From the IMG/VR virus record IMGVR_UViG_3300025853_000351, positions 1-32,822 of that record: 32,822 nt of DNA; one strand, 5' to 3'. The position numbers and the translations under genes were made by a program. The stretch is from a virus. The first letter of the stretch is position 1. Each line of letters starts with the position of its first letter. Below are positions 1-32,822 of this stretch, one piece after another. Below the pieces are notes generated by a model, which was not told the origin of the DNA, made no database searches, and saw only the letters and a program-made list of their open reading frames with translations.

Positions 1-1203
1 AACCGCTGCCACTGCCGCAGATCCTAATTGTGCCGCTTGTAATGTTTGTCTTGTACCAGCCATAGTTGATGCAAAAGTTCCATTTATAGGAATGTTATTT
101 TTTCCTATAGAAGCCTCATAAAGTGTCTGCAAATCATAAGGAGCTGAATCGCTACTATTCTTATCTTTTCTTATTTTTAATTTTAAATATTCTAATGTTG
201 CTGATGGATTAGGTCCTAAAATTTCCATCTGAGCTATTTCTTTGCTCATATTAGTTATATGGCCCATCATAGTATCAAATGGATTTGCCTCACCATATTT
301 TTCCATAGCTCGCAACCAACCATCAGCATTTTTAAAAACTAAAAATCTATGGTCTGTTCTTCTGCTGGCAAGTGACTTTGTTCTAAAAGCTTGATTTGCA
401 GATAATTTATTTAAACCACCCGTACTTATAGTTTCGTATACATCTCGCAATGCAAACTCTAATGTTTCTCTAGTAAATGGTAAGTTTGACCTTTCATTAA
501 CCATTTTACTTAGATCTAAGTCATCAATTATATCATCTATAAATTGCTTTGGCGCAACTTTGCCGACAGCATCTTCATTCCAATTTTGCGGTAATCCCCA
601 ATCATCCCTTAGAGCAGTTGATCCACCAGCTCTGTTTCTTTCAAGCCTTAAATATTCAGAAGCTTTTTTCCATGCCTCTGCAAATTCTTTAGCGCTTACA
701 TCTCCAGTGTTTTCACCAAAACTTTCACGAACCATATTTTTAAGTTGCGCTTTGTTTCTTACCTCTCCTACTAAATTTCTTTTAAAACTAGCCAAAACAT
801 TATTTAACATTGATGTTGCGGTTTGTTGTATTGATGCTTTTCTTTGTTCTAAACTAGAATAAGTAGATAATGTGTCTTGTTCAATCAAAGCTAAAGATGC
901 TCTACCAACATTTTCTTTGCCTCTGAAATCTCTATATTCAGAAATATTTTTTTCTATCTCTTTTACAACTTGTGATTGTAGAAGCTTTCTTCTTTTTCTT
1001 TCCATAGCTTCTTTTTTTAGTGTGTCAAAAGTATCTCTAGCAGCTTGTGCTTGAGCTGCACCCCTAGACATTTTGCCTTGGTATTCTTCATCTAATTTAT
1101 TAAAAAGTTCTAAAGCTTCTTCTTTTTGCTCGTCTGTAATAAGTTTATTACCAGCTTCATCTTTTTCTTTATTACCATTGGTAATGCAATCACCAAAACT
1201 CAT
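1..1203 (-). CDS. Large internal virion protein, C-terminus cut by window edge
   Basis: The reading frame starts at ATG 1203 and stays open for 401 codons to base 1, so only the N-terminal part is visible. The ATG overlaps the stop of the upstream gene (ATGA), which indicates translational coupling. The visible part is rich in Lys, Glu and Ala and predicted helical. It carries an aromatic stretch (RFLVFKNADGWLRAMEKYG, about residues 285-305) of a kind I associate with very large phage internal or polyvalent proteins. It is the last of three big genes after the tail tubular genes, the place of T7 gp14-gp16, so a role in the ejected internal core is likely. Function is inferred from position and composition, not from a recognised catalytic domain. 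Confidence 0.7.
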   Translation of the reverse strand, partial: MSFGDCITNGNKEKDEAGNKLITDEQKEEALELFNKLDEEYQGKMSRGAAQAQAARDTFDTLKKEAMERKRRKLLQSQVVKEIEKNISEYRDFRGKENVGRASLALIEQDTLSTYSSLEQRKASIQQTATSMLNNVLASFKRNLVGEVRNKAQLKNMVRESFGENTGDVSAKEFAEAWKKASEYLRLERNRAGGSTALRDDWGLPQNWNEDAVGKVAPKQFIDDIIDDLDLSKMVNERSNLPFTRETLEFALRDVYETISTGGLNKLSANQAFRTKSLASRRTDHRFLVFKNADGWLRAMEKYGEANPFDTMMGHITNMSKEIAQMEILGPNPSATLEYLKLKIRKDKNSSDSAPYDLQTLYEASIGKNNIPINGTFASTMAGTRQTLQAAQLGSAAVAAV

Positions 1204-3593
1204 TTAACACAACCCTCTAGGCGGTCAAGCATCCTTTGATCTTGAGCAAATTCTTCTTGTAATTGTCGTAAAGTTTGAGTTTTAGCAACTATATTTCCGC
1301 TGCCGTCATCAACTAATTCAGTTGGTATTTCTCTATCTAATTCTGGATCTGTTCGTGTTGTAACAACACTTTCTGATTTTATGTTTTCATCATACTGTTT
1401 TGAGGACGTTTGGTCAATCCGTTCACCAAAAATATCTTCTTCTAGCTGATCTGCTTGTTGGTTTGCTCCTCTGCCGCTTGGTTCTGAGAAACTTTCAAGA
1501 TCTTTTGGCTCATTCGGTATCTGGCCGCTTTCCGTTGTATCATTGACAATCCCCCTAGCATTGTCAATTCTGATGCTTTCGAGATCGCCATTTCTAATTG
1601 CGTTTCTGACATTTTCGACAAATCCTCTGCTAGCGTTGGAGAAGTTGCCTGTTTCCCTTGCGATTTTCGCTGCTTCCGTAAGGCCATCACTTAGGTTTCC
1701 TTTTCTATTTGCAAGTGTATTTAATAACGAAATAGCTTGGCTATCTTGTGTAGCTCTGTCAACATTTGCTTTTTGAGCTAATTTATTACCTTCACCCTCA
1801 ATTCTATCAGCGTTTCTAACTAAACTATCGAAAGCTGATTTATCTTGTCGCAAAATTTTTACAGCTTGGTCAAGTATTTTAGACCTTTCAGTAAAATAAC
1901 TTTCTGCAATAATTTCATCACCAAAAAGATTTGCGGTTGTTTGTTTTTGATAACCAGCTTCCATTACTTGGCGGACAATAGCTTCTGCTTGAAACTCATT
2001 TTCTGGTGTGTTTTTTGCTAAAACTCTCATGGCAGCATTTTGTAATTCATTATTATTAGGAATTAATCTGCCTACAACAGCTGCATAATTAGCATCAACA
2101 ACACCATTAACAACCATACCAAAATCATCATCTGATAAATTGACTATAGATCTTGCATATCTTGCTACAGCAGATCTTGGAGGAACTCTTTTTTTGAATT
2201 GACTAGGAGCTTCTCTTGCAATTTTTGCGGCATCAATAGCTGATCCAGTTCCTTCAGTAATGTTTTTTATTGCAGCAACCACTCTTGCCATACTTGGCGT
2301 AAAGCCATCTGTTTCTTTTAATTTTGCTCCAATAAGATTTACATCTTGTCCTTTGCCTTTTAATCTTTTGGCTAAAGCCAATCTTTGATGTCCATCTGCA
2401 ATAAACTTTTTACCATTTGCAAATTCATAAACAACTATTTGCCCTGAAAAAACATCATCCCACGTTTCAACTCCCATCAATCTATCTGTAACACCTTTAG
2501 GATCTGCGCCAGCTTTGAATTGAAATGTTTTTGCATCAACCTCAATCTCGTCTGGATCAAATCTAAAAACAGTTCCATTAATATTTTCTGTTTCGAATAA
2601 ACTGCTTGGAGTTTTTTCAGATACTGCTCTATCTGTTATATTCGGCAACTCATTGTTTTCAAAAGCTCTGTCTGCTTCTGATAACCTTTCAGCGTGTTCT
2701 GTTACATCTTCAATCGGATTAGAGTTTATGGCATCATCATTTTTTGCAATAGTGCTGTCTAAGACGTCTACAGCTGGATCTTTATATCCACTATCTTTGT
2801 ATGCTTTTAATCCTTTTTTTACTTGGTCTGCACTTAAATTAATTGTTTTACCAGCTATTTTAAAAGCAAATGGTGAAGCACCACCAATAAATCCGCCTAA
2901 AGCAACAGCCGTCCAAAACTGTTCGCTAGTATATTCTAATCCTAACGATTTGTACCATTCTTCTACTTTGCCTTGTATGAGATACTCTGAACCAGCACCT
3001 ATTACAGCTTGATTCAAGGCTATTCCCGGTAATTTAGTTCCAGCGCCACCAAACATAAGACTTGTCAAAACTATTGGATCTTTAAATGCAGCGCCAGCTT
3101 GACCACCAAACCTTACAACAGATGCGCCAAAGCCAGGATTACGTTCTACAGTTTCATCAAAATCTTTCTTTTTATTTATTGCGGTTTGTTTTGCCTTTTC
3201 ATGTATATCTGCAATATTTATATCTTGTAGTTCTGGCACAACATCTGCATTATCTTTTATTATCTTTTCGATAAATTTGGCTTGATTTTCATACTCCTCA
3301 TAACGCCCATCATCAAACAAAGTCATACTTAATCTTGAACCTGGATTATACAAAGCTCGTTTTCTATCAAAAAATGATCTTGAAAAATCACCTTTTAAAC
3401 TGTCTTTTTTTTCCTCTAAAATATCCATGATTGGTTGCCATTGCTCTTGTAAGACAATGGATTCAGATGTAGACGTATCATTTGCTTCAAAAGACTCAAA
3501 AGCTGATAATAGATTTTTTTGCCATGACTGTGTGCCTTTCGATATTTTTGGTCTATTAGCAAACGTTGTCTGTTCAGAAAATGCAAAGCTCAT
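1200..3593 (-). CDS. Internal virion protein with ParB-like domain
   Basis: A 797-residue protein. Residues about 155-240 are rich in Gly, Ala and Phe and could touch membrane. Residues about 345-490 look like a ParB/sulfiredoxin-fold domain: a hydrophobic strand, then FIADGHQRLALAKR (about 398-410), matching the family DGHHR-type nucleotide-binding motif, followed by a helical segment. The C-terminal third is charged and helical. It overlaps the upstream gene by 4 bp and the downstream gene by 3 bp, so it belongs to the internal-virion-protein operon. Its place matches the T7 gp15/gp16 position, so it is probably packaged and ejected with the DNA. The ParB-like fold is a motif call; whether it binds or cuts DNA or hydrolyses nucleotide is unknown. 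Confidence 0.75.
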   Translation of the reverse strand: MSFAFSEQTTFANRPKISKGTQSWQKNLLSAFESFEANDTSTSESIVLQEQWQPIMDILEEKKDSLKGDFSRSFFDRKRALYNPGSRLSMTLFDDGRYEEYENQAKFIEKIIKDNADVVPELQDINIADIHEKAKQTAINKKKDFDETVERNPGFGASVVRFGGQAGAAFKDPIVLTSLMFGGAGTKLPGIALNQAVIGAGSEYLIQGKVEEWYKSLGLEYTSEQFWTAVALGGFIGGASPFAFKIAGKTINLSADQVKKGLKAYKDSGYKDPAVDVLDSTIAKNDDAINSNPIEDVTEHAERLSEADRAFENNELPNITDRAVSEKTPSSLFETENINGTVFRFDPDEIEVDAKTFQFKAGADPKGVTDRLMGVETWDDVFSGQIVVYEFANGKKFIADGHQRLALAKRLKGKGQDVNLIGAKLKETDGFTPSMARVVAAIKNITEGTGSAIDAAKIAREAPSQFKKRVPPRSAVARYARSIVNLSDDDFGMVVNGVVDANYAAVVGRLIPNNNELQNAAMRVLAKNTPENEFQAEAIVRQVMEAGYQKQTTANLFGDEIIAESYFTERSKILDQAVKILRQDKSAFDSLVRNADRIEGEGNKLAQKANVDRATQDSQAISLLNTLANRKGNLSDGLTEAAKIARETGNFSNASRGFVENVRNAIRNGDLESIRIDNARGIVNDTTESGQIPNEPKDLESFSEPSGRGANQQADQLEEDIFGERIDQTSSKQYDENIKSESVVTTRTDPELDREIPTELVDDGSGNIVAKTQTLRQLQEEFAQDQRMLDRLEGCVK

Positions 3594-5647
3594 TGTTCAA
3601 TCTCAAAAAAATCATACACATTTAATATAAGTTCGTTGCCATCAAGATCTGCTGCATACTGAAATGTAGTAGTTCCCTTTTTACCACGCCCAAATTTATA
3701 AACCCCATTACCAATGGCATACATATTAAAGTCACCATCTTTAATATTATCCATTAAACTTTTATCTATATTGTTTGTTTCAAAATTAAGAGCATCTAAA
3801 GATTTAATCATATCTTCAAACATATCTGGATTCATTGATGAAGGTATTAATGTTGGATGGTCATTAACATCTTGAACACCACCTGATACTTGCTCACCCT
3901 CAACAAAAACAGCGCCTAATGATCTTTGAACAGCCTCACCAAAAACCTCTGAATTAAAGTTAACAAGACCTCTTTCATTCGCTAATTTTGTGTAAATAGC
4001 TTCTGTAACACTTATTGAAGATCCTTTTACTGATGGAGCAAGTTCAGTCAATGAAGTTCTTATAGTATCAGAGTATGCAGGAACAACATTTGTACTGGTA
4101 TATTCTGAAGCTTTGATATTTGATTTCATCAAATCATAGCCTTGCATAGCAAGTGTGGCGCTATCTATATTTTTGGTTAATAATAAACCTCCAATATGTG
4201 CAAACTCTGGTCCTTTTTGATTTATTTCAACTAATACATCTTTTGTCTTTGATCCAAAAACACTTTGCATTACACCAAACAAACCTATTTTTTGATCTGT
4301 AGTGCTATTTTGAAATTTTGCAGAAAGAGATGATAATTCATCTTGTGTAAAATATTTTATTGGATTTTCATATCTTGCGCTAACAACACTAGCTTGTTGG
4401 CTTCTTACCATCAAAGTTTCCCCTAATGACGTAGGATCGTCAAAGTTTAGCGGAACAAAGTTTTTTATAATACCAGTTTTTGCAGCAAAGCTTATAGGAT
4501 CACTAGCTAATTGTGTCCTCATATTTGTTAAAAATGTTTCAGCATCTTTAACAAGATCTGCTTCAAACCTTGAGTCTATGCCAATACCTTCAACACCTGC
4601 AAACCCATTTTTTTTAAGGTTGCTTATATAATTAACAACCTCTTGCGGACTTGATTTTTTAAGTCCAGACATTACAATTTTTTGTAAATTTAATCTTTTT
4701 ACTAACTCTATGCTATCTGCATCATTTAAGTTTTGTGCTTTCGTAGCAAAGCCATTAATAATTTTATCATCAACTTCATTACCAGTTTTTAAAACATAAC
4801 TTGCATCTTTAATGTCAACTTTAAACTCTCTAATAGCTAATTTCTGTTCTCGTACAAGACCATTTATTTCAGCTCTAAATCCTCTAGTTAACTGCCGTAC
4901 TTTGACATTACCTAATGATGCAGGCGGCTTGTCTTTAAAACTTTCTAAATATTCTTTTTTTTCCTCTAACGTTCCTAGTGCATCAAACGTAGTAATAATG
5001 TTACCTTCTGTTATGGCAGCCATCATTTTATTAGTAGCTGTGATAGATTGAGTAGAAGAATAATAACCAAGGTTTTTTAATTTATCAAACATACCAAGTA
5101 TTTTATTAGGCTTATCGCCAAATAGTTCGTTTAATGCAGCGTGTTTTTCTGCGGCATTTCCGTATACTGCATCATTCTGTAATTGTGCTACTCTTGACAA
5201 GTGAGTAGAGGCTTGGTCGTTTATTCGTCTGTTAGATACCTCTGCTCTAACTGATACTCTCTTATTAATAAAATCTTTTTCTGATTCATTAAGATAATCT
5301 CTTTTAGCAACATCATTTGTAAAATTTTTAGAAATTCTTAATCTTGCTTTTTCTGCCTCGGTATCAAAATAAGTATCTGCTACATTGCTTGGCTTTTGTC
5401 TTGTTTGCTCTTTTATACTTTCTAACTCTTTTGCATACTCAACAATACCGCTTTGTTTTTGCGCTTCGTAATCATTCTTTCTTTCAATCTCGTAAAACTG
5501 TAAACTTGTTTTCATAGCTTGGTCACCAAAGCTAGCCATAGCTTGTGATCCAGCAGACAATGCACCTGGACTTGCTCGCACACTCATATTTATACCGCCA
5601 GAACGATTTGATAATTTGGCTTGAGATTTGTAAGTTGGAACTCTCAT
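3590..5647 (-). CDS. Internal virion protein (gp15-like position)
   Basis: A 685-residue, mostly helical, charged protein with no signal peptide and no motif I recognise. The N-terminus (residues 1-60) is rich in Ser, Gly and Ala; residues 60-330 contain long Lys/Glu/Asn-rich helices. It follows the gp14-like gene with a 4-bp overlap and is followed by another giant internal protein. In T7-like phages this slot encodes core proteins that are ejected to form the trans-envelope DNA channel. ATG 5647 gives a basic N-terminus; a later in-frame Met near residue 21 (NMSVRAS) is an alternative start. Assignment rests on order, size and composition. Confidence 0.7.
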   Translation of the reverse strand: MRVPTYKSQAKLSNRSGGINMSVRASPGALSAGSQAMASFGDQAMKTSLQFYEIERKNDYEAQKQSGIVEYAKELESIKEQTRQKPSNVADTYFDTEAEKARLRISKNFTNDVAKRDYLNESEKDFINKRVSVRAEVSNRRINDQASTHLSRVAQLQNDAVYGNAAEKHAALNELFGDKPNKILGMFDKLKNLGYYSSTQSITATNKMMAAITEGNIITTFDALGTLEEKKEYLESFKDKPPASLGNVKVRQLTRGFRAEINGLVREQKLAIREFKVDIKDASYVLKTGNEVDDKIINGFATKAQNLNDADSIELVKRLNLQKIVMSGLKKSSPQEVVNYISNLKKNGFAGVEGIGIDSRFEADLVKDAETFLTNMRTQLASDPISFAAKTGIIKNFVPLNFDDPTSLGETLMVRSQQASVVSARYENPIKYFTQDELSSLSAKFQNSTTDQKIGLFGVMQSVFGSKTKDVLVEINQKGPEFAHIGGLLLTKNIDSATLAMQGYDLMKSNIKASEYTSTNVVPAYSDTIRTSLTELAPSVKGSSISVTEAIYTKLANERGLVNFNSEVFGEAVQRSLGAVFVEGEQVSGGVQDVNDHPTLIPSSMNPDMFEDMIKSLDALNFETNNIDKSLMDNIKDGDFNMYAIGNGVYKFGRGKKGTTTFQYAADLDGNELILNVYDFFEIEQ

Positions 5648-6150
5648 ACAGTTGACTTTCCATATCGTGCATTGATTTGTGAGTAAGAAGAAGCGCCGGA
5701 TAATAAACTACTACCAGCTTTAAAATATGATGCTCTCATAGCAGCTCTTCCGTACATCCTATTTAAATTTGCAGACATACGTTCTTGAGTGCCTTTTTCT
5801 TTAAGCTCTGCTTTACCTACTTTTGCATTATATCGTCTGATAGCCACTTCTTCATCTGCTTCTTGGGCGTTTGCCAAGGCAACTTTAAGTGGTGTTCCAG
5901 TGTCAGCCATCCATCCATTAAATCTAAATGACTGAGATGTTGCTGCTTGTAGATTGTCAAACTCACGCCTAAATCTACCAATTTCGACTTCTTCCATAAG
6001 AACGAGTTGTTCTGCATCTTGCTCAGCAACTTGAGCATTACGTTCATTTACCTGGGCATTATAATTATAAGCTCTTTTTTGATCTCTACCAGCTTGGATA
6101 GATCCAGCTGCACTAAATACTGCACTTGCTATAGCTGCTTGCGCTCCCAT
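5644..6150 (-). CDS. Internal virion protein B-like (gp14-like)
   Basis: A 168-residue protein. It begins with a small hydrophobic Ala/Gly stretch (MGAQAAIASAVFSAAGSIQAG), followed by a long helix rich in Gln, Glu and Arg and a second Ala/Ser-rich end. This pattern (short N-terminal apolar segment, then coiled helix) is typical of T7 gp14-type internal proteins in marine podoviruses. It sits between the gp13-like gene and the two giant internal protein genes and overlaps both neighbours by 1-4 bp. It probably forms part of the ejected core that makes the outer-membrane portion of the DNA channel. The family call is by pattern and gene order, with no catalytic residues expected. Confidence 0.7.
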   Translation of the reverse strand: MGAQAAIASAVFSAAGSIQAGRDQKRAYNYNAQVNERNAQVAEQDAEQLVLMEEVEIGRFRREFDNLQAATSQSFRFNGWMADTGTPLKVALANAQEADEEVAIRRYNAKVGKAELKEKGTQERMSANLNRMYGRAAMRASYFKAGSSLLSGASSYSQINARYGKSTV

Positions 6151-6590
6151 TAAAATACCCTCGCCATTCTATAATAATCTTGTCCGTCTGGACCATATTT
6201 GCGCATAATGCCTTCATGCTCAAAACCTAGAAATTCAGCAAATCTTTTTGCTTCTGGCCAATCAGATCTAACACCAGCTTGAACTCTTACAAAATTATGA
6301 TCGTGAATCATTTTATCAAAATTATCTTTAATGAGTTTAATGACACTAAGTTTTTTATTTGGCATTTTATCTGATGCAACTATCCAGCCTTCACCAACTC
6401 CATTCCAAAGTGGTTTTATGCCAGCGCTTGCTATGACATAACCATCAATCAAACCAGAAAAAGCTAGTCCAGGTGCAACTAATCCATGAGCTATATCTTC
6501 AGCCATACCAAATGATTTTCTAGCCATTTTACTCATATCGCCATCTAGGATAGACTCAATATGTTCTGGCTTATAATCTACCATTATCAT
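6150..6590 (-). CDS. GNAT-fold protein at the T7 gp13 position
   Basis: A 146-residue protein. The middle has the GNAT core look (GLIDGYVIASAGIKPLW, then a strand-turn-helix). The end, EAKRFAEFLGFEHEGIMRKYGPDGQDYYRMARVF, is the classical C-terminal acetyltransferase pattern of a helix, GFxxEG and final strand. It lies between tail tubular B and the gp14-like protein, the location of T7 gp13, which phage annotation often links to acetyltransferase-like or Gp13 families. The start overlaps the tail gene stop by 4 bp; a second Met two codons later is equally possible. The canonical acetyl-CoA pyrophosphate loop (R/QxxGxG/A) is not clearly present, so it may be a non-enzymatic virion assembly factor. 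Confidence 0.65.
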   Translation of the reverse strand: MIMVDYKPEHIESILDGDMSKMARKSFGMAEDIAHGLVAPGLAFSGLIDGYVIASAGIKPLWNGVGEGWIVASDKMPNKKLSVIKLIKDNFDKMIHDHNFVRVQAGVRSDWPEAKRFAEFLGFEHEGIMRKYGPDGQDYYRMARVF

Positions 6591-9181
6591 TGATCGAATG
6601 TTTGCAGCCTTGGGAATATTGCTAATACAGTTAATGGCAATGGTTGATCTTGCCTTACAAAAACAAAACCATCATTATCATAACCACCTCTAAACTCGAC
6701 TTCCTTATCTCCAGTAAACATTCCTAGAGCTTCCGACATATCATCCGCTGAAGATCTAAATGGTATAAGATCCAGTTCTGCTTCTGAGCTACCTACTTTA
6801 ACACCTACTGATCTATATAATCTTAATGTAATATTATTTATTCTTTTGTTCTTGCCTTGTGATGTGCCTTCTGTTCCGCCAGCATCTATTCTCATAGTTT
6901 GCAATGTTGATTTATAATTAAATCCTATATGTGCTTTTTGCACTGATCTAGCCAGTGTAATACCACCAGACGATACAGTCCTGTCTGGATGTGTTGCACC
7001 ATCACCCAAAACAACAATCTTTTCACCTTCTAAATGTGTAAGACCAGATATAGATGTTGCTGCTGTGCTATCATATGTAAGACCGCAATCTACAAAGTAA
7101 GCATCTTTAACATCTGTACCAAACTCATAATTACTTAAATATTCTATATACCTTACAGTTGATCCATTTACAGTTCTCTTAACAATCATATAAAGATCAT
7201 CTTCATCAGCTGTGCCAGGTATTGTAGCAATGGATTCTACAACCGCATTACCTTGGTTTGTTGTTGTAAGCCTGGTCGGATCGCTAGTTTCTATTGTTGT
7301 ATACCCAGTTGTTTCTGGATCTGTTTCTGTAATGGTAACAATAGCTGCTGAAGGATTAGCCACTGTAAAATCTGAGTGCGCATTTATTCTGGTAAATATA
7401 TTATCAGCTGTTGTGTTGTTATTTGTATTCGGTCTAAAACCAAATGTTGTATCAGCTGGATCAGAAGAACCAGCAGCTTCACTTACAAATGTAATTGTTT
7501 CTCCATTTGTCTTAGTTATCTTAATTGTTGTACCTACAGCTATATTTGCATAATCAGACACAGTTATTGTTGCATCACCAAACCTACCGCCTAAAATATG
7601 TTCATGCCAAGCAACGACTTGTTCTTCTCGTCTATATGTCATACCGACAAGAAAGCCATTTGTTAGTACACACCAAATCACATTATCTGGTTCTTGTTGC
7701 CAAGCCATTTCGACAATACCAGTTTCAGTAATATGCTCTGCAAGTATTGTTAAATCTGGTGCATTATAACTATCAGTATCAAAGTTAAATACTAATTCTC
7801 GTAATTTTCTCAAAGCTCGCTGAACGAACAATGTTACTGGCCCTACATTTATAGGCTGTATATCTGCTGTTCCATAACTTGCTTGTCGTTTTATTTGTGC
7901 ATTTGTCGGACTTAGTGGCTCGGCAGATCCACTAGCAGACACAGCAAATTCACCACCACTAGTACCAACAATCAAAACCCTGGATGATGCCAGGTATCTT
8001 ATGACGTTTACTTGACTAGATCCAATCGTATAACTCAAAGCATCCGCAGCATTTGTGCCATCTGCAAAATCTTCAAAGTCACCAGCCACAGAAAAAAACA
8101 CTGTTTGAGGTTGTGTTGTTGTTCCAGCAAACACCAGACGTTCTTCATAAAAACTAACACACGCTGGAAAACCAGTTGTTGTAGAAAAAGCTCCTAAACT
8201 AAAATCATCGTCTGCTTCTAACAATCCAGCAACAGTTATAGATGCGCTTGCAGCTTCATCAACAACATCTACTGAAGGTGCAAATAACATTGTATCGTCT
8301 GTTACCTGGACAAGTAATGCAGAACTATTATTGTTAGCAGTTTCTGTAGCGCCAGTAATAACAACCTTTTGCCCTACTTTAAAACCTTCTTTTACAAAGT
8401 TTGCAGCACTATCAACTATTCTATCATTATGCTCTAGTCCAGTAGCGCTTGGATCTCCTTCAGCAAAACTTAAAGTGCTTGCCGTCATACTTGGCATCAA
8501 TTCAGTTCTACCAGCTGTATTTTCTTGCACAGTCGCAGTTACAGTCGTTGCATTAGTAAATGCTGTTATCTTTGCAAAACCATCATGCAGCTTAACTAAT
8601 CTGCCAACATCTGTTGAAGCAAATAAATCAGCACTAGCTGTTATTGTTACACTTCCAGTTCTACCATTAGCCGTTAATGTTGTTGCTGTTGTATTAGGAT
8701 CTTGCATAGGACCACGCCTAAAATCGACAGCGGTGAATGTCCATGCTGTGTGGCTTGTCCTCGTTATCTTATAAACTGGATGTGATGGATGCACTAAGTA
8801 CATAACATCTGCGCTTTGTGTAAACTTTATTTGTGCGACTTCAGCTGAAGTGTAAACAGTTGCTACTTCAACAGCTGATCCGCCACTTGTTACAGTGCCA
8901 CCATCTTTGTGTATTCTAAAATATAAATTGCCAAATTCTAATATGTAAGCTTGTTCAACATTAAACTCAAAAGGTATCAATCTTGTTGCATTAGCACTGG
9001 CTTTTACAGTATTTACATAAATTGTGCCTGGCCTTCTGCTTGCACCACCATGAGGATGCACTGTAAAATTTTGCATGGTTTTAGAACCATTAAAATACTT
9101 ACTTATATCAGTGCGACCATCTAGCCTTGGCGATAGCTCACCAGCTGTAAAGTTATTAAAGGTTGGTGAAGCCTTGGCCAT
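6587..9181 (-). CDS. Tail tubular protein B-like (tail nozzle)
   Basis: An 864-residue, beta-rich protein. The N-terminus is diagnostic for the family in marine podoviruses: FNNFTAGELSPRLDGRTDISKY, then FTVHPHGGASRRPGT. This is the common start of tail tubular B or nozzle subunits, which assemble below the gp11-like adaptor and close the short tail. Thr/Ser/Ala-rich repeats fill the middle, and the end contains many aromatic and Asp turns. It starts one base after the tail tubular A stop region, so the two genes are coupled. Length is near the usual 750-900 residues. I see no frameshift or missing segment. Confidence 0.9.
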   Translation of the reverse strand: MAKASPTFNNFTAGELSPRLDGRTDISKYFNGSKTMQNFTVHPHGGASRRPGTIYVNTVKASANATRLIPFEFNVEQAYILEFGNLYFRIHKDGGTVTSGGSAVEVATVYTSAEVAQIKFTQSADVMYLVHPSHPVYKITRTSHTAWTFTAVDFRRGPMQDPNTTATTLTANGRTGSVTITASADLFASTDVGRLVKLHDGFAKITAFTNATTVTATVQENTAGRTELMPSMTASTLSFAEGDPSATGLEHNDRIVDSAANFVKEGFKVGQKVVITGATETANNNSSALLVQVTDDTMLFAPSVDVVDEAASASITVAGLLEADDDFSLGAFSTTTGFPACVSFYEERLVFAGTTTQPQTVFFSVAGDFEDFADGTNAADALSYTIGSSQVNVIRYLASSRVLIVGTSGGEFAVSASGSAEPLSPTNAQIKRQASYGTADIQPINVGPVTLFVQRALRKLRELVFNFDTDSYNAPDLTILAEHITETGIVEMAWQQEPDNVIWCVLTNGFLVGMTYRREEQVVAWHEHILGGRFGDATITVSDYANIAVGTTIKITKTNGETITFVSEAAGSSDPADTTFGFRPNTNNNTTADNIFTRINAHSDFTVANPSAAIVTITETDPETTGYTTIETSDPTRLTTTNQGNAVVESIATIPGTADEDDLYMIVKRTVNGSTVRYIEYLSNYEFGTDVKDAYFVDCGLTYDSTAATSISGLTHLEGEKIVVLGDGATHPDRTVSSGGITLARSVQKAHIGFNYKSTLQTMRIDAGGTEGTSQGKNKRINNITLRLYRSVGVKVGSSEAELDLIPFRSSADDMSEALGMFTGDKEVEFRGGYDNDGFVFVRQDQPLPLTVLAIFPRLQTFDQ

Positions 9182-9771
9182 TACAACCTCGCATTAATAA
9201 ATGTATTAGCAGCTAATACTTCACTATCAGTTATGCTTGCAGTATTTATGGTGTTACCTTCTGTTGCATCTACAAACCTAGCTTCAGTTAGTTTGTTTCT
9301 ATAAAGATCATACATTGCTGCTGTTAATGTAGTGCTGCCTATCAAAGCATAAGCTATATCAGCAGCTATAGCCGCTTCAATCGTGTTAATTAATAATTGA
9401 TCGTATTCATTAGGATCTAATTTTCTTGCAACATAAACAAGATCTACTGAGCTTTCGTCAGTCAAAAGTTTACGCCCTTCAATTTCAAATTTTATTTCTG
9501 GATCTGAAAGTTTTAAAACTCGCAAACAAAATGGATCTGTCGGTAAAGTAAATTGTTTTGAATATGTAAAATTTGGTGCTTCAGAGTCAGCCGCTAAAGT
9601 CTGTCTTGCTATTAAACAGTTCCAAGGATGCGCTCTAAAAACACTATCCCTTACAGATTCATATCGCTGATTACATATTCTGCCAGCCTTACTATCTTCA
9701 TTTAAAGCAAGGATAGTAGATGCGCCTATCATATTTAATGCTGAGTTACATATATCAACCGCAGAAGCCAT
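9181..9771 (-). CDS. Tail tubular protein A-like (head-tail adaptor)
   Basis: A 196-residue protein starting ASAVDICNSALNMIGASTI, followed by a helix with AGRICNQRYESVRDSVFRAHPWNCLIARQTL. This is the standard signature of T7 gp11-type tail tubular A proteins, which form the dodecameric ring joining portal and nozzle. Length is typical (about 190-200). It is the first gene after the terminator that follows the capsid genes and is directly followed by tail tubular B. Upstream of its ATG lies only about 20 bp to the terminator hairpin, so its transcription must come from read-through or from a promoter I cannot see. Confidence 0.88.
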   Translation of the reverse strand: MASAVDICNSALNMIGASTILALNEDSKAGRICNQRYESVRDSVFRAHPWNCLIARQTLAADSEAPNFTYSKQFTLPTDPFCLRVLKLSDPEIKFEIEGRKLLTDESSVDLVYVARKLDPNEYDQLLINTIEAAIAADIAYALIGSTTLTAAMYDLYRNKLTEARFVDATEGNTINTASITDSEVLAANTFINARL

Positions 9772-9783
9772 TATTAATTCCTA

Positions 9784-9815
9784 TAAAAAAGGACAGCGCA
9801 TTGCTACGCTGTCCT
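9784..9815 (-). terminator. Rho-independent terminator after capsid genes
   Basis: On the minus strand GGACAGCG (9814-9807) pairs perfectly with CGCTGTCC (9798-9791) across an 8-nt loop and is followed at once by a T6 run (9790-9785). This is a textbook intrinsic terminator. It lies between the decoration-like gene and the tail tubular genes, so it would keep capsid transcripts abundant and lower tail gene expression. Confidence 0.88.
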
Positions 9816-9821
9816 GGTTGT

Positions 9822-10298
9822 TTAATTTATAACGTATTCAATAATGAATGACATTGTACCAGCTGTACCGCCAGTTGCATTGAATGTAGCCGCTACATAA
9901 TACACACCAGTTGGATCAGTGCTATCACCAGCAATGGTGTAAACCTTTTGTCCAGCAGTGTTTATGTCGGCTGCTTCAAAACGAACATCTGTCATTGCTC
10001 CAGCATCTGCGACACTACTTGCAAAACAATCTTCGTCTTTTACAACGCCAGCACTTGTGTATAGACCAACATTAAAGGTACATGAACCACCAAAGGTGTC
10101 TGTGCCTATTTTTAATGATGTAATACTGGCATGAGTTGGTATTGGAGCAAGCATAACAATATCATTGTCTGTGCTATCTCCAGCAGCTAGCTCTATTGTG
10201 CCTTGTGCTATACGAGTAACACCTTGTAAAAGGCTTGCATCACTCATTGTATAGTTGGCTTCAAAATTGGCTACGAGATCAGAATTTAATGTTGTCAT
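9822..10298 (-). CDS. Probable capsid decoration or accessory structural protein
   Basis: A 158-residue, Thr/Ala/Gly/Asp-rich, beta-type protein without Cys-rich or membrane segments. It starts after a good ribosome site (GGGAGATAG, about 5 nt before ATG 10298). It lies 13 bp downstream of the major capsid gene and just before the terminator, so it shares the high-level capsid transcript. Small beta-rich proteins in this slot are often head decoration proteins. I do not recognise a named family, and a minor structural or fibre-like role is also possible. Its dN/dS or mass-spectrometry detection is not known from sequence. Confidence 0.55.
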   Translation of the reverse strand: MTTLNSDLVANFEANYTMSDASLLQGVTRIAQGTIELAAGDSTDNDIVMLAPIPTHASITSLKIGTDTFGGSCTFNVGLYTSAGVVKDEDCFASSVADAGAMTDVRFEAADINTAGQKVYTIAGDSTDPTGVYYVAATFNATGGTAGTMSFIIEYVIN

Positions 10299-10311
10299 TT
10301 TCTATCTCCCT

Positions 10312-11175
10312 TTAAGCTGATTCATCACAAAGGACTGAAACCACTTTAGCTTCTTCCATTCGTGTTGCACCAAAAGTTGAGCAATAAAAGACTTGAGTTG
10401 AGTATGACTTATCTGCTCTCTCGTCTATCTTTGCCATTACGTCTTTTCCTACAGCAAGCTTGATCCCATCTTCAGCCCAAGCAAAGCAAGTTCTGATATT
10501 GGATGCTACAGCTAACCTGGTAGACATTATGAATTTAAAACCCATGAATGTGTCTACTTCACCAGCAACAAGCGCCTTAACAGTATTAAAATCGCTTGAT
10601 GTGATTTGTGTAGTACCAAGTAAAGCTTCAACTTGTGCTGGAGCTACGGCAATATATCTAGGAATAGATGGATCTACAGAACCTTCATCCAAGATTTTCT
10701 TTGCGCTTATAAGCTTTGCTATAGTTAAATCAGCTGAACCATGAGCAATAATATTTCCAGCATCCATAGCTGTATCTGTACTACCACTTGATCCAGTTTT
10801 TGATGTACCAGTAGCAGCAGCTATGATTGAATCATCCATTGATCTGCCCATTGCAGCAGCAGCTGCTTGAGCATATGTAGATGTAGGATCTATTAACATT
10901 CTCACTTTGTCAGCATCATCAATAAGATCTGCCCACTCATAAGTGTCCATAGTTACCATTCGTCTTGAATGAGGTGTATCAAGGATCTGTGTATCAGCGT
11001 GTCTGCTAGTTCGCTTAACAGCTGCAACACTTCCAACTTGATCGAAAAATGCTTTCTCACCAGTTACGGATTCTTCTGATACAGAACCACGGAGCAAAGA
11101 ACCTCTTTGCTGCGATAATAACTGTACGTTAGAACTAAACTGATTAACGAAAGCTGTAGTGATTTGTGAACTCAT
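10312..11175 (-). CDS. Major capsid protein
   Basis: A 287-residue protein matching the T7 gp10A/Phage_capsid_2-like type seen in marine podoviruses. The N-terminal helix is ITTAFVNQFSSNVQLLSQQRGSLLRG. Then come the E-loop region with TRHADTQ-like polar residues, the motif RRMVTMDTYEWADLIDDADK, the spine helix SMDDSIIAAATG, and near the end FMGFKFIMSTRL, the P-domain strand motif. It is encoded right after the scaffold gene and a 65-residue gene. The ribosome site GGAGAAAGTGAA precedes ATG 11175. No N-terminal prohead protease region is visible, and no protease gene is seen nearby, so maturation is probably without cleavage. Confidence 0.9.
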   Translation of the reverse strand: MSSQITTAFVNQFSSNVQLLSQQRGSLLRGSVSEESVTGEKAFFDQVGSVAAVKRTSRHADTQILDTPHSRRMVTMDTYEWADLIDDADKVRMLIDPTSTYAQAAAAAMGRSMDDSIIAAATGTSKTGSSGSTDTAMDAGNIIAHGSADLTIAKLISAKKILDEGSVDPSIPRYIAVAPAQVEALLGTTQITSSDFNTVKALVAGEVDTFMGFKFIMSTRLAVASNIRTCFAWAEDGIKLAVGKDVMAKIDERADKSYSTQVFYCSTFGATRMEEAKVVSVLCDESA

Positions 11176-11237
11176 TTCACTTTCTCCGTTAGTTTAAGAT
11201 TAAAATTAAAACGCTACCTGGTGTATCCAGACGTAAG

Positions 11238-11435
11238 TTATTTGGTGTTGCGAGGGCCTTTGCTTATCTCGACTACTTTGCTAGTACTTTTTTTAGAAGG
11301 GCCATTTGGCTTATCTTCCATTTCGCACCATTGCAAATACTTGTCAGCTCTATCTAATGGATCATCTATAATCCTACCAGATCCAGTTTCGAGTACCATT
11401 CTCAAAACCTCAAGCCTAAATTCTCTTTCATCCAT
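11238..11435 (-). CDS. Small hypothetical protein between scaffold and capsid genes
   Basis: A 65-residue charged protein: an N-terminal helix with MDEREFRLEVLRMVLETGSG, a DPLDRADKYLQWCE segment, and a basic Lys/Ser tail. The ATG overlaps the scaffold stop codon (TAATG), which supports real coupled translation. I do not recognise a family. Small acidic-helix proteins at this site are common in marine podoviruses and could act in head assembly. No function can be stated. Confidence 0.6.
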   Translation of the reverse strand: MDEREFRLEVLRMVLETGSGRIIDDPLDRADKYLQWCEMEDKPNGPSKKSTSKVVEISKGPRNTK

Positions 11436-12268
11436 TATACCATCTCCCTATATCTCATAGCTTCATCAACGTAAAAACTATGCTGTGGATGTTTTGCATC
11501 CCAATAAGGTGAGCTTGGTTGTGTAAGTTCAGCCAGCTTTTCAGAAGCTTCGCTTGGCGATAATCCACCAGAGGTTTTAACACCAGCTAGTGTATCTTCA
11601 CCCATTTTTTCTTTCATATATTGTCCAATATTAACCATTGTTTTAATTATTGCTGGATGATCGCCTAGTTTCATACCATTACTGAGTGTTAAATCTTCAA
11701 ATTCTTCTACTGGTATAGAGCTAAAATTCTCTAAAACGCCTTTGCCTACAGCCATTCTATCGTCAAAAGCCTGGCCATATTCCTTTTTTAAATCTAATGC
11801 TACCTTGTTTATCTCATCTTCAGTAACACTTGCTGATTGCTGGACTTGGCTTCCACTAAATTCATTATATTTATTTAATAAATTTTGAGCTTGGTGCGGC
11901 AATAACCCTACTTCATGTGCTGTTTTCTTGAACCAACTAACCATATCAGCGTTTTCTGATTGGCCTTCGGCTAGTTTATTCTCTAATTGGTAGTCATCAG
12001 CACTTGCTGGCCTACCAACTTTGTCATAAAAACTGTTCCAATCGTCTGATGTAGCAAATTTACCAGGCTTTACAACCTTATCTGCACCTATCATGGACTG
12101 TGCATTAACATAAGATTTAGCTAATGATCCTACATCCTGGATAGTTTCTAATGATTTATGACTTCTAATATCTTCTGGAATTTCTGAGCGCCAATCACTA
12201 ACTGGCTGCGCAGACGGAGCTTGTCCAGCATCTACTGGAGCTTCCGCTACCTGGGCTTCTTCACTCAT
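11435..12268 (-). CDS. Scaffolding / capsid assembly protein
   Basis: A 277-residue protein with a Gln/Ala/Pro-rich N-terminus, then DWRSEIPEDIRSHKSLETIQDVGSLAKSYVNAQSMIG and a KPGKFATSDDWNSFYDKVGRP segment, all typical of phage scaffold proteins of the T7 gp9-like or DUF-type family in podoviruses. It is helical, acidic and without Cys. It sits directly before the capsid gene and overlaps the Bbp19-like gene by 4 bp. The C-terminal end (AKHPQHSFYVDEAMRYREMV) is the likely capsid-binding helix. Length is in the normal range. Confidence 0.85.
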   Translation of the reverse strand: MSEEAQVAEAPVDAGQAPSAQPVSDWRSEIPEDIRSHKSLETIQDVGSLAKSYVNAQSMIGADKVVKPGKFATSDDWNSFYDKVGRPASADDYQLENKLAEGQSENADMVSWFKKTAHEVGLLPHQAQNLLNKYNEFSGSQVQQSASVTEDEINKVALDLKKEYGQAFDDRMAVGKGVLENFSSIPVEEFEDLTLSNGMKLGDHPAIIKTMVNIGQYMKEKMGEDTLAGVKTSGGLSPSEASEKLAELTQPSSPYWDAKHPQHSFYVDEAMRYREMV

Positions 12269-12486
12269 GTTTCTACTATGTCCTCTCTAGTTTTTGGTTC
12301 TTGCAGCATTGATAATAAAAATAAGACTACAGTTCGCTGCCCTTCTCTGTAGGCTGTTTCGTTAGGATCTTGTGAAAATGTAGATCCATTAATGTGATAC
12401 CTGGATTGCAAATCTTTCATTACAATCTGGCCATCTTTAGTATTTAAAAGTGTCTTGTAAGCTAGCCTAAGATCTTGAATATTCAT
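12265..12486 (-). CDS. Bbp19-like small head protein
   Basis: A 73-residue protein with the pattern LxxAYxxLLNTKDGQIVMKDLQSRYHI, then FxxDPNETAYREGQRTVVLFLLSML. This resembles the Bbp19-like phage domain often encoded between portal and scaffold. The ATG overlaps the portal stop (TAATG), and its stop overlaps the scaffold start, so all three genes are coupled. Its role is unknown; position suggests portal or procapsid assembly. The family call is from pattern memory, not from a search. Confidence 0.7.
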   Translation of the reverse strand: MNIQDLRLAYKTLLNTKDGQIVMKDLQSRYHINGSTFSQDPNETAYREGQRTVVLFLLSMLQEPKTREDIVET

Positions 12487-14111
12487 TAAACAACACCTAA
12501 ACCTTGAGCCGCTTTAAGCGCTGGAGCTGCATTACCAGCTGCTTCTGCTACTTGTTGAGCTTGTTGTAATTCTCTTTGCTGCGCTTGTCTTTCAGCTCGT
12601 TGTTCACGAATGGCTGCAACTTCTTCATCACCTCTAACAGCTGTTGCTGGCACTGATAAAGCTCGTATCATATGTTTAGTTAATCCATCACTATCAACAA
12701 AATCCATGATACCTCTGTCGATTTGCATAATAGGACCTAATAACTCAAACAATCTTATTGCAGATTGTACATCGCCCATGCGCTGTGCTTTGGCTAATGG
12801 ACTTACATATTCAATATTAATATCATTATCTTGTATAAACTCTGGCGCAGTCCTAAATAATTGTTTTCTTGCTAAAATATTATAAGTTCGAGTTATAAGT
12901 GGCTGTAGTAATTCAGCTTGCAATCTTCCTAATACTGGCCCAAGTAATCTCATCTTTTCTTCAGTACGCTGGACAACTTCTGTTGCTGTCATCTGTGGCC
13001 CTTGGCCCAAGATTAACTGGTCAACGTAGAAAGCTGATTGGATAGCTTTTCTACGTTGTTCTTCCATGTTTAAACCTAATGGATTATTTGCGCCTATGTT
13101 TAGCGGCTCTATTCTATCCCTTGATCCAGATCTATAAAAATTAAGGCCGCCAGGTACAGTTCTTATAGGGAGTATAAAACCATCATCTGGAACAAGAAGT
13201 GGAGGATCAACTTGTTTTTGGGCGGCCCTAATTGTTACTTCAGACATTTTATTAAGCATTTTTATGTCTGCTAAAGCGGTCATGGCTGGGGATCGACCAT
13301 AACCAATTTCATAACTAGCTTTTAAATATCTTGGCGCAAGATATGGAAACTCATCAAAACCGCTTTCTGATAAAACTTTTTTTTCTTCAGCATCGTAATA
13401 AACAGAAGCAAATGGTTTGTTTACAGAATCCAACCTAGTAACGTCTATATCATCCCTCGGATAAACTGCATGGACTAATTCAATCAAAGAATAAGGATCT
13501 TGCTCGCTTTGTTTAACAACTCTTTGTGGTACAAGTTCAGCACTAAAACGATTAATAGCAGCTCGCATAGGCATTTTAAATTTTCGAAATACTGTATCAA
13601 CACGGCCATATTCATTTTCTGAAACATAACATTCACCAATATGCCTGGTGCTAAATCTTAATGAGCTTGGTGTAGGCTCGTCATCACCCTCAACAAACAT
13701 GATGCCAGTACCAAAAGTAATTAGATCATGGTACAGTTCGTGTATTTGTTCTTGAAAATTAGAGCTGGCAAACTCTTGATACATAACATCTTCGACACTT
13801 TCCAGCCATTCTTTAGCTTCGTCATTACCATCTAATATTAAATCACCAAATCTAAGACTAAACCATTTAGTGCTAGGATTAGTAAGCATCCCATGTAATG
13901 AAGCAGACATAAGTTCTGCTGCATGAATTGCTGTACCATCAAATATAAGTTCAGATCTTTTGTCACCAGGAGATCTAACCTTATTAATATCTGCTTTTCT
14001 TGGAACAACAAAGTCTGCTATTTCTTGCCAGTGGGATTCCCAAGTAACTCTTTGCGCAGCTAGACTGCCAAATCGTTCATTGAGTAATCGTGCTAAATCA
14101 TCTGAAGCCAT
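12486..14111 (-). CDS. Portal protein (head-tail connector, T7 gp8-like)
   Basis: A 541-residue protein of the podovirus head-tail connector family. Landmarks are the N-terminal LLNERFGSLAAQRVTWESHWQEIADFVVPR, the GTAIHAAELMSASLHGMLTNPSTKWF segment, the middle SEVTIRAAQKQVDPPLLVPDDG and PGGLNFYRSG, then QMTATEVVQRTEEKMRLLGPVLGRLQAELLQPLI. The C-terminal Gln/Ala-rich coil (QQRELQQAQQ) is the expected barrel or crown region. It forms the dodecameric ring at the unique head vertex through which DNA is packaged and ejected. The ATG immediately follows the stop of the Asp/Gly-rich tag protein (TAAATG). Confidence 0.93.
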   Translation of the reverse strand: MASDDLARLLNERFGSLAAQRVTWESHWQEIADFVVPRKADINKVRSPGDKRSELIFDGTAIHAAELMSASLHGMLTNPSTKWFSLRFGDLILDGNDEAKEWLESVEDVMYQEFASSNFQEQIHELYHDLITFGTGIMFVEGDDEPTPSSLRFSTRHIGECYVSENEYGRVDTVFRKFKMPMRAAINRFSAELVPQRVVKQSEQDPYSLIELVHAVYPRDDIDVTRLDSVNKPFASVYYDAEEKKVLSESGFDEFPYLAPRYLKASYEIGYGRSPAMTALADIKMLNKMSEVTIRAAQKQVDPPLLVPDDGFILPIRTVPGGLNFYRSGSRDRIEPLNIGANNPLGLNMEEQRRKAIQSAFYVDQLILGQGPQMTATEVVQRTEEKMRLLGPVLGRLQAELLQPLITRTYNILARKQLFRTAPEFIQDNDINIEYVSPLAKAQRMGDVQSAIRLFELLGPIMQIDRGIMDFVDSDGLTKHMIRALSVPATAVRGDEEVAAIREQRAERQAQQRELQQAQQVAEAAGNAAPALKAAQGLGVV

Positions 14112-14939
14112 TTATAATCCTAATAAAGTTTTTCTGCGGATAGGCGCACCGCCTACAATACCTTGAGCTGAAGTTAATATTGTGCCTTTTGATCGACCAC
14201 GCTTACGCTCTTCTTCTTCTTCCTCATCACCAGCTCTAACAACATCCCTAGGATTAGCAGATCCAGTAGTATTGTCTGCTGGCGGATCTGTGACAGTATC
14301 GCCTGGTGGATCGTAAACATTATCGTCATTACCACCTAAATTATCATCACCATCATTATCATCTGGTGTTGTGCCGATATCCATACCGCCGCCACCGCCA
14401 CCAGGATCACCACCTGGCTCGCCACCGATATCCATTCCGCCATCGCCAGCGTTAGGATCGCCGCCATCACCTGGATCATCTGGCACTGGATCATCGTCTA
14501 TATCAACACCGCCATCTGGCTCATCTGGTTCTGTAGCTGGATCATCACCAACTATAGATTCATCTTCACCTATGCCTTCATCTTGGTCAGTTCCATCGTC
14601 TGGTGTGTCTGATCCCGGTTGCCCAGTATCTGGACTTCCAACATCTGATCCACCACCACCGCCGCCAGGATCACCTGGTTCTGGTGCATCATCTGATATA
14701 TCTTCTGAATCATCATCTGGTGGTGCTGGACCATCTTCATAAAAATCATCTGGCGGATCATCTGGTGCTGGATTATCTTGATAACTATCGTCATCATCAT
14801 CATTATCATCACCTGGGCCTGGACTTGGATCTGGACTGCTTGGTGGATCTGGATCGTAGCCTGGATCTTCTTCTGGTGGATCGTAATCGTCATCACCGCC
14901 GCCACCGCCGCCGCCGCCGCCGCCATCATCTCCACCCAT
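14112..14939 (-). CDS. Highly acidic Asp/Gly/Pro-rich protein with shared C-terminal tag
   Basis: I place the start at ATG 14939 (275 residues), because the longer frame only adds sequence inside the upstream gene. About 230 residues are almost purely Asp, Gly, Pro, Ser, Glu and Thr, including a run of ten Gly, many PDD and GGMDIG units and no Lys at all. The last 40 residues switch to EEEEEERKRGRSKG and end with TILTSAQGIVG...RRKTLLGL. That tail matches the C-terminus of the protein encoded at 15353-15583. All three lysines are in the tail. Composition suggests an unfolded, possibly Ca-binding linker with an anchoring tag. It sits between an HlyC-like acyltransferase and the portal. Function is unknown. 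Confidence 0.8.
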   Translation of the reverse strand: MGGDDGGGGGGGGGGDDDYDPPEEDPGYDPDPPSSPDPSPGPGDDNDDDDDSYQDNPAPDDPPDDFYEDGPAPPDDDSEDISDDAPEPGDPGGGGGGSDVGSPDTGQPGSDTPDDGTDQDEGIGEDESIVGDDPATEPDEPDGGVDIDDDPVPDDPGDGGDPNAGDGGMDIGGEPGGDPGGGGGGMDIGTTPDDNDGDDNLGGNDDNVYDPPGDTVTDPPADNTTGSANPRDVVRAGDEEEEEERKRGRSKGTILTSAQGIVGGAPIRRKTLLGL

Positions 14940-15375
14940 AAAACATAAGGTCGGATTGTTCAAGGGCATGATCTCGCCCAATATGTCCTCTTTTCCTTTT
15001 AGAAGGCCTATACCAATATCCAGTTTCAATTTTATGTTCCTTGTTAAAATAGCGGACTGTATCTTTTACAATAAATGATACATGACCAAAGGGAGCAACA
15101 AACTCAGCCAGCCATAAATGATTGCCAGATTGCCACCAATCTTTTTCCATTGATGCGCCATGCCTTAATTTTGTTAACACTTCGTCAGAAACCAAAGCAT
15201 AAGCACAAAACCCAACAAGTTTTTGATGTTTATTTCGCCAGTACCTATACTGATTAATCGTTAATGGTGTTTCAAAATTATCTATAAGTTTTCTTAACCT
15301 AACAGATCTGTGCAGCCGACTATGCCTTAGAAGCTCAACAACCTCACCAAAGCTAGGACTTCTTAGTTGCACCAC
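14926..15375 (-). CDS. HlyC-like lysine acyltransferase (RTX-toxin activating family)
   Basis: A 149-residue protein matching the toxin-activating acyltransferase family. His22 in SRLHR corresponds to catalytic His23 of HlyC. The block WWQSGNHLWLAEFVAPFG matches the family W-SG--W---APFG block. Glu91 occupies the place of catalytic Asp92, and the His-to-acid spacing is 69 residues in both, from my memory of HlyC. QYRYW and LVGFCAYALVSDE match the other conserved strands. The start is GTG 15375 (or GTG 15372), directly after an in-frame stop and inside the upstream gene. No ATG lies early enough to keep His22. Family members move a fatty acyl group from acyl-ACP to protein lysines. Asp-to-Glu may alter activity. 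Confidence 0.82.
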   Translation of the reverse strand: MVQLRSPSFGEVVELLRHSRLHRSVRLRKLIDNFETPLTINQYRYWRNKHQKLVGFCAYALVSDEVLTKLRHGASMEKDWWQSGNHLWLAEFVAPFGHVSFIVKDTVRYFNKEHKIETGYWYRPSKRKRGHIGRDHALEQSDLMFYGWR

Positions 15376-15583
15376 CTAATAACGTCTTGTACGCCACTCC
15401 ATCTTCTTCACCCAATACGCCTTGAGGTGAAGTCATTATGGTTTTTTTCCTAGACACTCTTTTAGGATCTTTCATTTTATCCTCTACCTCACTCCTCTTA
15501 GTCGGTGCTGGTACAGCTTGCGCTGGAGGTGGTGGTGGTGGAGGTGGTGGTGCTGGCTTACTGCCGCCAAATAATCCGCCCAT
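15353..15583 (-). CDS. Poly-proline protein with shared C-terminal tag
   Basis: A 76-residue protein. A Gly-rich start (MGGLFGGSK) leads into a run of nine Pro, a short charged linker (KRSEVEDKMKDPKRVSRK) and the tail KTIMTSPQGVLG...YKTLLGG. The tail repeats the TIxTSxQGxxG and KTLLG pattern of the acidic protein two genes downstream. It starts 2 bp after the terminase stop with a GGAG ribosome site and overlaps the acyltransferase start by 23 bp. Small tagged proteins of this kind occur near terminase and portal genes in other podoviruses as I remember them; their role is not established. Head assembly, portal binding or packaging are possible. Confidence 0.75.
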   Translation of the reverse strand: MGGLFGGSKPAPPPPPPPPPAQAVPAPTKRSEVEDKMKDPKRVSRKKTIMTSPQGVLGEEDGVAYKTLLGGATKKS

Positions 15584-15584
15584 A

Positions 15585-16871
15585 TTACATTGCTCCTATA
15601 CTATTAAATGGATTATAACTACTATCTGCAATCGCTTGTGGTGGCCGTTCAAACCCTCGGTTTTCCCTTACACCCACAGCAAAATATCTCCAGGCATCAG
15701 CCGCATGGCTGGCCCAATCATGTACTGGACTATTCCTAAATGTCCTTAATCTTTCATTATAAGCTCGGTGATACTGCCTTAATGCTTCTAATCCAGCCTT
15801 ACAATTTACCTGGTCAAACCAACAACGGCTGAGAATAAGTTGCGCAGCGTGTATGCCATCTTCAACTGGCAGCTTTGGTACAACCCTAAAATTAATTCCC
15901 AAATCGTATGAGATCTCACGGCGGCTCTTGCCAGAGCCAAGTTCTCTAACCTCAATATCATGCGGCGCATTGTGGCTTCCATAAAAATAGCCTTTACCTG
16001 TAAGTATTTTCGCATAGTGCGGTAACCCTTCATTCCTGGCTTCATAAAAATCTATAACATGGATGGCTCTACCAACACTCTGTGTAAACCAAATAGCGGT
16101 GCTATCACCTATACCAAGATCCCACCAGGTATCTACTTTGTGCGCCTGGTCATAGGGAACATTTCCTATGCGCCCACTTTCCTGGGCAACTTGCAGTTCT
16201 TTTCCAAAAATAGCTCCTGGTACATTAGCAACCCAGGAACATTCAAACTCCTGCTCAAACTGGTCCTCAGTCATCATCAACCTGGCAGCTTCTAATTCTT
16301 CTGCATCAACTATATCAGTTTCACTAGCCTTATAAACTTGTGTAAACCAATCCTTATTACTCTGCGCTGCTTCATATAAATCAAAAAAAGCATTGTGACC
16401 TCTAGGTGTTCCAATAAAGAACGCCCATCCCTTCCTATCCGATAAAGCTGGCCTTAATACTTCTGGAAATAAACTTTCTGGCATATCAGCCATCTCATCT
16501 AGGACAGCTCCATCAAGATATATACCTCGTAAACTATCATAATTCTCAGCACCTAGCAGCTGTATTCTCGATCCATTAGGAAGATCACACCTAAGCTCAG
16601 TCTCATGAAACCTAACCATAGGAACTTTACCAGCAAACTGCTTTAGATAATCCCATGCCACAGCTTTCGCTTGCCTATAAGTAGGCGCTATATAAGCGTA
16701 CCTGGGATTCGTTTTATCATTAAGTATAGCATCCCTCAGTAAATGGTTTATAGCCATCACAGTCTTGCCAAATCGTCTGTGGCACACCACAACTCCCCAG
16801 CGGTTAGTTGTTAGCTCGTTATGAAGCTTTGCCTGGAGTGGTCTAGGTGAATACGGAATCTCGATGTTCAT
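15585..16871 (-). CDS. terL: Terminase large subunit
   Basis: A 428-residue DNA-packaging motor. Walker A is HRRFGKT (residues 31-37), Walker B with catalytic Glu is AVLDEMAD (122-129), and the adenine-binding Q is near the N-terminus (PLQAKL). The C-terminal RNase H-like nuclease begins near residue 248 with TWWDLGIGDSTAIWF, giving the first metal Asp; further acidic residues lie near DDIEVRE-like and HDWASHAADAWRY segments. It acts at the portal vertex, cutting concatemers and pumping DNA with ATP. The ribosome site AGGAGAG lies about 10 nt before ATG 16871. A 237-bp non-coding gap separates it from the small subunit, unusual in this tightly packed operon. Confidence 0.95.
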   Translation of the reverse strand: MNIEIPYSPRPLQAKLHNELTTNRWGVVVCHRRFGKTVMAINHLLRDAILNDKTNPRYAYIAPTYRQAKAVAWDYLKQFAGKVPMVRFHETELRCDLPNGSRIQLLGAENYDSLRGIYLDGAVLDEMADMPESLFPEVLRPALSDRKGWAFFIGTPRGHNAFFDLYEAAQSNKDWFTQVYKASETDIVDAEELEAARLMMTEDQFEQEFECSWVANVPGAIFGKELQVAQESGRIGNVPYDQAHKVDTWWDLGIGDSTAIWFTQSVGRAIHVIDFYEARNEGLPHYAKILTGKGYFYGSHNAPHDIEVRELGSGKSRREISYDLGINFRVVPKLPVEDGIHAAQLILSRCWFDQVNCKAGLEALRQYHRAYNERLRTFRNSPVHDWASHAADAWRYFAVGVRENRGFERPPQAIADSSYNPFNSIGAM

Positions 16872-17108
16872 GGCTTAGACACTCTCCTAAGAGGATAATA
16901 TATATATATACAGATGCGCCCTAATTGTGGGGCGGTGGGGGGGGCTGTTTGCCTAAAAACTGCCTCATACGAGTACGCTACTCGTAACTATTTGTATGGC
17001 TCGCAATGGTTACAAGAGATAGAGTGACGTAATTAATAGTAAAGCTGTTCATTGTATGGCTCGTGTGCGAGATTACTGCCAACACAACATGAAAGCAAAC
17101 CTATCTGC
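16872..17108 (-). other. Non-coding gap between terminase genes; candidate packaging (cos/pac) region
   Basis: I see no gene in these 237 bp. The gap holds an exceptional G-run for this AT-rich genome (GGGGCGGT followed by eight G, 16929-16944), a perfect inverted repeat TACGAGTA-CGC-TACTCGTA (16968-16986), an alternating TA run (16903-16912), and two copies of GTATGGCTCG (16994-17003 and 17054-17063). Terminase recognition or cleavage sites are often near the terminase genes, so this is a reasonable candidate. The function is inferred only. Confidence 0.4.
16968..16986. repeat. Perfect 8-bp inverted repeat in terminase gap
   Basis: TACGAGTA (16968-16975) and TACTCGTA (16979-16986) are exact reverse complements with a 3-bp spacer. 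The same TACGAGTA octamer occurs in the attP region (26562-26569). It could be a binding site for a dimeric protein such as the small terminase. Confidence 0.6.
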
Positions 17109-17531
17109 CTACACTATTTCAAGATTACCATTCGCCCAACTCAACGTTACTTGTCCATTATTCGTTGCTTGCTTGTCCTCTGCTTTATCCCTAACACCTA
17201 ATGGTTGCATCTGCCTTATATGTTTATCCATATGATCTGCTTCTAATCTTCTTCTTTGTACTTCTGCCATTGCAAGCTTTGGATCATCTGGTAGAGCCAT
17301 TTTAACTAAGTCAAGTATCTGATCTCTCATAACCTCACACTGCAACGCCCTTGCCTTACGATACATAATATGTGCTTCATCATTCTCTTGCACCCATCTA
17401 AGTACAGTACGCCAACTTGGTAACGTCTTTGTATTATTGCAAATCCTGGTTAAGCTTTCGCCCTCTGCAATACGCTCACAGATCTTTTCCATCTGTGGCT
17501 TTGTAACTCTAATCTTTATAACTTTGGCCAT
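17109..17531 (-). CDS. terS: Terminase small subunit
   Basis: I choose ATG 17531 (140 residues) over the longer frame, because AAGG lies 5 nt before it and the protein then starts MAKVIKIRVT. The N-terminal domain is a helix-turn-helix typical of the family: MEKICERIAEGESLTRICNNTKTLPSWRTVLRWVQEN. A helical oligomerisation region follows (ALQCEVMRDQILDLVKMAL, EVQRRRLEADHMDKHIRQMQP), then a polar tail ending in TLSWANGNLEIV that may contact the large subunit. The ring-shaped protein recognises the packaging site and starts DNA translocation by TerL. It is the first gene of the leftward late operon. Confidence 0.85.
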   Translation of the reverse strand: MAKVIKIRVTKPQMEKICERIAEGESLTRICNNTKTLPSWRTVLRWVQENDEAHIMYRKARALQCEVMRDQILDLVKMALPDDPKLAMAEVQRRRLEADHMDKHIRQMQPLGVRDKAEDKQATNNGQVTLSWANGNLEIV

Positions 17532-17546
17532 TTGTACCTTGCTTAT

Positions 17547-17582
17547 AAAAAAGCCTAGCAACCAAAACTGTAGCTGCTAGGC
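17547..17582 (-). terminator. Hairpin with T6 run in the late leader (possible attenuator)
   Basis: On the minus strand GCCTAGCA (17582-17575) pairs perfectly with TGCTAGGC (17560-17553) and is followed by TTTTTT (17552-17547). It sits only about 20 bp upstream of the terS start and downstream of a putative late promoter. This arrangement fits a leader terminator that must be overcome for late expression. Confidence 0.65.
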
Positions 17583-17606
17583 AAAGGATAACTATATGAT
17601 AACGAA

Positions 17607-17636
17607 ACTATGCCATTTTTCAGATCATTAAGTCAA
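17607..17636 (-). promoter_or_regulatory. Putative leftward late promoter
   Basis: On the minus strand a TTGACT -35 (17636-17631), an 18-bp spacer and a CATAGT -10 (17612-17607) face the terminase genes. The -10 is weak (4 of 6). Transcription would start near 17600 and meet the hairpin at 17582-17547 after roughly 20-50 nt. Confidence 0.45.
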
Positions 17637-17662
17637 TAGTATTGATTAAATAAATATAATGC

Positions 17663-17690
17663 TTGACGTTAAAAGTCATATGAATATAAT
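17663..17690 (+). promoter_or_regulatory. Rightward early promoter of the ardA cluster with operator in the spacer
   Basis: TTGACG (17663-17668), a 16-bp spacer and a perfect TATAAT (17685-17690) form a strong sigma70-type promoter about 50 bp upstream of ATG 17739. The 15-bp dyad TGACGTTAAAAGTCA (17664-17678) overlaps the -35 and spacer, so a bound repressor would block polymerase. Confidence 0.75.
17664..17678. promoter_or_regulatory. Operator copy 1 (TGACGTTAAAAGTCA)
   Basis: A 15-bp near-perfect dyad centred on base 17671; half-sites TGACGTT and AAAGTCA. It matches four other copies in the window (21421, 21461, 22326, 26276). Its position inside the ardA promoter indicates repression. 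Confidence 0.7.
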
Positions 17691-17738
17691 GAATCATGTT
17701 AGGTCAATTATGGCCGCTTTTAAAAAGGATATAACAAA

Positions 17739-18278
17739 ATGACACAAGCACAATTAAAACAAGCTGAAACTTTAACACTATACGCCCAGCCATATGACTT
17801 AGATGCACAAGGCTTTTACTTTGATAGCTTTGAAGATTATCAATCTAAGTATAATAAAAACTTCAATGTTTATGGTCAACCAGTTGAAGAATATATGTTT
17901 GATTTTATTGATGGCTCTGCAATAGATTGTGATCTATTCAAAGCCGTTAAAGGTGGTTACAACTTAAAAGCTTTTTTTATGGTTGCCAACGAATGGGAAG
18001 AATATCAAAAGATCCCATTAATCATAGCCTATGAAGAAAACATCACATCTGAGCCATTTAATGAAGAAGTAACGCCAGATCTGTTTGAAGATATAGATAT
18101 TTATTATGATATGTCTTTTGAAGATTTAGCATGGCAATTTATAGAAGAAGGCTTGTTTGGTGAAATACCAAAACATTTAGAAAACTATCTTGATATTCAA
18201 TTAATGGCTAGAGATTTGAGCTTTGATTATAATGAGATTTCAGTTGGTAACAATTCAATAATTTATAGGAGTATGTAA
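17739..18278 (+). CDS. ardA: ArdA-like antirestriction protein
   Basis: A 179-residue, strongly acidic protein. The N-terminal part has YAQPYDLDAQGFYFDSFEDYQSKY, then PVEEYMFDFIDG. The C-terminal domain has SFEDLAWQFIEEGLFGEIPKHLENYLDIQLMARDL, the ArdA-type ending of an acidic helix, PxxLxxYLDxxxMARDL and a final strand. ArdA proteins mimic bent B-form DNA and inhibit type I restriction enzymes, protecting incoming phage DNA. Length is close to the usual 165-180. It is the first gene of the plus-strand early cluster, behind a strong promoter covered by a repressor operator. Start follows AAAAAGGATAT. Confidence 0.85.
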   Translation: MTQAQLKQAETLTLYAQPYDLDAQGFYFDSFEDYQSKYNKNFNVYGQPVEEYMFDFIDGSAIDCDLFKAVKGGYNLKAFFMVANEWEEYQKIPLIIAYEENITSEPFNEEVTPDLFEDIDIYYDMSFEDLAWQFIEEGLFGEIPKHLENYLDIQLMARDLSFDYNEISVGNNSIIYRSM

Positions 18279-18279
18279 A

Positions 18280-18588
18280 ATGACTAAGAAAATTAAACTA
18301 TATGGCGTTAAATTAAATGTTACTTTAGCCATGGACACTAACCTTGAAATTGAAGCTGAAACAGAACAAGAAGCCATTAAAAAGTTTCAAGCTATTAGAG
18401 ATAATCATAACGCTGAAATAGACAAAGCCATATCAACGGATTCACTTCATAAGCTTGTTGAAGAATATAGAAACTATATGTATTTTGATTCAAGCTTTTC
18501 TGAAACTGAATTTAGTGAGGATAATGTTGAATTAATAGAGAGGATGAAGAATGACAAATGCAATGCTACTATGGCTTTTGTTTCATAA
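18280..18588 (+). CDS. Small early acidic protein, unknown
   Basis: A 102-residue protein starting 1 bp after the ardA stop, so coupled to it. It begins with basic residues and a beta strand (KIKLYGVKLNVTLAMD), then has TNLEIEAETEQEAIKKFQ and several acidic helices. The strand plus EAETEQEAIxKF pattern is common in small phage early proteins of unknown role. Net charge is negative. Possible host-takeover or antirestriction helper; no family can be named. Confidence 0.65.
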   Translation: MTKKIKLYGVKLNVTLAMDTNLEIEAETEQEAIKKFQAIRDNHNAEIDKAISTDSLHKLVEEYRNYMYFDSSFSETEFSEDNVELIERMKNDKCNATMAFVS

Positions 18589-18670
18589 TGCAAGTGAATC
18601 AGATTTAAAAGCCTACAACGTAACACAAAAAGAAATAAATAGTTGGTTAGCTCAATTCTTTTCTAATTAA
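18551..18670 (+). CDS. Possible 39-residue overlapping early gene
   Basis: ATG 18551 opens a 39-residue frame (MTNAMLLWLLFHNASESDL...SWLAQFFSN) ending TAA at 18670. It overlaps the end of the upstream gene in another frame, and GAGAGGATGAAG lies 7-10 nt before the start. The N-terminus is hydrophobic, and an amphipathic helix follows. It ends just before the strong hairpin at 18681. Evidence is limited to start signal and position, so this may be chance. Confidence 0.35.
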   Translation: MTNAMLLWLLFHNASESDLKAYNVTQKEINSWLAQFFSN

Positions 18671-18680
18671 TTATATTACT

Positions 18681-18713
18681 CTTGTAAGGCAGTTTTATTG
18701 ACTGCCTTGCGAG
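18681..18713 (+). terminator. Strong 13-bp hairpin without T-run
   Basis: CTTGTAAGGCAGT (18681-18693) pairs with ACTGCCTTGCGAG (18701-18713) over a 7-nt loop, with two G-U pairs. No U-tract follows, so it may be a weak terminator, processing site or mRNA stabiliser between the ardA group and the next small genes. Confidence 0.5.
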
Positions 18714-18732
18714 AGCTATATAAGCTCAATCT

Positions 18733-18752
18733 TGGCCACTTATGGCCACTTA
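18733..18752. repeat. Tandem 10-bp repeat TGGCCACTTA
   Basis: Two exact head-to-tail copies (18733-18742, 18743-18752) lie just upstream of the ribosome site of the gene at 18768. A related TATGGCCGCTTTT stands before ardA (17709-17721). It could be a leader element of early transcripts or a protein site. Confidence 0.5.
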
Positions 18753-18767
18753 TAGAAAGGTTAAACT

Positions 18768-18953
18768 ATGAACACAGATAACATTATTTCAACTTTGCTA
18801 ATATACAAGCAAAGAAAAGATTTTAAAAATTCAAATGATTGGCATATTCAAGACTTACTTTTAGATCTGCAAAATTTTTGTATTGAGTATGGGATTGATT
18901 TTAATTACGAGCTTGAACAAGCAAAATCTTTATATCTGGAGAAAAGACAATGA
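18768..18953 (+). CDS. Small early protein, unknown
   Basis: A 61-residue, mostly helical protein (MNTDNIISTLLIYKQRKDFKN...HIQDLLLDLQNFCIEYGIDF). GAAAGG lies about 10 nt before the ATG. The stop overlaps the next start by 4 bp, which supports real coupled translation. No family recognised. It is one of a run of four tiny early genes under the same regulation. Confidence 0.55.
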   Translation: MNTDNIISTLLIYKQRKDFKNSNDWHIQDLLLDLQNFCIEYGIDFNYELEQAKSLYLEKRQ

Positions 18954-19132
18954 ATGAACCTAAGAACAATTATGAAGCTTATAAACTAGCTTTAAAGCTT
19001 GCTATAACAGCTGACACAGAAGACAAAGCTAATGATTGTGTAACTATGGCTACACAAATAGAAACAAGCTTAACAGAACTTGAAATTGCTAGAGCTAAAA
19101 AAGAAGCACTTTTTGAAATAGAAAATGAATAA
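18950..19132 (+). CDS. Small early helical protein, unknown
   Basis: A 60-residue, Ala/Glu/Lys/Thr-rich helical protein with NYEAYKLALKLAITADTEDKANDCV followed by a likely coiled coil (TSLTELEIARAKKEALFEIE). The ribosome site GGAGAAAAG lies 6 nt before ATG 18950. It overlaps both neighbours. Similar short helical proteins are common in phage early regions; function unknown. Confidence 0.6.
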   Translation: MNEPKNNYEAYKLALKLAITADTEDKANDCVTMATQIETSLTELEIARAKKEALFEIENE

Positions 19133-19310
19133 AACAGAATTTAGAGAAGCCAGACGAAAGCTTGGCTTCTCACAAAAGCAGTTAGCGACTTTACTAAAAG
19201 TCGCATCCGATAGGACAGTCAGACGTTGGGAGGCAGGTGAAAAAGATATTCCCGGTCCCGTTGTTGTGCTTATGAATTGGCTACTATCCAACAATAAACC
19301 AAAGCTATAA
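19125..19310 (+). CDS. Small helix-turn-helix DNA-binding protein
   Basis: A 61-residue protein of the Xre/HTH_3 type: FREARRKLGFSQKQLATLLKVASDRTVRRWEAGEKDIPGPVVVLMNWLL. The QKQLATLLKVASDRTVRRWEAG segment (about residues 17-38) gives the helix-turn-helix with the usual WE-G end. It overlaps the upstream gene by 8 bp. It may act as a second Cro-like regulator of the early cluster or of the late switch. It has no toxin partner, so an antitoxin role is less likely. Confidence 0.8.
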   Translation: MNKTEFREARRKLGFSQKQLATLLKVASDRTVRRWEAGEKDIPGPVVVLMNWLLSNNKPKL

Positions 19311-19343
19311 AAGCAGTAAGCAACTTTTTAAAAAGGATATGTT

Positions 19344-19655
19344 ATGAAATATAAAGTAATTATCGATGTTGAAGTTGATGAAAAAGATGCTGAATTATGG
19401 TTTTGGGAATGTGCAATGGAATATATAGCAGAAGATGTAAATCATGGCGATAAATCACAGCAAGACGTTACTAGTTATAGAAAGTTTGCAGATATCAAAG
19501 AAAATTATGAAGCTACTATGATGAATGATCTTAATGAAGGTTTAGACAATTTTTTTCGTAATGCTGGTATAAAAAATCCAAAAGCATATTTGCATAGAAT
19601 GAACAAAAATAAGTTTGAAAAATCTTATAAAATTACAATCGATAATACAATCTAA
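19344..19655 (+). CDS. Small early protein, unknown
   Basis: A 103-residue protein starting with two strands (MKYKVIIDVEVDEKDAELWFWECAMEYIAEDV), then charged helices and a Lys-rich end. Its leader CTTTTTAAAAAGGATAT repeats that of ardA (17717-17732), which suggests a shared ribosome-site design. The end overlaps tail-to-tail by 23 bp with the minus-strand gene at 19633, so the two transcription units converge here without an obvious terminator. No family recognised. Confidence 0.6.
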   Translation: MKYKVIIDVEVDEKDAELWFWECAMEYIAEDVNHGDKSQQDVTSYRKFADIKENYEATMMNDLNEGLDNFFRNAGIKNPKAYLHRMNKNKFEKSYKITIDNTI

Positions 19656-20016
19656 CCAAAGCATCTTTATATCTACGCTTCACAATCCTAGGATCATTTA
19701 GTCCTAGGATTTTTGCTATCTTAGTCCATTTAGGACCACGATCAGTAAATGCAGCTGAGTGAGCTACCGCCCAGGTAAGCCTTCTATCCTCGTCATCCAT
19801 CTTAGTTAACGCCAGGTCTATAGCTTTATCTAACCTAGTAATCTGGTCTGGTGTAGCTTTTAACCTAGTTGGTTCTGTTGTGCTGTAACCATAACCAGAC
19901 CACTCAGTCACATAATCTGGCCAACTAGCCATCTTCTGCTTTCTAAAAGCAGTAGGCAACTTTCTCTCAGTTTCGGCAGCTTCAAAGAATAAATCATTTA
20001 ACTGCGCTACATCCAT
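19633..20016 (-). CDS. DUF6362-like protein
   Basis: A 127-residue protein. The order of features (an N-terminal helix with AAETERKLPTAFRKQKMASWPDYV, the middle RLDKAIDLALTKMDDEDRRLTWAVAHSAAF, then KIAKILGLNDPRIVKRRYKDALVRLYYRL) matches the DUF6362 type found in phages and prophages of alphaproteobacteria. The end looks like a helix-turn-helix of the sigma-like or transcription-activator kind, so DNA binding or late activation is possible. Its ATG overlaps the upstream stop (TAATG). It is the last gene of the leftward Cro-side operon, a place where a late regulator could be. The family name is from memory. Confidence 0.65.
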   Translation of the reverse strand: MDVAQLNDLFFEAAETERKLPTAFRKQKMASWPDYVTEWSGYGYSTTEPTRLKATPDQITRLDKAIDLALTKMDDEDRRLTWAVAHSAAFTDRGPKWTKIAKILGLNDPRIVKRRYKDALVRLYYRL

Positions 20017-20393
20017 TACTTGCGCTCTTTTCTAAGCTTGTCATCCATGTCTCTAAGCCAGTTAAGTTTATCAAACATGGATATATGCTCCAGGTTAATC
20101 ACCAAATCCTTGTAAGCATCTTCTGAATATCTTTTTCTAAGCTTAGATAAAACACGCCTTTGCAGCTCATCAATGGGAAACTTGGCGCTTCTTTCAACTA
20201 CAGCTACATATGCTGGATTAGATTTCTTTGCTGTTATCTTAGCTAAGCTCTTTATCTTAGCTAAGTTATTATTCTTAGCTAAGCTATCTAAGTTATTTTT
20301 TTTATTTAAGGAATTAATTGGATTGCTAAGCTTAGCGCTAAGCTTAGCTACATGACTTGGCTTAGAAAAAATTTTACTATCATCGTGATTCAT
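20016..20393 (-). CDS. Basic protein carrying DNA iterons; possible replication initiator
   Basis: A 125-residue, very basic protein. Residues about 10-60 are low complexity with repeated LAK units (AKLSAKLS; SLAKNN, NLAKIK, SLAKIT with 6-residue period). The C-terminal half is a folded helical region (FPIDELQRRVLSKLRKRYSEDAYKDLVINLEHISMFDKLNWLRDMDDKLRKERK). The repeated codons form 18-bp iterons in the DNA, as lambda gene O carries its own origin. I see no helicase or primase motif. It may be an origin-binding protein, but the repeat could be simple low-complexity coding. It overlaps the upstream gene by 14 bp. Confidence 0.55.
   Translation of the reverse strand: MNHDDSKIFSKPSHVAKLSAKLSNPINSLNKKNNLDSLAKNNNLAKIKSLAKITAKKSNPAYVAVVERSAKFPIDELQRRVLSKLRKRYSEDAYKDLVINLEHISMFDKLNWLRDMDDKLRKERK
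20238..20348. repeat. Iteron and palindrome cluster; candidate replication origin
   Basis: Three copies of the palindrome CTTAGCTAAG start at 20238, 20256 and 20274, exactly 18 bp apart. Two adjoining copies of the palindrome GCTAAGCTTAGC fill 20325-20348. Between them lies a very AT-rich segment (20284-20324). Iterons next to an AT-rich stretch inside a gene resemble the lambda origin in gene O. Function inferred. Confidence 0.55.
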
Positions 20394-20664
20394 CTGTCAA
20401 CCCCCCATGAATAAAAAAATAATTTCCACCATCTAAATTGTGGTCTGAGTTGGCTTCGCCGCAGTCCATCCTAGCTAATTTATTTTCAATATGAAACTTA
20501 ACAGCATCACTGGCATAAAACTTTTCACCTGGTTTTAATTTATTTTTAAAACTTAAATTTAATCTAGCTGCTAAATTTTCATATAACTCCTGGTAATCAC
20601 CAAGCTTGTCAGCTCTATCTTTTAATATTTGTGCAGCTGTTTCTGCATACTGATGAGGATTCAT
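20380..20664 (-). CDS. DUF6378-like phage protein
   Basis: A 94-residue protein with YAETAAQILKDRADKLGDYQELYENLAARLN, then SDAVKFHIENKLARMDCGEANSDHNLDGGNYFFI. The layout, helix with A--IL--R---YGDY, later a helix with K-ARM, then an Asp-rich end with D--GY-like, resembles the DUF6378 group (small phage metabolic or nucleotide-associated proteins). The ATG overlaps the upstream stop by 4 bp. The usual acidic residues are present, but the reaction is not known. Confidence in the family is moderate. Confidence 0.55.
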   Translation of the reverse strand: MNPHQYAETAAQILKDRADKLGDYQELYENLAARLNLSFKNKLKPGEKFYASDAVKFHIENKLARMDCGEANSDHNLDGGNYFFIHGGLTDESR

Positions 20665-20822
20665 TTAATGATCCTATCAAAATGATCTACTTTTAATTCC
20701 TGGGCCTTCCAAGCTGCTTTTTCAGCTGCTAACTCTTGCTGTGTTAATGGCCTTGCCTTTTTCATTAATGCTTTGCAAATTTGTGATACTGGATTTGCAC
20801 CAGTTTTATTGGAATGACCCAT
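20661..20822 (-). CDS. 53-residue basic helical protein
   Basis: ATG 20822 directly follows the stop of the VRR-NUC gene (TAGATG), and the TGA at 20661-20663 overlaps the next ATG. The ribosome site GAGGGGAAAA lies about 4-10 nt before the start. The protein reads MGHSNKTGANPVSQICKALM then KKARPLTQQELAAEKAAWKA and ends DHFDRIIK. It is basic at the front with one long helix. The perfect tiling between two genes supports it as real. No family recognised. Confidence 0.65.
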   Translation of the reverse strand: MGHSNKTGANPVSQICKALMKKARPLTQQELAAEKAAWKAQELKVDHFDRIIK

Positions 20823-21212
20823 CTATTTTCCCCTCAGTTTAATTAATCCCTCTAAAAATTCTTGTACCTGGTCAACAGATCTACACAGCTGCCAGATACC
20901 GCCAGCTTCTTCAAGTTTGTCTCTTATAACTATCTGATTGGCAGTTGCTTTACCCTTGCTGCCTTTAACCTCAATAAATATTGATAACGATGCTCCGCAC
21001 AAAGTCTGATCGCCAGGCACAAATATTTCTATGTCTGGCCAGCCAGCTTTTGTTCCCATACGTTTTTGCTTAACTTTAAACGCTACATGACGATTACCTT
21101 CATTCGGTGAATGATGCCAAACTGATCCAGGAGGTAACATAATATCTAACCATCTTGCGATTCGCAGATGAACTATATCTTCCGAATCAATTTCTGCGGA
21201 TAATGAAGTCAT
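20823..21212 (-). CDS. VRR-NUC domain nuclease
   Basis: A 129-residue protein of the VRR-NUC (PD-(D/E)XK) type. Active-site pattern: Glu38 in SPNEG, Asp60 in KAGWPDIEIF, Glu81 and Lys83 in IFIEVKGSKGKAT, and Gln93 in the following helix. Stand-alone phage VRR-NUC proteins are thought to act as structure-specific nucleases such as Holliday-junction resolvases, fitting a role in recombination or concatemer processing. ATG 21212 lies 26 bp inside the Cro-like gene, in another frame. It is in the Cro-side operon, not beside the exonuclease and annealing genes. Confidence 0.88.
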   Translation of the reverse strand: MTSLSAEIDSEDIVHLRIARWLDIMLPPGSVWHHSPNEGNRHVAFKVKQKRMGTKAGWPDIEIFVPGDQTLCGASLSIFIEVKGSKGKATANQIVIRDKLEEAGGIWQLCRSVDQVQEFLEGLIKLRGK

Positions 21213-21399
21213 TTGGCGTAACCGATCCCATTGTTACCTCTAAAATTAAACTTAAATGTTTGGGACTTGGCGTAAGTGCTTGATTATGCTGCTTTGGTAA
21301 ACACCATCTACGAGCTACAGTCGCTTCTTTAAACCCAAGTTTTTCAGCTAATTTTTTGTAACTTAAATTATTTTCTAATCTATATTCTTCTAATGTCAT
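21187..21399 (-). CDS. Cro-like helix-turn-helix regulator
   Basis: A 70-residue protein: MTLEEYRLENNLSYKKLAEKLGFKEATVARRWCLPK has the N-terminal helix-turn-helix (LSYKKLAEKLGFKEATVARR, about residues 12-31), followed by SPKHLSLILEVTMG, a typical XRE-family helix end. It is divergent from the repressor gene with a 208-bp control region that holds two operator copies. That layout is the lambda-like cI/cro switch. It is the first gene of a leftward operon with six more genes, so it probably lowers repressor or early transcription in lytic growth. Confidence 0.75.
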   Translation of the reverse strand: MTLEEYRLENNLSYKKLAEKLGFKEATVARRWCLPKQHNQALTPSPKHLSLILEVTMGSVTPNDFIIRRN

Positions 21400-21420
21400 G
21401 TCTTTAGAAGTAACATAAAG

Positions 21421-21435
21421 TGATTTTAAACGTCA
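21421..21435. promoter_or_regulatory. Operator copy 2 (TGATTTTAAACGTCA)
   Basis: A 15-bp dyad with half-sites TGATTTT and AACGTCA, 22 bp upstream of the Cro-like ATG. It would overlap the start of the leftward transcript. Partner of the copy at 21461 in the divergent region. Confidence 0.65.
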
Positions 21436-21442
21436 ATACCCT

Positions 21443-21471
21443 ATTTATATTTGACAATAATGACGTATGAA
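21443..21471 (-). promoter_or_regulatory. Possible leftward promoter of the Cro-like operon
   Basis: On the minus strand TTCATA (21471-21466), a 17-bp spacer and TATAAA (21448-21443). The -35 is weak, and operator copy 3 covers it; operator copy 2 lies at the expected transcript start. Other pairings are possible, so this is tentative. Confidence 0.35.
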
Positions 21472-21479
21472 GTCATACT
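21451..21479 (+). promoter_or_regulatory. Rightward promoter of the repressor gene
   Basis: Perfect TTGACA (21451-21456), a 17-bp spacer and CATACT (21474-21479). Operator copy 3 (21461-21475) lies in the spacer and touches the -10, which suggests autoregulation of the repressor. The transcript leader to ATG 21608 would be about 120 nt. Confidence 0.55.
21461..21475. promoter_or_regulatory. Operator copy 3 (TGACGTATGAAGTCA)
   Basis: A 15-bp dyad with conserved TGACGT and AAGTCA ends and a variant centre. It sits between the Cro-like and repressor genes, 25 bp from copy 2, in the spacer of the putative repressor promoter. Confidence 0.68.
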
Positions 21480-21607
21480 GCAAGACATAAATCACAACCA
21501 ACTATACTTTATACATCATATTGTGTGTGTTTTTATTTTGGCCACAAAATGTTGTAGCAAGCTTGTTGATACAAATAATAGTTGGAATAAAAACAAAAAG
21601 GAATATT

Positions 21608-22315
21608 ATGTCTGTACTCAAATTTAAAAATAAATTCAAAACAACAGATGTACTTATGCCTAATAATCTTGATGCAATGATAAGAAGATCTGGTCTTTTA
21701 AATAAAGAAGTTGCTGAACGTAAAGGTATTCGACCAGAAACAGTATCAAGACATATTAGCGGTGCATTACAATTTACACTGAAAGATGCTGAAGAATATG
21801 CAATAATCCTTGGCTGCACTGCCCAGGATGTTTTGTTTGTGCAGCAGCCTACTTATGTTTTCGGTTATTTAGATAACAGTGTTGTCAATGTCATAACACC
21901 AGCTGAGAAACAAAAAGCTTTTTTCTTGCCCTTTCCTACCAACGAGACTAGAAAAATTGTTATTTCAAGACATACAGAACAATCAAAAAAATGGGCAAAT
22001 TATAGAATGTATATGTTTGATTCTGCGCCTATAAACAAAAGTGAGGTCGATCCTAATGCTTATATGACACTAAGCATATACATGGTTGATGGCCAAACAA
22101 AACCACAGTTTGGCGTTATTTATCCAGAACCAGGCGGCACATTTTCAGTTACTTCTAATGCTGATTCGCATACACAAAGTAATCATGGAGTTGTAACTGG
22201 CGTTGTAGGCGAGCCAGTTAACAAAACCTCTGGTCTTAACTTTAAATGGGCGTGTCCTATTATAAGCTGCATACTAAGATCAGACTTAATTAATGTTGTA
22301 GAAAAAAAGTTTTAG
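21608..22315 (+). CDS. Phage repressor (CI-type, HTH N-terminus)
   Basis: I choose ATG 21608 (235 residues) because AAAAAGGAATATT precedes it; the longer frame lacks a ribosome site. Residues about 21-70 form a helix-turn-helix: NNLDAMIRRSGLLNKEVAERKGIRPETVSRHISGALQFTLKDAEEYAIILG. The C-terminal domain is beta-rich (YRMYMFDS, YMTLSIYMVDGQ, FGVIYPEPGGTFSV, GVVTGVVGEPV), similar in outline to LexA/CI S24 domains. I do not see a clear Ala-Gly cleavage site or Ser-Lys pair, so RecA-driven self-cleavage is doubtful. It probably binds the five 15-bp dyads and maintains lysogeny. Confidence 0.75.
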   Translation: MSVLKFKNKFKTTDVLMPNNLDAMIRRSGLLNKEVAERKGIRPETVSRHISGALQFTLKDAEEYAIILGCTAQDVLFVQQPTYVFGYLDNSVVNVITPAEKQKAFFLPFPTNETRKIVISRHTEQSKKWANYRMYMFDSAPINKSEVDPNAYMTLSIYMVDGQTKPQFGVIYPEPGGTFSVTSNADSHTQSNHGVVTGVVGEPVNKTSGLNFKWACPIISCILRSDLINVVEKKF

Positions 22316-22324
22316 TCAACCCTC

Positions 22325-22354
22325 TTGACTTTATAAATCAAGCTATAATAGGAT
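22325..22354 (+). promoter_or_regulatory. Promoter of the recombination genes with operator copy 5
   Basis: TTGACT (22325-22330) overlaps the dyad TGACTTTATAAATCA (22326-22340). The best-spaced -10 is TAGGAT (22349-22354, 18-bp spacer); a perfect TATAAT at 22344-22349 is only 13 bp away from this -35. The exonuclease ATG is 22380, behind AGGAG. Weaker operator match (15 bp, ATCA end). Confidence 0.5.
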
Positions 22355-22379
22355 CTTCTAATTCAATTTAGGAGATCTT

Positions 22380-23327
22380 ATGTCATTTATAGAAACACCA
22401 AGATACGCTTCACGATTTAATTATCTTTGGCACTCGAATCCTAAAAGCAAACTTAAATGTAAAGCTTTATTTGACAAGATTCATCTTAGACCAATGGTAT
22501 CTGATGCCTGGGATATTTATCAGAATTTAAATAATGAAAAACATATTAGAGATAGAGCTTGGATTACTATTGAAAAGTTTGATTCAAAGCTAAATGGTCA
22601 AGATAATGCAGCTATGGCTGGTGGCCGTACAGTGCAAGAAGCAGCTGATTCTATACTGATTGATAACATAGATCCTGGAGAAGCTATTGAGGAAGCCATA
22701 CAAACCTATAATAAGTTCAAAGCACGAACTTGGGATGATGGAACAGATGCTAACAAAAAAATTAAGTATGTTGATGAAATAGAAGCAGTCACTAAAAACG
22801 CTGTTGCTGGCCTACAAGAAGCCATGCAAAAAGATAATCAGATTGTTGGTGAAATAGAATACATAAAAAACTTAGCTGGCTGTGAGCTGCCACATAATAC
22901 CAGACCAGATTACAATAGGCGTGGAGATCTAAAAACTAAATGGTCCAGGATTAGCAAAACCTCAAAGTCTGGTTTTGCAGCTGCAAGCTTACCTAAAAGT
23001 TTAACTGGTCCTTTTGAGCAAGCAGCCTTGTACCAGGTAGCTGGTTTCTGGGCGTGTAATGGCGGCCTACCACCCTTCTTAGTTTATGCAAATGCTTCAG
23101 ACTACAAAATATTTGACCAGGATAATACACCAGAACTACAAGATGATTACTTAGCCGATATAGTACAAACAATCGCTAGATCACATAAAGCTACTGAAGA
23201 ACTACTAAAGGTAGCACAAGATAAAGATCATCTATTTAAATTAATTGAACCAGACTTCACAAATATTTGCTGGTCTGAACCACCAGTAATAATAAAAGAA
23301 GCTAAAAAACTATGGGGGATCAAGTGA
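22380..23327 (+). CDS. PD-(D/E)XK exonuclease (RecB/YqaJ-like)
   Basis: A 315-residue protein. Helix GGRTVQEAADSILI (81-94), then GEIEY (157-161) supplies an acidic residue. GDLKTKW has the (D/E)XK core Asp183 and Lys185. FEQAALYQVAGFW (212-224) is the QxxxY helix of RecB-type and lambda-exonuclease-type nucleases. It is likely a 5'-3' double-strand exonuclease that makes single-strand tails for the annealing protein encoded three genes later. ATG 22380 follows AGGAGATCTT. It ends in the 4-bp overlap GTGA with a small membrane gene. Confidence 0.8.
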   Translation: MSFIETPRYASRFNYLWHSNPKSKLKCKALFDKIHLRPMVSDAWDIYQNLNNEKHIRDRAWITIEKFDSKLNGQDNAAMAGGRTVQEAADSILIDNIDPGEAIEEAIQTYNKFKARTWDDGTDANKKIKYVDEIEAVTKNAVAGLQEAMQKDNQIVGEIEYIKNLAGCELPHNTRPDYNRRGDLKTKWSRISKTSKSGFAAASLPKSLTGPFEQAALYQVAGFWACNGGLPPFLVYANASDYKIFDQDNTPELQDDYLADIVQTIARSHKATEELLKVAQDKDHLFKLIEPDFTNICWSEPPVIIKEAKKLWGIK

Positions 23328-23434
23328 AAGATCCCTGGTTATGGATAAGTGAGTTTTTTGGCGCTGTTTTTTTGTTCGCATTTTTTTATTTTTTAATTTG
23401 GATTTTAGCCATTTTATTTCCAGGAGCTATGTAG
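23324..23434 (+). CDS. 36-residue membrane protein, GTG start
   Basis: GTG 23324 overlaps the exonuclease stop (GTGA). GGGGGAT lies 3-9 nt upstream. The product starts KDPWLWISEFF; residues about 10-33 form one long Phe/Ile/Leu-rich transmembrane helix (FGAVFLFAFFYFLIWILAIL). It ends at TAG 23432-23434, right before the next ATG. The frame fills the gap exactly, which supports it as a real gene. Single-pass peptides of this kind can act as superinfection exclusion, holin-like or anti-defence proteins; the role is unknown. Confidence 0.65.
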   Translation: MKDPWLWISEFFGAVFLFAFFYFLIWILAILFPGAM

Positions 23435-23770
23435 ATGATAGATATATTAGAAACACCACCAAACATCCATAAAAACGCTAGGGAGACTGAACAATTAGCT
23501 TTGGAGTTTATCTTGCCAAGGATTAAAAAACTTCGCTTGGCAGTTTTAAAATCAGTTGCAAGTGCTGGATGGACTAAAGGCAAAACCGGATCTGAAATTG
23601 TAGATGATATTGATGGCTACATTGTATCTGTAAGGCCCAGGCTAACTGAGCTGCATGAGTATGGATTGATAACACCAGGCGATAAAAGAAAGAACGCTAG
23701 AGGATCATATGAGTTGTCCTGGTTAATTACAAGTAAAGGTAAACAAGTTGCGGAGATGAATGATGAGTGA
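23435..23770 (+). CDS. Winged-helix-like DNA-binding protein
   Basis: A 111-residue protein. Helices LALEFILPRIKKLRLAVLKSVASAGWTKGKTGSEIVDDIDGYIVSVRPRLTELHEYGLITPG are followed by a beta-hairpin (KRKNARGSYELSWLITSKGK). This is the MarR/winged-helix order: helix, recognition helix with RPRLTELHEYGLI, wing with a Gly turn. It follows the membrane gene without gap and overlaps the annealing gene by 11 bp. It may regulate the recombination operon or load replication factors. Not assigned to a named family. Confidence 0.65.
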   Translation: MIDILETPPNIHKNARETEQLALEFILPRIKKLRLAVLKSVASAGWTKGKTGSEIVDDIDGYIVSVRPRLTELHEYGLITPGDKRKNARGSYELSWLITSKGKQVAEMNDE

Positions 23771-24428
23771 ACTAAAAGATGTAATGGCTGCGGTCAATGA
23801 CATAAATCAATTACATGGCGTTACACAAAAAGGCGGCAAAAAATACACAGAAGTTTCTAAAAGAGTAGAAGCTTTTAGAACACATTTTGGACTGAAATAT
23901 GGAATTACAACAAATATAATAGTTGATGATGGGATAAGAGTTTTAATCAAAGCGCAAGTCTATGACTTATCAAATACTGAAATTGCAGTTGGCGAGGGAT
24001 ATGCTGAAGAATTAAGAGGTGTAGGACATTTTGCAAAAGGCGATAAACGAAATGTTAATACTGGCGCTGCTATAGAAAACTGTGAAACATCTGCAATAGG
24101 TAGAGCATTAGCAAGCCTTGGTTTGCATGGTGGTCAATATGCCTCAGTTGATGAAATTCAAAAGGTTAATAGAAATAATGAAATTATAGAAGAAAAACAG
24201 ACTAAAACAGATGATGAAATTAAAGACAAAAATAATGACCAAGAAAAATGGCAAAAAATAACTGAAAATTATTTACGAAATATTGATGAGATGAAGTCAC
24301 AAAGTATGTGTATGCACTGGTTTAACAATAACAAAGATGTTCTTAAAAATATGAAAGCAATAGTTCCAAGAATGTATGGAGAAATCGAGGAACATTATCA
24401 AAAAAAACTTAATTCACTACAACAATAG
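23760..24428 (+). CDS. Single-strand annealing recombinase (ERF/Rad52-like)
   Basis: A 222-residue protein. The core has YTEVSKRVEAFRTHFGLKYGITTNII, then VLIKAQVYD, and the diagnostic NTGAAIENCETSAIGRALASLGLHGGQYASVDE (about residues 97-130), the motif I associate with ERF/Rad52-type annealing proteins of marine phages. The C-terminal 80 residues are a charged linker and helix tail. It would anneal single strands made by the exonuclease encoded upstream, supporting recombination-dependent replication. Two start codons are tandem (23760 and 23763). Confidence 0.78.
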   Translation: MMSELKDVMAAVNDINQLHGVTQKGGKKYTEVSKRVEAFRTHFGLKYGITTNIIVDDGIRVLIKAQVYDLSNTEIAVGEGYAEELRGVGHFAKGDKRNVNTGAAIENCETSAIGRALASLGLHGGQYASVDEIQKVNRNNEIIEEKQTKTDDEIKDKNNDQEKWQKITENYLRNIDEMKSQSMCMHWFNNNKDVLKNMKAIVPRMYGEIEEHYQKKLNSLQQ

Positions 24429-24436
24429 GAGCTACT

Positions 24437-24781
24437 ATGGGAAACTCACCACAATTTTCTAATACTAATATAAAATTTCAAAGACCAGTATCATCTTCAG
24501 ATGACAATATTGGGCAAAAAATCAAAGTAAGTGTTTGGTTAAACTTTGATAATGGCTGGGATGAAGAGGCAAAAAGACCTTACCCACCTACAGCAGAACA
24601 GCAAAAAAGTATTGAAGATATACATAGACAAATAAAAAATCTTGGCATGGAGCTTTCTTTGCAGCTGCAAGAATTTGATAGCAAAATGAATATAGCTAGA
24701 GCTAGAGCATTTTGTAATGATTTAAGATATGAAACAAACCAAGTAAATGAAGGAGTAGTTAATGGTTTTGACGATTTATAA
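24437..24781 (+). CDS. Recombination-operon protein, unknown
   Basis: A 114-residue protein: an N-terminal polar loop, strand KIKVSVWLNFDNGWDEEAKRPYPPT, then helices (AEQQKSIEDIHRQIKNLGMELSLQLQEFDSKMNIARARAFCNDLRYE). The ribosome site AGGAGCTACT precedes ATG 24437. It lies between the annealing and excisionase-like genes and overlaps the latter by 20 bp. An accessory role in recombination or in integrase control is possible; no family recognised. Confidence 0.55.
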   Translation: MGNSPQFSNTNIKFQRPVSSSDDNIGQKIKVSVWLNFDNGWDEEAKRPYPPTAEQQKSIEDIHRQIKNLGMELSLQLQEFDSKMNIARARAFCNDLRYETNQVNEGVVNGFDDL

Positions 24782-25022
24782 TAAAGCTTTGTTTAATCTT
24801 ATTGAAACAACACAAATATTATTTGGGCCATGTAAGCGTAAAGCATCTGAGTATGCTAGAGTTACTAGGATGGTAAAAGATGGATCTATTAATAGTATAA
24901 CAGATCGTGGCAGATACTATGTGACAAGAAAAACATTAGAAGATTTTATGGGATCTGAAGAATCTTTAAATAAAGCTCTGCAAAACTTAGACAATGTTGT
25001 AGAGCTTTATCCAGATAATTAA
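24762..25022 (+). CDS. Excisionase-like winged-helix protein
   Basis: An 86-residue protein with KRKASEYARVTRMVKDGSINSITDRGRYYVTRKTLEDFM (about 26-64), the MerR/excisionase-type winged helix: helix, RMVKDGSI turn, wing with GRYYV, and a helix of the TLEDF kind. The ribosome site AAGGAG is 6 nt before ATG. It faces the integrase tail-to-tail with a 4-bp overlap (25019-25022). This placement and the fold make a recombination directionality factor the best call. A simple transcription regulator is also possible. Confidence 0.68.
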   Translation: MVLTIYNKALFNLIETTQILFGPCKRKASEYARVTRMVKDGSINSITDRGRYYVTRKTLEDFMGSEESLNKALQNLDNVVELYPDN

Positions 25023-26236
25023 AAGTTGATTTGAGCCATATCGTTTTGCAGCTTTTGCTTTCTTGCTAAGTCTTGCATCCAATGACCATAAGTTCTTTGT
25101 GTAATAGCAATGTCACTATGGCCCATAAGATTTGATACAGTCCAAACATCATTGCCATAAAACTCTAGCATCTTACTTGCATAGTAATGCCTTAGATCAT
25201 GCCAGGTTAAGTTCTTATTACTAAGCTGCCTAACAACTTTTTGCAGCTGTTCACGCCAGGTAGATGGATTAACCATAGTATTATACTTAGTACCAAACAC
25301 TAAATGTGTTTGAGCTGGTCTGCCTTGCTTTATGTAAAGCTCTTGCAGCTCCCTCATTAAAGTATTTTTAATTGGTACAGTTCTATTAGATGTCCTGGTT
25401 TTAACTCTACCTACACCGCCCTCTACTTTAATCTTTGCAGCTTTGTTAACTGTGACCTCAAACATTTTAAAATCTATATCTTCCCAGGTCAAAGCTCTTT
25501 GCTCACCAGCTCTTAATCCAGTTGAACAAGCAAACTTATATGCTAGGACAACAGACTTAGGCAAAAGCTTTTCTATATCATGTATGAAATCTGTAGATAA
25601 CTTTTCCTTTTGCGGCTTGTTCTCCAGGTCATCATTGAAAGGTCTTTCAATAACAATATCAGACATAGGATTTTCTCTAATGCAGCCACAAACTTTAGCG
25701 TGTTTCATAAGTTTGTTAAACATAGATCTCATAGCAACCAAAGTCTTGTAACTTCTCTTACCTTTTTTACCAGAGTTTTCTAATGCTGGGATGATGTAGG
25801 TTTTACAATGTTGTGCAGTAAGGTCGCTTACTTTTAAATCAGCAACAGTGGTCATACCAATTTTTATTTCTAAAAAACTTTCAAAAACTTTTTTATATGA
25901 ATCAAAGTATTGCGGAAGTGGCTTGCCTTTTTTCATCCTGGTATATTCTTCCCAGTAAAAATGTCTGAGTGGATCATTATCTTTTATACGCTGATCCCAT
26001 TCAACTCTCATTTCTTTATCTGGAAATGGACCAAGTAAATCTTTGATAGTCCAAGTATAACTTTCTTGTAAATGTTTGTAGTGCAAATCTTTCATTTTAC
26101 TAAGCTCTAACTCAGCTGCTTTTTTAGTCCAAAAGTATTTTCTTTTTCCACCAATACTTCTTAGATCTAAAACAAAACTAGCAGAACCAATTTTCTTTTT
26201 ATTAGAATCTTGTGAAATTTGTTTTCTTTGCATCAT
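25019..26236 (-). CDS. int: Tyrosine integrase
   Basis: I choose ATG 26236 (405 residues), since GAGGTGAC precedes it; the longer frame would start at GTG 26245 without a ribosome site. Catalytic set: Arg242 (STGLRAGEQRALTWEDI), Lys279 (VKTRTSNRTVP), His346-Arg349 (WHDLRHYYAS), His373 (LMGHSDI) and Tyr383 (TQRTYGHW). Residues 10-60 look like an arm-binding domain, and 95-190 like the core-binding helices (SAM-like). It integrates phage DNA into the host, probably at the tRNA 3' end carried in attP just upstream. Operator copy 4 overlaps its promoter region. Confidence 0.95.
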   Translation of the reverse strand: MMQRKQISQDSNKKKIGSASFVLDLRSIGGKRKYFWTKKAAELELSKMKDLHYKHLQESYTWTIKDLLGPFPDKEMRVEWDQRIKDNDPLRHFYWEEYTRMKKGKPLPQYFDSYKKVFESFLEIKIGMTTVADLKVSDLTAQHCKTYIIPALENSGKKGKRSYKTLVAMRSMFNKLMKHAKVCGCIRENPMSDIVIERPFNDDLENKPQKEKLSTDFIHDIEKLLPKSVVLAYKFACSTGLRAGEQRALTWEDIDFKMFEVTVNKAAKIKVEGGVGRVKTRTSNRTVPIKNTLMRELQELYIKQGRPAQTHLVFGTKYNTMVNPSTWREQLQKVVRQLSNKNLTWHDLRHYYASKMLEFYGNDVWTVSNLMGHSDIAITQRTYGHWMQDLARKQKLQNDMAQINF

Positions 26237-26275
26237 ATTAGTCACCTCATAGTTATATTATAAATATGAGAGCGT

Positions 26276-26290
26276 TGACCTTAAAAGTCA
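26276..26290. promoter_or_regulatory. Operator copy 4 (TGACCTTAAAAGTCA) at the integrase promoter
   Basis: A 15-bp dyad, 40 bp upstream of int. On the minus strand TTGACT overlaps it, and a 17-bp spaced CATATT could be the -10, so bound repressor would silence integrase in the lysogen. Confidence 0.68.
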
Positions 26291-26394
26291 AGTGAATTGA
26301 CAAAATAGTGACAAAAATTCTCGTAACCATTTGTCACCAAAATGTCACCATAGAAACAGACAACTAAAAAAACTCAACAAAATCAAGGGAATAA

Positions 26395-26424
26395 GTGGTG
26401 ATCCCTACGAGATTCGAATCGGTG
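26395..26424 (-). other. attP: attP core: 3' end of a host tRNA gene
   Basis: On the minus strand the block reads ...CGATTCGAATCTCGTAGGGATCACCA, with a T-loop TTCGAAT, 3' T-stem, acceptor strand AGGGATC, discriminator A and CCA. The 5' half of the T-stem does not pair well, and no 5' acceptor GATCCCT occurs upstream, so this is only the 3' part. It is a typical core for tyrosine integrases that target tRNA genes and restore the tRNA after insertion. tRNA identity not determinable here. Confidence 0.75.
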
Positions 26425-26470
26425 ATTTACTGCATCTATGATTAACTCATCTTCGCTAATCAAAGCTCAC

Positions 26471-26496
26471 CTTATCTTTGTATAATACAAGATAAG
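26471..26496. repeat. Dyad in attP arm
   Basis: CTTATCTT (26471-26478) and AAGATAAG (26489-26496) pair, with GTAT/ATAC inside and one bulged T. No T-run follows. Likely a cruciform or protein site (Xis, IHF or integrase) rather than a terminator. Confidence 0.5.
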
Positions 26497-26658
26497 TTCA
26501 GTCAAGCTCAGATAGTCTAAGATGTGTCACCAAATTGTCACCAAAGTGACATTTATTCTCGTACGAGTAGATTTTGTCACCTTGTATAAATGTGGGGAAA
26601 CGTCATAATCGCATATATATTAGTGGCGATTTAAGAGTCATACAGAAGCGAAAACAAT

Positions 26659-26680
26659 TCTAGGTTAAATCATACCTAGA
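26659..26680. terminator. Hairpin at the end of the late operon
   Basis: TCTAGGT (26659-26665) pairs with ACCTAGA (26674-26680) across 8 nt, overlapping the stop of the last leftward gene. A T-rich tract follows on the plus strand (CTTTTTTCTTTTTC, inside the gene), none on the minus. It could end transcripts from either side. Confidence 0.45.
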
Positions 26681-26819
26681 CTTTTTTCTTTTTCTTTGGA
26701 AAGCCAGCTTTCATGTTCGCATAAGCTTTAGGAGTGATGGTACTTTTCTTTTTGCTACGAGAAATACCTTTCTTTTTTCTGGCATTTATATTTGCATAAA
26801 GTCCAGGTTTTTTAGCCAT
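26676..26819 (-). CDS. 47-residue Lys-rich protein
   Basis: ATG 26819 shares its A with the stop of the upstream gene (TAATG). It reads MAKKPGLYANINARKKKGIS, then RSKKKSTITPKAYANMKAGF and ends in PKKKKKV, with TAG at 26676-26678. The MAKK-GLYANI-A-K pattern recurs in many marine phages as I remember them. It is extremely basic, so it may bind DNA or be packaged. No known function. Its last codons overlap the hairpin at 26659-26680. Confidence 0.75.
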   Translation of the reverse strand: MAKKPGLYANINARKKKGISRSKKKSTITPKAYANMKAGFPKKKKKV

Positions 26820-26974
26820 TATACCATCCTCTTTTTTTTCTTCATTACTTTTTTAGCTGTAGTAGAATTTCTTAATTTCTTAAAATCTGCTTTATCAATT
26901 TTGTTTTTATTACCACCCATACCAGCAATTTTTTTTTGCTTTGGAGATAATTTCTTTCCATACATTCCAGCCAT
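26819..26974 (-). CDS. 51-residue basic Gly/Lys protein
   Basis: ATG 26974 to TAA 26819. The product reads MAGMYGKKLSPKQKKIAGMG, then GNKNKIDKADFKKLRNSTTA and ends KKVMKKKKRMV. The KLSPKQKKIA---G---KI---DF--LR pattern is a recurring small phage protein. It starts 2 bp after the DUF6321-like stop and overlaps the next gene by 1 bp, so the three basic genes are coupled. Function unknown; nucleic-acid binding is likely by charge. Confidence 0.75.
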   Translation of the reverse strand: MAGMYGKKLSPKQKKIAGMGGNKNKIDKADFKKLRNSTTAKKVMKKKKRMV

Positions 26975-26976
26975 AC

Positions 26977-27234
26977 TTATGTCCTTTTCTTGTTTTTGTT
27001 TGCAAAGTTTTTAGCTGCAGCCACAGATCCAAAACCCCATTTCTTTAATGCCAAAGCTTTCCTAGTTGGTCTGCCTTTAGCATCTTTCATAGGACCTTTC
27101 ATTCCAGCGAACCTTGCAGCAAAAGAAATTCGCCTGGGATTAGTGCCTTTAGAAACTGGAGCTTTAACACCATAGTGCTTCCTTCCAGCTGCATTTAATC
27201 CACCTTTTGGATTCTGATATTTTTTAAGAGTCAT
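26977..27234 (-). CDS. DUF6321-like basic protein
   Basis: An 85-residue protein: GGLNAAGRKHYG, then RRISFAARFAGMKGPMKDAKGRPTRKALALKKWGF. The SFxARxxGMKGPMKDxKGRPTRKALALxKW block is the DUF6321 signature known from marine phages. It is strongly basic. It overlaps the endolysin end by 11 bp. A nucleoid-like or virion DNA-associated function is possible; none is established. Confidence 0.82.
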   Translation of the reverse strand: MTLKKYQNPKGGLNAAGRKHYGVKAPVSKGTNPRRISFAARFAGMKGPMKDAKGRPTRKALALKKWGFGSVAAAKNFANKNKKRT

Positions 27235-27676
27235 CTATTAATCCTTTGCGATAACCATTCAATCTATCAAATGTAAGCAGATCACCTCTTGGATTATCTG
27301 CTATACTGCAATGCACCCAGCCACTATTACCACCAGTATAACATTCGAGAATGAGCTGATCGTATTCCAGTTTATCTTTTATGTAATGACAAAGATCCCA
27401 GTTAGGTATTCCAGGCACTTCAAAGTCTGCTGCCTGGCCTTTACAATGCTGACTTTTCTTTGAGCTACCTATAGCAATAGACAACTCTGGACAACGATAA
27501 CCAGAGCTAACAGTAAAAGGAATTTTGTAATGATCTCGTACTGGCTGTAATATTTTTTCAGATAAAATTTTTAAATAATATATTTCATCTGCACCAGGAT
27601 TATTATTTATATCTCGGCGTTCAGCTGTTTGACTTTTAATTAATTCTTTAATTGAAAAATTATTTGATAACATCAT
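27224..27676 (-). CDS. Endolysin, peptidase M15 type
   Basis: A 150-residue Zn peptidase. Ligands are His77 (SQH), Asp84 (QAADFEV) and His122 (GWVHCS), with the SSGYRCPE substrate-side segment at 58-64. This is the M15/DD-carboxypeptidase-like endolysin that cuts peptidoglycan cross-bridges. No signal peptide is present, so it needs a holin for export; a holin gene is immediately upstream (27748). ATG 27676 follows GGAGATTTTAGCC; the next codon is also ATG. Length is typical. Confidence 0.9.
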   Translation of the reverse strand: MMLSNNFSIKELIKSQTAERRDINNNPGADEIYYLKILSEKILQPVRDHYKIPFTVSSGYRCPELSIAIGSSKKSQHCKGQAADFEVPGIPNWDLCHYIKDKLEYDQLILECYTGGNSGWVHCSIADNPRGDLLTFDRLNGYRKGLIDDS

Positions 27677-27747
27677 TTTGGCTAAAATCTCCAGGTCTAA
27701 TCATACCAGGACAATTAGTTTCGTTGCTCCTGGCGCATCTGAGAGGA

Positions 27748-28125
27748 TTATTTTTTTTTAAATTTGTCCAAACCTTTTAATCCAAGGCCAGCAAGGATCG
27801 TTACATACAAAACATTCTGATACCAATCTGGTAACTCATTTAATCTTTGAAAGCCTTGTTGAACTATATCTTCCATACCTGGAATAAAGACCAAGATTAC
27901 TGGGATTAAAACTATTACAGTTATAATTTCATCTTTGTATGAATTTTGTGTGCTTTGCGCCATGATAAGTTCCCACTTGCTATCATGTGTCGCAGCAGTT
28001 TTCATAACCTCGGCTTCTGCTTCAGCTTTTGCTTTAGCTACAGCTCCCTTTGCTTTGGTCTGCTCTATCTTGGATTCCATAAAGCTAGATGCAAGGGATG
28101 CAAGCGGTGTTAAAAATTGTAACAT
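27748..28125 (-). CDS. Holin (GTA-type 3TM family)
   Basis: A 125-residue protein. Residues 1-60 are a charged helix with a Lys/Ala/Glu-rich coil; then YKDEIITVIVLIPVILVFIPG (68-88) and NVLYVTILAGLGLKGLDKF (103-122) are transmembrane helices. The layout and the W-Y motif between them match the holin family first described with gene-transfer agents. It makes lesions in the inner membrane that let the M15 enzyme reach the wall. The ribosome site GGAAATAATT precedes ATG 28125. It overlaps nothing but is 2 bp from the EF-hand gene. Confidence 0.82.
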   Translation of the reverse strand: MLQFLTPLASLASSFMESKIEQTKAKGAVAKAKAEAEAEVMKTAATHDSKWELIMAQSTQNSYKDEIITVIVLIPVILVFIPGMEDIVQQGFQRLNELPDWYQNVLYVTILAGLGLKGLDKFKKK

Positions 28126-28127
28126 AA

Positions 28128-28442
28128 TTATTTCCTATTCATAAAAGCTGAAGCTCCCATGTAAGCAGCAACAATGCCACCACCAGTGATGTAAAAAAGA
28201 TTTGATATATCTGCTAGCGCTTCAACTCTTGGTATAGAAACAAAAAACATTGCAGCAGTAAACAATCCCATAGCAACCAGACTTGCAGTTGCCATACGTC
28301 TTTGCGCTCTTTGTTTCCTAAGATCATGTTCAAGTTTTTTTATTTCCGCTACATGACTAAGTTCAGCATCAGATACTATGCCATCACCATCTTCATCATA
28401 TTCAGCATATATAGATTCTTTTTGCAGTTTTTTTTGTGCCAT
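28128..28442 (-). CDS. EF-hand membrane protein in lysis cassette
   Basis: A 104-residue protein. Residues 16-27 (DEDGDGIVSDAE) form a complete EF-hand calcium loop: Asp16, Asp18, Asp20, Gly21, Ser24 and Glu27, with hydrophobic Val23. A coil (EIKKLEHDLRKQRAQRR) follows, then two transmembrane helices (about 50-68 and 80-98). The loop should lie in the cytoplasm or periplasm depending on topology, which cannot be settled here. It is between a membrane or spanin-like gene and the holin, so a role in lysis timing or membrane protection is possible. Unassigned to a family. Confidence 0.7.
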   Translation of the reverse strand: MAQKKLQKESIYAEYDEDGDGIVSDAELSHVAEIKKLEHDLRKQRAQRRMATASLVAMGLFTAAMFFVSIPRVEALADISNLFYITGGGIVAAYMGASAFMNRK

Positions 28443-28639
28443 TAATACACCTTCACTTTTTCTGTATCGACAAATGGTACGAGCTTACATATACACTCAT
28501 ATGTTTGTGGCTTATCGTCTTTCATAAAAGTTTGTTGGTTGAGTTTATCTTTGTAATCTACGCAATGATTTACGTTTTGGAAATAAATACCATTACTCAT
28601 TATACCATTCAACGAACATACCAGAAGAAATGCGGTCAT
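28442..28639 (-). CDS. Short possibly exported Cys-containing protein
   Basis: A 65-residue protein with a hydrophobic start (MTAFLLVCSLNGIMSNG) that may be a short signal or lipoprotein-like segment. Cys residues occur at 8, 26, 49 and 51 (YECICKLVP). It overlaps the upstream gene by 4 bp and the EF-hand gene by 1 bp. Position and exported look fit an outer-membrane spanin or a lysis accessory protein, though the lipobox is not clear. Confidence in function is low. Confidence 0.55.
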   Translation of the reverse strand: MTAFLLVCSLNGIMSNGIYFQNVNHCVDYKDKLNQQTFMKDDKPQTYECICKLVPFVDTEKVKVY

Positions 28640-29106
28640 ATTATACCTTTTTTCTTTGCTATAACTACCAAGACAGTAATTACTCCACTCAATAAAGCTG
28701 TAATCAAAATACCTAATACAATTTTTAGAAATATATCCTGGATCTTTTGTTTTCTTTTTGCTCTATCTAGCGCAGCTTGTTTTCTGTTCTTCCTGGCTTC
28801 TGCACAAAAAGAAACGTAATCATTGTAAAGATTAGCTCGCCCATACAGCTGCATAAATTCTCTTAACTGATCTTGTTTTTTTTTGATCTGCTCTAGGGCC
28901 ATAAATTCTTCCAGGTCACTATCTTGTTTGCCTAGAAAGTTTGTCCAAATACTGTTTTTCTTTTTGTGTAAATCATTTCTTAGTTGATCTTCAGCTGCAC
29001 AAAAATTAGAGATCGCTGCACCAGCATTAATAATTTCACCAGAATTTTCGATAGTTTTCTTGATAACCGCAAAAGCACTATTTGCGGCAATAAGCATTTC
29101 CAGCAT
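28636..29106 (-). CDS. Coiled-coil protein with C-terminal membrane anchor
   Basis: A 156-residue protein. Residues 1-50 are apolar and helical (MLEMLIAANSAFAVIKKTI, then INAGAAISNFC); 60-125 a long Gln/Lys/Arg coil; 127-150 a transmembrane helix (IVLGILITALLSGVITVLVVIAKKK). The layout is common in marine phage lysis regions. It could be an inner-membrane spanin or holin partner. It starts 17 bp after the XhlA-like gene. No enzyme motifs. Confidence 0.65.
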   Translation of the reverse strand: MLEMLIAANSAFAVIKKTIENSGEIINAGAAISNFCAAEDQLRNDLHKKKNSIWTNFLGKQDSDLEEFMALEQIKKKQDQLREFMQLYGRANLYNDYVSFCAEARKNRKQAALDRAKRKQKIQDIFLKIVLGILITALLSGVITVLVVIAKKKGII

Positions 29107-29122
29107 GACATAGGTAACCTAT

Positions 29123-29284
29123 TTATTTGAGTATTATTGAAGCCATAAAAAGCAGCATAGTTCCAGCTGTACCAATTAGAATATGCTCGATACGTTTTAT
29201 TCTTAGGATAGTTTCTTTCCATCTTTCAGCGCACACAGCTTCATGTGTGTCTATCTGTGCTTTTACTTCACTAGCTTTAACCAT
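29123..29284 (-). CDS. XhlA-like 53-residue membrane protein
   Basis: ATG 29284 to TAA 29123. The product begins MVKASEVKAQIDTHEAVCAE with a helix, continues RWKETILRIKRIEHILIGTA and ends with a transmembrane helix (GTMLLFMASIILK). The R-K-IEHILIG pattern before a single membrane span is the XhlA/haemolysin-like small holin accessory type. It overlaps the upstream DUF6447-like gene by 8 bp. It may act as antiholin or accessory in lysis. Confidence 0.7.
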   Translation of the reverse strand: MVKASEVKAQIDTHEAVCAERWKETILRIKRIEHILIGTAGTMLLFMASIILK

Positions 29285-29501
29285 TAACAACCTCGTCTTT
29301 ATCTTCTGTCTTCAAAGACTGTATCAATGAATTAGTAAAAGCATTTTGTGCTACAGTAATTTGATCTAGTTGGAATCTAAGATTAGCACTCTTTGCTTGT
29401 AGGTCTTTAATCTGATTAATCCAGTAAGTCTGATCCTGGCTCATGTCATCAGTCTTATACTCTTTACCATCAATAGTAATTACATTGCTCTGTTCAGTCA
29501 T
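29277..29501 (-). CDS. DUF6447-like small protein
   Basis: I use ATG 29501 (74 residues); the longer frame would begin at TTG 29507, whereas ATG 29501 overlaps the upstream stop (TAATG). The product begins MTEQSNVITIDGKEYKTDDM, then has NQIKDLQAKSANLRFQLDQI and TVAQNAFTNSLIQSL. The ITIDGKEY start and the helical Q-rich end are the DUF6447 pattern of marine phages, often near tail fibre genes. A role with the fibres is suggested only by location. Confidence 0.75.
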   Translation of the reverse strand: MTEQSNVITIDGKEYKTDDMSQDQTYWINQIKDLQAKSANLRFQLDQITVAQNAFTNSLIQSLKTEDKDEVVNG

Positions 29502-29812
29502 TACCAAGTTACTCCACTTGCTGTTGTTGGGTTAGCCATTGCATCTATCTGACTAGCAATACCTGCTTCTATTGATGTAACTTCATCTGAACCAAGTGCA
29601 TCTTTAGCCCATCCAATAGCTTGTGTCTCTGTGATATCTGCGTATGGTGTTGGTGTACCTACAAGTGTTACACCTACTGTGCCATAAGCTGACCCAGTGT
29701 TACCATTATCATCTTCATCAGATGCTCTCCAGTGCAAGATAGTCACAATATCTGTGTTATCTCCCTGCACTAAGTCTCTTTCCATTGTTCCTATTGTCCA
29801 AGTTACTGCCAT
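29501..29812 (-). CDS. DUF7936-like small phage protein
   Basis: A 103-residue protein: MAVTWTIGTMERDL, then VTILHWRASDEDDNGNTGSAYGTVGVTL, then ITETQAIGWAKDALGSDEVTSIEAGIASQIDAM and a TTASGVTW end. This layout is a recurring marine phage protein downstream of fibre genes (DUF7936-like in my memory). CAGGAGAATAAA precedes the ATG. It lies 22 bp after the second tail fibre gene. Function unknown. Confidence 0.75.
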   Translation of the reverse strand: MAVTWTIGTMERDLVQGDNTDIVTILHWRASDEDDNGNTGSAYGTVGVTLVGTPTPYADITETQAIGWAKDALGSDEVTSIEAGIASQIDAMANPTTASGVTW

Positions 29813-29833
29813 TTTATTCTCCTGTTAGTTAAG

Positions 29834-31459
29834 TTAGGCTGTTTCTAATGCTACTATTCTAGCTTCTAATTCTTGTATGGTCTTCACCAGTAAAGGTACA
29901 AGTTTACTTTGGTCTATGCCTTGATAGACAGGGTCGCCATCAGCATCTACTTCATTGTGTGTGCCAGTAATTGCTTCAGGTACAACTGATTGAACTTCAT
30001 GTGCTAAGAAACCATCTACTGTAGTATCTGCATCTGTCATGAAGTTAAATCTTTTTGGTTGCAGTTGTTTTAACCTTGTTGTAGCATCTGCCATTGCAAC
30101 TACATTTTCTTTTAGTCTGTGGTCTGAGGTAGTGTTAAAATTTGTTCCACCACTTCCGTGTGTTATACTTCCTACTGGAGAATTGCCATTTTCAAATAAC
30201 AAGACTGTTGATATATTACTTGTTGATGACCTATCAAATACAATAGTTCCTGCACCAGCAGAATTATTAGGCAACATAGTTATACCACCTGCATTACCAG
30301 TAACAGTAGTACCAATCATTACATTGCCACTGCTGTCTATACGCATACGTTCTGTGTTACCACCACCACAACCGAAAACAAACCCTGATTCAGTATTGCC
30401 ACTCATGCTTATAGCTTTAATACTAGCTAAAGTTGTTCCTACTGAATTTTCAAAATTTAATTCACCAAAAGAATTACCAGTATCCGCTGTATTATTTCTT
30501 GTAAACTTCATTCGGGTTGTACCACTACCACCACTTAAATGTAATAAATTGTCAGGACTACTAGTACCAATACCAACACGACCACTGCTGTCTATTCTCA
30601 TGCGTTCTGTTAACGAACCACTAGCTGGTCTTGTCCAAAAAAGTAAATCTGCTGAATCAGTAGAAGTTGCTCGTATTGCTTGTACTCTAGCATTATTTTC
30701 AGTGCCATCATAAAAAGCAAGAATACCAAGTATTTGTGTGTTACTAGCAGTACCATTATTACCTAATTGAATAGTTGAATAATCTTGAGAACCAGTACCT
30801 TGTAAAACTAAACTTGTACGACCATCTCCAAAATCATTTAACTCTGATGTTCTGCCTATAAGAACATTGCCATCACTATTAATACGCATACGTTCTGCTG
30901 TATTAGTCAAGAAAGCTAAGTCGTTATTATTCGCCCTTACAGCCGTGTAACCAGTTGTTCCACTAGCTTCTAGTTGTATATCGCCATTAGTACCCGTGCT
31001 TTCAATATAGGCAACAGTAGTAACTCCCTTAACGTGCAAAGCATTAGCAGGACTTGCTGTGCCTATCCCCAAAGACTCAGCACTAGCATCCCAAAATAAC
31101 TTTGGTGTTGTGCCTGTGTCTTCGTAGAAGCTGATGTCTCCGTTTTCTTCAATCCTTAATCTATTTGCAGTTGTTCCTGCTTCAGCAGTTCTAAAAAATA
31201 TTTGACCATTATCTTTGTTTGTCGTGTCATCTCCAGCAGATAAATTAATTTGCGATACTACTGTACTATTCCAAGAACCTCTTATAATTCCTAATGCTTG
31301 ACTGTCACTTGTTCTATTTGCTCCAAACTCTAGTGTATGGTTACTGTTTCCACCAGTATCCATAGTCAACCCACCTGCTGTCACTGCACCTGTTACATCA
31401 AGAGTACCACTGAGGTCTGCATCAGTGACTATCTTGGATATGTCTTTTGCTCTTGTCAT
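29834..31459 (-). CDS. Tail fibre/spike with S74 self-cleaving chaperone domain
   Basis: A 541-residue fibre. It begins MTRAKDISKIVTDADLSGTL, followed by many RMRIDSSG-VGIGTSSP-type beta repeats. The last 99 residues are an intramolecular chaperone of the S74 type: TTSDHRLKENV has the catalytic Ser445 and the DxRLKxN lysine, and it ends with a coiled coil (VPLLVKTIQELEARIVALETA). Such domains trimerise the fibre and then cut themselves off. The stop of the upstream fibre overlaps its ATG (TAATG). It is a paralogue of that fibre. Confidence 0.88.
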   Translation of the reverse strand: MTRAKDISKIVTDADLSGTLDVTGAVTAGGLTMDTGGNSNHTLEFGANRTSDSQALGIIRGSWNSTVVSQINLSAGDDTTNKDNGQIFFRTAEAGTTANRLRIEENGDISFYEDTGTTPKLFWDASAESLGIGTASPANALHVKGVTTVAYIESTGTNGDIQLEASGTTGYTAVRANNNDLAFLTNTAERMRINSDGNVLIGRTSELNDFGDGRTSLVLQGTGSQDYSTIQLGNNGTASNTQILGILAFYDGTENNARVQAIRATSTDSADLLFWTRPASGSLTERMRIDSSGRVGIGTSSPDNLLHLSGGSGTTRMKFTRNNTADTGNSFGELNFENSVGTTLASIKAISMSGNTESGFVFGCGGGNTERMRIDSSGNVMIGTTVTGNAGGITMLPNNSAGAGTIVFDRSSTSNISTVLLFENGNSPVGSITHGSGGTNFNTTSDHRLKENVVAMADATTRLKQLQPKRFNFMTDADTTVDGFLAHEVQSVVPEAITGTHNEVDADGDPVYQGIDQSKLVPLLVKTIQELEARIVALETA

Positions 31460-32822
31460 TATGCGTTCTCCAATGCTACTATTCTAGCTTCTAATTCTAA
31501 TATGGTCTTGGTCAATAAAGGCACAATTTTAGATTGGTCTATACCTTGATAGACAGGGTTGCCATCAGCATCTACTTCATTATGTGTGCCACTAATTGCT
31601 TCAGGTACAACTGATTGAACTTCATGTGCTAAGAAACCATCTACTGTAGTATCTGCATCTGCTGTAAAGTTAAAACGTACTGGATTAAGTTGCTTTAGTC
31701 TAGTTGTTGCATCCCAATCTGCTGTTACATTTTCTTTTAGTCTGTAGTCTGAGGTAGTGTTATAAGATGTTCCAACACTGCTTGTAAAAATTGAACCAAC
31801 TTGAGCTGGGGTTGCATCTGTATTTCGGAAAAAAGAAGCTTGTTGTAAAGAACCAGTGCCTGTTGCACGAAACATAAAAAAGCTATTACCACCTTCCAAA
31901 GTAATAGAATTTGTGCCAGTTCTTGCAGTAGTAGTATTCAGCATCAGATGACCACTGCTGTCTATTCTCATACGTTCTGAGCCAGTATCTGTAGGGTCTG
32001 CTCCAGTTACACCTGTGCGGAACGTAATTCCTGCTGTGTCTGTAGCTAAACACAAACCTGCCGCATCAGCCGACATATAACCAGAGGCAACGCTAGTAGC
32101 AGTATACATAATTGCTGCACCAGCAACACCATCAGAACCTTCTACTTGCAATAACGCACTAGGCGAACTCGTACCAATACCAACATTACCACTGTTATCT
32201 ATACGCATACGTTCTGCATTACCACCACCTGCACCAAAGGTAATACCACCTTCAGTATTACCACTCATACTTTTACCTTTAATACCAGCCAAAACTGTAC
32301 CTGCTGAGTTTTGAAATTCTATACTTCCAAAATTATTACCAGTAGATGCAGAGTTACTTCTAGTCATCCTCATAATGGAATTGCCATCAGTAGCACTTAA
32401 ATGAATTTTAGTAGCAGGACTACTAGTACCAATACCAACATTACCACCTGCTGACATATCAATACGCATGGCTTCTATTTCAGAACCGCCATCAATACCA
32501 CTAAAAATTAAATCTTTATCTGTTTGTAAACTTAGTATTTTAACATCATTGGAAACATTTGATATTTGTAAATGACCAACACCTCCATCTCTAAATGCTA
32601 CATCCCCCCCATCAGCGTCAAGAATAATGTCTCCTGCTACATCAAGTGTTAAATCACCACTAGCATTAGCTATGTTACCTGTTACTTGTATGCCTGTTGA
32701 GGTTGTGGCGAGTTTCTGAGAGCCATTGTTATATAAGTAAACTGGTCCACCATCTTCGGCATAAATCATATTATTGCCATCGGGGTCTTCTAAAACAATA
32801 GCCGTGCTACCTTGAATAAGTA
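31459..32822 (-). CDS. Tail fibre/spike with S74 chaperone, N-terminus cut by window edge
   Basis: The frame is open from base 32822 down to TAA 31459; the first ATG (32769) is internal, because codons upstream (…ALEDPDGNN-like: IVLEDPDGNN) continue to the edge. Visible repeats: AMRIDMSAGGNVGIGTSSP, RMRIDNSGNVGIGTSSP and RMRIDSSGHLML. The end is an S74 chaperone (TTSDYRLKENV) of the same 99-residue length as in the downstream fibre, with 85 of 99 positions identical by my count. It is likely a second receptor-binding fibre produced by duplication. Confidence 0.85.
   Translation of the reverse strand, partial: LIQGSTAIVLEDPDGNNMIYAEDGGPVYLYNNGSQKLATTSTGIQVTGNIANASGDLTLDVAGDIILDADGGDVAFRDGGVGHLQISNVSNDVKILSLQTDKDLIFSGIDGGSEIEAMRIDMSAGGNVGIGTSSPATKIHLSATDGNSIMRMTRSNSASTGNNFGSIEFQNSAGTVLAGIKGKSMSGNTEGGITFGAGGGNAERMRIDNSGNVGIGTSSPSALLQVEGSDGVAGAAIMYTATSVASGYMSADAAGLCLATDTAGITFRTGVTGADPTDTGSERMRIDSSGHLMLNTTTARTGTNSITLEGGNSFFMFRATGTGSLQQASFFRNTDATPAQVGSIFTSSVGTSYNTTSDYRLKENVTADWDATTRLKQLNPVRFNFTADADTTVDGFLAHEVQSVVPEAISGTHNEVDADGNPVYQGIDQSKIVPLLTKTILELEARIVALENA

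Follow-up and report, generated by a model that had tools for sequence, protein, structure and literature searches.

Repressor operators dispersed over a phage genome are already established for phages P1 and L5. The C1 repressor of P1 has 22 operators dispersed over the genome, which are 17 bp long and asymmetric (ATTGCTCTAATAAATTT) (PMC8546580). Phage L5, representing the cluster A mycobacteriophages, has >20 repressor sites, which are asymmetric 13-mers found mostly outside promoters (PMC9283540, PMC6550527). Among the relatives of L5-type phages, D29 and MissWhite are listed as having a deleted repressor (PMC6550527). In phage 186, a small second DNA-binding protein, Apl, is encoded on the lytic transcript and is a weak repressor of pR, and induction proceeds via Tum, an anti-CI factor that inhibits CI (PMC7708051).

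The locus described here has the overall plan of this known type of phage immunity, in that it combines a CI-like repressor and a Cro-like protein with operators placed at promoters and with dispersed sites. The window analysed comprises 32 822 nt and is itself the whole virus record IMGVR_UViG_3300025853_000351. Five symmetric 15 bp dyads of the form TGAC-n7-GTCA, spread over 8.6 kb, match exactly the sequences and positions given in the original prediction, and all five are located, as it had proposed, at the promoters of ardA, the cro-like gene, the repressor, the nuclease and the integrase, where they overlap core promoter elements (Table 1). Its description of an unusually scattered, single-site design unlike clustered operators needs to be amended, as dispersed operators are not unusual in the light of P1 and L5, and O1 and O2 form a conserved pair in the divergent cro/repressor region, although the three other sites are indeed single. 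The actual layout is one 40 bp pair and three single sites.

Table 1. Regulatory sites, promoters and genes of the proposed regulon in the 32 822 nt window
Feature	Position	Strand	Sequence or motif	Remarks
Operator O-left	17664..17678		TGACGTTAAAAGTCA	At ardA/cargo promoter; its TGAC forms part of the -35 box
Cargo (ardA) promoter	17663..17690	+	TTGACG-16-TATAAT	11/12 matches
ArdA-like anti-restriction gene	17739..18278	+		First gene of exchangeable cargo slot
Cro-like HTH protein, 70 aa	21187..21399	-		First gene of leftward early operon
Operator O1	21421..21435		TGATTTTAAACGTCA	Overlaps probable cro -35; in 21 relatives, 4 sequence variants
Probable cro -35	21436-21431	-	TTGACG	Within O1 dyad
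Operator O2	21461..21475		TGACGTATGAAGTCA	40 bp from O1
Repressor promoter	21451..21479	+	TTGACA-17-CATACT	10/12 matches
CI-like repressor, 235 aa	21608..22315	+		N-terminal HTH and predicted LexA/CI-type C-terminal fold
Operator O3	22326..22340		TGACTTTATAAATCA	Over promoter of rightward recombination operon; kept in 21 relatives
Nuclease/recombination operon promoter	22325..22354	+	TTGACT-18-TAGGAT	9/12 matches
Candidate PD-(D/E)XK nuclease, 315 aa	22380..23327	+	GDLKT (motif only)	First gene of rightward operon
Tyrosine integrase	25019..26236	-		Pfam Phage_integrase 3.6e-23; phrog_1 1.1e-47
Operator O-int	26276..26290		TGACCTTAAAAGTCA	At integrase promoter; 11 relatives
Integrase promoter	26263..26291	-	TTGACT-17-CATATT	9/12 matches
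attP core	26396..26418	-	TTCGAATCTCGTAGGGATCACCA	Equals 3' end of SAR116 tRNA-Glu(UUC)

As in P1, one type of site is repeated at unlinked promoters, five in this case, although the sites are symmetric 15 bp dyads rather than the asymmetric 17-mers of P1. L5 is similar in its dispersed sites and in its repressor-deletion relatives, whereas its stoperators are asymmetric, lie mostly outside promoters and are oriented with transcription; the five sites of our phage are symmetric and all at promoters. Lambda is similar in that the repressor and cro-like genes diverge and are separated by two operators (O1 and O2 here) that overlap core promoters. However, in place of three-site clusters of the OR/OL kind there is a pair in the divergent region, with singles elsewhere, the integrase and cargo promoters carry an operator of their own and there is no sign of a self-cleaving CI.

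The five sites stand out from the remainder of the contig. When a symmetric matrix was derived from any four dyads, the held-out fifth ranked first among all non-training positions, and a matrix derived only from relatives placed the five at ranks 1 to 5 (scores of 22.99, 20.25, 19.91, 19.32 and 17.84), well above the sixth-best position (10.99). Across 300 dinucleotide shuffles of the 32.8 kb contig, a total of 2 positions scored at least 17.84 with this relatives-only matrix. The dyads are not spread over coding DNA; every one of the five falls between genes, and by our own gene calls the non-coding share of the contig is 9.6 %. In the whole-contig consensus scan against background that had been suggested, the matrices singled out the five sites, but the loose consensus, allowing 3 mismatches, gave 14 matches against 7.2 expected. 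This count was equalled or exceeded in 4 of 100 shuffles, and the loose consensus was discarded as too weak when used alone. Symmetry within the dyads was no greater than independent columns would give, so the evidence consists of a conserved symmetric consensus and not of compensatory change, and its weight is carried by dyad, promoter position and conservation together. A further operator-like word, inside the VRR-NUC gene of some relatives (L011, L012, L022 and L025–L027; scores 11.6–15.9), was rejected; it coincides with a run of conserved codons (H-V-x-x-K-V-K) and its counterpart in the window (21088) is degraded, and on these grounds it was tentatively put down to coding constraint.

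At O-left, O1, O3 and O-int the site overlaps a TTGAC -35 box, its TTGAC half doubling as that box, and part of the conservation of these four sites is promoter conservation. The -35 box does not explain the conservation of the GTCA half, or of O2, which occupies the spacer in the repressor promoter and touches its -10 while the -35 is separate. The -10 of the cro promoter, read by eye, is weak and extended (TACTTC), its end lying 7 nt upstream of the cro ATG. All sites thus cover part of an early promoter, either its -35 box or its spacer, and the simplest reading of this geometry is that a bound regulator would block RNA polymerase by occlusion.

Repressor searches of IMG/VR returned 9 loci and then 64. 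O1, O2 and O3 occupy the same places in 21 closer repressor-bearing loci and O-int is present in 11, with an O1–O2 spacing of 40 bp in the window and nearly all relatives (41–44 in L014/L029). Among aligned relatives, variation was lower in the sites than in their flanks for O1 (0.067 versus 0.208), O3 (0.097 versus 0.161), O-int (0.089 versus 0.270) and the key positions of O2 (0.070 versus 0.241). Relatives at 31–36 % repressor identity have different recognition helices, and the half-sites near these distant repressors, read by eye, differ as well (TGRCA, or dyads such as TGACATAATACGTCA), which is consistent with co-evolution of the two.

The repressor is predicted to be of the CI type, with a fold like those of 186 and lambda CI. 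Its AlphaFold model (pLDDT 83) was compared to the PDB using Foldseek, and the best matches were a lambda–186 hybrid repressor (1.5e-6), 186 CI (1.9e-4) and lambda CI (2.2e-4), with low TM-scores of about 0.3. Low TM-scores can arise for two flexibly joined domains. Pfam HTH matches were weak and under the cut-off, and a PDB sequence search with the repressor profile gave nothing significant and no C-terminal sequence homology to CI. The HTH (KGIRPETVSRHISGA) is nearly invariant across the group that shares this operator, and no relatives of the repressor were found in GTDB genomes or in the phage collection searched. Self-cleavage is unlikely, because the C-terminal domain has no invariant or near-invariant Ser/Lys that could form an S24 dyad among 33 aligned homologues and the repressor has no Peptidase_S24 Pfam match. 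The Ser-Lys autopeptidase dyad belongs to the self-cleaving lambda/LexA subgroup, and 186 CI is not known to have it either. The likeness to 186 lies in the best fold matches, in the lack of any sign of a conserved S24 dyad and in a small second DNA-binding protein (Apl there, Cro-like here). In contrast to 186, one 15 bp dyad recurs here at five promoters, including those of the integrase and the anti-restriction cargo, and the similarity of the repressors is too low for a sequence match. By analogy with 186, a Tum-like anti-CI factor would be expected in this phage group.

The model of the Cro-like protein (pLDDT 85) is a five-helix HTH, which matched HTH proteins in the PDB, including some Cro proteins, none with an E-value <0.3. 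Its gene has a dN/dS of 0.01–0.07 between relatives where this was measurable. The first gene of the rightward operon, previously called an exonuclease, had no Pfam or PHROG match and is a candidate PD-(D/E)XK-type nuclease only, by its GDLKT motif.

Our study also revealed six relatives (L085–L090) in which the repressor profile found no match over the entire record. In the records that were inspected for gene order, nuclease and cro diverge from an interval of about 105 bp; the Cro-like protein is the only HTH_3 match and, where compared, is 93–94 % identical to that of the window. The att core is absent from the stretches examined and the integrase aligns only from residue 61 on, and given these features and the missing repressor they look like phages that gave up lysogeny. 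In the nuclease tree they form one clade with the repressor-bearing L016 (the same contig as L083), and this clade sits beside and within repressor-bearing relatives, which makes loss of the repressor, possibly repeated or accompanied by exchange, the simpler reading. Two full dyads are kept in each of the six records, at the integrase and left cargo promoters, whereas at cro and the nuclease only imperfect dyads are left (TGTATTCTAACGTCA and TGACGTTTACAGATA). Comparing L086 with L087, L088 and L090, dS was 0.44–0.48 for the integrase, 0.51–0.60 for cro and 0.57–0.66 for the nuclease, and dN/dS was about 0.01 for cro and 0.04–0.05 for the integrase. Since dyads are kept where the Cro-like protein is the only HTH_3 match, this protein probably uses the same operators as the repressor. 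One regulon over five promoters is upheld by its conservation in dozens of relatives and by the overlap with core promoters, but the proposal that the repressor silences all five is not the whole story, and we infer a two-regulator CI/Cro switch on shared operators.

Taken as a whole, we regard it as highly probable that the five dyads truly function as operators, in a temperate phage of SAR116 that has a CI-like and a Cro-like regulator. The CI-like repressor, presumably as a dimer, would bind the dyad, and the Cro-like protein very probably binds it too, either regulator blocking RNA polymerase at the early promoters. In a lysogen the repressor would silence both operons (cro and recombination) together with the integrase and the cargo/anti-restriction promoter, and would limit its own synthesis via O2. 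Upon infection or induction all five promoters would fire together, to be turned down later by the Cro-like protein. Given a repressor C-terminal domain without the conserved S24 catalytic dyad, induction probably involves an antirepressor and not RecA-stimulated self-cleavage. Such a circuit would wire anti-restriction cargo, recombination and integration to one operator, and provides a sequence-level map of the lysogeny switch in temperate phages of SAR116, which are abundant marine bacteria.

A regulon bound by the CI-like repressor alone is unlikely, although it has several points in its favour. The Cro-like protein would then act at other places, and the dyads of repressor-less phages would be leftovers, would be refreshed by recombination with repressor-bearing relatives or would be kept as promoter parts. 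Repressor loss need not be old, and repressor-deletion derivatives exist elsewhere (D29 and MissWhite among L5-type phages). The position of L016 inside the repressor-less nuclease clade suggests that exchange may happen, and distances of the small terminase subunit (terS) show mosaicism. However, leftovers would hardly be complete in six of six records despite the synonymous divergence between repressor-less lineages (0.44–0.66), nor would the integrase and cargo dyads be expected to remain intact in the same phages whose cro and nuclease sites have decayed; the very strong purifying selection on the Cro-like gene also argues against it. These relatives offer a natural experiment on the division of labour between the CI-like and Cro-like proteins.

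The two readings that dispense with a phage regulator are less probable still. Generic TGAC/GTCA dyads resemble the sites of several bacterial regulator families, and hosts are known, in general terms, to regulate early promoters of phages, so that the sites could be targets of a host transcription factor by which the phage times its early genes. We consider this very improbable, given that the sites within the contig are found only at early phage promoters beside phage HTH genes, that two of them flank the divergent cro/repressor promoters in the manner of immunity operators and that, by eye, the half-sites of distant clades change along with the recognition helix of the phage repressor. That the motif merely extends a -35 element, or arises by chance where promoters are AT-rich, is the least credible reading of all; the coincidence of TTGAC with the -35 hexamer at four sites and a loose consensus barely above chance speak for it, but it leaves unexplained the completeness of the dyad, whose GTCA lies in the spacer, the location of O2 between a separate -35 and -10, the conserved 40 bp pairing, and the drop in score after the fifth site together with the rarity of comparable positions in shuffled sequence.

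The left operator was examined in loci that were fetched via terS and thus chosen by neither operator nor repressor. With a matrix trained without left-site sequences, an operator was found just upstream of terS in 43 of the 44 terS-anchored loci with enough sequence. The gene behind the left operator varies and the operator stays even where the cargo differs; L006, for example, shares its repressor sequence with the window and carries other cargo. In the window and L112–L117 the cargo is ArdA, a modest assignment in the window (Pfam ArdA 25.5 bits, under the 27-bit cut-off; phrog_2059 anti-restriction match, E 6.7e-7). L006, L013, L024 and L032 encode a DpdA-like enzyme (phrog_887, queuine tRNA-ribosyltransferase) along with other small genes, L009 an 88 aa protein followed by a DpdA-like gene, and L017 and L025 a 61 aa protein. 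DpdA-linked 7-deazaguanine modifications shield phage DNA from restriction (PMC6884629), and the ArdA and DpdA-like cargo may for this reason serve the same end. The locus thus appears to offer one constant promoter position at which counter-defence genes replace one another. We tentatively suggest, at somewhat less than even likelihood, that the Cro-like protein, rather than the CI-like repressor, is the constant user of the operators, that lineages without repressor and att core have settled into lytic growth with the regulon kept for timing and that the left operator is a docking point for cargo such as ArdA and DpdA-like genes. If so, counter-defence genes would join an existing repressor/Cro regulon simply by position. 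For specialists, the lineage without repressor and the cargo slot are the points to follow up.

The attP core beside the integrase is conserved in relatives. In GTDB genomes it equals the 3' end of tRNA-Glu, and most of the 19 matching stretches are from SAR116 or marine Alphaproteobacteria. Because of this match to its 3' end, the tRNA-Glu(UUC) gene of SAR116 is very probably where the phage integrates. The terminase is 50–56 % identical to those of HTVC010P-type pelagiphages.

Six related viral records (L085-L090) are without a repressor gene and retain cro, the integrase gene and two full operator dyads, and the att core was not found in their examined stretches; these are apparently lysogeny-defective lineages. 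The attP core of the window has the same sequence as the 3' end of the SAR116 tRNA-Glu(UUC), and a different tRNA 3' end (TTCGAGYCCCGTCAACCGCGCCA) is present in distant clades. Repeats of GTGACA/TGTCAC lie on both sides of this core, which in relatives is flanked by other repeated words, and such repeats probably serve as arm-type sites for the integrase, varying from one lineage to another.

The left operator is followed by an exchangeable cargo slot, whose contents include ArdA, a DpdA-like enzyme and uncharacterised small proteins. The candidate -10 element of cro ends 7 nt upstream of the ATG, and the cro mRNA may therefore be leaderless. The last gene of the leftward early operon encodes a DUF6362 protein, which was present in all clades examined and is a purely positional candidate for a late-gene activator. 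A weak operator-like word within the VRR-NUC gene overlaps conserved codons, and some relatives' copies are stronger than that of the window. Two adjacent genes both match tail-fibre families phrog_18345 and phrog_9942, which suggests that the tail fibres are duplicated in the window.

Positions of the features in the window and in related records
Feature	Window	Relatives
Cargo slot	17739-18278	L006:1361-3070; L009:6215-7888; L017:2819-3004
DUF6362 gene	19633-20016	
VRR-NUC operator-like word	21088	L011:3960; L025:9439
cro -10 candidate and ATG	21399-21436, minus	
Repeats around attP core	26290-26570	
attP core	26396-26418, minus	
Gene matching tail-fibre families	29834-31459	
Gene matching tail-fibre families	31459-32769	
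Repressor-less relatives (examples)		L086:6443-6549; L088:13487-13593
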